Shown in pieces: positions 1 through 64,000 of a stretch of 64,000 bases of DNA. This DNA comes from Leptodontidium sp. MPI-SDFR-AT-0119. Taxonomy: Eukaryota; Ascomycota; Leotiomycetes; Helotiales; Leptodontidiaceae. The stretch covers positions 248,001-312,000 of the forward strand of contig JAHLEZ010000044.1 of NCBI GenBank assembly GCA_020726505.1. Direction: 5' to 3'. Position 1 is the stretch's first letter. Each line of letters begins with the position of its first letter. A model generated the notes under the pieces. It searched no databases and was not told the origin of the DNA. It saw nothing but the letters and a program-made list of their open reading frames with translations. A program made the translations under genes and the position numbers.

Positions 1-217
1 GAAGTCTGTTGCTCATATCTTGCGGCACAGGCTCACTATCTTCGCCTGAGCGGAGACAGGTACCGTCTCCGCGTACCACCACATCTCGCAGAAATGTTAC
101 AGTGATCAAACTGCATCTTGCTTCGCTGACTGTCCGCTGCCCTACGTGAGTCTCGAGGAGGTCTGCCGGCCGGGACCGGTATTTCTTCGTCCTCCGTGGG
201 CCGGATCGAGTTCACGA

Positions 218-882
218 ATGCTTGATGGTTTCGACCACAGGGAAGATGAGGAGCCTGGCGATGAGAGGTTGTCTCTACTGGGCGAGGATACTGAGAAAGG
301 AGGAGAGAGATTGGGAAATGGGGAGGAAGAGGAGGAGTTCCAGGGAAGATCTTGCTCGGATAAATCTGTGATGTCTAAGATAGACAGTCCAGAGACAGTG
401 CTTCGGAAGAATGGCAGCCCTACGTGGTCGCCGTCCGTTGAGGAGTCGACTACGGGTCACGCACCAGCGCTCGTAGGTGAGGGTCACATGGAAACGAATG
501 AACGGCAATGCGATTATCCAAGTTGTGGCCGCCTGTTTCAAAAGCGCCACGACCTAAAGCAAGTCCTCCTCTCTTATTGCATCCACACCCCTAAAGCCAC
601 TATCAATCTCACCCAACCGAATCTTCTTAATCAAATGCTGACCTTCTAAGCAGTCGCCACAAGAAATACCATTTCAAACCATTCAAATGTCCCACACCCT
701 CTTGCGCTGCCCGCAACGTTGCATTTTCTCTTGCGAAAGACCTTCTCCGCCACCAAAGAAGCCATAGCGATGAGCGGCACTGTTGTCCTCACGTCGGCTG
801 TTTTGCCGCAGTTGGCGGGAAGTTCACCGGCTTCGCTCGAGAGGACAACTGGCGAAGACATCTCAAAAATCAGCATACTTGA
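218..882 (+). CDS. C2H2 zinc-finger protein, two exons
   Basis: Two exons, 218-558 and 651-882, are joined by a probable GC-AG intron (559-650, donor GCAAGT, acceptor CTAAG). The join keeps frame and completes the first finger. The N-terminal ~110 residues are acidic and low in complexity. The C-terminal half holds three C2H2-like units: CDYPSCGRLF followed by HDLNSRHKKYH, a second starting CPTPSCAARN and ending RHQRSH, and a third starting CCPHVGC and ending RRHLKNQH just before the stop. This resembles fungal C2H2 proteins that probably bind DNA in the nucleus. The ATG at 218 is the first in frame, but earlier exons could lie beyond the window edge. The frame is intact across the splice. 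Target genes cannot be inferred. Confidence 0.6.
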
Positions 883-1211
883 GCTTCCGAGTGCGAATCT
901 GACCGTAGAATAACGTAGTAGTAGAAGTGGATGGCCAGAATGGGCTTGACCGTATCAAATCACGTGGCTCTGCGTAACATCTTTCGCATGTGATTAAAAA
1001 TAGTAAGATAAGGTATAGTACGCTACCCTGGTTAAGAGAAGTGCAACATATGGATAGTGATGTAATTTGTGAGAGCCGGATATGCGATAATGCGAAGACA
1101 TTGCCGTAAAACAAGCAAAGCCGAAGCGACTGCGGTACCGTGAATTGTAGTTTCGTAGGACCAATCAGCGCGAGGCTTAGCAGAGCCCTTTTTGCGCCGC
1201 AATCCTGGACG

Positions 1212-1636
1212 CAAGAGCCGTCATCGATTAGGGCCATTGCCTCTTCTACTCTCTCTCAGGTACTATTAAAGAGCTTTATAGCATGTCTGCAAATGAAAAA
1301 ACAATATTTTGAAGTCTCTGCAACTGATGGCTCTTGTGTGAGGTACGTGAGACGTTTCCAAGGCATTAAAGCGCGTGATCACGTGGGTTCACATCAAGCA
1401 AACCTATTCGGGTAATACTGGCACGAATGAAAGGCGACCCCGCTAGCACCCAATCTGGACGTTTACAGCAGCTAATCAGCATCAGGCTTGGCGAAGATAT
1501 CTCTGGTGGGAAACCCCGCATTTTCGGGCCCCTGGCCTCGCGCGCCGGTTGGTTGTCCCTTCCTCTCGTTCCTCGTTTCAGGGCACTAGACGCGCGCTAC
1601 GCACGCCGATGCCCTGAAACCAGCAGACCGGGGTGT
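1212..1636. repeat. Direct repeat, copy 1
   Basis: This stretch matches 3992-4395 in the same orientation. Shared blocks include GATTAGGGCCATTGCCTCTT, GTGATCACGTGGGTTCACA and CTCGTTCCTCGTTTCAGG. The copies have diverged by substitutions and small indels. The right end holds an inverted pair, GTTTCAGGGCA and TGCCCTGAAAC, that could form a hairpin. The two copies flank the Helitron remnant at 2.4-3.6 kb, so they may be the same terminal region from two related insertions. Confidence 0.65.
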
Positions 1637-1639
1637 GCA

Positions 1640-2399
1640 CGTGATTTTCACTGGACTATGGTCAGCTGACCTGGCGGCACAAGATTTGTGACGCGATTAG
1701 ATCAGCAAATGAGAAAGTATATCATTTGGGGGATTCGGCAGTTGGTTGGTGATGACAAAGAGTGAATAGAGTTTGTAAAAGCTGGGATGTAAAAGCTAAT
1801 AGAATTTGCATTTTCCCCGCACCTTTCGCTTTTTCTGGTTAGGGTAGTAAAGAAAATAGAAAGTTAAATATGAATACCACGCTTCCTCCACGTTTCGGCC
1901 ATTGCCTAGATATACAGCAGTCTATAGCGCAAATCGATTCTGTTGGTTGAGAACTACCACACTGAAGTGATCGTGGTTCAGTCGTCCGGCGATGGATTTG
2001 ATGTATCCGCCTTGAAGACTCCCGCTTTCTGGCGTCTTGGGCTTATAATACAACCACCCTTACGCTTCTTAGAAGGCGTCCCCATTTTATCGCGTAGAGG
2101 GTTTCCAAGATAATACACACCGCGCATGCCAAATGAGTAACCCGGTTCTTTACCGTCTATTTGATATCCTAATATGGAAAATTCAACTGCTATAGAAGCT
2201 TGATTGCTGAAGTTGCGCACGTCAAATCCGGCATTCGGTACGGCGCCGTTCTCAACCATCATAGACCCGTTCTACGTGTACGGGAACGGATCATTTGTAG
2301 TGATAGTGTGCCCAAGGGACACGAAACCTTCGTCATCGTCATCTCTCTCCTCCTCGGTCTGGTATTCGGAAATTTGGCCGGCGAAGGTAACAGTCATCA
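1640..2399. other. Intergenic stretch, no recognised gene
   Basis: No family was recognised. On the minus strand an open frame of 94 codons (1978-2262) encodes a basic C-terminus rich in K and R, but it has no motif I know. It could be a decayed continuation of the Helitron remnant that ends at 2400, or chance. Confidence 0.3.
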
Positions 2400-3581
2400 C
2401 TAGTGACTTTTCGGATAGTGCTGGCACATAGTAACGTTAAGGAGGTTCTTCGCGGAGAACTTAGGAATTGCGTTGAGACTGAGGGCCGTGTGACACTGCC
2501 AGCAGAAATCCCAGATATTCCCATGTCGGCCGCAGATGTCGAGGCAACCTTGTAGAGGCCGTATGAAGTTATCCTCGTTAGAGATTCCGTAGACATCCGC
2601 AGTGGGCACGAGCTTGCCACAAGAACAGCACACAGATGTCTTGGACGCTGTCAACATTTCGCCTTCATATTTGCTAACAGAAGTTCGAATATGTGAAGAG
2701 GAGATCTTTGGAGGAAACACTTCTGATGCAGCCTCTTGGCGATTAAACTCGTCTTCCAGGAAGTGCAATGCAACCCTCACAGCTTCATGTGGTGGTTTAT
2801 CAAGCTCCGTCTTCGTCCGCGTACGGATCTTTAGAGGGCGAGCCGGAGCAGGATCTCTATATGAATGCCTTCTTTTGTTTGGCGGAATTGTTGATGAGGG
2901 GGGGATGTAGTCCCGAAAGGCGTTAAAGACTGATGACTGATGGGACACGCTTGTTTCTAGGCGTGTTTCCGAGATCTCAGAACGATCGACCTTCTGTAAA
3001 GTGTGTGGAGATGTTGCTAATAAAGCATTTTCGTGTTGATAACTCCTCTTATCTGCTCCTACGGCCGTAGATGGCTCGACTGTAGGCATTAGTCTAGAAG
3101 GATGTCTCAGTCAGGGTAACCCTACCATAGCCATTTCCAGTGCGTGTAGAACTGGGGAATATCGTCGGTAATGGCAGGCCTCCGTGGCCTAGAGGCCTTA
3201 TTTGCCCTATAGAATTTAGGAATGGATTAAAGACAGACGGTAATGCAGGAGGGCCAGCGCGCTCGTTGGATCTAAAGTCCTGGAAATGGTGTCGGCGAGC
3301 GGTAGGCTCCGAGTAAATGTAAGACAAGGCAGGCTGGGATTCGGGCGGCGTGTTAGAAGCCCTTTGTCGATTGCGATAGGCTGCTCCATATGCCCGATGC
3401 CTCACCTTCACAGAATTAGCAAGGCTAGACAGTGGGTGGGGGTCATAGAGACCGAGCAGGATAGACACATCTGGACGCGTGTACCATCCTTTTTGACCCC
3501 GAACCTATCAATAGGCAGAGCTCCCTTTGCAGCACAAGTAAGGTCACCACACCTAAACAAAGGAGGATCCATTGGCTCGTT
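2400..3581 (-). pseudogene. Helitron protein N-terminal fragment, broken
   Basis: Read on the minus strand from 3581, an open segment has a small zinc-binding pattern (FRCGDLTCAAKG then MCLSCS). After at least one frame change comes a second region (3094-3468). A third region (2400-3089) contains VCCSCGKLVPTADVYGISN, then CGRHGNIWDFCWQC, then IPKFSAKNLLNVTMCQHYP. In fungal Helitron proteins this paired-cysteine block ending in a CQxYP motif precedes the rolling-circle helicase-like domain. Here the frame stops right after that motif, and no Rep or helicase domain follows. The call is therefore a truncated, frameshifted Helitron remnant. Assignment rests on recalled family features, not on a search. 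Confidence 0.55.
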
Positions 3582-3991
3582 TTATGCACAAGGCAAGAAG
3601 GAAGCCATTTGAGCCATAAGGAAGACTGCTCTATTTGAATTAAAGAGCAAGGTACAGGAATACTAAGATCCTTTTGCCGGAGATACGATGCTGAAGACAC
3701 TGTAGGACTGCCTACCGATTAAGGTTTGGTTTGCCAGTCTTCGTAACGTGCGGGGAAAAAGTATACTTTACCTTGGGTTCTAGCACGGGAGGATGAACCT
3801 AGGAGAATTGAAGCCCTACGAAGGCGTAATCGATGAAGCAGGCTCACGCCAGTAGGAGGATCCCGGATCAGACCGGAGTAAAATACCAAGCTCCCTCGTA
3901 GGGATCCCTCTGCGCCGGTATATCGACAGGCCACCGAGACGTCGGTGCCTCTGTCGGAAGATATCGAGACGGCGAGTCTCATGATCGAAGA

Positions 3992-4395
3992 AGGGCCGTC
4001 GCCGATTAGGGCCATTGCCTCTTCTACTCTCTCGGGTACTGTTGAAGAGCCTTTATATGTCTGCAGAATAAATAAACAATATTACGAAGACTCTGCAACG
4101 GATAGCTCCCGTGTGAGGCGCGTAAGACGCTTCCGTGGTATTAGGTGCGTGATCACGTGGGTTCACACTACGCAACCCTATTCGGGCAATACTGGCACGA
4201 ATGAGGTGGGAGCCGCTAGCACCTAATTTGGACGGATACAGTAGCCAATCAGGCCCAGGCTTGGCGAAGAGATCTCTCGGTGCGAAACGCCGCATTTTCG
4301 GACCCCCTGTCCTCGCGCGCTGGTTGGTTGTCCCTTCCTCTCGTTCCTCGTTTCAGGGCACTTCGTTTCAGGGCATTTCGGGCCCTCACCAAAAT
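3992..4395. repeat. Direct repeat, copy 2
   Basis: Same-orientation partner of 1212-1636. It shares the block around the HTGATCACGTGGGTT region and the 3' block TTGGTTGTCCCTTCCTCTCG. At its right end the motif CGTTTCAGGGCA is tandemly repeated, where copy 1 instead has a hairpin. It lies immediately upstream, on the minus strand, of the Helitron remnant and abuts the foldback-element copy at 4415. Confidence 0.65.
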
Positions 4396-4414
4396 CCAAG
4401 AAAACCCTGGAAAC

Positions 4415-4830
4415 GCCCCTGAATATTACTTTATAACCACAGCTTTAATTAAGCTAGTAATTACATGCAATTAATTGTTACATGTTAATCTTGGATTATT
4501 TCTATTTTTTATATTACTTGAGAGCTTGTTTGTAGAGTTGGAAGAGGGGGCCAAAATCGTAGGTTTGCGGCTCAAATTTGCGACCGAGAGCCAGCTCGCG
4601 AGGCTGAAATGCCATTTTCGCCCTTTTATAATTCACACCTTTAAATTACCTTTGTAACACTTAAAAATATAATGTATATACTAAAATTATGTTGAATTTT
4701 CATTATGTCAACTTTTTTTTAAAGCTTTAATAATTAATTAAGGGGCGGGGGGAGGTGCCTCTTCGGGAATTTGAGGGTTTGTGAGGCTCGCTAAAATCGG
4801 TGACGCTGACACACGTTATGCAAGCAATTG
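4415..4830 (+). repeat. Foldback element family E1, partial copy A
   Basis: An AT-rich repeat with GC-rich ends. It matches 43288-42893 (reversed) and 48425-48748 over blocks such as GGTTTGCGGCTCAAATTTGC, CTAAAATTATGTTGAATTTT and GGCTCGCTAAAATCGGTGAC. The right end, ...ACACACGTTATGCAAGCAATTG, is followed by TA, as in the other copies. The left part (4415-4450) corresponds to the centre of the complete element. It runs without interruption through the point where the 42.9-48.7 kb copy holds a 5.1-kb insertion. Most of the left arm is missing. There is no coding capacity; this is probably a TA-targeting MITE. Confidence 0.7.
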
Positions 4831-5213
4831 TAACCGACGCCAAGACAGCCAACCCTTATTCCAGTAGTAGGATAGGATAGGATAGGCTGCACTGATTTAT
4901 GTAGCCGAAGTATTTGATACTATATATACACAAGCTCGAAGTTCATTGGAGGTTGATATTATTGTTGCACGTCGCAGGGAGGCCAACTGCATTAGCAATC
5001 TTGGGAGGCCTCCTACGGCAGTCTTGACTAGGGTGAGCCTACATATTCAATCGCAAGTGCAAGGGGTTATGCCAGAGGGGAACACAGGACCTGGTTTTAG
5101 GACTCTGCATACAGGGGTAAATGAAAAAGTAAGCTCGCATCCATTCTCTACCACAACTTAACTTCTAGCTACAACTCCAATCACATCCTTTCCCGCCACC
5201 CGGGAACTACCCC

Positions 5214-5529
5214 CTATTCTAAACCTGCATGCTTCTTCCACATGTGCTCTTGGAGCTTGTCTTTGCGAGTATACGGCTTTCCAAGGCTCTTCACGCATCC
5301 ACGAACAGGGCAGAGGTGCAGAGTAGCATTGTTATGCTTGGGTTCGACATGTCGATTTCGATCAGCCTTGCGTTTGAAGGTTACCGGGCATCCTGGCACA
5401 TTACACAAGTAACGGCCGTCGTCGTACGGCTTGTCGAAGATGGCCGGGTCAAGGGCTGGGAGCCAATTATAGACGGAATAAGAGTTATCGGAGGGAGCCG
5501 CTAAGGCGTGTGGGCTCCCTAGTCGCGGA
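5214..5529 (-). pseudogene. C2H2 zinc-finger gene 3' fragment
   Basis: An open frame on the minus strand reads from about 5529 to the stop at 5214. After a short region ending FDKPYDDGRY come two fingers: CNVPGCPVTFKRKADRNRHV with H in KH, then CPVRGCVKSLGKPYTRKDKL with EHMWKKH. The protein ends seven residues later. Spacing is that of fungal C2H2 proteins whose fingers lie at the C-terminus. No ATG or upstream exon could be placed; an acceptor-like GCAAG precedes the segment at about 5530. It could be the last exon of a real gene, but the upstream sequence looks non-coding, so a gene fragment is more likely. Confidence 0.5.
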
Positions 5530-5892
5530 TTCTTGCATATAAATCAGCTGATAACAAAAAAAAAAACCACTCACCTAGCCCCGGCCACGTTAGAGGGCGT
5601 GCTAGATAACTGGTTGGGCGCAGGCGGCGTGTCTGGGGCGACCAATCGGCAGCCATGGCGAATCGATCGTTCTGACTCGCAGGAACTGTGTGTAGAGCCA
5701 AAAAAGGGTGCTTGCTTATATATTTGTCTATAGTCACTTGAAGCATGTCAAGAGGGCGCCCAACACTGGTCGACACTTGTCCTCTAGGAGCTACACAAGT
5801 GCCAAGGCCAAGACGCCAAAACTGAATGGTCATACTTATAGCAGTGTACTAAGCATAGAAGTATCAATCTTCCTAACGTTATATTAATAATA

Positions 5893-6711
5893 CTACATAT
5901 TTAACGGATCCATATTGCGCCGCGTTTCCAAAGCCCACCGTTTTATCTTTGCTTGTCGCCGCACCTGCCAATGACGCCGCGCCCGCGCTTGATGCCGCAC
6001 CCCATACCGCCGAGCGTATGACCTCCTCCGCTCTCGACCGCGAGCGTCGACTGTCTCTCGATCGTGGAGGACTTTATACCGCTGGTCTAGCCATGCGTAC
6101 TGCCCTTGCTGGCCAATACGAGCAAGCCAATCATCGGGGCCTGGATTTTCCAAGCCGGTTGGTCTCCAAGGCTCCGACCCAGGCCAGCAGAGACGTTCTT
6201 TCAAAGCTCTGCGGACGGCTGGACAGATCTCGCCAGGGCGACTCGTCAAGATGGTAGTCTGCAAGCCACGGATCTTCAAGAGGCTCCATACTCCTGCGGA
6301 GTCTACGTCGAATAGCGGGTTATAGCCTGTGACGTGGATTTGCAACTGTCGTAAATGCATCCGATCGAAGTTGGCTACCAGCAATCCAAACGCTTCGTAG
6401 GCATAACGGACGTCATATTCCCAATTCGGCACAGCCCAGTCGTCTCGATAGACAATGCGAATATATGTAATATCGGCCAAGCATTGGCCAGATGTAATGG
6501 CTTGGGCATCTCGCCGGCCCGGGCCGTCAGTGAAAAATCGGACGAGAGTCTGCAAATCCGGGAAGTTGAGGGCTTCCCTGATTGTGGGTCGAGTATCGAG
6601 CGGCCGGCGGCAAAATTGCTGGTCGCGTTTCTGAAGTCGCCCATATGGGACAGGGCGTTTGCCGTTGAAGTTAAAACCGCTCTTCTGCCCAAAGGTAGGC
6701 TTCTCGAAAAG
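5893..6711 (-). CDS. Hypothetical fungal protein, 5' end unresolved
   Basis: A minus-strand frame without stops runs from a candidate acceptor (CAG ending at 6712) to the stop at 5893, about 270 codons. The beginning reads FEKPTFGQKS, then PYGRLQKRDQQFCRRPLD. The middle is rich in aromatic residues, and the last ~50 residues are strongly basic. No start codon lies in this frame upstream of the candidate acceptor, so an earlier exon to the right (6712-6790) is likely. The layout resembles uncharacterised fungal proteins with F-box-like or DUF7730-like architecture, but I cannot assign a domain with confidence. No neighbour suggests a function. Confidence 0.45.
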   Translation of the reverse strand, partial: LFEKPTFGQKSGFNFNGKRPVPYGRLQKRDQQFCRRPLDTRPTIREALNFPDLQTLVRFFTDGPGRRDAQAITSGQCLADITYIRIVYRDDWAVPNWEYDVRYAYEAFGLLVANFDRMHLRQLQIHVTGYNPLFDVDSAGVWSLLKIRGLQTTILTSRPGEICPAVRRALKERLCWPGSEPWRPTGLENPGPDDWLARIGQQGQYAWLDQRYKVLHDRETVDARGRERRRSYARRYGVRHQARARRHWQVRRQAKIKRWALETRRNMDPLNM

Positions 6712-6799
6712 CTGACGAGACGTAGACTACGGATGCATGACGGGCACCTGGATAGCCTAGAAGTGACGTATATGGGCCAGCGTAATAAATGATCCGACT

Positions 6800-7900
6800 A
6801 GTGATCTCTAAAGGCACTTGGGTCGTGCGTGTGTGGAAAGAAGTAAATGTTGGTGGTGGTATTGGAGCTATGGCAAATTAGCGTCTTATTGAAAAATAAA
6901 TAGGTTACATTATAGAGATGGGGGAAGTGGGTATATATTAATAAGTATGGTTACACCGAAAAGCTTTGCTTTTGAGCTGTCAACTAATCGTTGATGGGGA
7001 ATTTATTTATCTAAAGGCGTAAAAATCTACACCTGAATTGTATGGGAATATTTACATTCATAGACTATAGTATTTTTTAAATAAATTTCTAATCTTAACC
7101 TCCAAATCCTAATGCTCCGGATTATAACTCCCAAAACTACTAAGGGTTAGGTTAAAATCCCCAATGTACTAGAATTGATACTTATATTATTCTACTAAAC
7201 TCCGTAGCATACGCCTCGAACGCCTCTACTGCCCGACTTTAGAATGCCTGTCCAACGGCACTTGGTTCATTTAACCAGCTCTGCAGATCTCCTTCTGCCA
7301 ATTTGGACCTACGGCCTATGCTTACCAGTTTGTTTTCCCAACGTGAGCACCTCCTTTATACGAACGAATGGGAAGTAGCCCATATATAGTCTTAACGGGA
7401 TTGTGTAGAGGGAAGTTCTATTACGAAGCACCTCGTACGAACACTGCATGGCTAGGAAACCAAACAAGCCCTGAGTATTCTAAAGAGACGAATTTAATAA
7501 GAGCGACTTCGCTGTGCTGCGAACCATGCTGAAGAATCCTTTGCTACTCTCGAGCAGACCAACTCATTACATAGAATCTGTAGATATGCTAACCCTGACG
7601 CTCTAGCCTGACAAACCGATCATCCACGCCGCTGCATAGTCCAACGTACACCTCCCAACCCAAACCCATTATAACAGAGCCCAAGGAACCACTAACGGAA
7701 GTGTGAGCTAGAGACGTGCTAAGGAGAGCCGCCAGAAAGAGAGAGACGGACCTTCTTAGTGATATTCCATCTGGAATATCATCCACGCCTTAATAGGATC
7801 TGACGCCTGATACCATCGACGGAAATATCGGATAACAAAAAGAGCTACCCAGGCGACGGTTGGTAGCATGTTTCTGTAAATATAAAGTCTTATTGAGTGT
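6800..7900. other. AT-rich gene-poor stretch
   Basis: The first ~300 bases (6840-7170) are AT-rich with TTAGG-like and TATTTAAATA stretches. From 7200 on, base composition is mixed and all six frames are broken. Nothing recognisable was found. Confidence 0.4.
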
Positions 7901-8108
7901 CTTAGACGGAGGGATTATCGAAAGGCTTGGTAGGAGGCAGTCGTTGCTTCAATGGCATACTTTGTTGTACTTGCCCGCCCTTGGTCCCAGGACTTGCAAT
8001 CATATATAATCCCCTTATTAACATCCAAAGAAGAAGCAGGTCTTGCGTACACTTGAGTCGACTCATCGGTCGACTTTTCATGCACCTATGGGTGTACCTA
8101 TGGATGCA

Positions 8109-8193
8109 CCGAAGTGGGTCCAAAGTGGGTCTAAAGTGTCGACAGAAGTGTCGACAGAAGTGGGTCCGATGTGGAGACCGAAGTGGGTCCAAT
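8109..8193. repeat. Short tandem repeat, AAGTGGGTC and AAGTGTCGACAG units
   Basis: AAGTGGGTCC-type units occur five times, and AAGTGTCGACAG is duplicated head to tail. This is low-complexity sequence with no coding evidence. Confidence 0.6.
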
Positions 8194-8460
8194 ACGGCAA
8201 CAACCTTGCGTGCCCAATCAAAAATATAACCCTTTGTTGCAGAGACGCCAAAGGCCGTAAAAGTATAGCCAATGAGAGTAGTATCCTAAGGGTGTCAATC
8301 CAAGGTAGTATAAAGGGGCGGAGACACCGAGTTTAACTAACCTATACCGTCGTGGTAGTCTTGCTGGAAAATGATCCACGCTCTTTCACCGTCCTCTACG
8401 CCACGCCCTCGCCGAGAGATACACGGGTCATAGAGTGTAACTGGGGCTGCGATTGGATAC

Positions 8461-8633
8461 TGTTGGTTTCACAGGTTCTGGTGAGACACTGAATAAAGGT
8501 GGTATTCCTGTATTCGTATTGTTGTGTCTTGACTATGGAAGAAGCGAGTAGAAAGGAGGAACTTATAGCCCCTCCACCACGCTAGTGCCACCGCGCTAGT
8601 GCCGCGGTATCATGTGATATATATTTCCCAACA
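8461..8633 (-). repeat. LTR (3' LTR in minus orientation)
   Basis: 173-bp terminal repeat, TG...CA ended, identical to 9674-9846. Left flank is GATAC. Confidence 0.88.
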
Positions 8634-9673
8634 CTGGCAATTCTTCTTTTTGTGGTTGCCGCCAAGTAACATACTGAAGTGTAGGAATCATAAATCCTCC
8701 TCTCTTACCGTAACCGCTGCTACGTAAGACTCGCTGATTCCCCAATATAGCAGACAATCGTAGCTAGGCCAAAATGCCTTGAAAATGCCAATGCCCTTTA
8801 TTTCTTTCACCAAGCATTTAGCTTTCTACCATCCTCTCCTCTCCTAACCCTTCCTACTAGCAGTTCTTTCTCTTTTGTAGGTGTGTAGCAGTCAGGTGCA
8901 AGCTCTTGGTTCGGGGTTATTCGAAGGTGAGGGGGCTCAGCGAGAGGCTTGATGACGACGTTCGTAGCTGCCGCAGGTACTGGCAGAGGGCAGCTGAGGA
9001 GGGCGCGCTGGCGTTGTAGGCGCGTGCTGTCAGGTCTGTTGAGCCTCCTGGCAGAGCTATTGAGCCTCTGGCAGAGCTCAAATTATCGTGAGGTAAGGCG
9101 CGCTGAGCTGAGGAGGGCGCGCTGGCAACTGCCGCGTATGCTGACGACGGAGTAGGAGGGCCGTAGACGCGTAATTGATGTGGTTTTGACTTGGCAGATC
9201 TGCGAGGAACGTGGCAGACGGCGTTGAAATCGTGGATCAATTGTCTTTTGAGATTCAGGCTGAGGCTGAGGCTTGACGATGTCTGCTAATAGATTGTTCG
9301 AGTCGTCGCAGGGTGCTCGAGTAGTTGTTATTTGGTTCCTGTCGTTGATTCGGGTTCCTAACATTCAGTGAAACTTCTGGCGTAGGACCTCTTGACCGTA
9401 TCTCCGTGAACTTAAGTTGTTCTGCGTGATGGACGCAACTTGGTATCTCCCAGTACTCAGTGAAACTTCTGTTACTGGTTTTCCGCAAGTCCTTAGAAGT
9501 CTTGTTGTCGTGACGTAGCCAAAGCCGTAGATTTGCACTACGGACGCCTCGTAACTAACTTCCTCTAGCACCTCCTTGCAATGAATTCAGTAATACTTCT
9601 AGCCCATTGCAAGTCAGCCTCTTCCGATCACCTAGTTGGTCTATGGCTAACTGTGAGGTTAACCATTGATCAA

Positions 9674-9846
9674 TGTTGGTTTCACAGGTTCTGGTGAGAC
9701 ACTGAATAAAGGTGGTATTCCTGTATTCGTATTGTTGTGTCTTGACTATGGAAGAAGCGAGTAGAAAGGAGGAACTTATAGCCCCTCCACCACGCTAGTG
9801 CCACCGCGCTAGTGCCGCGGTATCATGTGATATATATTTCCCAACA
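9674..9846 (-). repeat. LTR (5' LTR in minus orientation)
   Basis: 173-bp terminal repeat identical to 8461-8633. Right flank is GATAC. Downstream on the minus strand, the sequence TTGATCAATGGTTAACC could be a primer-binding site, though I could not match it to a specific tRNA. Confidence 0.88.
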
Positions 9847-9849
9847 GAT

Positions 9850-10860
9850 ACATTTGCCGGAGATGTGCAGCAAGTAGCTAATGTTTGTAAGCGGACACGG
9901 ATAGATTGTGTATTATCGTGGGCTATGTTTTCCAAAAACTCAAATATTAAAAGGAAAGAACCTTGATATACCCCTCAAAGGCACAGGCATACTGCAGGTC
10001 AAGCCTAGCCTGTATGGCATGAGCGGGTGGAAACTGTCCGTGATAGTAGAGATGTGAACGTTTAACTGGCCTGTGTGTCCAACCACCGTGTAAGGATAGA
10101 ACAGGAGAGACACGAGAGTCATGATCATGCACATACCATCCAGTGAAAATCCATTTCGCAAACGGTTGCCTGAACGTAGTGCATATAGCTGGTATGAGTT
10201 GGCAGCGACACGGCATTTGAGTACTCTTGAGTATAATATAGTTGGTAGGAGTTGGCAGCGATACCCCGCTTGAGTACTCATGAGTACTATTGAGTACTGA
10301 AAAGAGCGGCGATACGGCATTTAGGTCCTTACATGCCACCCACCATGCATATGAGTACTATTGAGGACTGAAACGAACTGTCATACAACGCTTTGAGTGC
10401 CTAAATATCCGTCACCATGCATATGAATATTATGTTGATATGCATAATAATTGGTTTCGGAGTATCCAAACCAACTCTTTATCCCGTGTCCACGTAGATA
10501 TGCAGTTGATATTTGAGCACTAGGACCAACTCTTTACCGCATGTCGGCTGTAGATACGACAGTTCAGTACCCAATTAATAATCATTGTACATACAAGAAT
10601 TCAAATCAGTGGCCATGCGAAGTTGAATACCCAATTACTGCAGGCCAGACACGTCTTAATACCCACGAAACGAATATCACAGAGAAGATGTATCATCCAT
10701 ATCGACCCCACTGTCAAACGATTCCGGGTATGTTTCTTCTTCCTCCACTACTTGCCATTGCCGTTTTCTCTAGGCCCTAGTCTCGAGTAATCGTTGCTGC
10801 CGAGCATCCTTCTGCTTCTTCTTCAAGTTCCGCTGGACCTTTTGCTCCATACCTGCGGCT
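9850..10860. other. Gene-poor stretch with recurrent GAGTACT motifs
   Basis: No convincing gene. Between 10215 and 10370 the motif TGAGTACT or a one-base variant recurs at least seven times, in two blocks that also repeat GGTAGGAGTTGGCAGCGA-like sequence. This suggests a local duplication. Confidence 0.35.
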
Positions 10861-10871
10861 ACTAGCGCCCA

Positions 10872-13800
10872 CTATAATTCCTCCTGCTTCCGTCGAATGA
10901 CATGTGTCTGCCGTTTTGCCCGCCGAACAAGACGCTCCTCGTTAGACGTGCCGTCGCCTTCCGAAGCCTCTCCCTCATTCTCGCTGTCAGTCTGCGCCAT
11001 ACGTCTTTTCCGATTGCACCGCAGCTCTCGATACATTGCTTTCGCATGCTCGAGTGCTTGCCGCATTTGGTGGACCTTGCTAACCTCCTTAGGAGGTGCA
11101 TTCTCCCGTGGAAGGGCCGCCTCGGACTCCAGAGAGAACAACTCAACATCGACCTCGCCTATTGGATCGGGAGCACCTAGCATGAGCTGCGTATCGGCGG
11201 CCAGTTCCAAAACTCGCTCATAACGTCCCACCCCCCCCTTCCGGACACCCCCCCATTCCGGACACCTTTTACACCAAAACTCACCACTTTGAATAATTAA
11301 TATCTTTATTATCTATTAATGAAATAAGCTAAAACTGAAGATTTGGAATGTTTTTATTAGATCTTTCGAATAATAATAATTGTAAGTATTTCATATTACG
11401 TAACATTATAAAGTAAGTATTTAAAGTTTACGAATTTTCTCTCATACAAATTTGGTGTAAAAATAATTTTTCTTATTCTTTTAATAACTTTTTTCGCTAT
11501 TAATATTAAAACTTAAAACTTGGAGTTAAAGTATATCTTATATAGCACTTTTAGATTCTTGAGTTTCAGATTGATTCTATTAGTATTAGGTTTATAATTA
11601 AGTAAAATATAAAGTACTATATAAAAAGTTTATATGAGAGAAATTAATCACTTAATAAAATTGTAACTACTAATACAACCACTTTGAAACTTTTAAAACT
11701 TCAAAAAATCCATTCAATCTACATTTATTTCAAGTTTTATATGATTTTATTCATTATTTAATGAATCATTAATAAGTGATTTTTGACGTTTTTTGTATGT
11801 AAAAACTCAAATTGGATATTACGTTATAATATATGATTCAAATTGTGTTTCCTCTTACCAGCTTAGTAGATAAGATCTAATAAATATAAATATAAAAAAA
11901 TTATAACGTTTTATTAATTCGTTGTTGAGATATTAGTGCCTCAAAAACACAGTTTTTGGTGTAAAAGGTGTCCGGAATGGGGGGGTGTCGGAAGGGGGGG
12001 GGGTGGGACGTTACACCTCAACTTCGGACAAATCAGATAGATAATGCTCTGGCTCGACCTCGTAAGGCATATATTATGCCGGATCTGGAGGCAATCTCCA
12101 CCCATCAAGTGGGTAATGATTGATATAGGACGAGCTGAATGGCTACCGTAAGATACTACACTCTTCCTAGTTCCAGTAGTATGCATACGCACCAGCATAG
12201 TAGGTAGACCACCAGCAGACCTACTGCGTCCCCGCTTGCCGTTTCATAAACCGGTTTCCTTGCGAGTATAGCAGGAGCCAGTTGCTTCGGATGAACGAGT
12301 TCTTCAGCTTCTGCCTCCATTCCCGCTCGTGCCCCTTTCCTCGCAAGAGCCGGATTGTCTCACAGCTGCGTCGATTAAGCAAATGATACGGCTTCTCACT
12401 CCAGTGTTTCCGCTGGAAATGGTCCTCTCTCTACCCCCAGAGCCAGGCGAAAAGCACATCAATGCTCTGCATAGTGAGTCGTTTTCCTGTCACGAGATGC
12501 ACTGGGCGATGCCGGGGCTGCAGAACACGGTTCACAGTCGGCCAGCACAAAAACACCTCTCCAGCAAGCGCTTCCTCAACATGCTCTTTCTTTAGGAGAG
12601 GTTTGATTTGCTGAAAGACGTCCTTTCGGAATGCACATAGACATATTTGTAGCAGGATATCCTCGAGATAACCAAGACACGCAGGAATCTCATTAAACTA
12701 TTGCATCAGCTGCTGGATCTTGTTGACTTGGATAAAGTTGTCCCGAACATCACGGATCTCACCGTACCGTGCATGATAGGCTTGTTGCATAGATGGATTA
12801 TTAAAAAGCATATACTATCCATGGGGAGCACGAAAAGTCATAGTTTCCCAGTCAACCTTCTCCAAGAACCATGGGTAGCTGTACTGGGACATGGTTACCT
12901 CAAATCCGAGGCCTTCCTTCCGGCGAAGGCCATCAGGGGCATCGCTGCTAGCAGTATATCGTACATCCCGCCAACAGCCAGCCGATTCTTGTAGTTGCCC
13001 GTGCCCATAAGAAAACCGAAGGCAGCGAAGAAACATGAGCATAATCCGTGTATGCTCCCACGTTACCCACTGGCGCCTACTCAAGCTATACACCATCTCA
13101 AACCCTAGACAAAACTTGTTGATATTCCACCGGTACTAAGATAGCACCGTTACAGTCCGATGAGTGAAGTATGGCACCTCGTCACCTGCAGAAGCAATTT
13201 TTTGTTGACGCAAATTCAGTGTTCCAAATCAACGATCGATGGCGTAGAAAAGGGCTGCCGAAACCCGATGCTCCTCTCGGAGCCCAAACGACTTCTGCGC
13301 TGACCCCTGGATTCCATAATGGCACCGAGCTTTTGCGTAGAGGTATGCCTTGATAAGTGCAACCGGATCATGGCTGAGGCCGGCCCCAACATGCTGCCAA
13401 GTCTTCCGTAGCTGCGGGTCCAAGGCGAGTGTTTCAATGGCAGTATTCGTGAAGGGATATTGGTTCCCAGCCGCAAACACCTCTTTCACACTGCCGTAAA
13501 ACTGGCTGTATAAGAGACCCCCGGCACGAAGCTGCGAATTTGCACATGGTTCAACTCCCATGGACACAGTGTCTCCAAGCATAGCCGTTGGATACAGCGT
13601 CTGCTGGCATGGATCGCGCTTCTCGCCATCCCGACACCAGTTATAATAACTATCCAAACAACACTTCTTCCAAAGAAGTATCTCCGCAGGCAGTGAATTG
13701 CCAACATCTTCGGTCGCGAGGTAGGTCTGACGTGGACAGGTCTCCTTGCCGATGTCGAAGTAGAAGTCAGCAGACAGGTAAGCCTCATCAACCGCCTCCC

Positions 13801-14391
13801 CCCAATACTTCCGCATACGGGTCATCATGCCTCCCCAGGTAGAACCTTTGGTCAGCGTCTTCAGGTTCTTGGCATGGAGAAGGATGGTAACATCTTTATG
13901 CTGTAGACCAGGCTACTCGATGGTCTCTTGAATCGTCTCCCAAACCGCATGCAATTGATCTAGTGGGACAAAATGCATAATGAGCTGCTCACGAGGTAGG
14001 GCATCCACCTCTCGGGACCGGCCTTCAACCCCACGAGCAGTCGAGTTGTATTTTCCATGATGATAGCTCGAGGGGTAGTGTTGAACTTGGGCGCTGTCAT
14101 GATGACGATATATGGCTGGGAGAAGAACCTGGTCCATCCACGTCTAGAAGTCATCACCGAGCAGGCGGCTGCTCTGCTGACCTTCTCGGTAGAGACGGGG
14201 GAAGAGGAGGTAGAGTGAGACATCCTCAAAGCCAACGAGCCGACCAAGGGTGTAGTGCGGAATTTCATGGACAGGCTTGAGAACCGAATGCGTATGTCCA
14301 TGGCTGTCAAAGTAATGAACCTGCCGCTGACGGAGATGTATGCTAGATTGCAGATCAAAAACCGGGATGGCTTCCGGATTGTCATGATCAC
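10872..14391 (-). pseudogene. Large decayed repeat-associated ORF, split by a TIR element
   Basis: Read on the minus strand from 14391, a mostly single reading frame with several stops runs to about 12014, is interrupted by the TIR element 11223-12011, and resumes at 11220 to the stop at 10872. Recognisable long open blocks are 13960-13913 and 13828-13229, the latter with phrases such as YPTAMLGDTVSMGV and SAQKSFGLREEHRVS. The C-terminal block 11220-10872 is basic and glutamate-rich (KVHQMRQALEHAKAM). Sequence on both sides of the insertion reads on in a compatible frame (SDLSEVEV before it, ERVLELAADTQLMLG after it). I recall similar long proteins as multicopy in fungal genomes, but I cannot name the family or give a function. 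Confidence 0.5.
11223..12011. mobile_element. TIR element (Tc1/mariner-like MITE) with TA duplication
   Basis: Terminal inverted repeats of about 57 bp begin ACGTCCCACCCCC and continue through TTCCGGACACCTTTTACACC. The right end is the reverse complement with two or three length differences in the C run. Both ends are flanked by TA (11221-11222 and 12012-12013). The ~670-bp interior is strongly AT-rich and has no ORF. TA target choice and the ACGTCC end suggest a Tc1/mariner/Fot1-type non-autonomous element. It interrupts the decayed ORF described above. Confidence 0.85.
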
Positions 14392-16299
14392 ATGATTGCT
14401 GACAGAGCTCCCTGCATGCTTACCTACTTCGAATCTTTTGCTTTGGATTTTCCTCTATATCGACAGTACTATACTGTACTAGCAAGCCAACAGATCATGG
14501 ATGGCCAGGAGTATGATCGCGATTGTTACGACTTGCAATACGATCGAAAAGTTTTTAGGTATATCCGTACAAAACTTGTCCGCAATATCGATGGGTCTTT
14601 GAGCCAAAACTTAAGTCAGCTCGCGATTTCAGAGAAGAAACGCCTTACCCGAACCAACGAACGTCGGCATCTCCTTAACGAGCTCAGTAAAGAGGTTAGG
14701 GCAGCTATGGATGATCTTACTCTTATATCAAAGTGTCTGCAATGCCTGAAGGGTCGGGTTTATGGCGACGCTACTACATTTCCGGAAGATGTGGTCTCCA
14801 TGGAGTATCAGAAAAGAAAAGACGGACCTCGAGAAGAGCACCTTCTATGTGGACGACTGTGGCAAGTCACAAGGGATAGAAATCTTGTCGTATCAGCCGT
14901 CAAGAAATACTCTTGTTTCCTACTCTCTAGATTACCAATTCAGCACTTGTCTACTACCACAAAACCAGTTGATGACATCGTCTTACTTCGAATCCACAAA
15001 GAGGATTCCAACTCCCTATATTACCCTGGACTTGGTCTCTTCTGTGGAAACTGGATGACCGTTTCTCGAGAGGACGGCCCAACACACAAAGACTTCTACA
15101 ATCACATGAACAACAGAAGGCCGCCACTCTCAAACCTCCCAACAGGACCCAGTCTCAAGCCAACAGTGCAACTCGAACGGATTCGGGCCTCAATTCAAGA
15201 TCTAGTCGACCTAGAGGACCTTGAGCCCCTCCAGCACTTTAAATACCCACCGTGGAACAGAGTAACGCCGTATACGATCGATATTAGCCCGCTGCCAAAG
15301 GAAGCAACTGCTCAAATACACAACTCGAACCTCCACACAGGCGCAGACGAATTCACGATCTATACAGATGCCTCGTCTATGCCAGGGGAAGATTCAACCG
15401 GAGTAGGCGTAGGGCTCGTGGTACTGAACTATGAGAGGGGCACCCCTAGAGTAGTCTACAAGAGCATGACTAACTTGGGGGACTCCCAATTAGTCTACAA
15501 CGGGGAGCTAGAAGGGACTACCCAAGCAGTCGAGTACGCTAGCAAGGTAGCTAAGCCAGGCCAGTCATACTACATCTACTCGGATAACCAGGCGGGACTC
15601 CACCGTCTCAAAACACCATCGGATAACCCGGGTCAAGCTTGCCAAATCCGGGCCTTTCAAGCAGCGGAGCTAGCCAAGAGCAGAGGAGCCTCGATATCAA
15701 TCAACTGGGTTCCCGGCCATACGGAAGTATACGGAAACGAGCTAGCTGACTCGTTAGCAAAGCAAGCAACGACGCTAGCCCCAAATACAAATGAAACCAG
15801 CTTTGCAGTCCTCGGCTGTAAAGCAAAGCAAGTTAGTACTAGAGAGTGGAAGTCGGCGCTAGACCAGTACGAAAAGACGCCTTGCCAAAATGCAACTGCC
15901 TATAGGAAGCAATTCCCTTGGCAGCTACGGTCGAAGATCCACCTACCGCCTGGAACTAGAAGAGAGCTAGCTAGCTCCTTCTTCCAATTGAAGCTAGGCC
16001 ATGGGTTTATAAGGTCATACCTATATAGACTAGGCCGTGCGGATAGCGACTTGTGTAGGTGTGGTAGGAGAGAGACAACCGCCCATTTACTTTTGAGCTG
16101 CAAAGAGACAGGAATAGCCAAGGCGAGGGCCAAGCTACGGGACGAAATGAAGGGAGCAAGACTTAGTCTACCTCTCTTAATACATACAAAAATTGGGATC
16201 GAGAAGACGCTAGATTTTCTCAAAAAGACTAGACTTTGTACCAGGAAATGGTACTTAGAGAGAAGGCAGGATGAGGTGCAGGAGCAGGAGGAGGAGTAA
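14392..16299 (+). CDS. Fused frame: host N-terminus plus LINE RNase H
   Basis: One uninterrupted frame of 635 codons. Residues 1 to ~244 come from the host gene and the rest from the inserted LINE. The LINE part includes a ribonuclease H domain with the expected acidic residues: D in TIYTDASS (~326), E in YNGELEGT (~372), D in YIYSDNQAG (~397) and D in YGNELADSLAK (~452). A C-terminal cysteine/histidine motif, CRCGRRETTAHLLLSC, follows, as in Tad1-clade ORF2 proteins. The tail is glutamate-rich. The fusion is in frame by chance at the insertion point. Whether it is transcribed or stable is unknown. Confidence 0.7.
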   Translation: MIADRAPCMLTYFESFALDFPLYRQYYTVLASQQIMDGQEYDRDCYDLQYDRKVFRYIRTKLVRNIDGSLSQNLSQLAISEKKRLTRTNERRHLLNELSKEVRAAMDDLTLISKCLQCLKGRVYGDATTFPEDVVSMEYQKRKDGPREEHLLCGRLWQVTRDRNLVVSAVKKYSCFLLSRLPIQHLSTTTKPVDDIVLLRIHKEDSNSLYYPGLGLFCGNWMTVSREDGPTHKDFYNHMNNRRPPLSNLPTGPSLKPTVQLERIRASIQDLVDLEDLEPLQHFKYPPWNRVTPYTIDISPLPKEATAQIHNSNLHTGADEFTIYTDASSMPGEDSTGVGVGLVVLNYERGTPRVVYKSMTNLGDSQLVYNGELEGTTQAVEYASKVAKPGQSYYIYSDNQAGLHRLKTPSDNPGQACQIRAFQAAELAKSRGASISINWVPGHTEVYGNELADSLAKQATTLAPNTNETSFAVLGCKAKQVSTREWKSALDQYEKTPCQNATAYRKQFPWQLRSKIHLPPGTRRELASSFFQLKLGHGFIRSYLYRLGRADSDLCRCGRRETTAHLLLSCKETGIAKARAKLRDEMKGARLSLPLLIHTKIGIEKTLDFLKKTRLCTRKWYLERRQDEVQEQEEE

Positions 16300-16506
16300 G
16301 AGGAGGAATAATCGTGATACCTTCTACACATTCTTCGATAATTTTCCTTTGTTATAACTAGGGTTATGCCCTCAATGTCCCCTGGAACGAATTGGCTACC
16401 TTTCTTGTACTTTATATTGAAACGCCGGGGTTTATAGCCCCAGCCGTCCTACTATAGTCTTCGACTTACACAGGACGTTAAAAGGAATAATAATAATAAT
16501 AATAAT
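15126..16506 (+). mobile_element. 5'-truncated Tad1-type LINE with TAA tail
   Basis: The insert starts inside ORF2, upstream of RNase H, and includes the ORF2 end at 16299 and ~200 bp of 3' UTR. It ends in a TAA-repeat tail at about 16485-16506. It is flanked by the 14-bp target duplication AACAGAAGGCCGCC at 15112-15125 and 16507-16520. Reverse transcriptase and endonuclease domains are absent, as expected for 5' truncation during target-primed insertion. RNase H residues are intact, so the copy looks young. Confidence 0.9.
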
Positions 16507-17013
16507 AACAGAAGGCCGCCTACTGGTTCACCGTACATATCGTTCCACGAAAGTCCATCCAAGCTCATAACCCTTCAAGAGTACCCAGAATATTGGAATT
16601 CTGCAAACCGAGTCCTGGCATTTAGTCTCAATGCTTTGAAGCTGCTCGGCACGGAAGTAGCTCGGACTACGGACTTGCTGGCTAAGACACCGTATTCTAA
16701 ATACAAGTTTGAGGGTGATGGGGAAAATGTCGTCCATTACGCCCACAACTCTCACTGGCTAGTCCAGTATTGGGCTCCAGAAGAAGCCAAACTTGCGGAT
16801 ATGTCAATGGATGAATTTAGGGGTTTAGCTGTGAAACACAATATCATCAACGAAGATGGTAGTTATCCTTGCATAGGCGCTTACAGTATCCCTAAAGATG
16901 CCTTTATGGAGCATGAGAGACAAAGGCAATCTAGAAGGGGGTTTGCGTCGACTTCTGATCCAATATCAGAGATGACAAGGTCATTGGTTAGTCTAGAAAT
17001 AATACAAACATAG

Positions 17014-19450
17014 AGGAAGATGTTTTGGACAGCCGGCAAAATCCGGCAGGGGCCGAGCCGCCTAGAGGGGCCAGTGGAAGAAACGGCGAGAGATGTAGAG
17101 CAAGGGCTGGACATATCTGTTGACGGTTGGTGCCAACTCGCTACGTAACAGGATCTAGCACAGCATTCCATTTGATTGTATTAGGGTAAGAGTGTTATGA
17201 ACAAGATTGATATTGATTTGGAGACTACGGTGTGCGCTCCCCTCTCCAAGTCCCCTGCTAGCTTTCTCACAGCAGTAATAACAGCATCTATCGAGTAGAA
17301 CAGGCTAAGCGCCTAGTCAAATGCTAGCTCTCCTAGTTGCTAAAGGAACGCCACCGTTATCGGTTTAGGTATATCCAATAAATCTCGACTCGCCCAGAAC
17401 CCCCTGTGATTTAGTTCATCATTCTTGCAGTCGTGACTCGACATATGTAAATCTTGGACACATTATATTATATTCCAAATGTTTGGATCTTCCGAGCTTA
17501 GTCTATGTCCTACTTCTCATCCTCCGGCTCATTATTAAGGACAATATGTAGCCCACCAGGTTTCCAAGACATCCACTTCTTCCCTTTCCAAGGTGCGTCT
17601 TTTCATTCATGGACTTCTTCTAGCACCCATACCATTTCTGTCCCACTGCAAGTTATAGTAGGAATATATACACCTGAGAGCCACTTCCGTCTTCGTTTGC
17701 CTGTCATCTTCTTGGCCTCGGACTTCCCTGCACGCGCATACGTTCACATGCGTGATGAACTATAGTTGGGGCAGATCCATATGTACCTAGCAGCGTACAA
17801 ACCCAGCGTAGACCGCCAATGAACAGCTGCATGGAGTCCAGTGTGCGTAGCAATTTGATGGTAGGCTTGCTTTGCTAAGTCTCGATAGGCGTACTTTTCC
17901 CAATGGCTCCGAGAACAACCATCGTCCCAGACCTTGTAATCGGTCTAAGAACCGTGACTTCGGTAACTCATCTTTACCTTGTGGAGTTTCAGTCACCTCA
18001 CTAATTTGACTACGGGCCCACGGCCTATGATATCGGTCAACTGACTTTCGAGCACCCTCCTTCTTATGTGCTTGCGTTCAAGGCGTAACATAGATCGGTT
18101 CGTCCAAAAGATTGGATAAAATTTCGGCGCTCAAGCCTTGTGTTTCATCAGGAAGGCATGTTTCCGTGACTAATGTCTTTGCGAACGTCGTGTAGATAGG
18201 GTGAAGGGCGCATACGAAAGAGTTGGCTTTTATCGGCCTGAGAGTTTTCATTTTGGGAAGGGCACGCTAATCGGAAAACCTATTGAGAACATGGATCCAT
18301 GGTTTCAAGGGATCTAACCGTCCGAGCTTACAGTCGTCTAGCGCCCGTATGACCTCCGATGCGTTAAGTGTCCTGCTCTTGGGGATTTGGGGACCGGTTC
18401 CGAGAACACTATGCGCGGTCATTCCCTATAGAGCTCATTGTGTATTTAAGGACGCACGGAGTAGGATTTGGGCTTAAGTCTGTTCTTTCTTTCTTCGTGG
18501 TTACTCCATGTTACGACCTTCATAGCTACGATTTAACGACTTTGATGACACTAATATTGACTAAGCAGCCCAATACTATGTCATTATTAGTAGGTAGTCA
18601 GAAATGTCATCTTTGTATCCTATAACTTGCTAATAGGGTCTATGGTCTAAATCGATAGTCTCAGAGAAAAATAGCTTGAGTTAATGGCATTATAACATTC
18701 TTTGGAGGACTAAGCCCAATATCTGGGGAAAGAAGAATGGGAAGATGCAACAACAATCTTCATATTATCCACGTGATACCACGGAGCCTGATGAAAGTGA
18801 AGTTACAACTTTACTCAACTATAGCCGGTATTTTCGTTGCAAGGAGACTCTCATTTTATGATATTTCCAGCTTTCAGCTCTAACGAGCCAGAATCTTCAA
18901 TCTTTTAGGCAACAATTCATTTCTCGCGTGATGGAAAAGAGCCGACGTTTGCCGTTGTCAGTGCAATATCCCAGAGCAGAGGCTTAGCTAGACCTAATGG
19001 TCCTGGTTTGTCTTAGCACTGTGGCGCAGACATTAAAAACATAGAGTGTGGACTGAAGCCGAATTCGATCGCCACTGTACAGTAAAGTCGGCTAACTATT
19101 TTGACTCTGAAATTAGCTAAGCTAACTTCTCCTGCGAAGGGAAAAGCCGATTCTGTGAGCGAGAAAGTTATAGTATCTAAAAGACAGAATCAGGCAAAGT
19201 TACTAGAAGATTCCACGAGGCCCTAATCACATCCTTAGGAAGAAGGGTGTCAACATCACGTGCTTCATGGGATGAACACCGATTGCGGAGCTTAAGTTAT
19301 GTCTTTTGACCACGTGCATTACTCCGGAGCGGGGCACACAAGGTAGCTACAATGATTATACCCTCGGGCTAGTAGTCGTAAGTCGATTTTCCTAGTGTTT
19401 ACTTCTATAACCTGTATTATTAGAGAGAGGGGGGGAGGAAAAACACCTGT
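17014..19450. other. Gene-poor stretch
   Basis: No gene, RNA or terminal-repeat pair could be supported in about 2.4 kb. Open frames are short (under 90 codons), lack motifs, and are broken on both strands. Confidence 0.45.
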
Positions 19451-19458
19451 GGCAAGAT

Positions 19459-20616
19459 CAGAGTGTTCGATAAGCCAATCAGTCAGCCATCAGCTGGCCA
19501 GATTTCTCAACTGATTGACTTATATGCAAATCACTAACTGACTGACTTAACTGACTAACTGATCAGCTGCTGATCAGCTGCAGGGGTAAAAAATGATACT
19601 GAAAAAAAGCTATATTCCTAGCCAAACTGCATTATAACAACTCATGATATCAATAGCCTTTCGGTGCTCCCAATTCTTCAAACATTACCTATGCTATAAC
19701 ATCTCTCCTAACAAATTAAAGACCTCTAGAGTAGTTTGCTTTGAACAAAAGGAAAAAACACGCTCGCACTCAGAACTCATAGCAGGAACAGCTAAGAAAT
19801 CAAACGCCATGGCAGCTAACTATGGCCACTAAGCCTCCTTCCTTTTCTAGTACTCCAGAGGACTAGTATTCTCTATAGGCTCTTCCAAGTACTGTGCTAA
19901 TTGATCTCTTCGGCTTGAGGCACGCCTAGGTTCAGCTCCCACAGGTGCTAATCCATTAAGCATAGACTCTAAATAGTTAATTGGCTCCGCAGGCTCTGGA
20001 GAGACTGTCTCCCGGTAGGCTCAGACTTGTAGTCGCTTTGCTATAGGGCCTTCAACTTTGCCTTTCCATCCCGCACAAATCGAGCCACTTAGTGTGTGCC
20101 TACGATGCTAAAGGCAGGCTTTTTTTTTCCTTTTGTCAACAAGGGACTGACCCTCATCATTCATCAGTATACAATGCTGCAAAGCAACGACCAGACCACT
20201 CTTGTATACTACTTCTGTGTATTATAACAACCTAGAAACTCCACCAGCCTAGCTGGTGGACGTCCTACGTGCTCCCTGAGCTCTCATACAGGACGAAAAT
20301 GGAATAATAATAATAATAATAATAAGGCAGGCTTTTTAATATCCTGCCGCTTTTCACCGCCTAATTTTGGCCTGTCGGAGGGGGTATTTCCGCTCCGGGG
20401 CTCGTCAAATCGTTAATCAAGACATCAAATCGGCATCTTACCCCCTACCAAACTCACCCAAAAATGACTAATAAAATACCCCTCAGCTTATCAGCCAAAG
20501 ATCAGCTGAGAATATATCAGCTGGTTGACTTAGGGCTAAGGCTGAGCTGATTGACTTAGATAAATCTCTCAGCTGATTGGCTAGCTGATCAGTCGGCTGG
20601 CTTATCGAACACTCTG
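19459..20616. mobile_element. Non-autonomous hAT element
   Basis: Left end CAGAGTGTTCGATAAGCCA and right end TGGCTTATCGAACACTCTG are inverted repeats. An 8-bp target duplication GGCAAGAT lies at 19451-19458 and 20617-20624. Subterminal regions are dense in GACTGACT and CAGCTGAT motifs in both orientations, typical of hAT transposase binding regions. There is no transposase. A LINE tail is nested at 20125-20323. The remnant at 56.9-58.3 kb ends in closely similar sequence (GGCTGACTGACTGGCTTAAT...CACTCTG), so the two probably belong to one family. Confidence 0.88.
20125..20323 (+). mobile_element. Very short LINE 3' end insertion
   Basis: About 199 bp ending in a TAA-repeat tail, flanked by the duplication AAGGCAGGCTTTTT (20111-20124 and 20324-20337). 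Its tail and the CAGGACG-containing 3' sequence resemble the end of the LINE at 15126-16506 (CAGGACGTTAAAAGGAATAA). It is nested in the hAT element and therefore younger than it. Confidence 0.8.
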
Positions 20617-20639
20617 GGCAAGATAGCTTAGCTAGAAAC

Positions 20640-21395
20640 TATCTAACCCAAACCTCAAACCCTAACCCCACAGATTAGGTTATTGATCGAGGTGTGTATC
20701 ACGAGGTCCCTGTAATATTATCGGAGCTTGGTCAAAGACCTCGTAGTTGGATTCCATTAAAGAGAGCAAAATCTTGAGCCTTCACATTTCATGCAGTTGA
20801 GGAGTTTAGTCGGATCCTACAGTATGCCACCTTGTATTGTGAATCGAACGGGGGAGAAGAGGGTGGTCAACAGCCACCATTACTTGTCTGGGGCGCAGAC
20901 AGAAACTCTCAAGGAGAGGAAAAAAACTCCTGAGACTTCTGTGGCTGGGGGGCTGCTACTTGCACAATATGACGGCCGATACAGCAAGCTATGGGCCTGG
21001 TTATGGCATTGTGGGCTGAGCCGAGATATGTTTGAATTCAATCCAACTGACAGGAGACAGGCCAGCTTTTTCAAAACTTGGGCGTGCCTGTGTTCTTAGC
21101 GGCTGCACCCCCGAGATACCAGTATATGAGAAAGTTTGGAAGGAAGTAGCCAGGGAGGTTGCTGATTCAAGAATACCGCAAGCGCTTGCAGGAAAAGTTA
21201 TCAGGAGCAGATGTGTCATCAGGTCATTGGACGACGATGTTACACAAGCAAGTAATGCCGCACTTTATCCGTCATACATATGATCAGACTGTTGAGAAGT
21301 CTCTAGTTTTCACACACAACGTCCCAACATCCATAAGTATAATTATCTAGATTGAAAAAGGATCCGAGACACAAACACAATCATACAATTTCACG
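20640..21395. other. Upstream region of the exonuclease-like gene
   Basis: No gene supported. Short overlapping frames on both strands lack motifs. It may hold the promoter of the gene starting at 21396. Confidence 0.35.
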
Positions 21396-21624
21396 ATGCC
21401 AGTCAGCCCACAGCATGACCTCCTCACCGAGAAGATCGCCATTGACTGCGAAATGATGCGGTCCAACATTGGCCAGGTCCTAGGCCGAGTCTCCGTGATT
21501 AACTATGAGGGAGCAATTATATTCGATACTTTCGTGTGCTACCCCGAGCCCATCACGGTTACAAACACTGAGGAGAAGTTTTCCGGGATTGGCTGGACTG
21601 ACATCAATCCGAAGAACGGCGCTC

Positions 21625-24600
21625 TAGCGCTTCAGATTTCCCCTCCTTTCCTTTCCTCTACCCTTGGAGTGGAAAGGAAAGTCTAAATCTCTAGAAAGGA
21701 AGGGGATAGGAAAGTTATAGATTATCAAGGATAGGAGAGGATAGGAAAGTTGATTTCAAAGGCTAGGAAGAGGAAGGATAGCTAAGACTACTAAGTCATA
21801 ATAATAAAAAATCGCCCGCATTTACACTAACACAAATGTTTAGCCCCAAATAGGCAATTTTGATACTATTCACAAAACTCTTATAGCGGTAACTAATTAG
21901 AGCCCTTGGATCAGAGTGAACAATGTTCACCCTGATGTCACCTGCTAGCCTGCTTTCAGGACCGATTTAGAGGCTTGTTTCAAACTAGTCAAATTACCTC
22001 TGGAGTTATCTAAGGATCTTGTTCTTGCCAAAGTACTTGCCCACCCTTTCTTCTCTTATTGTCACTTATCAACTAAGCTCTCAAATACTACGTAGCCTCA
22101 ATAATATCAATCTTGAGGCCCTGTCTTTGGCTAGTAAGAAGAAGCTTGGTCTAGGAGAAGACCCTCTCACATTCCGCTGACATGGCCGGTATTGAGCATA
22201 TATCTAGTCCTATTCGGGCAAGCCTATACGTAGAGCTCTTTGATAGCTTTGAAAGCTAGAATTGAGCTAGAGTAGTACTCTCATTAAGCTTAAATGGCCC
22301 ATCTTCAATCTATTGAGCTAGCTCATCACGTGGGCGCTGGGCGAAGGATTATGTCATATCGGAGGCTCTCTGGACTCGATTAGGCTCCCTTTCTCTTCTT
22401 TGTGGAACTAAAGAAAGCTCTCTATAGTCTAATAGGAAGTATTTGTACTTATCCCAGAGTAAATCTAAAGACTTCTTAGCGTTAGGGATCCAAGATCGTG
22501 GCCTGTGGGCATCTCGGTGGTTAGTGACATCTTTCTAAGTCTTAGTAAAGTAGTACTATCCGCTTTGTGGTTGAGTAACGACAGATACGTACACTACTAG
22601 AGTCTTATTAACAATATTAAAGTACTCGTCTAGCTTAGTCTAAGCGTTAATAACGCAGGATTTCAGCTTATTAACGTGAGTAGAGGCAAGATTAGGATTA
22701 GCGGCCCGTTGAGTAAAGTCATCCCTCACTTCTCTCATGTGACTAAGTAAGTCGTTTAAGACAACTATATAATTAGAGAGAACGCCCTGATCGGAGGCTT
22801 GTCTTTTGCCAGCACCTTAAGAATGGATCGTATAGTCCACGAATGGCTGTAAGATTACTATGGTCTCCTTGAGAGTGTCCCAGTCGTCAGGTGTTAAGGT
22901 GTTATGTGACAAGAGCTACTCTTTCTCTTTATTATTTGTAGGAGCCCTTTATAAGTTGCCGTGAGTAGCCGTCTTATTCTCATTATAAAACTCCGTAATC
23001 CGTGGCCGTAGCTTGAGAGCTCTCTCTATTATAGTATAAAGGGAGTTCTATTTAGTTATATTATCTGTAATTAGCTGAAGGTCGTTATAGGCTGAGTCCT
23101 TAGTATCCACAAATGGGCGTATCTTCTTGAATCTCTTACGCCGTTGTGGGGTGCGGCAAATAAAAGTAACAACGTTATGGAGCTTACTAATAGGCCCTCT
23201 CTTCCTCTAAAGCTGTAGCTCCTTGACTAGCTTAGACTGTTCCCTCTATTAGTTAGCATCTCTCTCAAAAGCGTCAAATTCGGTACTGTAAAAGAAGGCC
23301 TTCGCGGATAAATTAATCACATACCCTAGGCACTGGAGCCTCTTAGCCTTTCTCTTGGCTGTTGTCATATTCGGGAAGAAATGGGAGAGAATTTAGTCGA
23401 TGGCAACGTCGTTATTGCTTGCGTTATCCGTGATAAAGTAGCTAACGCGTTCCTGTAGGCTGTATTCCTTGATAACCTCAATAAGAACCTCTGCTTGGTT
23501 CTCACCGGTATAGGCGCTATGGAGTTGGCGCATAGTAATAAGTGTCTGTAAGTAGTGAATTAGCGATGTGTTATATATATCTAGATTTCTCCGTAATGTA
23601 ATAACTTTTTTATTTAAAAAGTATTAGTCAATTGAAAACATAGCGGAATGTGTGATCTATTACGGGGAAAGTGCTTACTGACTGGCATCTATTATATAGA
23701 TCAATATAATAGGCAACGATTCCTAGGATGGCTAGATAGTTGGGAGAAGTCTATAAATCGAAGGAAAAGTGTACTATCCCCTTCGTACAATGTAGCTCTT
23801 CGATTAGATCTTGTTTCCGCGCCTTATACGCGTCTAGAACCTATCCCCTTATAGTATCGCCGGCCTTCGGGATGAGGGTCTCAATAGCCGGGTATAAGAC
23901 CTTCAAGAACTCGATAAAGAGCGTGTTGACAACGAAGGCAAACGGTAGTTGGCAGATAACAAGGAACGTGATCAAAGCAGTCCTGAAAGGATCTGAGACA
24001 ACTCGATGGGTAAGACTCGTAAATTTCTCTACTGTACGCAGTGTAGACTTAGTTAAGGGTGTAGTGCTACTAGCGGCGGCTTACTTCTTTGTATAATAGT
24101 CCATCGAGTTTAAGGGTGTCCTTCTCCCCTGTTGAGTAATACTGTGAACCCTCTGTAGATGGCCCTCCTTATTCTTGGCGTTAGCAGTCTTCGATTAGAC
24201 CTCATTGCAATATACGCACTTCTAGTAAAGCCTATTGCGAAGGCATTGGCTATTGGAGTCTCGCCCTATAAGGTAAAAAAGTTAGCAAAATCAAAAGGTT
24301 TATAATAATGGCAATGCACCTTGAGTAACCCGAATCAACTCAATTCCTTGATCCCCCTAGTACTAGGCCTTCTTCTTGCTAGATTTAGTATCCAGTCCAT
24401 CTACTTTAACGTAGTCTATCCTTGATTTTTATCCGTAAAGCAGAGGGTAGTCCATGGAACATAGCCATATATGCTGCATCGTCAGCAAGTCGAGTAAACG
24501 CTTCTAAAGCTGGGATTTCGCCAGAGCCTTGAAAAGTCGGGGTTTGGCCGGTAAGATCTGAGAGAACACTCTTATTACTATCGGGGATTTCAATTGGACC

Positions 24601-25010
24601 TTAGGAAGCTATAGCAAGCCAAAAAGCTTTGAAAATAATTTATTTCGAATAAAAATGGCAGTGTTATAAGTGATGCCAGTCACACTAAAGGGACCACTAA
24701 AGGTAGGAAAAAGGTAATACTCGCAGCAGTTACGTAGTATGTGGATCCTTTAATTTTAAGTACTCGTTTCCGGGAATTCACTAGCCGTGGCGACTTAACT
24801 GGCACTAAATCTAGGACCCACAACACTATAAAATCATACCTTAAAATAGCCTTCCTTTCCTTTCCTATCCTGCTTCTAGGATAGGATAAGAAGATCCGGG
24901 AGCTTGGAAAGGAAAGGGATAAGAAAGCCGAGATTAATCATGGATAGGAGTGGATAGGAGCGAGGAAGGATAGGAGGGGCACGGAAGAGGAGGGGAAATC
25001 TGAAGCGCTG
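21625..25010 (-). mobile_element. Decayed hAT transposon inside the exonuclease gene
   Basis: Terminal inverted repeats read TAGCGCTTCAGATTTCCCC on the left; on the right the reverse complement begins CAGCGCTTCAGATTTCCCC, so the left end has one C-to-T change. The target duplication is CGGCGCTC (21617-21624 and 25011-25018), the 8-bp size of the hAT group. Subterminal GGAAAGGAAAG / GGATAGGA runs occur at both ends. Length is 3,386 bp. The interior codes for a broken hAT transposase on the minus strand. Confidence 0.88.
22050..24460 (-). pseudogene. hAT transposase, multiply mutated
   Basis: The minus strand shows a BED-type zinc finger (CVYCNEV then GHLQRVH, near 24230-24150). RNase H-like core segments follow (SYFITDNASNNDVAID near 23400). 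The C-terminal dimerisation motif is SIPAMSAECERVFS (22195-22154). Stops are almost all TAG or TAA, often where Trp or Gln would be expected (for example before TSPNYLAIL and within TK-NSLYTIIERA). That is the pattern expected from C-to-T change at CpA on both strands (RIP). No functional protein can be read. Confidence 0.8.
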
Positions 25011-25399
25011 CGGCGCTCTGCTGTTTCCTGAAGTTCAGGCTCATCTGGTCGAGCTTCTCCGCAATCGTATTGTGATCGGCCACGATATTCAAAAAGATCT
25101 GACAGTTATCTCAATGGATCTGCCTTCCCACATCGCACGGCTTCATGGTCTTTTTCGATTGCCCACTCAGGTCACCTTCGACATCAAAATTCGCGACACA
25201 CAAAGGTGTCGCAAGTACCTGCAATTCGCCAATGCTGGCGCCCATCAGGGTCCAAGTCTTAAGAATCTAGCCTTGAAGGTGCTTGGTCGTCCTATCAAGC
25301 AGAGTCGTGTGTCGAGCGTGGAGGATGCTATTGCGACCATGGAATTATATCGGAATGCTGAGGCAGATATCGAGCAAGAGCAAGGAAAGTAGAGTCGTA

Positions 25400-26690
25400 A
25401 GACCTGCGTTTCGTGCTAAGGGTTCTTAACTCAGTGGTAAAATGGACATTGGGCAGTCATCTTGGGATATCTGGCGTCCATATCGAGTATAAACTGGTGC
25501 TACCTGCTGCGAGTTGCTATCGCTGTCACCAACGAACGGCAATCGAGGGGGAGAAATCTTATCCGAAAATTCCATAAACTTCTAGCCTTCTCGTTGTCTC
25601 AGAATTTTCATTTGTCGCCGAAGTAAGCTGTAGCTTCCTTAAACTCGGTACATCTCTACTTCCTCACCTCCTTATCCTGCGACTGCTGGCTAGCCACCAA
25701 GGAAGTGTGTAGGGGATCGGCTTCAAAAGTCGCAAAGGAGCGAGGAAAATACCATTGACTGAATCAAACAAAATGGGGAGCAAACTACGTCCCGTCGAGT
25801 TTGCTTTCTTTCTGTGACTGCAGCTGCGAAGGCAACCTGTGAGCCACGAGAGCGGCCTTGGCGGGGTCTTCAAATTTGGCAAGCATCGCTGGATTTCAGG
25901 CTTGCATCACTGCTAGTACCACAGCTGCAGGCTTTCGGCTGCTCACCATCATCGGCCACTTCAACCTGGCAATTAATTATACAACCGAATTTCCAGGCAT
26001 TTAGTCGAGAGCGGCATTAAGTCTTCCAACATTAAGCATTTCTACTTGTACATTTGTTTACAAAGGCCTCAAGCGCATATGTTCATGCAGCCTGAACCGT
26101 CTGGGTGAAGCGTCACCCAGCACTCGCGGTGCAAGGCGAGCGTCTGTCCGAACCCAACCAACGACATCCTGACATCCCGACACAGGAACCTCACTCACAT
26201 TTGAATAACTGTTTTCTTGTTGCACATCGTAAAATCCCAGCAAAACTAATGTGGCGTTTTCGGATCCATACAAGAGCTCCAAATTGTGACTTTCCAACAA
26301 TTGGCGAGGCACAGTCCGAGAACCTGGAACGGAATGCTTCCGAACATGGAAAATCGGCACAGCACACTTGTGACTTTCAATGATACGGAGAACGAGAAGG
26401 AGGTTTTAGAAGAGAGGATTGACTTATCTGAACAAGCAGCGATTTTTGTATTGATTAGTTTTGTCAAGCAGGAAGCGATGTTGATAAAGTTCTCCTGAAT
26501 TTCGCGAGCCAGTGGGGTTGGTCGTTCTTCAGAGGCCGGACCCGAGTTCTACCGTGCCTAGGGCATGTCGCGTTAGCAGCTGACTCAACCCAACGCGTTG
26601 AAGTTCTAATTACCAGGCCAACACCACCCACCTAACTCCATCACAACATCACCCCTCCTCCACTCCATCTCCACGATACGATTATCCCAT
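25400..26690. other. Gene-poor stretch
   Basis: No gene supported. At 25430 the sequence TTAACTCAGTGGTAAAATGG resembles a tRNA A-box, but no cloverleaf follows. Other open frames are under 100 codons and have no motifs. Confidence 0.4.
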
Positions 26691-26706
26691 CGTGTCCAGC
26701 AGTATA

Positions 26707-27960
26707 ATGACCGTTCAAACCCGATCAACACTCCACGTCCACGTCACGCCTCCTAGAAGCTTCACAGCCTGTCCCCTGACGCCTCCGACAGACGAGAAGT
26801 CTCCCTCGACGGTTCTGCGTATTCTTGAAGATATTAAGAACAGGACAGCGAAGACTGGCGGCGACGTGGACGGGAGCAGAGTACTGGTTCCTTGGGCTGC
26901 GTATTCGTTGGATGCGGAGAGGTATCAGGAGTTGCTGCAGCGGATTCAACGAGATGAGACTTTGGCTGGATTTGCTGAACAAGAATTGAGGTAGGAGGGA
27001 GAGATTTCGCAGATAGTGGATTGATAGAGAGCTAACATTGCTGTTGCTGCAGGCTCGATTACTTCCTCTCGACGCGCTGCCTCGTCCTTCGAATGCCCTC
27101 TGCCCTCTGCCGTTCACGAACACTTCATCTCCTCCGTCGTCGAAGAAATCAAAACACAACTCAAGACCTTCACAGGACCATCCGGCGACTTCGCGCACGA
27201 GATCAAATTTGGCGGCTCATCACGCATCAAATTTGACGACCCTGATTATGGAGCGCATGATCCAGATGGGCAGTTCCAGCATGCGGATGCGCAGTTCCCT
27301 GGTGTTGTGATTGAGGTGTCGTACTCGCAGAAGAAAAGGGATTTGCCGCATCTAGCGGATGATTATATTCTGGGGAGTGATACAAATATTCAGGTGGTTG
27401 TGGGGTTGGATATTGAGTATGGTGCGGGGAAGGAGAGATGGCTACTTGGTCGGTTTGGGAGCCCGAGACTGTGAAGGATGATGATGAGGGGGAGGATGTG
27501 TTGATTGCGAAGATAATTGTTGATAATGAGGTATTTTCTCACCCCTATCCTATCAATTGCACTGACAAGCTAACTCTACTATCCAGGTCTTTCGCACCCC
27601 CACTGGCTCACCACCCACCTCCCCTCCCAACTGCAAATCCCCCTCCACGCCTTCGCGCCCTCATCCTGCTACCCGTCCAACGTCCCACCGACAGGCAGCA
27701 TCACTATTCCTGCTCAGACACTCTGCAAATTCCTAGCAGACGCAGAGCGAACGGCCTCTATGATGGTACAGAAGACAGGGCTTGTCAAACCTACAGAGAC
27801 TAAGACATGGGGGAAGAAGAGAAGGAGAGAGATCAGGCCGACGGAAGAGTTGCTGGAGAGGGACGAGAAGAGGTGGAAGAGGGAGGAGGATAGGGTGGGC
27901 GAGAGGGAGATTGCGGATGATGCGAGTTTTAAGGGGAGTGTGGGGAGTGATGGGAGTTGA
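26707..27960 (+). pseudogene. Conserved fungal hypothetical gene with frameshifts
   Basis: Exon 1 runs from ATG 26707 (MTVQTRSTLHVHV) to the donor near 26990. Exon 2 opens LDYFLSTRCLVLRMPSA and then changes frame. Its conserved core follows in a second frame (FPGVVIEVSYSQKKRDLPHL, DDYILGSDTNIQVVVGLDIE). Another change leads to MATWSVWEPETV, then an intron (about 27532-27592), and a last change to the C-terminal part LPSQLQIPLHAFAP ending at 27960 in a charged tail. The first shift coincides with a 7-bp tandem duplication, CCCTCTG twice at about 27092-27105; with a single copy the frame would continue. I recall this core as a widespread Pezizomycotina family of unknown function often found in repeat-rich regions. 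Three shifts indicate a pseudogene. Confidence 0.65.
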
Positions 27961-27989
27961 GGGGAAGGGTTGTGTGATGGACGATTTTT

Positions 27990-29190
27990 AGGGTGTGGGA
28001 ATGACTTGACAAGCATGTTCTCATGGATACTAGGGACATAGGGGAGTCTGCGACGAAGACTGCGATATGAACATGGTGGAGGCTACATACAAGGTTCTCG
28101 ATGTCGAGGGGAGGGAGAGCAGATTGCTACAGCTAGCTCCTCTCCCAGATCTTTCTCTTCGTTCGATCTGACATACCCATTCTACAACGGTTCACAAACA
28201 TCAGTACTCAGCAGCACACCAAGAACCTCAGCCAATCCAGCAGCACGACTTACTCGGCAGCCTGTCATCGCACAGGACTAGGATTGAATTCAATGTGCTG
28301 GATCAGGTCTGTCAAGGCTTCGAACATCACACCTTCTAACCGAACATCAAGTCCATCCAGGCCGCAGTGTATGCATCTCCGGACGCATCGCATCGCATGA
28401 AGGTCTTGTTGGTGGTGGATCTCACCAGCAAGGGGTTCTACACGTCTGGGAAGGAGCTTGGATCGATGAAGGGTGAGCTTGGGTGCGCGAAGTCGTTGGC
28501 TTGCGATGATGAAGTGGATGAAGTCTGGAAGGAAGGTTTGTGGTGGATTAGAGGATACATTCGTAGAAATGCTTTCATTTTGACAATGCAGCTTCTGCTT
28601 CTGCCTCGGAGTGTCTTCATCTCGTTTCTTCAATGTTCGTGCTTCAATTCCTGCGCTGTCACTTCTTGTCACTATACGCTGTGCTGTGATGTGATCACAG
28701 CAAATGGGATGAATTTCCTGCACCTGATGATGATACACTTGATACCTACCTGTCACAGTATAGGCTCTCGAATCTATTGCCCATTTTCATAGTGCCTAGC
28801 TGTTTGTACAGTCATCCAACATCGCTTCTATTTCAACCCCCACCACCTTGAGTAAGATCTTCTGCGACTAGAATACATCAACTGATTTACCACTCAACGT
28901 GAGGGTTCGGACCTCAGTAGAGTGGCATTGTTTTCCAACAACCCCTCTAAGCCATCATCAGGATTCCCTATGTATTTTCGGGGAGAACTACAGGGCTCGG
29001 CAGCTCTTTTCCAATTACGGCGAACCAGTCTACAGCTTTATGGTATATATTACGATCATGCCTGTCCCAATCTATTGCTTTCATTCGCATAGTTTTTTAA
29101 GCAATTCGGGTTCCAGGTCAGCGGGATGGGATATTGGCTGCAATATCCCATGGTACTCAGCCGACTAAGCAGGTCGTTTTAGTACAGTAA
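27990..29190. other. No recognised gene
   Basis: Open frames near 28367-28792 and 28265-28756 overlap on opposite strands and lack domains. I do not support either as a gene. Confidence 0.35.
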
Positions 29191-29378
29191 TAGAAACCCA
29201 GTGTGTCAAAAAATTATTCAAATTAATTAATTAATATTCAATTCAATTCAATTCAAATTGAATTGAATTGAATAATGATTCTTAGACTCGAATAGAATAG
29301 TAATTAAATTATTCTTGAATATTATTCAATTATTCAAGAACATGTGACTAAATTTAAACTAGAAAATTAAAATACAAA

Positions 29379-32357
29379 TTAAACCTTTTCCTGTATATAA
29401 AAAGGATTATCTTCAAGAGTATAACTCTTAATTAACTCCTTATATTCTTTTCCTTCTTCGTCTTCAAGAACTCCCCAACTTTTTAAGCAAATTATCTTTT
29501 CAAACGTCTCTTTAGAAAGCCTATTTCTTAATTTAGAAATAATTAAAGCTCCTTGAGAGAAAAACCTTTCACTAGCGGCTGAACTAGCTGGAATTTGAAG
29601 ATATTTCCTAGCTATTCGAGATAATATTTTATACTTCTCTTTATTAAGTCGCCAGTAATCTAAGGCCTTAGTCTATTATTAAGTTAGCTTCAGTTATATT
29701 AAAGATATTAATAAACTTACATGTTTAGGACTTCTTTTTTCTTCTAAATAAGTAGTTAATTCGTCGGTTTCAAATTCTTCGTCGTTTTCGGCAAATATTC
29801 CTAATTCGTCGTCGTCGTCGTCGTATATATTAAGATCTCCGTCCTCGTCAATTATAGGATTTTCTCTCAAGTAGTCTAATTTATAACTATATAAATAATT
29901 AGTATTATTAATATTAAATTATTAAAGATAAAGCTTACTTATTAAAATCCGTCCTTAAGCGAGCTATAATATCTGATATAAATCCGGTTGAAATACCCAT
30001 GGCTTTTAAGCCTTCTTCTTTAATTCTAGGATCAAAGATCATAGATAAATAAAAGTTTTTACTCTTATTATCTAAAACCCCTGTTTTCGGATAATACTTC
30101 CGAAGCTTAGCGATACCGCTATTAATAGCGTCAATAAATGCTTTATCCTAATTTTAAAGTTAATATTACTAGTATTTTAAAAATAAAAGGAATTTAAAAT
30201 AATAAGTACTTACTTGATGTTGTTGCTTAAAAGCATCTAATTTATTATATATTATATATACCTCAGGCATAATATAGTATATAGTCGGGTATTTCTCGGC
30301 TTGTAATTTTGTAGTTGCTTTAACGAATATAGCTAAAATAGCTAATACGTTCTCTAACCACTTGATTTCTGTTTCGCCGAGTAATAGATTATTCTTATTC
30401 TTAAAAGCCTTAGAGTTCGAGCTATTAATAACAGCTCTAATAGGCTCCCAAAGATGTAAGAAATTCTTTAACATATAATATGTTGAAGACCAACGAGTTT
30501 GTTGATCTAATAATAGTTAGTTAAATACTAATAATAAAAGGATATATTTATAAATAAAAAAAACTTACCAAGCTGAGGAAATCGAGCCTTTTGTATTTCA
30601 AAAGCTTTAATTTGAGCTTCTAAAAGCCGCTTATTTTCTTGGTTATATTTGATGCCGATTATAATTTTTCGAACCTTTTTCCAAATAGAGAAATCTATAT
30701 AAAATTAGTAAAATAATTTATTAAATTATTAATAAACTTACTTGTTTCTTGATTTTCTTGAATATCTTCTTCTTTTTCTTCTTCATATATATCTCTAAAA
30801 TAAGAGATATTATAATCGTTCTTAATAATACCTTTTAAGATATCTTGAACAACTAAATTTAATACGTGAGCTACACAAGGTGTATCACCTTGAAATTTCA
30901 TAGCTTTTTGAGCGTAATGCTTTATAAAAGCAGTTATAAGTGTATCGTTTGAAGAAGCGTTATCTCTTGTAATACTATTATAAAGATTAGCTTTTATAAT
31001 AAAAGTATTCTTTAAAATACTTACCTAATAATATTATCTTCAATATCAAAGCTTTTAAGAGCTTGTATTAATACCGAACTCATATAGACGCCTGAGTGTT
31101 TATCGGCTAAGTCTCTCATAGCTAAAAGTCGCGAATTCATATTAAAATTCGCGTCGATCCAGTGGCTATTAAATTAGTTAGTTATTTAATAAATAAATAA
31201 ATTAATTAATAAAAAATAACTTACATAGTAATTCCAAGATAAGCATCTTGATTTATTGTCGGTGCAGTACCGGTTCATGTACCACGCCGCATGTGTGAAT
31301 ATATTCCAATGCGAGTATGGCGACAGAGTAATAAATGTATGGTTCAAAATCTGTGTATATTCTAAGAGAGTGCGAGGAGAGCCAGACTATATACTACGGA
31401 ACCCCACCGAATCTCCACCGAAACCAGTCCGGCTAGGCTCTGACCCTTGAATTTGACCCGCACCCACTTTTCCAAACCGAAGTATGCTCATGCAGGGACC
31501 TGTGGACCAACATTTATAGCCGTCCAAGCATCAAGAGTTAAAGAAAACCCTCCTTGAGTCTTAATTTGCTCTAATAACAAGTCTTTTAATAAAGACTTAT
31601 TATTATTAAAATATAAAGTCAACTCATCAGTTAAAACTTGAGAGTACAAAGGCGGTACCTCCCTTTAATAATAAGTTAGTTATAAATCCAAGTATTTATA
31701 AGTATTAGAGCGTACTTACTTATGAAGGTATGCCATTAATTTCCGAAAGCTAATACTTGTAACAGCTCTAAAAGAGATATTATTAGAAACAACAAAGTTT
31801 AATAATAATCTCTTAAAATGCGATATCATAAAACTAGCTTCTTTTTCTTCTTCTTCTGATTCGTCATCTTGTTGATTATTATTATTAAAGGACTCTTTTA
31901 AGCTTAATTGACTTGTATTTCGAGTCGAATTCGAAGTAATTGTTCCTAAAATAATATTAGTAAATATTATTAATAAAAAACTTATTAATAAATTAACTTA
32001 CTTGGATCAATATTATTCTTTATAGCCTCTATATTTATTGACTTATGAGAGGTTCGAAAGTGAGTAAAATAATTACTCGTAGTTTGATTAACTTTTTGAT
32101 TAAGCCATTTTTTACTAATTTAAGTTAGTATAACTTTTTATTAATAGATTTAAATAAACTTACTTGCAACCTCGAACTAAACATCGGACAGTAACAGTAC
32201 GGTAGTCTTCAAGCTTTTCCGGATTTGGTTTAGCTTTATCGAGAGTCTTTAATAAGTATTTAAACTTAAAAAGAGGCGGTTGTAAATCAAGAGGATCTAA
32301 TTCGAATTCGGCCGAGTTTTGCTTAATATTTAAAGCAATAGAAGTTGGTTGCGACAT
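29379..32357 (-). CDS. hAT transposase, many exons, disrupted by a solo LTR
   Basis: Start ATG at 32357 (MSQPTSIALNIKQN), stop at 29379. Roughly ten exons are separated by ~50-bp AT-rich introns with GTAAGT donors and TTAG/ATAG acceptors. Domains in order: a BED-type zinc finger split by an intron (VRCLVRGC, later YFTHFRTSHKS near 32070); the catalytic core (FSLTLDAWTAIN, then DAYLGITMHWID near 31225); DNASSNDTLITAFIKHYAQK near 30950; CVAHVLNLVVQDILKGI; WSSTYYMLKNFLHLWEPI; and the hATC dimerisation region YLQIPASSAASERFFSQGAL near 29560 ending before the stop. Unlike the other hAT copies here I see no premature stops in these exons. The only obvious break is the LTR insertion inside LDAWTAIN/QDAYLGIT. 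Intron edges were placed by eye. Confidence 0.75.
31257..31512. mobile_element. Solo LTR nested in the hAT transposase
   Basis: A 256-bp segment starting TGTCGG and ending CCAACA, flanked by the 5-bp duplication TTTAT (31252-31256 and 31513-31517). Removing it and one duplication joins the transposase frame. Its GC content is clearly higher than the surrounding element. No internal retrotransposon sequence is present, so it is a solo LTR left by LTR-LTR recombination. Confidence 0.82.
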
Positions 32358-33054
32358 AGTAAAGTATACTAAAGATATACAAGTGTACTTTTAAAAGTAT
32401 TTATAAGAGTATAAGTTGTTATTGATTTATTAAAGTGTTTGTTAGATAATGAAAAGTCGATTCTAACGAGAGATTTAATTGTTTTTATAATAAATAAACC
32501 TTTTCTAAAGAATTCTAAGACTATCGAAGCATTAATTATTAATCCTTATACTCGAAAGTACTAGAATTATATTTTCGTTACTTACTAATATTCTATTTGT
32601 AAGACTTATTAATTAATATTAAATTAGAAGTATGGCGTTGATTCTAGGAGGTTCCTTATCGCTGCCCCGCTTGATAAGCAAGATAGCGGGATCTATACTA
32701 GAATAGGATAGACTATAGCCGAAACAGGTATAGATCCCGTAAACCTTAACCTTAATTAAGCGAAACCACTCAAAGTCGTATTAGTCAGCAAATTATTCAA
32801 ATATATTTAAATATATTTAAATCAATTCAAATTTTAATTAATTAGAATTGATTAATGAATAAAATCATTGAATTGAATTGAATAATACCTATTATTCAAT
32901 TCAATTCAATTCATTTGACACACTGTAGAAACCGGCTCCAGCACGATATTAGTTGTGATAATTGATGCTGCCATTGCTAATTCTAGAACCACGGTTTGAT
33001 TCTCCTATGGCTGCTCTACAGGCTGAGATACTGAGACGCGTTCAGAGGCTGCCT

Positions 33055-33212
33055 ACGTCAGGTCAGCAAGCAGAAGCTTGACAGTATTATGCTGGATGAG
33101 TGTCATCTCACCATTACAGCTACTGACTACCGGCAATGCATGCTCAGCTAGGCTGGTATGCCCGGCAGATTAAGGCTCAGAGGTTTTGGCTAACAGCTAC
33201 CTCCCTCTTGTA
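33055..33212 (+). pseudogene. RecQ-like helicase fragment
   Basis: A short segment reads KLDSIMLDECHLTITATDY, a Walker B-type DExH motif. After one frame change it reads FWLTATSLL, resembling motif III of the helicase family. Similar helicases of the telomere-linked RecQ-like type are common in fungal repeats. Only about 50 residues remain. Sequence left of the adjacent hAT (29100-29190) may hold more of the same gene, but that is too decayed to read. Confidence 0.4.
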
Positions 33213-33593
33213 AGATTAACGCTTTCACTTCAGTGCTGACAATAAAGGTAGACCTCAAATGTCCGTGCGGATGTGATGACCCTACCCTGCTGGCGGCTGG
33301 GAGACTGGAGACTGGAATTCGTAGATTTGATGACGTTTTAAGTGTGACATCGCCAGCGGCAAATAGTCATGTGAGCAGTCTTACATTGCAAAACACATTT
33401 AGAGGAAATACCTTTTGCGTTTTCATGGAATGTTGGATTCTTTGCATAAACTCCGTTTCTTATCTTACCGAAACAGTCTGGTCCGTATCAACTGGATCAG
33501 CTATACTTGTGAGTTGTACCGTATTCTTATATAAACCTAGTAAGCTCATTGATTGTGTTAAGCTCCTGTCAGTCTATAAGAATAAACTCAAGG

Positions 33594-34208
33594 ATGCCAC
33601 AAGATTCTTTGTCGTACAGTGAATGGGCGAATGAAGACGAAAAGCAGGCATATCTAAATGCTACAAGCCTGTTAAGTATATCTTTGCCAGATAAGAAATG
33701 GCTCTATGAAGACGAAAGGAAGGCATTTCTAGAAGCCGTAAAATTTGTCGCAGACTCAACAAGAAGCCCCGACAAGCTTCTTAGAGATGGCATCGGTCAT
33801 CTAGTCGGCAACAAGTCTGATTCAATATGTCTTATTGAGACGACTAATTCTCCCGGAGGTGCATTAGTGGGAGATAAACCAAGCTGCTTTGTATCTTGTT
33901 CCACGAGTCCGGTATCTGTCGGAAACTTTCTTGGCATCTTGCCAGGATATTTGAGGTATCGGAATTTTCCAGATACTCAAACATCTACTCCCGGTGTCTG
34001 CGAGGTCTGGCTGGACACATCACGTTTTATAGCACCGCTCAATCGGATGAAAATCGCAACGTCCAGCGAAGACAGCAATATCGCCTTATGTTGGGAGGCA
34101 GTAAACGAAAAGGGAGGGAACTTTTGTGATTATTAGAGAGTGAGGGTTCATGCTAGAAGATCGATCTTGCCAATGGAACCCTTTGTTCGAGAGAATTTCT
34201 GTAGGTAG
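33594..34208 (+). pseudogene. Conserved hypothetical gene with TAG in place of Trp
   Basis: From ATG 33594 (MPQDSLSYSEWANEDEKQAY) the frame is open to TAG at 34134-34136. It then continues for 23 codons to TAG at 34206-34208. The read-through reads RVRVHARRSILPMEPFVREN, which fits a family I recall where Trp precedes a WRVxV...RxIxPxE-type ending. TGG to TAG is a single G-to-A change, compatible with RIP leakage or ordinary mutation. Central features are a block of small residues (LPGYLRYRNFPDTQTST) and VWLDTSRFIAPLNRMK. Function is unknown. A 181-residue truncated product could still be made. Confidence 0.5.
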
Positions 34209-34614
34209 TAGAGAGACTTAGAAAGTTGGATGGGCAGGAAGGGAACCGAGGCAGATGGAGGCGGAGGAGAGCTTGGCGCAAGAGGGGGTGGGAGGAGGGG
34301 ATCGGAAAAGTAGATTATTTTTATGCGAAGTAAGTTCGTCTCGTGGGATATGTTGCAAATCAGACGGGGGAGGAGAGAATGGAGATGTTAATGTGATTAT
34401 AGCGTTAGGAGTGACGAGGCCTGATCCGCGAGCAAGGAGGAAGAGGAATACGGATATGATAGCTATTGATGTCCGTTTGCAATCTCGATTCGGACTCGTC
34501 TCAATGCTTCCATGACAGGTGAGCACTCGGCAGACACTCGGATGCCGGGCTGCGATATAATTCATATCCTCAAAAATACCAAGTATGGAGTGTTTCTATC
34601 TTGATCAAGGCACT
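34209..34614. other. No recognised gene
   Basis: Purine-rich sequence with overlapping open frames on both strands and no motif. It is probably the intergenic region between two convergent genes. Confidence 0.35.
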
Positions 34615-35771
34615 TCAGCCCCTTTTCTTCGCCCAATAGGGATGCTTCTTCCGACCATCATTCCGAGTCTTGGTAAAGTCCTGCCTCTCCAACGCATCAG
34701 CCTGAATCTTCCAAACAGGAATCGCCAACTCAATAAGCTTAGGACCAAACTCAGCCAGCACTTTTATTACAGCCTCAACATCCATATCAGGATCCTTTTC
34801 TCCTGTTTCTTTATCACCACCAAATGTCGCACGAGACCAACTCTTCTTCCACTCTTCCAACGCAGCGTTTACACTCTCAGCCTCCGGTTGTACATTCTTA
34901 GCCACGAGGTAGAAAGTGGATCGAACAGCATGTTTCTTGTATGGTTTGAACAACTGGATATTTGCAAATGAGTTGAATTGGCGAAGTAGATGTACTACGT
35001 CCCAGGCATCTGGTCTGCGAAGTAAGACAGCGATTGTCCCTCCCGGAATGATCCGCTGCATAGCTAGGATGAGCTGAGATGTCGTCGACGCGTTCGTTCG
35101 AATTCTTGTCTGTGCTCAGATCGCTCATGACTCCTGAGAACGGCACCGCCACAGAAAATGAGCTGGAAGCCATGATCAACGAAGGGGCGCTCAGTGAGAA
35201 AGAGGGAGTGGTCAAGATGACTTGTTGGAATGGTCCCGATGCCGAACTCACTCGCGAGCATGGTGATGTCCATAAATTTGACGTATTCGGCAGACAATGT
35301 GAACCAGTTTTTGTAACCACCAATTTCGGGAGGGAGAGTGATGCCATAGGCGATCGCGTCCAGGTTACACTTCAAGGTGCCCCACGTGAAGCCGCCTGGT
35401 GCCATGCATATGTCCAGTACCTGGAATGGTTGAACACCAAGGTCTCCTGGGGTCAGAGCGCTTGTTTTCGCCTGCATTTCCTCCGCGATTTGCTTTGTCA
35501 TATCGTAGAATGCTTGCGCTGCAACCTCTGTGGCTGTGTCCGATTGTTCCCGTCGATTCTGCCAATATCTGTCTCCTTCGGGATTGTCCCAACCCTGAAA
35601 TGGTATTAATAAGTGGCCAAAATTGATGTTGATGCACGGAGCTGGTGCGACTACCTTCTTCCTAACTGCCTCGAGCCGTACGAAAGTTGGACTGTGCTTA
35701 GCCAGATATTCTGCTACAGTTCTGTTTGGGCCAGTCGACAAACTAAGTATGTCTCGTCGTAGTTCTGACAT
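34615..35771 (-). pseudogene. FtsJ/RrmJ-type SAM methyltransferase, one frameshift
   Basis: The N-terminal frame (35771-35064) starts MSELRRDILSLSTGPN and contains the SAM-binding motif LDICMAPGGFTWG and a GITLPPEIGG segment, as in the fungal FtsJ-like methyltransferase family. The C-terminal frame (to the stop at 34615) continues SQLILAMQRIIPGGTIAVLL and HAVRSTFYLVAKNV, completing the Rossmann core, and ends in a basic tail (KKHPYWAKKRG). The two are offset by one base near 35090 (around CGAACGAACG). No intron with usual borders resolves it, so this is an indel or a sequencing error. RNA methylation is the family role; the substrate of fungal-only members is unknown. It diverges from the STAND fragment at 36070, sharing about 300 bp of upstream DNA. 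Confidence 0.65.
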
Positions 35772-36069
35772 GGCAAATTTGCTAGAATTCGTCTGACACT
35801 AAAGAGAAGAATCAGTGTGAAGAACACAGGAGCCTGTAAGTGTGTAGCCAGAATACGCCATCGGAATATCACGGATGCCATTACAGTAGAGTATTTTGAC
35901 GACGAAGGCGCGATACCAGCTGAGTGTGTCGATGTCGTTCGCAATCCTCAGCCGCAATGGCTTGCGCCAACCCCTCCAGTTAGATTAAACGGCGCCTCCA
36001 AAGTCTCAGCTCAACTCAAGGTTAACTTCCTCGTTTTACTCCCAATCCCGCCTGTTTTAACAACGCAAA

Positions 36070-36443
36070 TGGCTGATCCTCTCAGTATTACCGCTAGTGT
36101 CGTGGGTATCGTTGTGCCAGCCTTACACGCCACACGACTACTTCCAGAAGATCTGCAGCAGCTCAAAGATGCGCCAAAAACCATCAAGCGCCTAGTAGAA
36201 GATGTGCGGTCTGTCGATACCGCACTCGAATTGCTCCAAAGTGTAGAGAAGAGAGAATGGGACTTACTTGGTACAGGAGTGGCTGAGAAGGCAGAAACAA
36301 TGATTAGTAGCAGCACGCAAGCATGCAACCTTTTCAGGGCCGATCTCCAGAAGTGGACAAGACACTCAGAAGATAGAAAGCTAGCATGGCTGGACCGAGC
36401 AAATTTGGGATTCTTCAAGAAAGACCAAGTTAAAGCCATGTAG
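36070..36443 (+). CDS. STAND/NLR N-terminal domain fragment
   Basis: ATG 36070 begins MADPLSITASVVGIVVPALH. This is the typical start of the fungal N-terminal domain of STAND proteins (PigL_N/SesA-like group), helical and membrane-prone. Later segments KDAPKTIKRLVEDVRSVDTA and SSSTQACNLFRADLQKW fit the same family. The frame stops at TAG 36441-36443, then reads on for 19 codons (EQLQSCKLAINLIVGVATL) to a second stop. No NACHT or NB-ARC domain follows. It is either a stand-alone signalling domain of 124 residues or, more likely, the surviving head of an NLR-like gene. Confidence 0.6.
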
Positions 36444-36579
36444 GAGCAGCTTCAAAGCTGTAAGCTCGCTATCAACCTCATTGTCGGCGTTGCAACCTTG
36501 TAGGTAGCTTCAGTTTGTCTATCCCGTCGGCTGGCAGATGCTGCCAAATAGTATATGCAAAATCGCAGGGCGGAGCATA

Positions 36580-36614
36580 AAAAGTGCGAATCGCTTAATT
36601 CGATTCGCACTTTT
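36580..36614. other. Perfect 14-bp hairpin
   Basis: AAAAGTGCGAATCG (36580-36593), a 7-base loop CTTAATT, and CGATTCGCACTTTT (36601-36614). It lies between two genes that converge on it, about 260 bp downstream of the HET gene stop on the minus strand. Confidence 0.7.
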
Positions 36615-36873
36615 ATCACACCTCCCGAAATTCACATACAGGCCATTGATTGTCCCGTCATCCGCCGCACCGACCATGAATAGATGATAATTCAAAAGAA
36701 GATAAGCTCGTTTGTGTTGCAATTTGATAGTAATTCCTGTAGGCGGAGGGCAATTCATCATCCTTGATGGGAAGGTCTTAAGGAAGCATTTAATAGTTGA
36801 AGTTGCACCCATTGATGATGTGTAAGAATTCCTACTTCAAGCGACACAGCATCTGACTTCGTTTACAACACTA

Positions 36874-38845
36874 TTACTCTAATATCACCTCTTCAGCTAT
36901 CACCAAGTCCCAGTTTAGGTTATCATCTTTAAATAACCCGACCCTTTGATACCTATTGCTCTCCTGCTTTTGCACAATGATGCAAACACTGGATTTTGAG
37001 AGTCCAACAACGTTTACAGCGAGAAGGAGTATACGAGAGTTCTCGTCTAGCTTCGTGGAAGTGTAATCAAATATTGGTTTGTACCTTCGAGGTAATGTGA
37101 ATATATCCTCAGGTATTTCCATCAGTTTTGTAGAAATACGCAAAGTTGCTTCTGTGACTTCTCCGAAAGGAGCTTGCTCTGATTTCAGCTTAACTTTGTA
37201 GTCGTACAAGTCAGCGGCCACTTTGGACACCGCTCCCCCTTCTATCGAAACGTTGAAAGGTGCTGACTTCCAAGACCAGCTGGGTAAACCGATTCGTTTA
37301 TCGGTGTCAAGATGTTGGAATGGCTTAAATGGTTTATCGCCTTGGTAAGGATAACCTCGGGACCATGCAAGTTGCTGGAATATGTGACTTTTCCAAAGAC
37401 CTGCTATGTACTCGTCTTTCCAAAGGAGGCTAAGCTCCTTCACAATGCCGGATATAGCGGGAAGCCTATCCTCAAATAATGTGAAGTCACGAGCAGTGTA
37501 TTCATGAAGCAAAGTCGCCCACATTCTTTGCGGTCCGTACCAATCAGTGGATCCATGCTGTTTTTTGCTCAGGTAATTATCGAAATCTGCCTTTGTGGTA
37601 TACCCATAGCCTGCATATCCTGGTACTAGGCCCTTGAAAATGTCGGAATGACAATGCCATGTGGCCTGAAGCTTGTCGAAAACAATAACTCGCGGGCTCA
37701 GTAAGAATTCTTGGAAAGCCCAGCCGCGGCTAAAAAGAGGTTCATCCATTTCAACTTTTCTATATGTCTCTGCCGCGATATAGATAGTTCCAAAGGAGTG
37801 CTTGTCAAGATAGAGTGGAAGACGACACATCTCCCATGGTAGTCGATCCTCTAAAAAGCCATCTGTAACTCTTTTCGCATTTGCTGCAGCAATTGAGACT
37901 GTGGCGCTTTTGTAGATCTCGCCCATCGAAGAGATTTCTTGCTGTCTGTCATAGTCTGCATCTTGGATTATGCAGAGGGCATCCACCCACAGGTATCTGA
38001 TTCCAAGCTTCTTGGTGACCAAAGCAGCATCCGTTATGGTTTTTGGGAGTAGCTCCAAGGCGATTCCTTCTATCCTTGACTTGATTGTGCTTGTCGTTGT
38101 CGTCAGCTGCTGCGGCCCTCCCCAGCAGTAACTCAAAGCCACATATCGACCGCGCTGCGAGAGTTGACTAATGTGTAGTTTTATTGTTTGGCCACTGTTT
38201 CCCTCGCCAAGATCTAGAACTCTCTTTGGAAGGGCAGGGTCCTCAGCATTTGAACACTTGGTATGCTCATTTTCACACTTCCACAGCCACTCTGCCATGC
38301 CAGCGAAAGCTGATTCATGCGAGATGTCTTGAAGTGGTATGACACTAGAAATACAGGATGCGCATGGGTCGGCTTCGTAAATGGTCAGCATATGTCATAT
38401 ACTCTAGAATACTTGTAGACTGACATTTTAGAGCAAATACTTTTAGGTTAGACTCATATACCGCTCGTGAGTGAACCATAATCTTCTCAATAGGGAATCT
38501 CTCAAAAACTTGTCGAGGATTCTCGTATGACCCGATCTTCCAGTGTTGACTCTCATAATACACCTGATGATGTAAGGCTGTGATTTTCAGTCTTTCTCTT
38601 GGCATGCCGCCCAAGGCATGCTGATGGCTATACAGTGATAGAATTGCTGCGCACAAATGACAGCCATTTTTGGAACCCCTTTTTAAACCCTTCTTGGTGT
38701 GGTGCTCATAGCCTTTCGTCGACATGAAGGCCTTCAAGCCAGGCAAAGTTGTTGTCATCAACCAGCAACGATCACAGTAGAGGCTCTGATCGGGATGCTG
38801 CTGCTTCCTTCTCCTTAATCCAAGCGCTAATAGAACGGGTTCCAT
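36874..38845 (-). CDS. HET-domain (heterokaryon incompatibility) protein
   Basis: Two exons, complement 38845-38413 and 38372-36874, with a short intron 38373-38412 (donor GTATTC, branch-like GCTGAC, acceptor AAG) that keeps frame. The product is 643 residues. The N-terminal part has LYCDRCW, a typical lead-in (KNGCHLCAAIL), then AEWLWKCENEHTKC. The HET domain follows: YVALSYCWGGPQQL, LGIRYLWVDALCIIQDADYD, GEIYKSATVSIAAANAK and RGWAFQEFLLSPRVIVF. A long C-terminal region includes LPSWSWKSAP, usual for this family. No stop or deletion is seen, so the gene appears intact. HET proteins trigger cell death on non-self recognition; the partner is unknown. Lacking the intron, the reading would look frameshifted. 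Confidence 0.85.
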
Positions 38846-39035
38846 TTCCGGGGGTGTTTGATATGATATGATGTGATTTTAGGTGAAAAAATAGTTGTGC
38901 ATTTAAAGTCTATAAGTGTTGCAGGGGCTACAATGCGTGGACAATACGCCACTCACGTGTACGCTAACGCTACCTGGCCGAAACACCCCGGCGTAGTTGG
39001 GCTGCAATGCCTTTGACTACCTCGAGCACGGTAAA

Positions 39036-40216
39036 ATGCCGAAGAACAGCAAGAACAGCAAGAACGGTCCAAAAGGCAATTCGTTTGAATTGCTGAGCGA
39101 ATCGAATGATGATGAGTCGATTACTGTCGAGACTACGAGCGCCCGCGGGCGCCCTCTGAAGCGTACGCAACCGTTCGAACCCAACTCACCACCACGGCGA
39201 AGCGGACGAACTCGACCAAAGCTACGATACCCAGGCCAGCATCAGCAATATCAAGTTCCGATGAGTGGATGCAAGTTAGGGACCTCCTTGCACGCGTGGA
39301 GACTGCTCTTGCCAGCGCGGAACAGCGGGCGGAGAAGGCAGAGAAGCGCATCGAGGCCTTGGAGGAGCTTATACGAAACGAGCTTTTCCCTAGGATCGGC
39401 ACAACTCCCACTGCCAATGCCCCTTCGCCACCATCGCCTCCTTCATCTCCGCCGCCGTCTATCGCTCCTGGACAGATTCCAGGTATTGGACTCGACCTGA
39501 GTCGAGTTGCTATCCCGGAGATCAAGGAAGGGAACGCGGGGACGGTGCGCAGGCGGGTGAACGAGGCCCTCAAAGGGAAAGGTATAACCTGTTTGGGAGT
39601 CAATTCAAAGGGGAACGGCCGTTATCGGCTTCTCTTTCATGGCGACGATGTCGATAAGGTACGGAGGGACGACACTTGGCTCAGAACACACTTTAATAGG
39701 GGAACGCTGTACGGAGAGCAGTGGTATCCCATGAGGGTCGATAGGGTATATCACGAGGTGGCCACGGACGAGGTTGGCTGTACTCTCTTCGGTCGGTTGA
39801 ATGGGGTCAAGGTTCATAAGATGCGGTGGCTCGGGAATGTGTCTGTGGATAAGGAGTATCGCTCGATGGTAGTATATCTGGATACCGAGGAGGTTGACAG
39901 ACTCCTTGCAGAGATGACTGTTACTATGGCCAACGGAGAGTGTGCATACACTCGCCCATTCGTCATAGGCCGTCAACCTGCGCGATGCTATCGCTGTCAC
40001 CTTTATGGCCATCTACATTACCGTTGCCGAGCGCCAGCTCCGGTTTGTGGACAGTGTGCACTCCCGGGGCACGCGGCATCGACATGCACCTCGACGACCT
40101 TTAAGTGCGCGGCGTGTGGTGGAAAGAGCGCCCACAAGGCAACGGATTCGGGGTGTCCAGTGTATCGACGGGAGCTCGCCAAGTTACGACCATCACCATT
40201 ACATTCGTACGACTAA
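39036..40216 (+). pseudogene. LINE ORF1 (Gag-like), one frameshift
   Basis: ATG 39036 (MPKNSKNSKNGPKGNSF) starts a basic, serine-rich N-terminus. Near 39185 the reading shifts by one base into the long frame that ends at 40216. That frame has a coiled-coil-like stretch (ASAEQRAEKAEKRIEALEEL), a proline-rich linker, a folded region (MRVDRVYHEVATDEVGC), and three zinc-knuckle-like motifs at the end: CYRCHLYGHLHYRC, CGQCALPGHAASTC and CAACGGKSAHKATDSGC. This is the layout of Tad1-type ORF1. No endonuclease or reverse transcriptase follows. A 12-bp repeat CTAACGCTACCT flanks the segment (38964-38975 and 40213-40224). Confidence 0.8.
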
Positions 40217-40599
40217 CGCTACCTATTCTAGCCTATTTCAATCCAGCACAATCCCTCTACCTGCCGCACGTGGTTGCCCGCGTTTGGGTAGGTTAGCTAT
40301 TTCTGACGATTATACAGCGTTATACTTTTCATCAATTGCGATGGAAGAGAGTGGTCTTAGACCTTGGTCACGGGCTCCGGAATTGGGATAGGGTAGGCGA
40401 AGTTAAGTATGAGGGATAGAGAACGGTATAGAGAACAGACATTGGATCGCTACGGGTTTGATTGTGTAGGGCTCAGCACCGAGTTTGGACAATTCTAGTG
40501 TATGCTTAGCGGATCTTCGATAGCTGCCTGAGGGTTTCGCACCCTGTCTTGGGCGTAATAGAATTTTGTGTGTGTACCTCAAGCACGGCATCATAGAAA

Positions 40600-41035
40600 G
40601 ACCCGCGAGCAACCGACGATGCAAGAGCTCCTTATGGAGATTCGAAGTGGCTTCAAGGAAACCAGGGACATCCACGAAAAGGTCACAATCATCAAGCAAG
40701 ACTGGGACAATACACGACTAAATGGCTCACTGCCACATAACTCAAGCTCGGGCATCCGTTTTTGGGCGCAAATGGCAGCTACTAACCCCGGAATCACGAC
40801 GCTCCGTCACTCAGATCAACTGGAACCTCCACGCTCCCAAAGACGGCATCACGCTATCTTGACCGAGAGATTAAGGTCAAAGTCAGGGATAGTCACTCGA
40901 TTCTAGCTCTGCGACGGCTCACGGAAAGGATATCAAGGAGAAAATAATTCAAGCCCTCAGGGCGGAACCGGCCACCGCAGACCTCGCCAGCCAAATCACG
41001 GCAACGAAGCTCCTCAACGTTCTGCCCGACCATAT
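40600..41035 (+). pseudogene. Second LINE ORF1 fragment
   Basis: Reads MQELLMEIRSGFKETRDIHE and RFWAQMAA, then, after a shift, REIKVKVRDSHSILALRRLT and IIQALRAEPATADLASQ. This is a different Tad1-type ORF1 subfamily from the one at 39-40.2 kb. The 3' end is cut where the minisatellite begins. No zinc knuckles or ORF2. Confidence 0.6.
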
Positions 41036-41084
41036 TATCTCAAATATTGTTGTTGCTGACTTCTATCTACTTCAGCGTCATGTC

Positions 41085-41437
41085 TTACTAGTAGATTTCT
41101 ACCCCCAAGTTCTAGTTTCGGGAGCCGCCAAGTTGGCGTCTGTGTTGCCAGTAGATTCCTACTGGTAGACTGTAAACGCGGTAGACCTCTACTGGTATTA
41201 AGCCCACCCCCACTATCTTTGTGGCTCTGTAAGCTCAGTAGACTTCTACTGGTATTAAGCCCACCCCCCACTATCTTTGTAAGCTCAGTAGACTTCTACT
41301 GGTATTAAGCCAGACAACCACTATTTTTGTGGCTCTGTACGTGCAGTAGACTTCTAGTATTAAGCCCGCTCCCCCACTCTTTTTTGGGAGCCGCCCAGCT
41401 GGCGTCTGTGTTGACACTAGATTTCTTACTGGTAGTT
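41085..41437. repeat. Minisatellite with palindromic units
   Basis: Four imperfect units of about 50-58 bp, each with CAGTAGACTTCTACTG (a near-perfect palindrome) followed by GTATTAAGCCCACCCCC and CTATCTTTGTGGCTC. The array is bracketed by two copies of GGGAGCCGCC...TTGGCGTCTGTGTTG, so it lies inside a longer direct repeat of ~50 bp. Units differ by small deletions. Confidence 0.75.
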
Positions 41438-42617
41438 TTGGAATGTGGCGGCACACCAGCCTTCGAAACATGGCGCAAAACCAGGGACGCATTTGGATTT
41501 ATTCGGTGATGCAATCGCGGATTGCTTTCGAGACGTTAGCCGCGCGCCTGTAACGCTCGATGGTATCATTCCAGTCATCTCCCACGTCTTCAAAGAACAT
41601 GCACCTGAATCAACATTCTCCTCTGATTTGTCAAGGCTGAAGGCAATAAATTGTGTTGGTTGATGGGTTGCCTCGTGACCATCACTGATTGGTGCCGCGT
41701 GGTTGTACCACCTCGATTCCAAAGCTGGCGCATCGCTTGGCGGAGTGTCTTTGGCCTCCATCAAAATTTCTACGAGTTTGTGAAGAGACTTTAGACTGTC
41801 AAGCTTCGAGAAAGCAGCTTCACATGACGGTGCCCTTGTGCCCTTGGCGAAGGTTTCCATGAGCTTCCAAGATGTGTTACACAAGAGCGGGGTTAACTGA
41901 GTCGCACCTCATTATCCGGAAACGCCTTTGAAGTTCATTTTCAGACAAATTATCGCCATGGCTGCCATATTTTGCTGCCCTTCTGTTAGGCCGTACCGCC
42001 CACGATCAGTTAACCACGAGGATAAGTTCCAAGCATTTTTGCGCTGGATACCGTCTGCCAAACCATCTGTCGATGAATCCTGCGTAATCACCGACACCGC
42101 ACCATACGCCGTGCAAGTTGTGCAATAGGTTAATTATGGACTACAAGAATCGATTCGGTATTTCGTACCTACGATCGACGGCGTCCACTTTGTTGAATTG
42201 AACGAAGATAGTCTGATCAAATCAAATTTCGAGAAGCTGAATTCGTTTCTTAAGTCCCTACAATTCTACTATCACTTGTTGAGCTGGATATTTCGAAATG
42301 CTGTCTCTTTGAACGGACTCATGGACGGCGCGTACGTTGCACGAGGCTTTTGAGGCTATTTGCTTGGTTTCAAACCCCTCATTTAGCAAAGGCGCCGACT
42401 TTGGACGAATCGGGGTCAGCGCCAAATTCTGGTCTCTAGAGTAGCTCCCTGTTACAAGCCCGCCCTCGCTTAGGAGAGGTGCACGATCTGATACATGAGT
42501 TGGCACCAATGACTTCCAAGGTGCGTAAGAGCGGTGAACAAATTGACGCTCAAACCGCTTATGACAGGACCATGGTTGAGAGTTGGTGAATACACATATG
42601 ACGAGGCTGAGGTTCAC
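41438..42617 (-). other. Possible hypothetical gene, minus strand
   Basis: Open stretches at 42617-42258, 42097-41912 and 41884-41426 on the minus strand could be exons, or a decayed gene of the same orientation. The last one is 152 codons (SLKSLHKLVEILMEAKDTPP, FIAFSLDKSEENVDSG) without stops. No domain was recognised and no splice chain could be proven. Confidence 0.3.
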
Positions 42618-43288
42618 GACAACTCTCCGAAAATGCTATGTGATTTGCTTAGTCACTGTGTAATTCAGTTCACCAGGAGTATGGGATAATCAATCAATCA
42701 ATCATCACTTCTCTTCTCTCGACCGCCGCGTGCGTTGTTCCTCTAGATACCAACCAGATACCAATCCCTAACGTGTATCCTTGTTGTCACGATCTCACGA
42801 GTACAACCTTCAAGATGCTGGCCGAAGACCAATCTCGTTTGCAAAAGATTGATGAGCTATAGGTCTCTAGCATTGTCATTGCAGCTTACCTACAATTCTT
42901 TTCCTAACGTGTGTCAGCGTCACCGATTTTAGCGAGCCTCACCAAACCCCTCAAATCCGCCCCAAATCCAAAGCAGGCACCTCACCCCGCCCTTTAACTA
43001 ATTATTAAAGCTTTAAAAAAAGTTAATATAATTGAAATTAAACATAGTATTAATACATACATCGATTTCTTTTATCCTTAAGATATAACGTAGAGGTGTA
43101 AATTATAAATAGGCGATTTTCAGCCTCGCGAGTTGGTTCTCGGTCGTAATTTAAGCCGCAAACCTACGATTTTGCCCCCCTCTTCTAACTCTACAAACAA
43201 GTTCTTAAGTAATATAAAAAATAGGGATAATTTAAGATTAACATATAATAATTAATTGCATGTAATTATTAGCTTAATTTAAGGTGTA

Positions 43289-46200
43289 ACGTCCATCCCT
43301 GTGTGCCGGAAAACCCTCCGTGCCGGAAAGTTTAGCCGGTACATTGACTTCAAGCATCGTAAAATCAGTGCACACTGTAATGTCTCTTGTATTTTCTTTT
43401 TAGTCAGATTCTATAGCCACTCCCAAATACCCTAAATGCCTCTGACTAAAATATCCACGTTCGCGTCGTCGCCCTACGTCTGATTTGCAAAGACTTTCTA
43501 ATTATATCATAACAGAGTTCTTTTACCACAGCTGCACTACTCAGCTTGCACCATCTGTAAAACTCATAAAAGGGTCTTAGCCGGATTCTTATGCCACCCA
43601 TGATGCGGGAGATCGTCAATAGCCTTGTGGCGGCGGCTGTGGCGTGCAGATTTATGCAAGATCGCCAGGCGGGCCGGTACCTCGGATCGAAGCGAGGGCA
43701 GCACTTCTACGCTTTCGACCACATTTCCCCCTGCCCTTGATGACCTCCTTTGCCTCGCTATAACAGGTATAGTTCTACGGATAATAGTTCTACGGATAAC
43801 AGGCGAGGCGTGATGAGTTGCATTACTATTAATTAGACACCTGGTGTACCGAAAAGTCGAGCAGCACTGAGCTTTAGGACCTAATCCTAACAAATAAACA
43901 ATGTCTGAGCGCAAGCAAGATGGAAGTCAAGACGTCATCCGAACCTGCCAAGTAACAACAGCCAATGCCCCAAGTGAAACAAAATACGCAGCAATTGTCC
44001 AAGCACTCTGCAAATCCCTCTCCACAACACTCCAGCACACTCCGAAAATAGTCCCGACCACCACTACTATCCCAAACAGAAATGTCACAATGACAGATGG
44101 ATCAGGAGTCTCTACAAATCGAAGTCCGTAGCCGATATTGATATCTTCGTTGTGAGGGTCCTTTGAGATAAATTTGAGCGGCTTGTCTCTCTTTTTAGGC
44201 AATTGGTCCAAATAGAAAGAGCCGGACTGGAGAGACGCGGTACATTTTGCCGTTAAAAGATGGACGAGATGGTCGGCAGCTATTGGGGGAACTATTTCCA
44301 GGGGCGGGGGCGGGGCAAAGTCGTAGTGCAGAGTATTGGATGGCACTGTGTCGGCTACCATGCGATCTACTGAGTCGTCTGGGAATGCTGTGAACTAGTT
44401 TGGTTTGGTAAGAATAATCTTCTTGCCTGTGCGTTATCTCTCACCTTAATGAATTCAATGCGTTTCAGCTTGAAAAGAATCAGATCTGTCCAAGTTCGTT
44501 GTGTCTTCCATGTTTTGTGCAGGAGTTGAAAGAGCCCCGCATCTTTCAGCTCGTTGTCTTCTTTATCTTTGCAGATGTGAAGCGGCTCGAGTTTTGTTAC
44601 TTTAGCATTAGGTCTTCTCTTGAGACAGAGATGAAGCCACCTGCATGTCACATCAGGGGTAGGTGAACACTGAATCGTAGCAAACCTCCTTGCTTTCGGC
44701 TTCAACTTTGCCCCATTGTTGTTAGCTTTCAAAGTCGAAATGCTACGGCCGACAGCTGCTACTTTGTTTCCAACAGCTGTCAGAAGTGCTCGCGATATTC
44801 CAGGTCCGGTTGTCGTTGGCTGGGCCTGAGTTACATACCCCGATCTCCGAAGGTTCTCAGCGTATGTCGCTACAGCACCAGGTCGAAATTCCCGAAAGTC
44901 GTCATGAGAAGTGTGACCGCAGATCTGAAGTGGTTCAGTGGAAACCTGGTAACAGATAAGTTTTTATATTTGGGGAACATACACATGTCCATTCCAACCT
45001 CACATATCCCGGCCCAAAAGGTTTTCTTAAGTATTCCGACAAATTCGACAAGACTGGGGGATTATTGGCAAACGAATTTTCTGTTAGTATCTGGTCCGGA
45101 GTTGATTCTGTAGGCGGACCACCATGGTTAATATTATCTTTACCTTCGAACACGATTTGATATTCTTCTTCTGCGGGAAAAAGTAGCACTTTCTCAGGAC
45201 TGTCGGCAGTGGCTTTATTTCTAGGACTGCCCTTCTCAGGATACAGAAACGATCGGAAGCGATCCTTCAATTTCTGCATAGCATTAGATGCAAGAAGCCA
45301 CTCTCTCAATGTACTTAGATTAGGGCGGTCATCAGGATCGCCATAATCGTCTTGATCACTGTCTTCCTCCGCTTGTGGTTGTAAGCTATTTTGTGTGCAC
45401 CCTGGTTGAAGGCTTCCGAGGTAATCTCGCAGCCTTTCTTCGCGCAAAGTATCTCCATCGTGACACGAGAGCTGGAGGGCGTCACTCGGATGAATTCTTT
45501 CGCGAAGTAATGCTGATACTTGTCTTGATCTTTGCCCAATAAACCTAGCAGCCTGTTCTTGTGGTGGTGTTTGCGCTTCGAGCAGCAGCTCTTTTGAGAA
45601 GGAGTGGAGTGCACGTCTGAAGTTCCTTGTAACCTTTTCTGACTGCAGCAATTTGAATGATTCGTCCAGAAGATCTCGAAGTTGCTGATCGTTTACAAGC
45701 AGGTTTACCATTTCTGTAGCACTATCCAGAACGATTGGTGCTATATCCGAAATTGAGGTCGCCGAGCTTGCCATCGTTGAGGCATTATAAGACTCCAAGG
45801 AGGCCACCGAGTAATCCGAGTCAGAATCATTAGTTGATGCAATTCGAAGAGACTGATGTTGTGTGATATGATCGAATGAAATCTGCCATGTAGAAATGAT
45901 GTCTTTATACGAGCTTAGCTCAGGACTTGTCTCCTTGAGCCTCGCCCGTGACTCCTCATACAAACGAAGATAATCCGAGAAACTCAACTCTGTTTGATCA
46001 ATGTATGCTCCAGCAGTAGCTAGTGCAAGTGGAAATCCATCCAATTTCTCTGCAAGCTTCATAGCATCAGGATCTAGTATTCAAAGTTAGAAAGTAATAT
46101 CAAATCCAAAACGTTCTTACCTGTTTGGCCTTCTCGTCTGGATACGGCCGACAGAATTTCAAGACTATCACGCACATCGATAAGCTTGCGAATCTGGATA

Positions 46201-48424
46201 GAATGACCAATTTTGACCTCAGATGACCGCGTTGTGATGATAATCGACCCTTGATATGATTCGGGAAGGAACTTTCTGATATCCACAGCTGCAGGATCCG
46301 CCTTGCCGGATAATTTAGGAGTATCGTAGTTATCGTAAATCATCAGCCATCGTATGTTATTAGGCAAACTCAGCCATGCCTTGACAAACTCAACCAGTTT
46401 GTCCAGGTTCTGGTTCGTTTCTTGATTGCTATCGGGGATAGCCAGCGGGTGTTCTCTTGATATCTGCTTAGCCAGCTTAGCAAAGCTCTGCTTCACAGAA
46501 TCCTCGTCTTTGATGTTCAGCCAAAATATTGCGGAATAATCGTCCTTGTGCCGTTTCGCATATGCAATACTGAGTTGTGTCTTCCCGATTCCCCCTAGCC
46601 CTTACAGAACAACTACTCGACGGGAGCCATCACCTGTGAGTGTCTTATGTATTTTCGAGAGCTCGTCTTCCCTAGCCACAAAGTGTTCGACGTCGAAAGC
46701 ATCGGAGAGGCTGAAGGTGACGGAGAAGTCCTTGCGGTTAGATCCTAGTACAGTCAGCAGCTTCCTTATTTCATGACAGAGAGTGGGACGTACCTCTCAA
46801 GGTCTTGTCAATCTCCTCTCGAAGTCGCGCCAATGCCCTGTCCTTCCCCTCACCGTAGATGAGTGGCATGTAAACGTCAAAAATTCCTAGCAGTGAATAT
46901 GCCTTGTCTTCTGCGTAAGTCGTCTCACGACATTCTGTCCACGACATTCGCTCAGCGATGCTGAAGTCAGACAAAGGGCTTCCTCGAAGGGCACCGGCTG
47001 GAACGCCAGTTACCTCGCAAATGTGTCGTTCTAGGGAGACCTTGTTGCCTAATAGCTCCCTATCTCTGCAGAAGAAGTCGACTGACGCCGGCGCAATAAG
47101 CTCTTGGAGCGTCCAGCCTCGTGTGAACCACGCGCTTTTCCGAAATGTCCATACCCAGTCCTCGTTAGACCCGTCCGCCGAATCATTTCCAGGTCGCGAA
47201 ACATCTGGCAGATAAACGTAGCACTTGGTCGCATCCTGGTACCAGCGAAACATCGAGTTGATAGCCTCTGCAAGCTCGGCGCTGCTCGATTTGTCGATGC
47301 AGCATGTGTCCACCCAGAAGTATTCCAATTTATCACGCCTGGCCTGATCTCCGCAGAACTGTATCTTGCCGTAGCCAGCCTTGCCTTTACTCGTGCCGGC
47401 TGCCAGATCCTTGAAAGTGACCTCCTCCGCTTCCCATCTGTGTGAAAGTATAGCATACTCGGGTATGTCGTCTTGAAAGAACTCAGTCAGGCGGAGGTTG
47501 CCATCGCCATCTAACTGTAGCAGACGCATTATTCCACTAGGTTCGAGGATCACAGAAGGAAAGATTCTCTGTAGTTGATAAGCCGTCGAAAAAGTATCGA
47601 TATAAAGTGAGGAGAAGGTTGGAGAAGATGTCGCGTTGAGGCTGCCGCACTCAGCTAGGCGGCAGCCTCGCGGCAACATTATCGTTGTACATGACTAGAA
47701 GCGCAAAAGACCAGCCAGCCGCGCAACCTCGAATTCTGGAAGGCATAGGAATAGGATAATCGAAACCACTTTCGATTAATTTGGTCTTATCGATGAAAAG
47801 AAAGCTGAAGTGATTGGAGAGTGGATGATAGAAATAGAGACCTACTATCGTGCATTTACCTTTATCTTTGGAGTTCGAACCTCTGACCTCGAATCTTGGG
47901 CACCTATTTAATCAGGCAACAGCTCTCCGTTGCTTCGGTCCAGTGATTACATAAGTGAGCCTACGGGCCATAGGTGACATTGTGGCACGTGCGGACTGTT
48001 CCCCACTAAGATCGTCATTCGCTTCGATCCGAGGTACCGAATCGCGTGGCGATCATGATAGATTTGCAAGCCACAGGAGCCGTAAGGCTAACAATGACTT
48101 CTCATATGGTCAGAGGGCTTAAGAGCTCGAATAGGATCCTTTTATAGCTATTGGAAGAACTGAGAGCCTAGAGATAAAGCGGCGATGAGAAAAAGTATAT
48201 TGCGCAACAAAATGAGACCCGTTGTAAATCAGCCGTAGCGGCGGTGACATAAATATAGTTTTCTGGTAAAAGAGGTTGAAAGTGTCTTAGAATAGCTATA
48301 GAATATAACCTGTAAAGCATTCCAGAGAATTACTATAGTTTATGTAGGTTCTATGATGCCTAAAATCAAAGTACCTGTTAGTTTTTCCGGCACGGAGGGT
48401 TTTCCGGCACGCAGGGATGCACGT
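43289..48424. mobile_element. E2: 5.1-kb TIR unit carrying a HET-NLR gene
   Basis: The left end begins ACGTCCATCCCTGTGTGCCG; the right end in reverse complement begins ACGTGCATCCCTGCGTGCCG. The match continues through GGAAAACCCTCCGTGCCGG with about two mismatches in 43 bases. Weaker inverted similarity extends several hundred bases inward, for example GGTACCTCGGATCGAAGCGA near 43678 against its complement near 48030. TA lies at 43287-43288 and 48425-48426. Only one gene is present (43927-47529), and no transposase frame was found. Ends and TA target resemble Tc1/mariner/Fot1-type elements, and the start ACGTCC recalls the MITE at 11223. The cargo gene has no role in transposition. Confidence 0.72.
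43927..47529 (-). pseudogene. HET / NB-ARC / membrane-module protein with one in-frame stop
   Basis: Five exons on the minus strand: 47529-46794, 46744-46121, 46073-44983, 44924-44445 and 44394-43927. All four introns (47-58 bp, GT-AG) keep frame, giving 1,132 codons. Residues 1-245 are a HET domain of the HET-E/D type (IPEYAILSHRW, LEYFWVDTCCIDKSSSAE, RGWTLQELIAP). Next is NB-ARC: P-loop GLGGIGKTQLS, Walker B WLMIYDNYDTP, GSIIITTRS and GFPLALA. It stops short of the usual ARC2 and repeats. From ~560 a fungal module follows: a serine-rich linker, WTCICGHTSHDDFREFRPGA, LFQLLHKTW, HYDFAPPPPLE and two membrane helices (SVIVTFLFGIVVVVG; AAYFVSLGALAVV). TAA at 46602-46604 (codon 293) precedes the P-loop and fits CAA to TAA. 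Everything else is open. Confidence 0.82.
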
Positions 48425-48926
48425 TAATTGTAAAGTAATATTCGGGGGCAAAATCGAGGGTTTGCGGCTCAAATTTGCGACCGAGAGCCAGCTTGCGAGG
48501 GCTCGCGAGGCTGAAAATGCCATTTTCGCCCTTTTGTAATTTACACCTTTAAATTACTTTTATAATACTTAAAAATATAATACATATACTAAAATTATGT
48601 TGAATTTTCATTATATTAACTTTTTTAAAAGCTTTAATAATTAGTTAAAGGGCGGGGGGAGGTGCCTCTTCGCTGCCTCCTCGCGAATTTGAAGGTTGGT
48701 GAGGCTCGCTAAAATCGGTGACGCTGACACACGTTAGGAAAAGAATTGTATGCGCCTAAGGCACCAACTCATCCAGAGAAATTGCGGGGTTCAATGCCCG
48801 ACCGTTACCTAACTGCTCGAATCTGAAGCTCACAAATACCAAATACCTACGAGTTCTCCCTTACCCCATGTATGTCCCAGTGCTGTGGCCCCCTAGTATC
48901 CCTCTTAACTAATAGATATTTTAAGA

Positions 48927-49106
48927 ATGATCGGCTTTATAATCATCATCTTCTTCGTCCTTTGGTTATGTGATGTCCCCGTCACGCCTTGGTTCTGGAC
49001 TTACTGGCGGCGAATGACAAACTGGTGGCCCACGAAAGCCACGAACAAGGATAGCAAAGATCAAGCAAGGCGTCGCAGGACTTTTCTTGCCAAAAACGCA
49101 TGGTAG
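48927..49106 (+). CDS. Small membrane ORF, 59 residues
   Basis: ATG 48927 to TAG 49106. The N-terminus MIGFIIIIFFVLWLC is a strong single membrane helix. The middle is rich in Trp (PWFWTYWRRMTNWW), and the C-terminus is basic (DQARRRRTFLAKNAW). No family was recognised. It starts 179 bp outside E1 and lies on the same strand as the BTB gene. It could be a short secreted or membrane peptide or chance. Confidence 0.3.
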   Translation: MIGFIIIIFFVLWLCDVPVTPWFWTYWRRMTNWWPTKATNKDSKDQARRRRTFLAKNAW

Positions 49107-49158
49107 GTTGTCATGATCCATGTGCGTCACGATTGTTCCTGACATTGATCATATGAAG

Positions 49159-50034
49159 CCTTCTATCATCTGGCGAGTTCTCCGATGTCACGGTGACCTG
49201 CTCAGGACAGACATGGAATCTCCACAGAGCGGTCATTTGTCCAAGATGCCGCTACTTTCAGAGTGCATTCGGTGGCAAATTTCAGGTTCATACCGTACTG
49301 CGAAACCTGGGTTCTTGGGTCACGCTGACACCTGTTTTAGGAGGCAGAGACTGGATTGGTGGAGTTGGATGATGATGTTGACCCAAAAAATTTCAACCAC
49401 ATAGTCCGTTATCTTTACCAAGGAAGTGAGTGCCTCCATTAGCCGCTGCTGTTGGAGAAAGCAATCGTTGACGAGATAAGCGCCAGACTGTGACTGGGAT
49501 GTCCTTCAAAAAGAAAACGGCAACATCTACGTTGCGTGCTTAGAACTCTCTCTTATGGCCGATTACTTTGGTATAGACGATCTGATCCTCGACATTAGCG
49601 CGTACATAAGAGGCAGCTGCAAGCATGTTGTCGAAGGCCTACAGAAAGGCTGGCACGAACATGGGGAAGCCAGGAGTCTACCGGCTGATTTTTTGGAGAA
49701 ATTCATCGATGGAGCAAGGATCACTTTCAGTGACAAAAATCCCGACGCCCTAAACCCCCTTCGGCAAGCCTTTGTCCAGTTCGTTGCAGACACCCGGTAT
49801 CTTGTTCTCCGGAACAACAGCTTCCGTCAGGCTTTGTCTGACGTCCCAGAATTTGCCGCAGCAATATTGGGCAATGTATTTGCCGATGGGTCTCCCTTCT
49901 ACAAGTTGACGTGTATCGGTCTTCCAGAATCCTGTGGAAATTGCTGTAAGCAAGGTCGCACTTTTACGGCCACCTGGATCGGTCGCTTGGGCGAGATTGA
50001 CGGCATTTGCTCGGACTGTCGTGGCATGGATTGA
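49159..50034 (+). CDS. BTB/POZ domain protein, 5' exon unresolved
   Basis: Three exons are supported: ~49159-49285, 49341-49425 and 49487-50034. Introns 49286-49340 and 49426-49486 keep frame. The first exon gives the classic BTB start (GEFSDVTVTCSGQTWNLHRA, then VICPRCRYFQSAFGGKFQ). The second gives ELDDDVDPKNFNHIVRYLYQ, and the third ELSLMADYFGIDDLILDIS. The remaining ~140 residues match the C-terminal helical tail of fungal BTB proteins, ending in a cysteine-rich stretch (CGNCCKQG, CSDCRGMD). A stop lies just upstream of 49157, so a start exon further left is needed; none could be fixed. BTB proteins mediate protein pairing, often as Cullin-3 adaptors. Confidence 0.7.
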
Positions 50035-50488
50035 GGATGACCGCATGTGCGAATTTTTATACGGTCAGCGTGTCCAAGATTTGCACAAAGACAAAAAGGC
50101 CAATGTCCAAAAGCTTTGTAATCGCTCGAAAGTCTCAGTATGGGATAGTGTACTTAGGGTTTAGTGGGAAAAGCTTCGACAGGTCTCCTCGCTTTGTCCA
50201 AGAAGGCCTATGAGGGCGAGGAGAAATAGTGGAACTACGTGGCACCTGCATCCTTGCGTTTGCTAATCATGAATTTAGTCTATGCTTCAATCACTGCTTC
50301 AATCGTTATTAGTCATTGCTTTACTACTTTAACCTATGCTTTAGGTTATGCTTTAATTTCTGTTTAATATTCCCATCTCTGTTGGCTCAAGGAGATTCAG
50401 CGACTTGTTCACTCGAGTCGAAAAGAAGGAGCTTGCCCGGGTACGCATCATCTCCTTAAATCCGAAGTTCAGTCCTGAGATATGACAA

Positions 50489-51740
50489 CCAACAGCGAAT
50501 CATTAATTTATTCTCCGAATCCCCTCTTGAAATTCGACGTCAGATCGGGACTTATGCGATGGAGCTTCGTGTAGTACGTGCCAACTATCCGATGCAAATG
50601 AGGCGAAGTGGCAGAAAGAACAACCCGTTCGGCCTCGGCCAGAGTTACGAAGTTACTCTTTTTTCATATGCGGTCGGAATGGTGTTTGAGAAGCTTCCTA
50701 CGCTTGGCTTCTATATCGTGTGGGAGTAAGCTCACTGGTACCAGGTATGATGGTTGCAATTCCTTTACCACGTCATTTAGAGGAAAGCCGTAATCAAATC
50801 AGAAACGGTTAGAGTTCTAACGTTATTGGTGCTAAGTCTAATATGCGTTAGTACAATTCCCGTTCCCCCTTCGTCCCAGAACTCTTCGTCTTCCCAAAGC
50901 GGACCAGATAGTCAAAACTCTACAGCCGAGCTCGAGCTCGAGAGGGTGGAGTCGATTACAGGCGTACAGGCCTCTCCAAACCATCGAGATGCGATCGTCA
51001 AGCAGTGTTTGGCGCTTGGAAAGCGCGAGACTCTTGAAAACTTTCGCCTGGCCTGTATCTACTGGCGGAGGCACCACATGCCTGTGGGCCAGGAATCAAC
51101 CCATCCGTACGACCTGACCCTGAAAAGACGCTCTGCCCTTGAGCAGTTCCCTTACGCCCACCACGGCACCCAGACGACAATCTTTCATAGTGCAGTGTTA
51201 GATATCCTCTACCGAGCTGACCTTGCTCATTTGCACGAGGTCTACCTTGGTACCCTAGAATATTTCTCGCGCTTCTCGTCCCAAGAGAAGAAGGTGGCCA
51301 AGCCTCGGCCGAGGGAGGTCTTTGATGACGATGTTCGGAGTACTGCTGTTGTATTGGGCATGTTACCCTGACCTTCGAGACAAGCCACGTTCGTATAACA
51401 AGTGGCTGGCTCGGAAGTTCTCCAGGACATTGGAGTATGCTGAGAAGTGGCATACCCTGCGAGAGAAATTTAGCATTGGTGTGCTTGCGCTCGTTCCTCG
51501 TGGAGCTGACTGGTGGTTTGAAAAGCTGCCGTTCAAGGATCTACCCATATACCTTCGTATTATCGCAGCTGCCAACCCTGTCGCAGTGGGGATGGCGGAG
51601 ATGATAGCTAAGAGGGTTCTATTCTTGTGGAGGCGCGAGAACTTCTACGCTTAGAATATCTGAAAACCGTTGACGAGATCTCCTTCGAAGCTAACTATTC
51701 CAAGCTTCTCGAGGAGATCAATATGGATGTGGAGGAATAG
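50489..51740 (+). pseudogene. Hypothetical fungal gene with frame breaks
   Basis: Open segments follow one another on the plus strand: 50489-50731 (IINLFSESPLEIRRQIGTYA), 50850-51371 (ERVESITGVQASPNHRDAI, FPYAHHGTQTTIFHSAVLDI), then frame +1 from about 51350 (YPDLRDKPRSYNKWLARKF), and a third frame from about 51630 (ELLRLEYLKTVDEIS) to TAG 51740. Helical character and shared strand suggest one ancestral gene of ~400 residues. Some breaks may be introns, but no GT-AG pair fits the shifts at 51350 and 51630. Function is unknown. Confidence 0.4.
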
Positions 51741-52553
51741 TCCGGTAACTTTATGATACAGTCTTAATTCTTGTATATTATCATGCACAGCTCTTCAAGT
51801 CAGAGCTCTTCTCACGATCTCTTGTCTATCTGTAGACAATCACATTATCCAAGGACACAGGCGGGCGGGGGAGTCACAAGGTCAATTAATCCCACAAAAC
51901 ACCTGCTAAGTCTCTAACGTTCAATCTGCCAACGAACCTGATCTGTCTGGTAGAACGTACTAGCCCCCTTATGCTCATTGATAAGAAGTCTTCTTCCCAT
52001 CCCAGAATCGCCAGTACTTCGTCCTGTTGGTTTCCGACCATCCTTTCACATTTTTGACCCATACATTGTGTGGACGATCTACTTGGATGTCTTTTTGGGT
52101 ATCCCAGTAATAATAATTCCCCTCACGGACAAAATAATATGGCTGCTCTGTCTCAGACGACCCAGACGCTCCCCCCGTTGAGGTAGTAGCTGCAGATGAT
52201 GAGCCAGTAGCTGCAGACGATCCGGTGGCAGGTGTAGGCATGGTAAATCGACCAGACTCATAGAAACTTCCCTCGACCATCGGTAAGTCTCGTTTTTCCC
52301 CAGATTTAGAGTACCTGAAGAGCAGATTCGGATACAAATCATTGGTGGAACCAGATGAAAGATATTTGTTATCCTCGAGAAGCCAGATAATAACATAACT
52401 TGAAGTAAATTCAGCAGCTGCTACTTATGAGCATAGAGACACTTACACCCAATAGCGGCAACCAGACCCTCCCCCTGACATCTCATACGAATCGCGTTCT
52501 TTGTTCCAAAGAAGAGTACAAATCTGCCCTATCGAAATACCTGGGACTAGATA

Positions 52554-55500
52554 CTCGTCGGTTTCCTGACTTTTTTTGGAAAATTACCGACCTGCGCCAG
52601 CAGGTCGGAACCACCAACTTCGACATACCAGCAACTTCGACACGACCTTTTTGGCTTATTTAATTACTTTAAAAATCCAATTCTAGCTCGTTTGACTTGA
52701 TTTTTTAATAGAAAAATGCGCCGTAACTGAGAGTATAATTACCACACTAGTGCATTAGGGCTAGGGCTAGTTAATCATGCGTTGTTTTGAACTGAATATG
52801 GGTTTCGGGTGCAGATTTGGCAGGTCTTGGCACCTCGGCACGTCCCGCAGTTCATTGACAGGGGTGCAAATCGCGTCCGGATTTCCCCTCTTACACGTAA
52901 AAACTCGATTTATCCTACCCATATATATACGATTCAATCCAGACTACGAATTACGCCCACTATGGTCAAATCTACGCCTCAAATCAAGCATGGAGGGTCT
53001 AAGAAGAGCAAGAAGAAGTCTCCATTGGATGCTAGGATTGCTCGCATACGGAAGATGCCCAAATACAAGACCCCCGCCTATATGAGCCAGGAAGCTAGGA
53101 TTCAGGCTGCTTTGGCGGCATATGAGAACCCCGAGGACACCGATATTACCAGTCTACGTATTGCCGCTGGCGTTTTCCGTGGAGTTAGCTACTCTACGTT
53201 GAATAGTCGTTACAAGAAGAGCGATATTTCCAAGACGTTAGCTGAGAATGGGGGTCACAACAAGAAGTTGAATGAGGCTCAAGAGGCGTCTCTAATATGG
53301 TATATTGATACTGCTATTGAAAGAGGCTTTCCTATGAGATATGATATGATTGTTGCCGCTGCAACTATGATATTAAGTCTCTCCATGGAAATATTCCAGC
53401 GAATTGGACAGAATTGGGCCAGAAGATGGGTAGACAGAATGGACGTTACTGGCCGATATCATGCTTTACGGACTACTCCAATGGACCAAAAGCGTAAAGA
53501 TTGTATGACGATTGAAGATATCACTGGTTGCTTTGAGAAGTTAGCTGCGGTAATGGCCAAATACTTAATACATTAGAAAGATATCTTCAATATGGACGAA
53601 ATTGGCTTTAGGGTCGGGTGCATCAGTAGCACAACGGTTATTACGCACAAGAACATCCGTAAAGTACGTTTTCCTACTAAAAAACAGCTTATCCTAATGA
53701 CTGAGTGCGTACTGACTGTTTTAGGTCTTCACACGTGACCCGGTCGACCGCGAGTCTGTGTCAGTCATTGAGTGTATCTCTGCGGCTGGCTATGCCATTG
53801 ATTGTTACATCATTATGCCGGGGGCTGTCTACCTAGAGAAGATGTTTAACAACAACCTACCACCAGGCACAAAGATCTCTTGTAGTGAAAAGGGGTACTC
53901 AAGTGACGAGCTCGCATTAGAGTGGCTCAAACACTTTGACCAACAAACCAAAGGCCGCCAACAAGGCTAGTGGCGTCTCTTGATATTTGATGGCCATGGT
54001 AGTCATATGACCTATGAGTTTATCTCTAGGTGTGAGCAACTAAAGATTATACCTTTTTGTTTAATTGCTCACTCAACACATGCCACACAACCACTCGACG
54101 TTGCTTGTTTCCAGTCCGAAAAGCATTGGCATGGCCGAGCAATTGAAGATAGAATTAGAGACGGTTGCAACTCCTTCACCAAATACACCTTTCTTCAATG
54201 CCTTAATCAGATCAGAGCCAAAACCTTCAAGAAAGAGACAATTCAGTCAGCCTTTAGGCGCACTGGCATATGGCCATTAAACCCGGATGTCATTATCACA
54301 GCTTTTAAGCTTACCCAGGATACTCAAATAGGCGATAAAGATATGGGCGGACGGGTGTATAACCATACCCCGGGCAATCCAGCCACGGCAATTAATGTCC
54401 CTGCATCCAACGAGCATATACCACGCTGGATACCAACTAATAACGAATTCTGGGAGGCCGAGACTACGTCAGACGAAGAATACGACTATATTCCGTGGAT
54501 TCAAGATGATAGAGCTTTTAATGATAAGCCAGAGGACAGAATGGAGCTCCCACAGCTCCCACGTGACGGAGATGTTGATATTACAACAGATTTGATAGCT
54601 CCATTAGCAAGCTCTCATATCGACGAATTGCTAGACGTGGTGGCGACTCTAGAGCAACCTATACAGCTTAGAGATCTAGAAGATTACGGGAATTATGGGC
54701 TCGAAGGTACAGCGGAAGATCCACGTTGGTATAGAAAAACGCCATTTTTTGATACCCCATATGGAGCTAAAGGAATCAATGCACACGCCGAATTTCTTGA
54801 TACCTACGAAGATATATTATCGTCACCATTAAGGCGTCTCTCTAATAAGAAGTTCCGTAAATGTAGCACAGTTAATGCTATCATGGCCGACGCCGCGCGC
54901 CAAGAGCTCACTTCTACGGTTCCAAACAGTACCTGGGGAAGCAATTCCCTTGTGCTAAATGACGAAGATGGTGCTAAGAGAGTGAAACCTCGCGGTGGGG
55001 GCCGCGTAATCTCCTCTGGAGAAGGGTTGCGAATCATCGGCGAGAGGAATGATGCTGCCCAGGAGTCCAAACTTGCGAAGCTTCAAAGAGAGGCGAATAT
55101 TGCTGGAAATATATTGAAGTTAGAAGAGGAGAGAGTTGCTAAAGCTCTAGCTCGACAGCGAAAAAGAGAGGAGAAAGAAACTGCAAAGGTTCAAAAGAGA
55201 ACGGAAAAAGCACGCATCCGAGAAGAGAAAGCTCAGGCTAAAATACAACATAAACTTGACAAAGCTATGAGGTTACAAGCGTTGATTAGTACTGGAAAGA
55301 AGCCTAGAGGTCGGAAATCGACTACAATTAAAGAGGAAGAGGCCACACAACAAGAGCCTGTAGTTATGGCCGCATCCCAAAGACCAATTCGCGCCAGGAG
55401 ACCAACACAAAAAGCGATTGAGATACTTAGCGACGACGAGCAGGAAGATGGCAGTGATATTGAGAGCCCCCTAGAGTCAGATTTGTCTGCTGATTCCGAT

Positions 55501-56061
55501 TCTGACGTTAATTTGAGTGATAATAGTGGTAGTGGGCCTGTAGATTACGATGATTACAGTTGAGGGGCAACTGAGTTAGTGTTAGAAGGATTGGATGTTG
55601 GATTACATAAGCGAGGACGCCAAAACCCATATTTTTGACACAACTACTTCTTTTTCACTACTAAACGTTATGTAACAGTTCTATAAATCTCGGAATCAAT
55701 TAGAATAGGTCTAATTGATATATCTAGTGGATCTCTTTTGTCAAAATCTATAAAGGGGTTGAGAAGTTAGACGTAGAAGTTAATATTTTCCGTGTTTTTT
55801 ACCCCGCGGAACCCCAAATTCTCGCTTAGTCCATTTAATTATAACATATAACGTGAACTAAATGACGTCATCTAAAGTGTGATTTATACAAAATTTTGTT
55901 CCGGATTTAATGGTCCAACTTTTAAGTCGATCGTATTAGTAGTAAAAAAGTTATTCCTTGATTAAGTCGTCGTGTCGAAGTTGCTGGTATGTCGAAGTTG
56001 GTGGTTCCGACCTGCGCCAGCAGGTCGGTAATTTTCCAAAAAAAGTCAGGAAACCGACGAG
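52554..56061 (+). mobile_element. Fot1/pogo-type DNA transposon
   Basis: Inverted repeats of 93 bp (52554-52646 and 55969-56061) begin CTCGTCGGTTTCCTGAC and are identical by eye except for a 6-base hairpin loop. TA duplications flank it (52552-52553 and 56062-56063). Length is 3,508 bp. It carries a DDE transposase on the plus strand with two TAG codons. Each repeat contains the palindrome CCGACCTG-CGCCAG-CAGGTCGG. Confidence 0.93.
52962..55563 (+). pseudogene. Fot1/pogo DDE transposase with two nonsense codons
   Basis: ATG 52962 gives a basic start (MVKSTPQIKHGGSKKSKKKS), then a Psq/CENP-B-type helix-turn-helix region (ITSLRIAAGVFRGVSYSTL; QNWARRWVDRMD). The catalytic acids are in FNMDEIGF (~53592), LIFDGHGSH (~53985) and THATQPLDVACF (~54090). 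An intron 53658-53732 (GTACGT to TTTTAG) joins NIRK to VFTRDPVDRES. TAG codons at 53574-53576 and 53968-53970 break the frame; both could come from CAG or TGG. The C-terminal third is charged, with a long coiled coil (KLEEERVAKALARQRKREEK) and an acidic tail. Repair of two codons would be needed for function. Confidence 0.85.
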
Positions 56062-56535
56062 TAGTCCCAGTACTCGATACAAGAATTTGTCTGGGTGTAT
56101 GTATGTGTTGAGCAATCGAGTATTCCCTTTGTGTCCCATGCTTCGGCTTCGTCGTCCCAATCTGCTCTCATGTTCAAGCGGAGAGAACCACCCTTTGATA
56201 GAAGCAAGTAAATAGACCAGTGATTGTCGCTCATTGGGGTGTTTGGACCAAGCGGACCTGTAGTGTGAACGACCACTCTGGCATGAGTCACAATACGCCC
56301 ATCCTTCATCAGTTTGTCGATAGTTGTTGCCATGTCTATCTGGACTCTTTTAACAAACCTGCTAAGAAGAAATGATAGTGGAAGATGGCGACTCTTAGGT
56401 TGGGCCTCCATGCCTGACGGATGATCTCATTTAGGCGCCACTCCGCTTTACGGCAAAACTCGGTCTTGGTATCACGTGATATTTGCATACCCCTGGAGAC
56501 TTCTGGGGACATTTATTAGAATTATTAATATGTAG

Positions 56536-56620
56536 CATGATGGAATGGACGGAATGGAATGGATGGAATGGAATGAATGAGACGTATGGAATGGAATGGA
56601 TGGAATGGATGGGACGGACG
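56536..56620. repeat. Tandem (GGAAT)n-type microsatellite
   Basis: Imperfect repeats of ATGGAATGG and GGAATGAATG, with interspersed GACGGA units. On the other strand it reads CCATTCCATTC. Confidence 0.8.
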
Positions 56621-56925
56621 AGCCTTACCCTAAAACCTGACCACCTGATCGGTTGCCAGTTATCAGCCACAGAAGAGTGTTTATTTTTGCTGTCCTATAT
56701 GTCCATTCCCAGCCTGCTCTTCCAAAACTGCCAAATAAGTCTCGGGGGAAATTCCTCCTTTCCAGCAAGTGTTGTCGTGTCCAACATCGCCTAGAACTGT
56801 GACGGTCTTGGTGCTGACGTCACGTGTTTAGGGGCTAGTGTTTCAGCTTTGAGGATATAGGGGTCAGCTACAGCTACAGCTGTCCTTCTTCTGTATCTAT
56901 TGTTCTAAGTACGAAGTGTATTGTC

Positions 56926-58140
56926 TTGAATCTGTCTGTCTTGAGTGCCTCCGTCACACAATACTTATTTGGTCAAGATACGACGTCATTTGAAGATGAA
57001 TATAAGAAGGCTGGCGCCCCTAAAAGAAGACAACTTTGGAGGCAACGCGGAGAGCTAGGAAAGTTACACAACTTGGTAGCACACATTATGGCCTCTGGGA
57101 AGCGTGGAGATGTGTTCTTTGCTTTACAAATCGACCTCAATCATGGCCACGCAGCAAATAAACAGTGGAAGGTCGTGCTAGACGGGGGAATACGCTGGAA
57201 TTCGTTATTTCAGATGATTGAGCGAGCACTGGCTCTCCGCGAGGCTCTTGACACCTACGCCCTCAAACTGCGTGTTTCCACTGAAGCTCTTGATATAGAG
57301 GTCTACGACAACGATTATATTAGCGACAACGAATGGAAGACGTTAGAATTGATGCGAGATCACCTTGAACCTCTCTTCCGACTTACTAAAGACCTAGAAG
57401 GCAACCCCGATTCAGAGAAACCAGAGTCAGCTTCGCACGAAGCTTTGTAAAAGTTGCTACTTATCTTTGAAGCTCTATTCTCTCACTTTGAGGTCTTAGA
57501 AACTCAAGCTAAAGCTAGTCGATTCAACAACCACCGAGGCATACAAAAGTCGATTACTCTAGCGTGGGGGAAAACACAAGAATATTACACTAAGACAGAC
57601 GCGTCGATTGCGTGGATAGCTGCGTTAGTGCTCTATCCTCGCTAGAAATAGCAGTATTTTGACGAGTAATAGACTAAAGACAACGCACGATATATGAAGG
57701 TAGGAAGGCTCGCTCTGCGAAAGCTCTAGGAGAGCGACTACAAAGGAGAGGTTATTGCGCGAGTTGAGGAGAGAACGCCTGAGCCAGAGCCTCGGAAGGC
57801 CTATAAAGCTGAGATGTTAGAAAGACTAGCTCCAGTAATTACTAGTTCTTCTGCCTCAAAAGCACCTCGGTCGTCAAGCCGTAAAGATCAATTAGCTTTG
57901 TATCTTAAGGAGCCTTTGACAGATATGCCATTGCTAGAGTACTGGAAGTCCAAACAGGCTCAGTGGCCACAGCTAGCAAAGATGACTATGGATTTCTTGA
58001 GTATTCCTGCCATGAGCTCTGAGTGCGAACGAGTATTCTCCTCTTGTTTTATGCAAACAACTCCTCACAATTCAAGGTTATCAGGAGAGACGTTATAGCA
58101 CGGGGAATGTTTAAAGAATTGGCAGAGAAGAGGTCTTATT
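56926..58140 (+). pseudogene. hAT transposase C-terminal half, broken
   Basis: Blocks in one frame, separated by TAA/TAG codons, include GELGKLHNLVAHIMASGKR, WKVVLDGGIRWNSLFQMIER, KTQEYYTKTDASIAWIAAL, EYWKSKQAQWPQLAKMTMDF and FLSIPAMSSECERVFSS. The last is the hATC dimerisation region. Stops fall at 57448, around 57643, 57670-57730 and at 58098. N-terminal BED finger and first catalytic segment are missing. Confidence 0.75.
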
Positions 58141-58330
58141 GAGATAATAGTTGCTTTTAATGCGGTCCACTTAGGGAGAGATTTTTAATATGTGTCTATT
58201 TTTGAATTAGCTTTTCAGCAGCTTTTCAGCTCTTCAGTTCAGTCCATTTAGCTGTGAGTTTACATATAAGTCAGTCAGTTGAGAAAGTAGCTCAGCTGAT
58301 GGCTGACTGACTGGCTTAATGGCCACTCTG
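56926..58330 (+). mobile_element. hAT remnant, right end preserved
   Basis: Transposase reading frames occupy 56926-58140. The right end (GGCTGACTGACTGGCTTAAT ... CACTCTG at 58330) matches the end of the hAT at 19459-20616. No matching left end was found, so the element is 5' truncated or its left end has decayed. Confidence 0.7.
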
Positions 58331-58339
58331 CTGTCAGTT

Positions 58340-59070
58340 GGCGGGATTGTGAGCAGTAAACAGTATTCGACTGATTCATTAAGACTACAGCTGTTGGTGC
58401 TTTATATAAACGTCTGAACGACAGGCAGCCATAGCCAGCCATAGGCTCCAATACTATAAGCTAGGTAGAAATGATACTCATGGCTCATCATGTGACTCAT
58501 ACCAATCAACAGAAGGCTTACTGGCTGGACCGCTACTAGGACGCTGCCGCCCGTGCTGAGTTCCTGGATGTCGCCTTGTTGAGGGAATATTTCTGTGAAA
58601 TTGCGTTTGTTTCGAGTGTATGGTTGAGCAGCAAACTACCTTGGATTTTGAAATAATTAAACCGCTGTTTTGCAATTATTTTTTCGTGCTAAAGGAATGT
58701 GAACTGGTAGACATCAAGATCGACTTGGCTCGATCACCAGGAAGATGAAGATGCATTGTGCAAACCTCGTTGTGACAAACAATTGAGTACTACTTATTTT
58801 TGGAACGTCTTTATGACCTCAGGGGCCACAATTTTCTGATGAAGTGATGAAGTGATAAGCATAAAGTATGGTGGGCCGTGCTTGCCCGAAACATCGAAGC
58901 TCTATGATCAATTGCAATTGGTAAGGAAGTACATATCAAGACTACATCGAGTAGTTAAGCCAGGGCTGTATCGTGACTTCTAGCCATATCGTCATCAAAT
59001 CATAATATCAGAGCCCTGAGTTTTTGACATTCGCGAAGACGCCATTATCATTTTGCAAATATACTTTAAG
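58340..59070. other. No recognised gene
   Basis: Short frames only. This is probably the 3' flank of the P450 gene, which ends at 59074 on the minus strand. Confidence 0.4.
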
Positions 59071-59073
59071 ACT

Positions 59074-60792
59074 CTACATATTCTCAAGAACAATCTCGCA
59101 TTTATGCCCCTTCGGAGCTACAAGGAAGTAATTCTCAAGCTCCATGTCTTCGTCTCGAGTTCTCACCTTAGTAGTTGAACATTCCTTGAAGAATTTCGCA
59201 GCTGCAAGACTCAGTTCCGATTGAGCAAGATGAAGTCCAATGCAAACTAGACATGTTAGTAAGATCCCAAAACATGAAGAAGACGCATACCTCGAGACCC
59301 TCCGCCGAATGGCAGCCATGCATCTTTCATCTCCTGTGTTGGCTCTAGCCATCTCTCGGGTTGGAATTGCAGAGGGCTGGGGAATATTCTTGGATCTCGG
59401 TGGAGAGTGTGTGCTTGGGTGCTGACAGTGGTTCCTTCAGGAATGAAGTAAGAGTCGATCGTTCGTCCACCCCTGGGGACCTAGACAAGTATGTTAGCAA
59501 GCTCCGTACTCGGGGTGTTGAACGAAGAGGATTAGGTCTTGAGACATTTCATTAACTCACAGCGCGAGGTAAGCTGCCAGGGGCAGCTCCATACAAACGT
59601 AATGTTTCCTTGATAATTGCTCCCAGGTAGGGCAAAGAGTTCGTGTCTTTGCTATTTGGATTATTCCCAATCCCGCTGAGCTCTGTCACCAGTTTCGATT
59701 TGACCTCGGGATTTTTCAAGACCGCCCATACGAGATACGTCAGTGTCACAGCTGTAGTGTCGCTTCCGGCAATGATCAAGTTGCTTGCTTCTCGCTGGAT
59801 ATCGGCGTCTGAGAGGCGTCCGGTTTTCTCATCTGATTCCCTGAGCATCTTGGTAAACAGCGTATCTTTGGTCTCTCCGCGGGCTGCGAGTGATTTGTTC
59901 GTTGCAATTGCGGCCACACCGTAGGCCTCGATTCTTTTGTTGGAACCGAGCCATAACTGGATCGATGGTATGGGAAGACGGGAAAGAATTGTTGCAACAA
60001 ATCCCAGTTCTGCTCGAAGACCGGAGAACATCATTACTTTCTCAAGATCTTCAGAAAAGCTTGACTTCTGTATTGCCGTCAGTATATTTGCATTTAGCCC
60101 CACAATACACCAGTCATGGTAAAGAGGAGGCGGAAAATAGACTGCTTGCCTTCCCATGTTCCAAGCTATGCAAACTTTCTCCAAATCCCAGCTCTGCAAT
60201 GACGTCTGTTGCCATAAATGTAAACCATGAGAATATATTTGCACCATTTCTGCTCATAGCTTGCTCCCTGATCTTCTGTATTACAAGCGTTGTTCTCGAT
60301 TGAAGTACTTCATCCCACTGAAGCAATGCTGTTTGTGAAAAAGCTGCCGAGAACAACCGCCTCCTGACCGCATGCTGCTTGGGATTGATCATCGCAAATA
60401 TACCGAGAGAATCCTCGCTCTCCTCAGTGAATTTGGCATACCATTCAGACTTGAGATAACCTGAACCGATACGGTGAATTTCACGGGTGGAAGCCAAGTC
60501 GGATATGGCGACTTCGGTGGGGCTTATGCGAACGGTTGAGCCGTATTTGGAGTGCAGTTCATGGATGTAATGAACTCTTCTTCCACGCATGGTTTGAACT
60601 TTCAAGGGTATAATTGTGTAGCGGTTGAGTCGGGGGCCAGGAATTCTGCGAAGTGGATCGGTAAGAACATGGTGAATAAACTAGAACACATCAGTACGAA
60701 ATCTCATGCAAAAATGAGTGATTCTCGCCTTGATCAACCCAAGGCAGACGAGAACCGGTACAAAGACCGTGAGAAGAGTTAAGGATCGCATG
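59074..60792 (-). CDS. Cytochrome P450 monooxygenase
   Basis: Multi-exon gene on the minus strand. A start at 60792 (MRSLTLLTVF) gives a short membrane anchor; an intron then leads to DPLRRIPGPRL, the proline-rich hinge. Landmarks in order: YGSTVRISPTEVAI, HAVRRRLFSAAFS (C-helix), IAELGFGES, IIAGSDTTAVTLTYLVW (I-helix oxygen motif), ETLRLYGAAP (ExxR), PRGGRTIDSYFIPEG, QFQPERW, and heme loop FGGGSRVCIGLHLA formed by splicing out an intron near 59250-59295. A GC-AG intron is likely after HSLEHGK (~60147). All motifs are present and no stop was found in the spliced frame. It resembles secondary-metabolism P450s; the substrate is unknown. The alpha/beta hydrolase 1.8 kb away, divergently arranged, could be a partner. 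Confidence 0.85.
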
Positions 60793-60799
60793 TTGGAAG

Positions 60800-61440
60800 A
60801 TTGATTGCTGGCCGAATTGAGGTCAATATCATGAGGATACAGAAATCGAGGAATAAGCGCATTATTCGAGAGGCGGGGTTGTTGATATTATGTCCTGAAA
60901 AAGGGGTAGAAAGGCGGGGGCGGGGTGATCCGTGGTGGAGGTGGAGCCGAATCTCCCTTGGAATATCGTAACAAGCTGGAACACAAAAACATCTACGAAG
61001 GCGCGCGGCATTGAAATCCGGCAATTTTTTAAGCGAGTGCGGGGTGAGAACATTGAAATTTCGCGAATTGTTATAAAAAGAACATCAAATTATTATTATG
61101 CCGAGGATAAGCATCGCATGCCCAGAATGGTTTGCTTCACGATCCGGCCTCGATGAAACGGAGTTCCTATTTTCCACAATTTGTTTTTGACTTTGTCGGC
61201 AAGCCGAAGCCGAAGATGAAGCGGGGTACCTAGTTGACCACTGACAATTTTACAAGCGAAAATGATGTGTTCGGCATGCCGACGCATTCAACTTAAAGTA
61301 CAGTACGATGGTGGATCCAGACGGGCTTCCACAAACACCGAATATCGTACTCATCATGTAACTTTGTAAGACGGTAGAGCCGAACCGAGCGGAACCCTGA
61401 ACTGTACCTCGGTACTGTAGGTAGCCAGTGGAGAAGTGGC
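60800..61440. other. Intergenic region upstream of the P450
   Basis: Probable P450 promoter region followed by unassigned sequence. Nothing else supported. Confidence 0.35.
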
Positions 61441-61451
61441 TTGCAGCGGAA

Positions 61452-62235
61452 CAGTGTGACAAATAGATTAGATTAGAGTAGAGTAGTCAGTGCTACTCTA
61501 ATCTAATCTAATCTAATCTAGAGTATTAGATTACTACTTGAGTAGTGGTTATGTAATTATTACACTAGCCGAAAATAGTCTAACGCTGCGGTCCTTACTA
61601 AATAAGGCTTAGTGAGCGGCTCTACTTGAGTAACGAATAATAATTCTTCTATGTAGTTTTCTTAATAGCTTTGTAAGAAGATATATTTATTATTAATTAG
61701 TTTATTAAGTATGATTATAAGTAAAGGAGTTTTATTATATTAGTCTTAAATCTAACATTTCTTAATTACTGTGGGAGGGACAAACCCCAATCCACACAAC
61801 AAGAGGGTAGCATGTAGCGAGCCACCGGAGGAGATTCTAGGCTCTGTAAATAACAGATCAATCAAATCTAAAGATATCACATATCTGGAGAGTACGAATC
61901 GGCAAAGGAGGGGAGGCAAAAGGTTCTAATAAATAGAATATATCTGGTGTTGCGTTCTTGACGCTCTGTAATCAAGTGTTGGCTCCTTATATGTTCGAAG
62001 GACCAGCGCAGTCATGTGACAAAAGAAATCAGCGGCTGTCCCCGCCACATTACTTTCTTATATATTAACTTATATGAAATAAGTTTATTAATAATCTAAT
62101 AATCTAGATTAAGCAAGATTTACTACTTTAAATCTAATCTTAGATTTTTAAATTTTTTACTAATCTAGTCTAATCTAATCTAATCTACTACTCTAGATTA
62201 CTACTCAAGTAGTAGATTAGAAATTTATCACACTG
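61452..62235. mobile_element. Non-autonomous hAT element (MITE)
   Basis: Left end CAGTGTGACAAATAGATTAG and right end in reverse complement CAGTGTGATAAATTTCTAAT. Target duplication CAGCGGAA (61444-61451 and 62236-62243). Subterminal TCTAATCTAATC arrays occur at both ends. No ORF. Ends are related to the hAT at 29199-32925. Confidence 0.88.
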
Positions 62236-62603
62236 CAGCGGAATGTGGGTGGGATACAGCGCTTTACTCTTTCGAGTACTCTACGAGTAGCATCGCAAAA
62301 GCATTCCTTCCACATGGTCGATGGTTGTTGCATATTGCGCTGTCCTGGGACGGGTGACGGAAAGGGAAGAGAGACTACGGGAAAGCCGCGCTCGAGAACT
62401 CTATGTTGCTGAATGACACTGGGCTGACGATGATACCGGCACATCCGACAAACTCAATTGTTGCACTACTAGTACAAGTACAGGCCATAAATAAGGAGAC
62501 CACGATGAACTGTTCCGAAAGTTCTTGACTGTTCATAAACCCCCAAACTTTTTTTTTGTAGCCCAAGACGGACCTAAATTTCAATCTTTGCCCAGTTCTC
62601 ACC

Positions 62604-63777
62604 ATGACGCCAGAAGAGCAGTTGCTTCTCGCCACACCCGACCCCGACTTCTCGAAGGTTCGTAGCATAACAATGCCTCAATGGAGGCAAACATTAGCTG
62701 ACACAGATCCCCTTTAGTTTCTTCAGAATCTAGGTCCACCGCCATCAGCCCCTCCAGCTGACATCAACGTCCTCCGAGCGGTAGGTCAAGCGAAGCCAGC
62801 TCAGCATCCCGCAGCTGGTGTCAAGTTGCAAGAGAGGAAAATACCTACTCGTGATGGTTCAACTATTGATGCGCTCATTGTATCTACAATTCAGGCGCCG
62901 TCTTCAGGGTCACCTGTGATCGTGTGGTTCCATGGAGGAGGTTTCTGCCTTGGAGATGGCAGAATGGAGCTTGAAGCTGTGCAAGACTATGTACTTCACG
63001 CAGGTGCTGTCGCAGTCTCCGTTAGCTATCGATTGGCGCCTGAACATAAGTTTCCCACGGCCATTTTCGATGGCCAGGATGCCTTGAAATGGGTATGTGC
63101 TCTCGGTCATTGCCAAATTATACTGTTGCTAATTGAGACTTTCTTAAAGGTCGTGGAGAATGCTGCTTCCTTGAATATCAACCTTTCGTCGGGTTTTGTT
63201 GTCGGTGGAGTTTCTTCTGGAGCCAACATTGCTGCAGTTCTAGCACACTTAACTAGGGACGAGGGCCTCCAGCCTCCCTTGACTGGGCAGTTCCTTGCTG
63301 TTCCACCGCTGCTACCATCGACGGAAACTGATGAAAAGTACAAAAACCGGCTGCTCAGCTCAACTCAGAAAATGGAAGTAGGGTTCCTCAACCCCGAGAT
63401 GATTAAGCTTTTTAATGGTGCGTTAATGTTACTAAGTTCCTGATTACTGAAATCTCGCAGATTCTGACAATATTTTGCACGTTATAGATGCCTACCTGCC
63501 AGATGTCAAATCTCCCCTTTACAATGTTTTCAATCATCCAGCCGGGCATGCGAATTTGCCGCCTGCGTATATACAAGTATGCGGCTCGGACCCACTTCGC
63601 GACGAAGCGCTCCTTTATGAGGAGATACTGTCTACACAGAGTAAGGTGAAGACCCGGTTGGACATTTACCCAGGTTTGCCTCATCACTTCTGGGAGTTCT
63701 TCCCTGGCTTCCCAGGAAATGTGAAGCACACTCAGGACACAATCGCGGGACTAAAGTGGTTGTTTGGGCAAGTTTAA
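62604..63777 (+). CDS. Alpha/beta hydrolase fold-3 esterase/lipase
   Basis: Four exons, 62604-62657, 62718-63092, 63150-63417 and 63488-63777. All junctions are GT-AG and in frame, giving 328 residues. It has the hormone-sensitive-lipase-type layout: oxyanion HGGG at 90-93 (VIVWFHGGGFCLGDG), SVSYRLAPEHKFPTA, nucleophile Ser165 in GGVSSGAN, acid Asp267 in CGSDPLRDE, and His298 or 299 in GLPHHFWEFF. The short lead (MTPEEQLLLATPDPDFSK) and full length match the family. No lesion. It should hydrolyse esters or lactones of small substrates in the cytosol. Its neighbour is a P450, so it may act on a shared metabolite, but that is inference. Confidence 0.9.
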
Positions 63778-64000
63778 AAATAATGTTGACTTAGACAATC
63801 AATGAGACCTTTCAAATGGCAATTACATCTCCATGATGCTCGTTGACGATACCATCACTGAACAGTATTTGTATGTGTGCCGCTGCCTAGCACAGCTGGA
63901 TCCCCCCTCCCCTCCCCCGAGTCACCCACATCAGTTATGTAACAGTCAAACTCTCGCCTGTCCCATGAGCACAATAAAAAATCAGATTGCGTACGGGCAG

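What the first reader, a model, noticed from the sequence alone, without database searches (positions are those of the whole stretch)
43289..48424. A TA-flanked inverted-repeat unit whose cargo is a HET/NLR-type gene
The 5,136-bp segment has TIRs matching at about 41 of 43 outer positions and TA on both sides. It contains one gene and no transposase. The gene belongs to the fungal non-self-recognition class. Non-autonomous Tc1/mariner-like elements normally carry no cargo of this kind, so a mobile immunity gene would be notable.
Basis: partly seen in the sequence, partly recalled or inferred. Interest (0 to 1): 0.9.

Follow-up and report, generated by a model that had tools for sequence, protein, structure and literature searches.

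The report
Transposon family carrying fungal immune genes
The flagged segment is a jumping DNA element that carries a (now broken) fungal self/non-self recognition gene, and it belongs to a larger family in the same genome in which several copies with a transposase carry such a gene too, so part of this fungus's immune-gene repertoire appears to travel inside small transposons.

Summary
Observation confirmed. Window 43289-48424 is a TA-flanked unit whose outer TIR bases match at 39 of 41 (41 of 43 with the TA). Removing it restores the repeat it landed in: 3 of 3 fetched siblings align through the junction with one TA. Its gene encodes HET and a weak NB-ARC match, with an in-frame stop before the P-loop.

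It is not a one-off. The TIR motif occurs 99 times, control 0. Of 29 convergent TIR pairs, 18 are non-nested and 3-9 kb; 15 hold a HET and/or NLR gene (12 of the 14 with both ends complete). C14b and C37a hold an open pogo-type DDE_1 transposase frame and, 559-563 bp away and divergent, a HET-NB-ARC-TPR gene, though each is damaged somewhere. Another TIR subfamily repeats this with HET-WD40. The genome is probably Leptodontidium sp. MPI-SDFR-AT-0119.

Best reading: a compact transposon family with HET-NLR genes as usual cargo; the window copy is a non-autonomous member with a broken gene. Nine searches of the held library listed no paper describing this.

The parts
43287..43288 (.). left flanking TA (target-site duplication)
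   Evidence: sequence; a single TA at the junction column in 3 of 3 sibling repeats
43289..43366 (+). left terminal inverted repeat (78 bp compared; strongest in the outer 41)
   Evidence: 39 of 43, 51 of 60, 64 of 78 identical to the right end; 83% over 78 nt (I3)
43297..43329 (+). two tandem 16-17-bp motifs (CCCT.YGTGCCGGAAA) at TIR positions 9-41, possible transposase-binding sites (inferred)
   Evidence: pairs I14 and I15
48347..48424 (-). right terminal inverted repeat
   Evidence: 81.7% over 71 bp and 83.6% over 67 bp to TIRs of two transposase-bearing relatives
48383..48416 (-). two tandem 17-bp motifs inside the right TIR
   Evidence: family D6
48425..48426 (.). right flanking TA
45864..47712 (-). 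block homologous (81.5% DNA identity over 1,878 aligned bases) to the upstream region, HET and NB-ARC part of the NLR gene of element C14b
   Evidence: win_rc 715-2563 vs L073 3609-5473
46794..47529 (-). NLR gene exon 1 (ATG at 47529); HET domain at about 47457-47209
   Evidence: PF06985 E 1.6e-11; exon model by GT-AG and homology
46745..46793 (-). predicted intron 1 (49 nt)
   Evidence: model, no RNA evidence
46121..46744 (-). NLR gene exon 2, NB-ARC part; P-loop GLGGIGKT at 46601-46578
   Evidence: PF00931 22.0 bits, under the cut-off of 23.5; 84.9% identical to C14b over 212 codons
46602..46604 (-). in-frame TAA stop, codon 293 of the model, directly before the P-loop
46074..46120 (-). predicted intron 2 (47 nt)
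44935..46080 (-). open frame with the end of the NB-ARC part and, from about 45863 on, a C-terminal module without a Pfam name
   Evidence: no Pfam hit; other matches in this genome only 25-39% identical; ten proteins elsewhere 48-86% identical, four of six read keep the same NB-ARC-to-C-terminus join
44367..44963 (-). next open frame, probably the same C-terminus, by eye similar to the ends of P0246 and P0248
   Evidence: splice pattern not modelled
43927..44394 (-). last open frame with a hydrophobic stretch; whether it belongs to the gene is not shown
   Evidence: not seen in P0246 or P0248
42891..43286 (.). left part of the older ~720-bp foldback repeat that the unit inserted into
48427..48750 (.). 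right part of the same older repeat

Best explanation
The segment is a non-autonomous member of a family of compact cut-and-paste DNA transposons of the pogo/Fot1 kind (Tc1/mariner). In this family a HET-domain NLR gene (fungal heterokaryon-incompatibility type) is the usual cargo. Transposase-bearing relatives hold the transposase and the NLR gene back to back in divergent orientation between long TIRs. The window copy keeps TIRs, NLR promoter region and NLR gene but lacks the transposase. It was presumably moved in trans by the transposase of a relative and inserted at a TA inside an older repeat. Its NLR frame has since acquired an in-frame stop. SHOWN: TIRs, the TA, the single-TA pre-insertion site, the multicopy family, HET/NLR cargo in 15 of 18 pairs, transposase plus HET gene inside one TIR pair (C14b, L080), low dN/dS of the HET exons. 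INFERRED: trans-mobilisation, ongoing activity, expression, any immune function of the cargo, and that a fully intact autonomous copy exists.
For: (1) Insertion: with the unit and one TA removed, the flanks align without a break to 3 of 3 sibling repeats; TA sits at the junction in all three; 164/201, 158/191 and 160/191 identities within about 100 bp. (2) Family: 99 TIR motifs vs 0 control; 131 distinct TIR ends and 29 convergent pairs within 15 kb. (3) Cargo: 24 of 150 listed HET matches have a TIR end within 2 kb upstream, 23 of them pointing inward, at 549-1,558 bp; with TIRs placed at random in their contigs the inward count averaged 0.61, maximum 4 in 1,000 runs. Of 18 non-nested pairs of 3-9 kb, 15 hold a HET and/or NLR gene; 12 of 18 hold one of the 150 listed HET matches, against 0.2 expected by area. 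(4) Transposase and NLR together: C14b (7,920 bp, both TIRs) and C37a hold an open DDE_1 frame and a divergent HET-NB-ARC-TPR gene (DDE_1 shown by Pfam for C37a and C14a, for C14b by 93% identity to C14a); L080 repeats this with another TIR subfamily, both ends present, and HET-WD40; 5 of 21 family transposase matches have a HET start divergent within 321-563 bp. (5) The window block is 81.5% identical to C14b over promoter, HET and NB-ARC. (6) Uninterrupted NLR models: C37a 1,126 aa, C15a 1,251, C18a 1,240, C14c 1,444. (7) dN/dS 0.10-0.37 for HET exons of 11 copies (52 of 55 pairs computable) and 0.11-0.17 for four transposases.
Against: The window's gene has a stop codon and the copy has no transposase, so this copy shows no activity. 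No relative in hand is intact throughout on the main TIR type: C14b's transposase frame lacks the first 46 residues of C14a's and its start region is inverted, and its NLR model ends at 459 aa; C37a has full frames but its left repeat is matched only from position 118 and no TIR tip was found there; C14a and C13t have no right end found. C2a leaves its WD40 frame near the 3' end. 16 of 21 family transposase matches have no HET start within 1.9 kb. Many HET paralogs have no TIR that I found: association falls from 16 of the 20 best matches to 24 of 60. Four of the 18 pairs have an incomplete left end (C2b, C12, C14c, C37a). Three of 18 hold no HET/NLR that I saw: C34b (VPS13-like), C69 (C2H2 plus WD40), C12 (only its right 1.5 kb seen). 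dN/dS over old divergences does not prove selection since the genes entered transposons. The HET list was drawn by similarity to an element-borne HET and capped at 150 of 366 candidates, which favours association and lowers the area expectation. One genome only.
Confidence: 0.86

Rival explanations
1. Gene-capture vehicle without partnership: a pogo-like family with permissive ends repeatedly picks up host genes (as Pack-type elements do), and HET/NLR genes dominate only because they are numerous and lie in repeat-rich regions. The window element is one such capture.
For: Some pairs carry other things: VPS13-like in C34b, C2H2-WD40 in C69, a different HET plus a piggyBac-like fragment (the latter by eye) in C20, a PigL_N gene plus TPR NLR in C13b. 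Cargo and transposase histories disagree: C14a and C14b transposases differ by dS 0.28 while their HET exons are saturated (pS 0.79). The window C-terminus has no close paralog in the genome. 16 of 21 transposase matches have no HET close by.
Against: The same HET subfamily sits at a narrow range of distances and in one orientation from the TIR in 23 of 24 cases. The divergent transposase-HET arrangement recurs in two TIR subfamilies whose transposases are about 55% identical. 16 of the 20 closest HET paralogs are element-associated.
Confidence: 0.3
2. Accidental flanking: two MITE-like insertions on either side of a resident NLR gene give the look of a unit, and nothing moved as a block.
For: The TIR family has many single ends (131 ends but only 29 convergent pairs), and short repeats are common here.
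Against: The whole unit interrupts another repeat family, and removing it restores that repeat with one TA in 3 of 3 siblings. Inward orientation and spacing recur across the family. Transposase and NLR lie together between TIRs.
Confidence: 0.03
3. A fragment of a larger cargo element (Starship or another composite) whose small inner element happens to carry the NLR.
For: Starships are reported to carry HET and NACHT genes (PMC9594970, passages read).
Against: Unit of 5.1 kb with its own TIRs and TA; Pfam on its six ORF pieces shows only HET and NB-ARC; the relatives with a transposase carry DDE_1. The surroundings were not searched for a captain gene.
Confidence: 0.03

Closest known systems
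Fot1-like / pogo-family Tc1/mariner transposons of fungi (PMC7325037, passages read; that Fot1 itself uses DD35D is recalled)
   Same: TA target, TIRs, DDE_1 transposase with an HTH_Tnp_Tc5 match, and 35 residues between the second and third D in five aligned relatives
   Different: Typical members carry only the transposase (general knowledge); here TIRs reach about 420-940 bp, elements reach 8 kb, and a second, NLR gene is present
Starship giant transposons (PMC9594970, passages read; search listings)
   Same: mobile fungal elements with HET/NACHT genes among their cargo
   Different: tyrosine-recombinase captain and many genes; here a DDE transposase in relatives, TIRs, and one NLR gene in 3-8 kb
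ToxhAT (14-kb hAT element; PMC6737239, passages read)
   Same: a TIR DNA transposon in fungi that carries an NLR-class gene (patatin-TPR) as cargo: the nearest precedent
   Different: hAT superfamily, one element with several mixed cargo genes; here a pogo-like family with over a hundred TIR ends and recurrent HET-NLR cargo
HNWD / het-d, het-e NLR genes of Podospora anserina (PMC1805685, PMC12222747, PMC9262711; passages read)
   Same: HET-NACHT-WD40 architecture with near-identical repeats, as in elements C2a, C18a and C14c
   Different: in the passages read, not described as lying inside TIR elements; the window's own gene is HET-NB-ARC with another C-terminus
HET genes near repeats in Pyrenochaeta lycopersici (PMC6034849, passages read)
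   Same: expansion of HET genes, 42 of them annotated close to transposable elements
   Different: proximity only; no element carrying the gene is described in the passages read

Membership tests
pogo/Fot1-like Tc1/mariner transposon | TA target-site duplication | tested here: met
   TA on both sides and a single TA in 3 of 3 pre-insertion siblings; 97 of 99 TIR motifs start with TA by my count, whose pattern included TA
pogo/Fot1-like Tc1/mariner transposon | terminal inverted repeats | tested here: met
   39 of the outer 41 positions; about 420-bp ends in C14b
pogo/Fot1-like Tc1/mariner transposon | own DDE_1 transposase in this copy | tested here: not met
   no transposase domain in six ORF pieces of the window unit; hence non-autonomous
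pogo/Fot1-like Tc1/mariner transposon | DDE_1 plus HTH_Tnp_Tc5 transposase in relatives with matching TIRs | tested here: met
   L069 and L075 DDE_1 108 bits each, L076 113.5; HTH_Tnp_Tc5 over its cut-off (22.2) only in L076 (27.6), under it in L069 (19.3) and L075 (21.4); L080 (other TIR type) DDE_1 101.6 with no HTH hit listed
pogo/Fot1-like Tc1/mariner transposon | DD35D catalytic spacing | tested here: met
   MDETG, DGFGTH, QPCD with 35 residues between the last two D in 5 of 5 aligned transposases, counted by eye
pogo/Fot1-like Tc1/mariner transposon | placement within the pogo clade by a transposase tree | not tested
   no tree was built; the assignment rests on Pfam domains and motif spacing
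HET-NLR (HNWD-type non-self recognition gene) | HET domain | tested here: met
   PF06985 E 1.6e-11, 45.2 bits over cut-off 22.5
HET-NLR (HNWD-type non-self recognition gene) | NACHT or NB-ARC nucleotide-binding domain | tested here: inconclusive
   window NB-ARC 22.0 bits, below the cut-off of 23.5; homologous segment of C37a 37 bits; P-loop present after a stop codon
HET-NLR (HNWD-type non-self recognition gene) | C-terminal TPR or WD40 repeats | tested here: not met
   no repeat family hit in the window pieces; present in C37a and C14b, C2a, C14c; seen in the translations of C15a and C18a
HET-NLR (HNWD-type non-self recognition gene) | uninterrupted reading frame | tested here: not met
   TAA at codon 293
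HET-NLR (HNWD-type non-self recognition gene) | triggers incompatibility or cell death | not testable with these tools
   needs an experiment
Starship | tyrosine-recombinase (DUF3435) captain inside the element | tested here: not met
   Pfam on the unit's six ORF pieces at E <= 0.01 lists only HET and NB-ARC
hAT cargo element (ToxhAT-like) | hAT transposase; 8-bp target duplication (recalled) | tested here: not met
   TA duplication; relatives encode DDE_1

The most novel reading that the evidence does not exclude
The NLR is not a passenger but part of the transposon's strategy: a transposon-encoded recognition system. The element carries its own HET-NLR, diversified by repeat turnover and by swapping of nucleotide-binding and repeat domains between copies. 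Hosts, nuclei or rival elements that lack or differ in it trigger HET-mediated death at hyphal fusion, which favours spread or retention of the element. Such transposons would then be a main engine behind the birth, shuffling and spread of fungal allorecognition NLRs, a eukaryotic counterpart of defence genes carried on bacterial mobile elements.
Probability: 0.22. Interest if true: 0.96.

Novelty: new variant of a known kind. Interest (0 to 1): 0.83.

Why it matters
Fungal NLR and HET repertoires differ greatly between relatives, and how they expand and move is an open question. A small TIR transposon family in which transposase-bearing copies also carry the NLR gene gives a direct, testable mechanism. 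It predicts NLR presence/absence differences with TA footprints between strains, and NLR relatives at unrelated loci sharing breakpoints. It would also mean that gene annotations which mask transposons can keep the NLR and miss its vehicle. Elements C2a, C18a and C14c carry the HET-NACHT-WD40 architecture of the classical incompatibility genes, so the link to allorecognition is specific.

Tried and rejected
Chance TIRs: rejected by 99 vs 0 control matches. Composite of two MITEs around a resident gene: rejected for the window by the pre-insertion site. First empty-site alignment: the host repeat was aligned in the wrong orientation, so its middle did not match; redone with the reverse complement. 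Right end of the transposase-bearing element C14a: not found up to C14:160500; candidate end C14:163771 not followed. Other species: no DNA of other fungi could be searched; comparing by eye the contig lengths and locus tags of transposase hits and NLR hits gave no shared contig in the 120 rows listed for each (of 853 and 3,741). Literature: nine searches listed no paper that, by title and start of abstract, describes a pogo-like family with HET-NLR cargo; I saw passages of seven papers. Subscription journals and preprints are mostly not held, and one wanted paper was not held. PMC4986451 (fungal NLR survey) has no word beginning 'transpos', and PMC6416283 (transposons in fungal genes) has no HET, NACHT, heterokaryon or NLR as whole words. 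No structure prediction was run and no tree was built.

Rows left out before counts: of 29 convergent pairs I kept 18. The 11 left out are eight over 9 kb (C2:1599785-1613619, C14:151815-163771, C14:171110-184967, C14:225325-238739, C15:745902-758503, C25:109551-123533, C25:336797-347408, C37:255525-268726), one under 3 kb (C14:161402-163771), and two outer versions of pairs already counted (C15:431611-439327, C34:815138-821889). Of 71 transposase matches I passed 21 to. One search reported 153 HET matches, of which the 150 listed were used and the first 60. In one search, contig lengths were known for 22 contigs; for the others the largest coordinate seen served as length.


Full report
WHAT WAS CHECKED. 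The unit at 43289-48424 is real. It is bounded by TA (43287-43288 and 48425-48426) and its ends are inverted repeats that agree at 39 of the first 43 bases (39 of 41), 51 of 60 and 64 of 78. TIR positions 9-41 hold two tandem motifs of 16-17 bases, which may be transposase-binding sites (inferred).

INSERTION AS A BLOCK. The sequence on both sides of the unit is one repeat of about 720 bp with long inverted arms, with further copies in the genome (40 scored matches of one arm). Three siblings were fetched. When the unit and one TA are removed and the flanks joined, the result aligns to all three through the junction, with TA at the junction column in 3 of 3 and 164/201, 158/191 and 160/191 identities within about 100 bp. 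An earlier try in the wrong orientation failed in the middle. This is a clean pre-insertion site and shows that the 5.1 kb entered as one block at a TA.

THE GENE. On the minus strand from 47529 a model with two short introns reads HET domain (PF06985, 1.6e-11), then NB-ARC (PF00931, 22.0 bits, just under the cut-off), then a C-terminal module with no Pfam name. Codon 293 is TAA, directly before the P-loop. Up to about 45864 the DNA is 81.5% identical over 1,878 bases to element C14b. Beyond that point the C-terminus has only 25-39% identical matches elsewhere in this genome, but ten unnamed proteins from other sources match it at 48-86%. Of six read, P0241, P0242, P0246 and P0248 start in the same NB-ARC tail and keep the same join, P0249 starts with another N-terminus, and P0250 has a HET domain in front. 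So the join is shared with other organisms and the stop is probably a later change in this copy (inference).

THE FAMILY. The TIR motif with TA occurs 99 times against 0 for the reversed control, and two longer DNA queries found 41 and 42 matches. Merged, these give 131 ends and 29 convergent pairs within 15 kb. A HET exon of the family was searched in the genome (366 candidates, 150 scored). Of the 150 matches listed, 24 have a TIR end within 2 kb upstream, and 23 of these point inward at 549-1,558 bp. Random placing of TIRs within contigs 1,000 times gave an inward mean of 0.61 and a maximum of 4. The list was drawn by likeness to an element-borne HET, so it favours association. Of the best 20 matches 16 have an inward TIR within 5 kb upstream or a divergent family transposase; of 60 it is 24.

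CENSUS OF PAIRS. Eighteen of the 29 pairs are non-nested and 3-9 kb long; in 14 both outer ends are complete, and in four the left end is only part of the repeat (C2b, C12, C14c, C37a). Fifteen of 18 (12 of the 14) hold a HET and/or NLR gene: C39w (window), C14b, C37a, C2a, C2b, C13b, C14c, C15a, C15b, C18a, C20, C24, C26a, C34a, C45. Of these, 13 were read over their length (C26a with a 10-base gap); C2b and C45 are known from a HET match near one end. C13b has a TPR NLR and a PigL_N gene but no HET seen. C15b and C20 carry HET genes of other subfamilies. C34a and C45 are decayed. The other three pairs are C34b (a VPS13-like stretch), C69 (C2H2, by eye, plus seven WD40 stretches) and C12 (only the right 1.5 kb seen). 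C2a, C18a and C14c are HET-NACHT-WD40, the architecture of the Podospora het-d/het-e genes; C15a, C14b and C37a are HET-NB-ARC-TPR (some by likeness rather than Pfam). Simple gene models, which may read past a small gap as an intron, are uninterrupted in C37a (1,126 aa), C15a (1,251), C18a (1,240) and C14c (1,444). C14b stops at 459 aa although its TPR frame is open further on, C2a leaves its WD40 frame near the end, C24 gives 396 aa, and C26a 274 aa of HET only.

THE TRANSPOSASE. A DDE_1 transposase of this family is open in C14a (622 aa), C14b (581), C37a (648), C13t (605) and C37b in L080 (584). The DD35D spacing is kept in all five. HTH_Tnp_Tc5 passes its cut-off in C13t, is below it in C14a and C37a, and is not listed for C37b. 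In C14b the transposase and the HET-NB-ARC-TPR gene lie between two TIRs of about 420 bp in a 7,920-bp element, but its transposase frame lacks the first 46 residues of C14a's and the start region is inverted. C37a has full-length frames for both genes, but its left repeat is matched only from position 118 on and no TIR tip was found in the 327 bases before it. C14a and C13t have one TIR each in the DNA read. Across the genome 5 of 21 family transposase matches have a HET start divergent within 321-563 bp; 16 do not. L080 has another TIR subfamily (715 of 943 aligned bases identical between its two ends, TA at both) with an open transposase frame and a 568-aa HET-WD40 frame. That TIR has two more matches in the genome, its own other end and C20:403543-403656, which lies 3.2 kb upstream of, and points toward, the HET match at C20:399819-400493. 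So the arrangement is older than the split of these TIR subfamilies, or arose twice.

SELECTION AND EXCHANGE. Pairwise dN/dS is 0.10-0.37 for HET exons of 11 copies (52 of 55 pairs computable) and 0.11-0.17 for four transposases, which fits constraint but does not date it to life inside the transposon. C14a and C14b transposases differ by dS 0.28 while their HET exons are saturated at synonymous sites (pS 0.79), and C14a has a NACHT domain where C14b's kin have NB-ARC. So cargo has been exchanged between elements since these transposases split (inference).

HOST AND SPREAD. Three NLR proteins in the protein collection lie on contigs of 1,366,103, 2,683,090 and 1,163,561 bases, exactly the lengths of C13, C2 and C14, and belong to Leptodontidium sp. 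MPI-SDFR-AT-0119, a Helotiales fungus. Relatives of the transposase (853 proteins at E <= 1e-30, 120 listed) include Lachnellula, Pseudogymnoascus, Botrytis, Bipolaris, Pyrenophora, Alternaria, Curvularia and Exserohilum. Whether they sit beside NLR genes there could not be tested.

KNOWN SYSTEMS. Starships carry HET and NACHT genes among many others (PMC9594970, passages), and ToxhAT, a 14-kb hAT element, carries one patatin-TPR NLR (PMC6737239, passages). So NLR cargo on fungal mobile elements has precedents. A compact multicopy pogo-like family with HET-NLR as recurrent cargo was not found in nine searches. Hence 'new variant of a known kind'.

VERDICT. Observation confirmed; interpretation supported and enlarged. 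The main weaknesses are that one genome was examined, that no main-type copy in hand is intact throughout, and that function and movement in real time are inferred.

Noticed in passing
window 42891-43286 and 48427-48750: Older foldback repeat of about 720 bp with long inverted arms, 40 scored matches of one arm in the genome; it served as the insertion target
   Followed up: partly
window about 53743-54300 (C39:301743-302300): Another DDE_1 transposase frame (612 aa, one TAG inside), 36% identical to the family transposase
   Followed up: no
L080 3365-8577 (C37:343964-349176): Another TIR subfamily (starts TAAGAGACGTCC or TAAGAGAGGTCC, ends about 940 bp long) with transposase and divergent HET-WD40 gene; few copies
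   Followed up: yes
C20:399819-403656: A HET match with an L080-type TIR 3.2 kb upstream pointing toward it: a possible second member of that subfamily
   Followed up: no
L076/L003 (C13:1070659-1079600) and C13:1033461-1039832: Related elements with a TPR NLR and a PigL_N gene instead of HET; the first also has an open transposase frame
   Followed up: partly
C34:818202-821889: Family TIR pair holding a VPS13_VAB-like coding stretch: possible capture of an ordinary host gene
   Followed up: no
C69:186561-191901: Family TIR pair holding an ORF of C2H2 fingers (by eye) plus seven WD40 stretches
   Followed up: no
transposase and HET matches genome-wide: By eye, stops in decayed copies are mostly TAG and TAA, seldom TGA, as expected from RIP-like mutation
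   Followed up: no
contig C14 about 150-260 kb and C37: Clustering of family ends and HET genes, several nested
   Followed up: no
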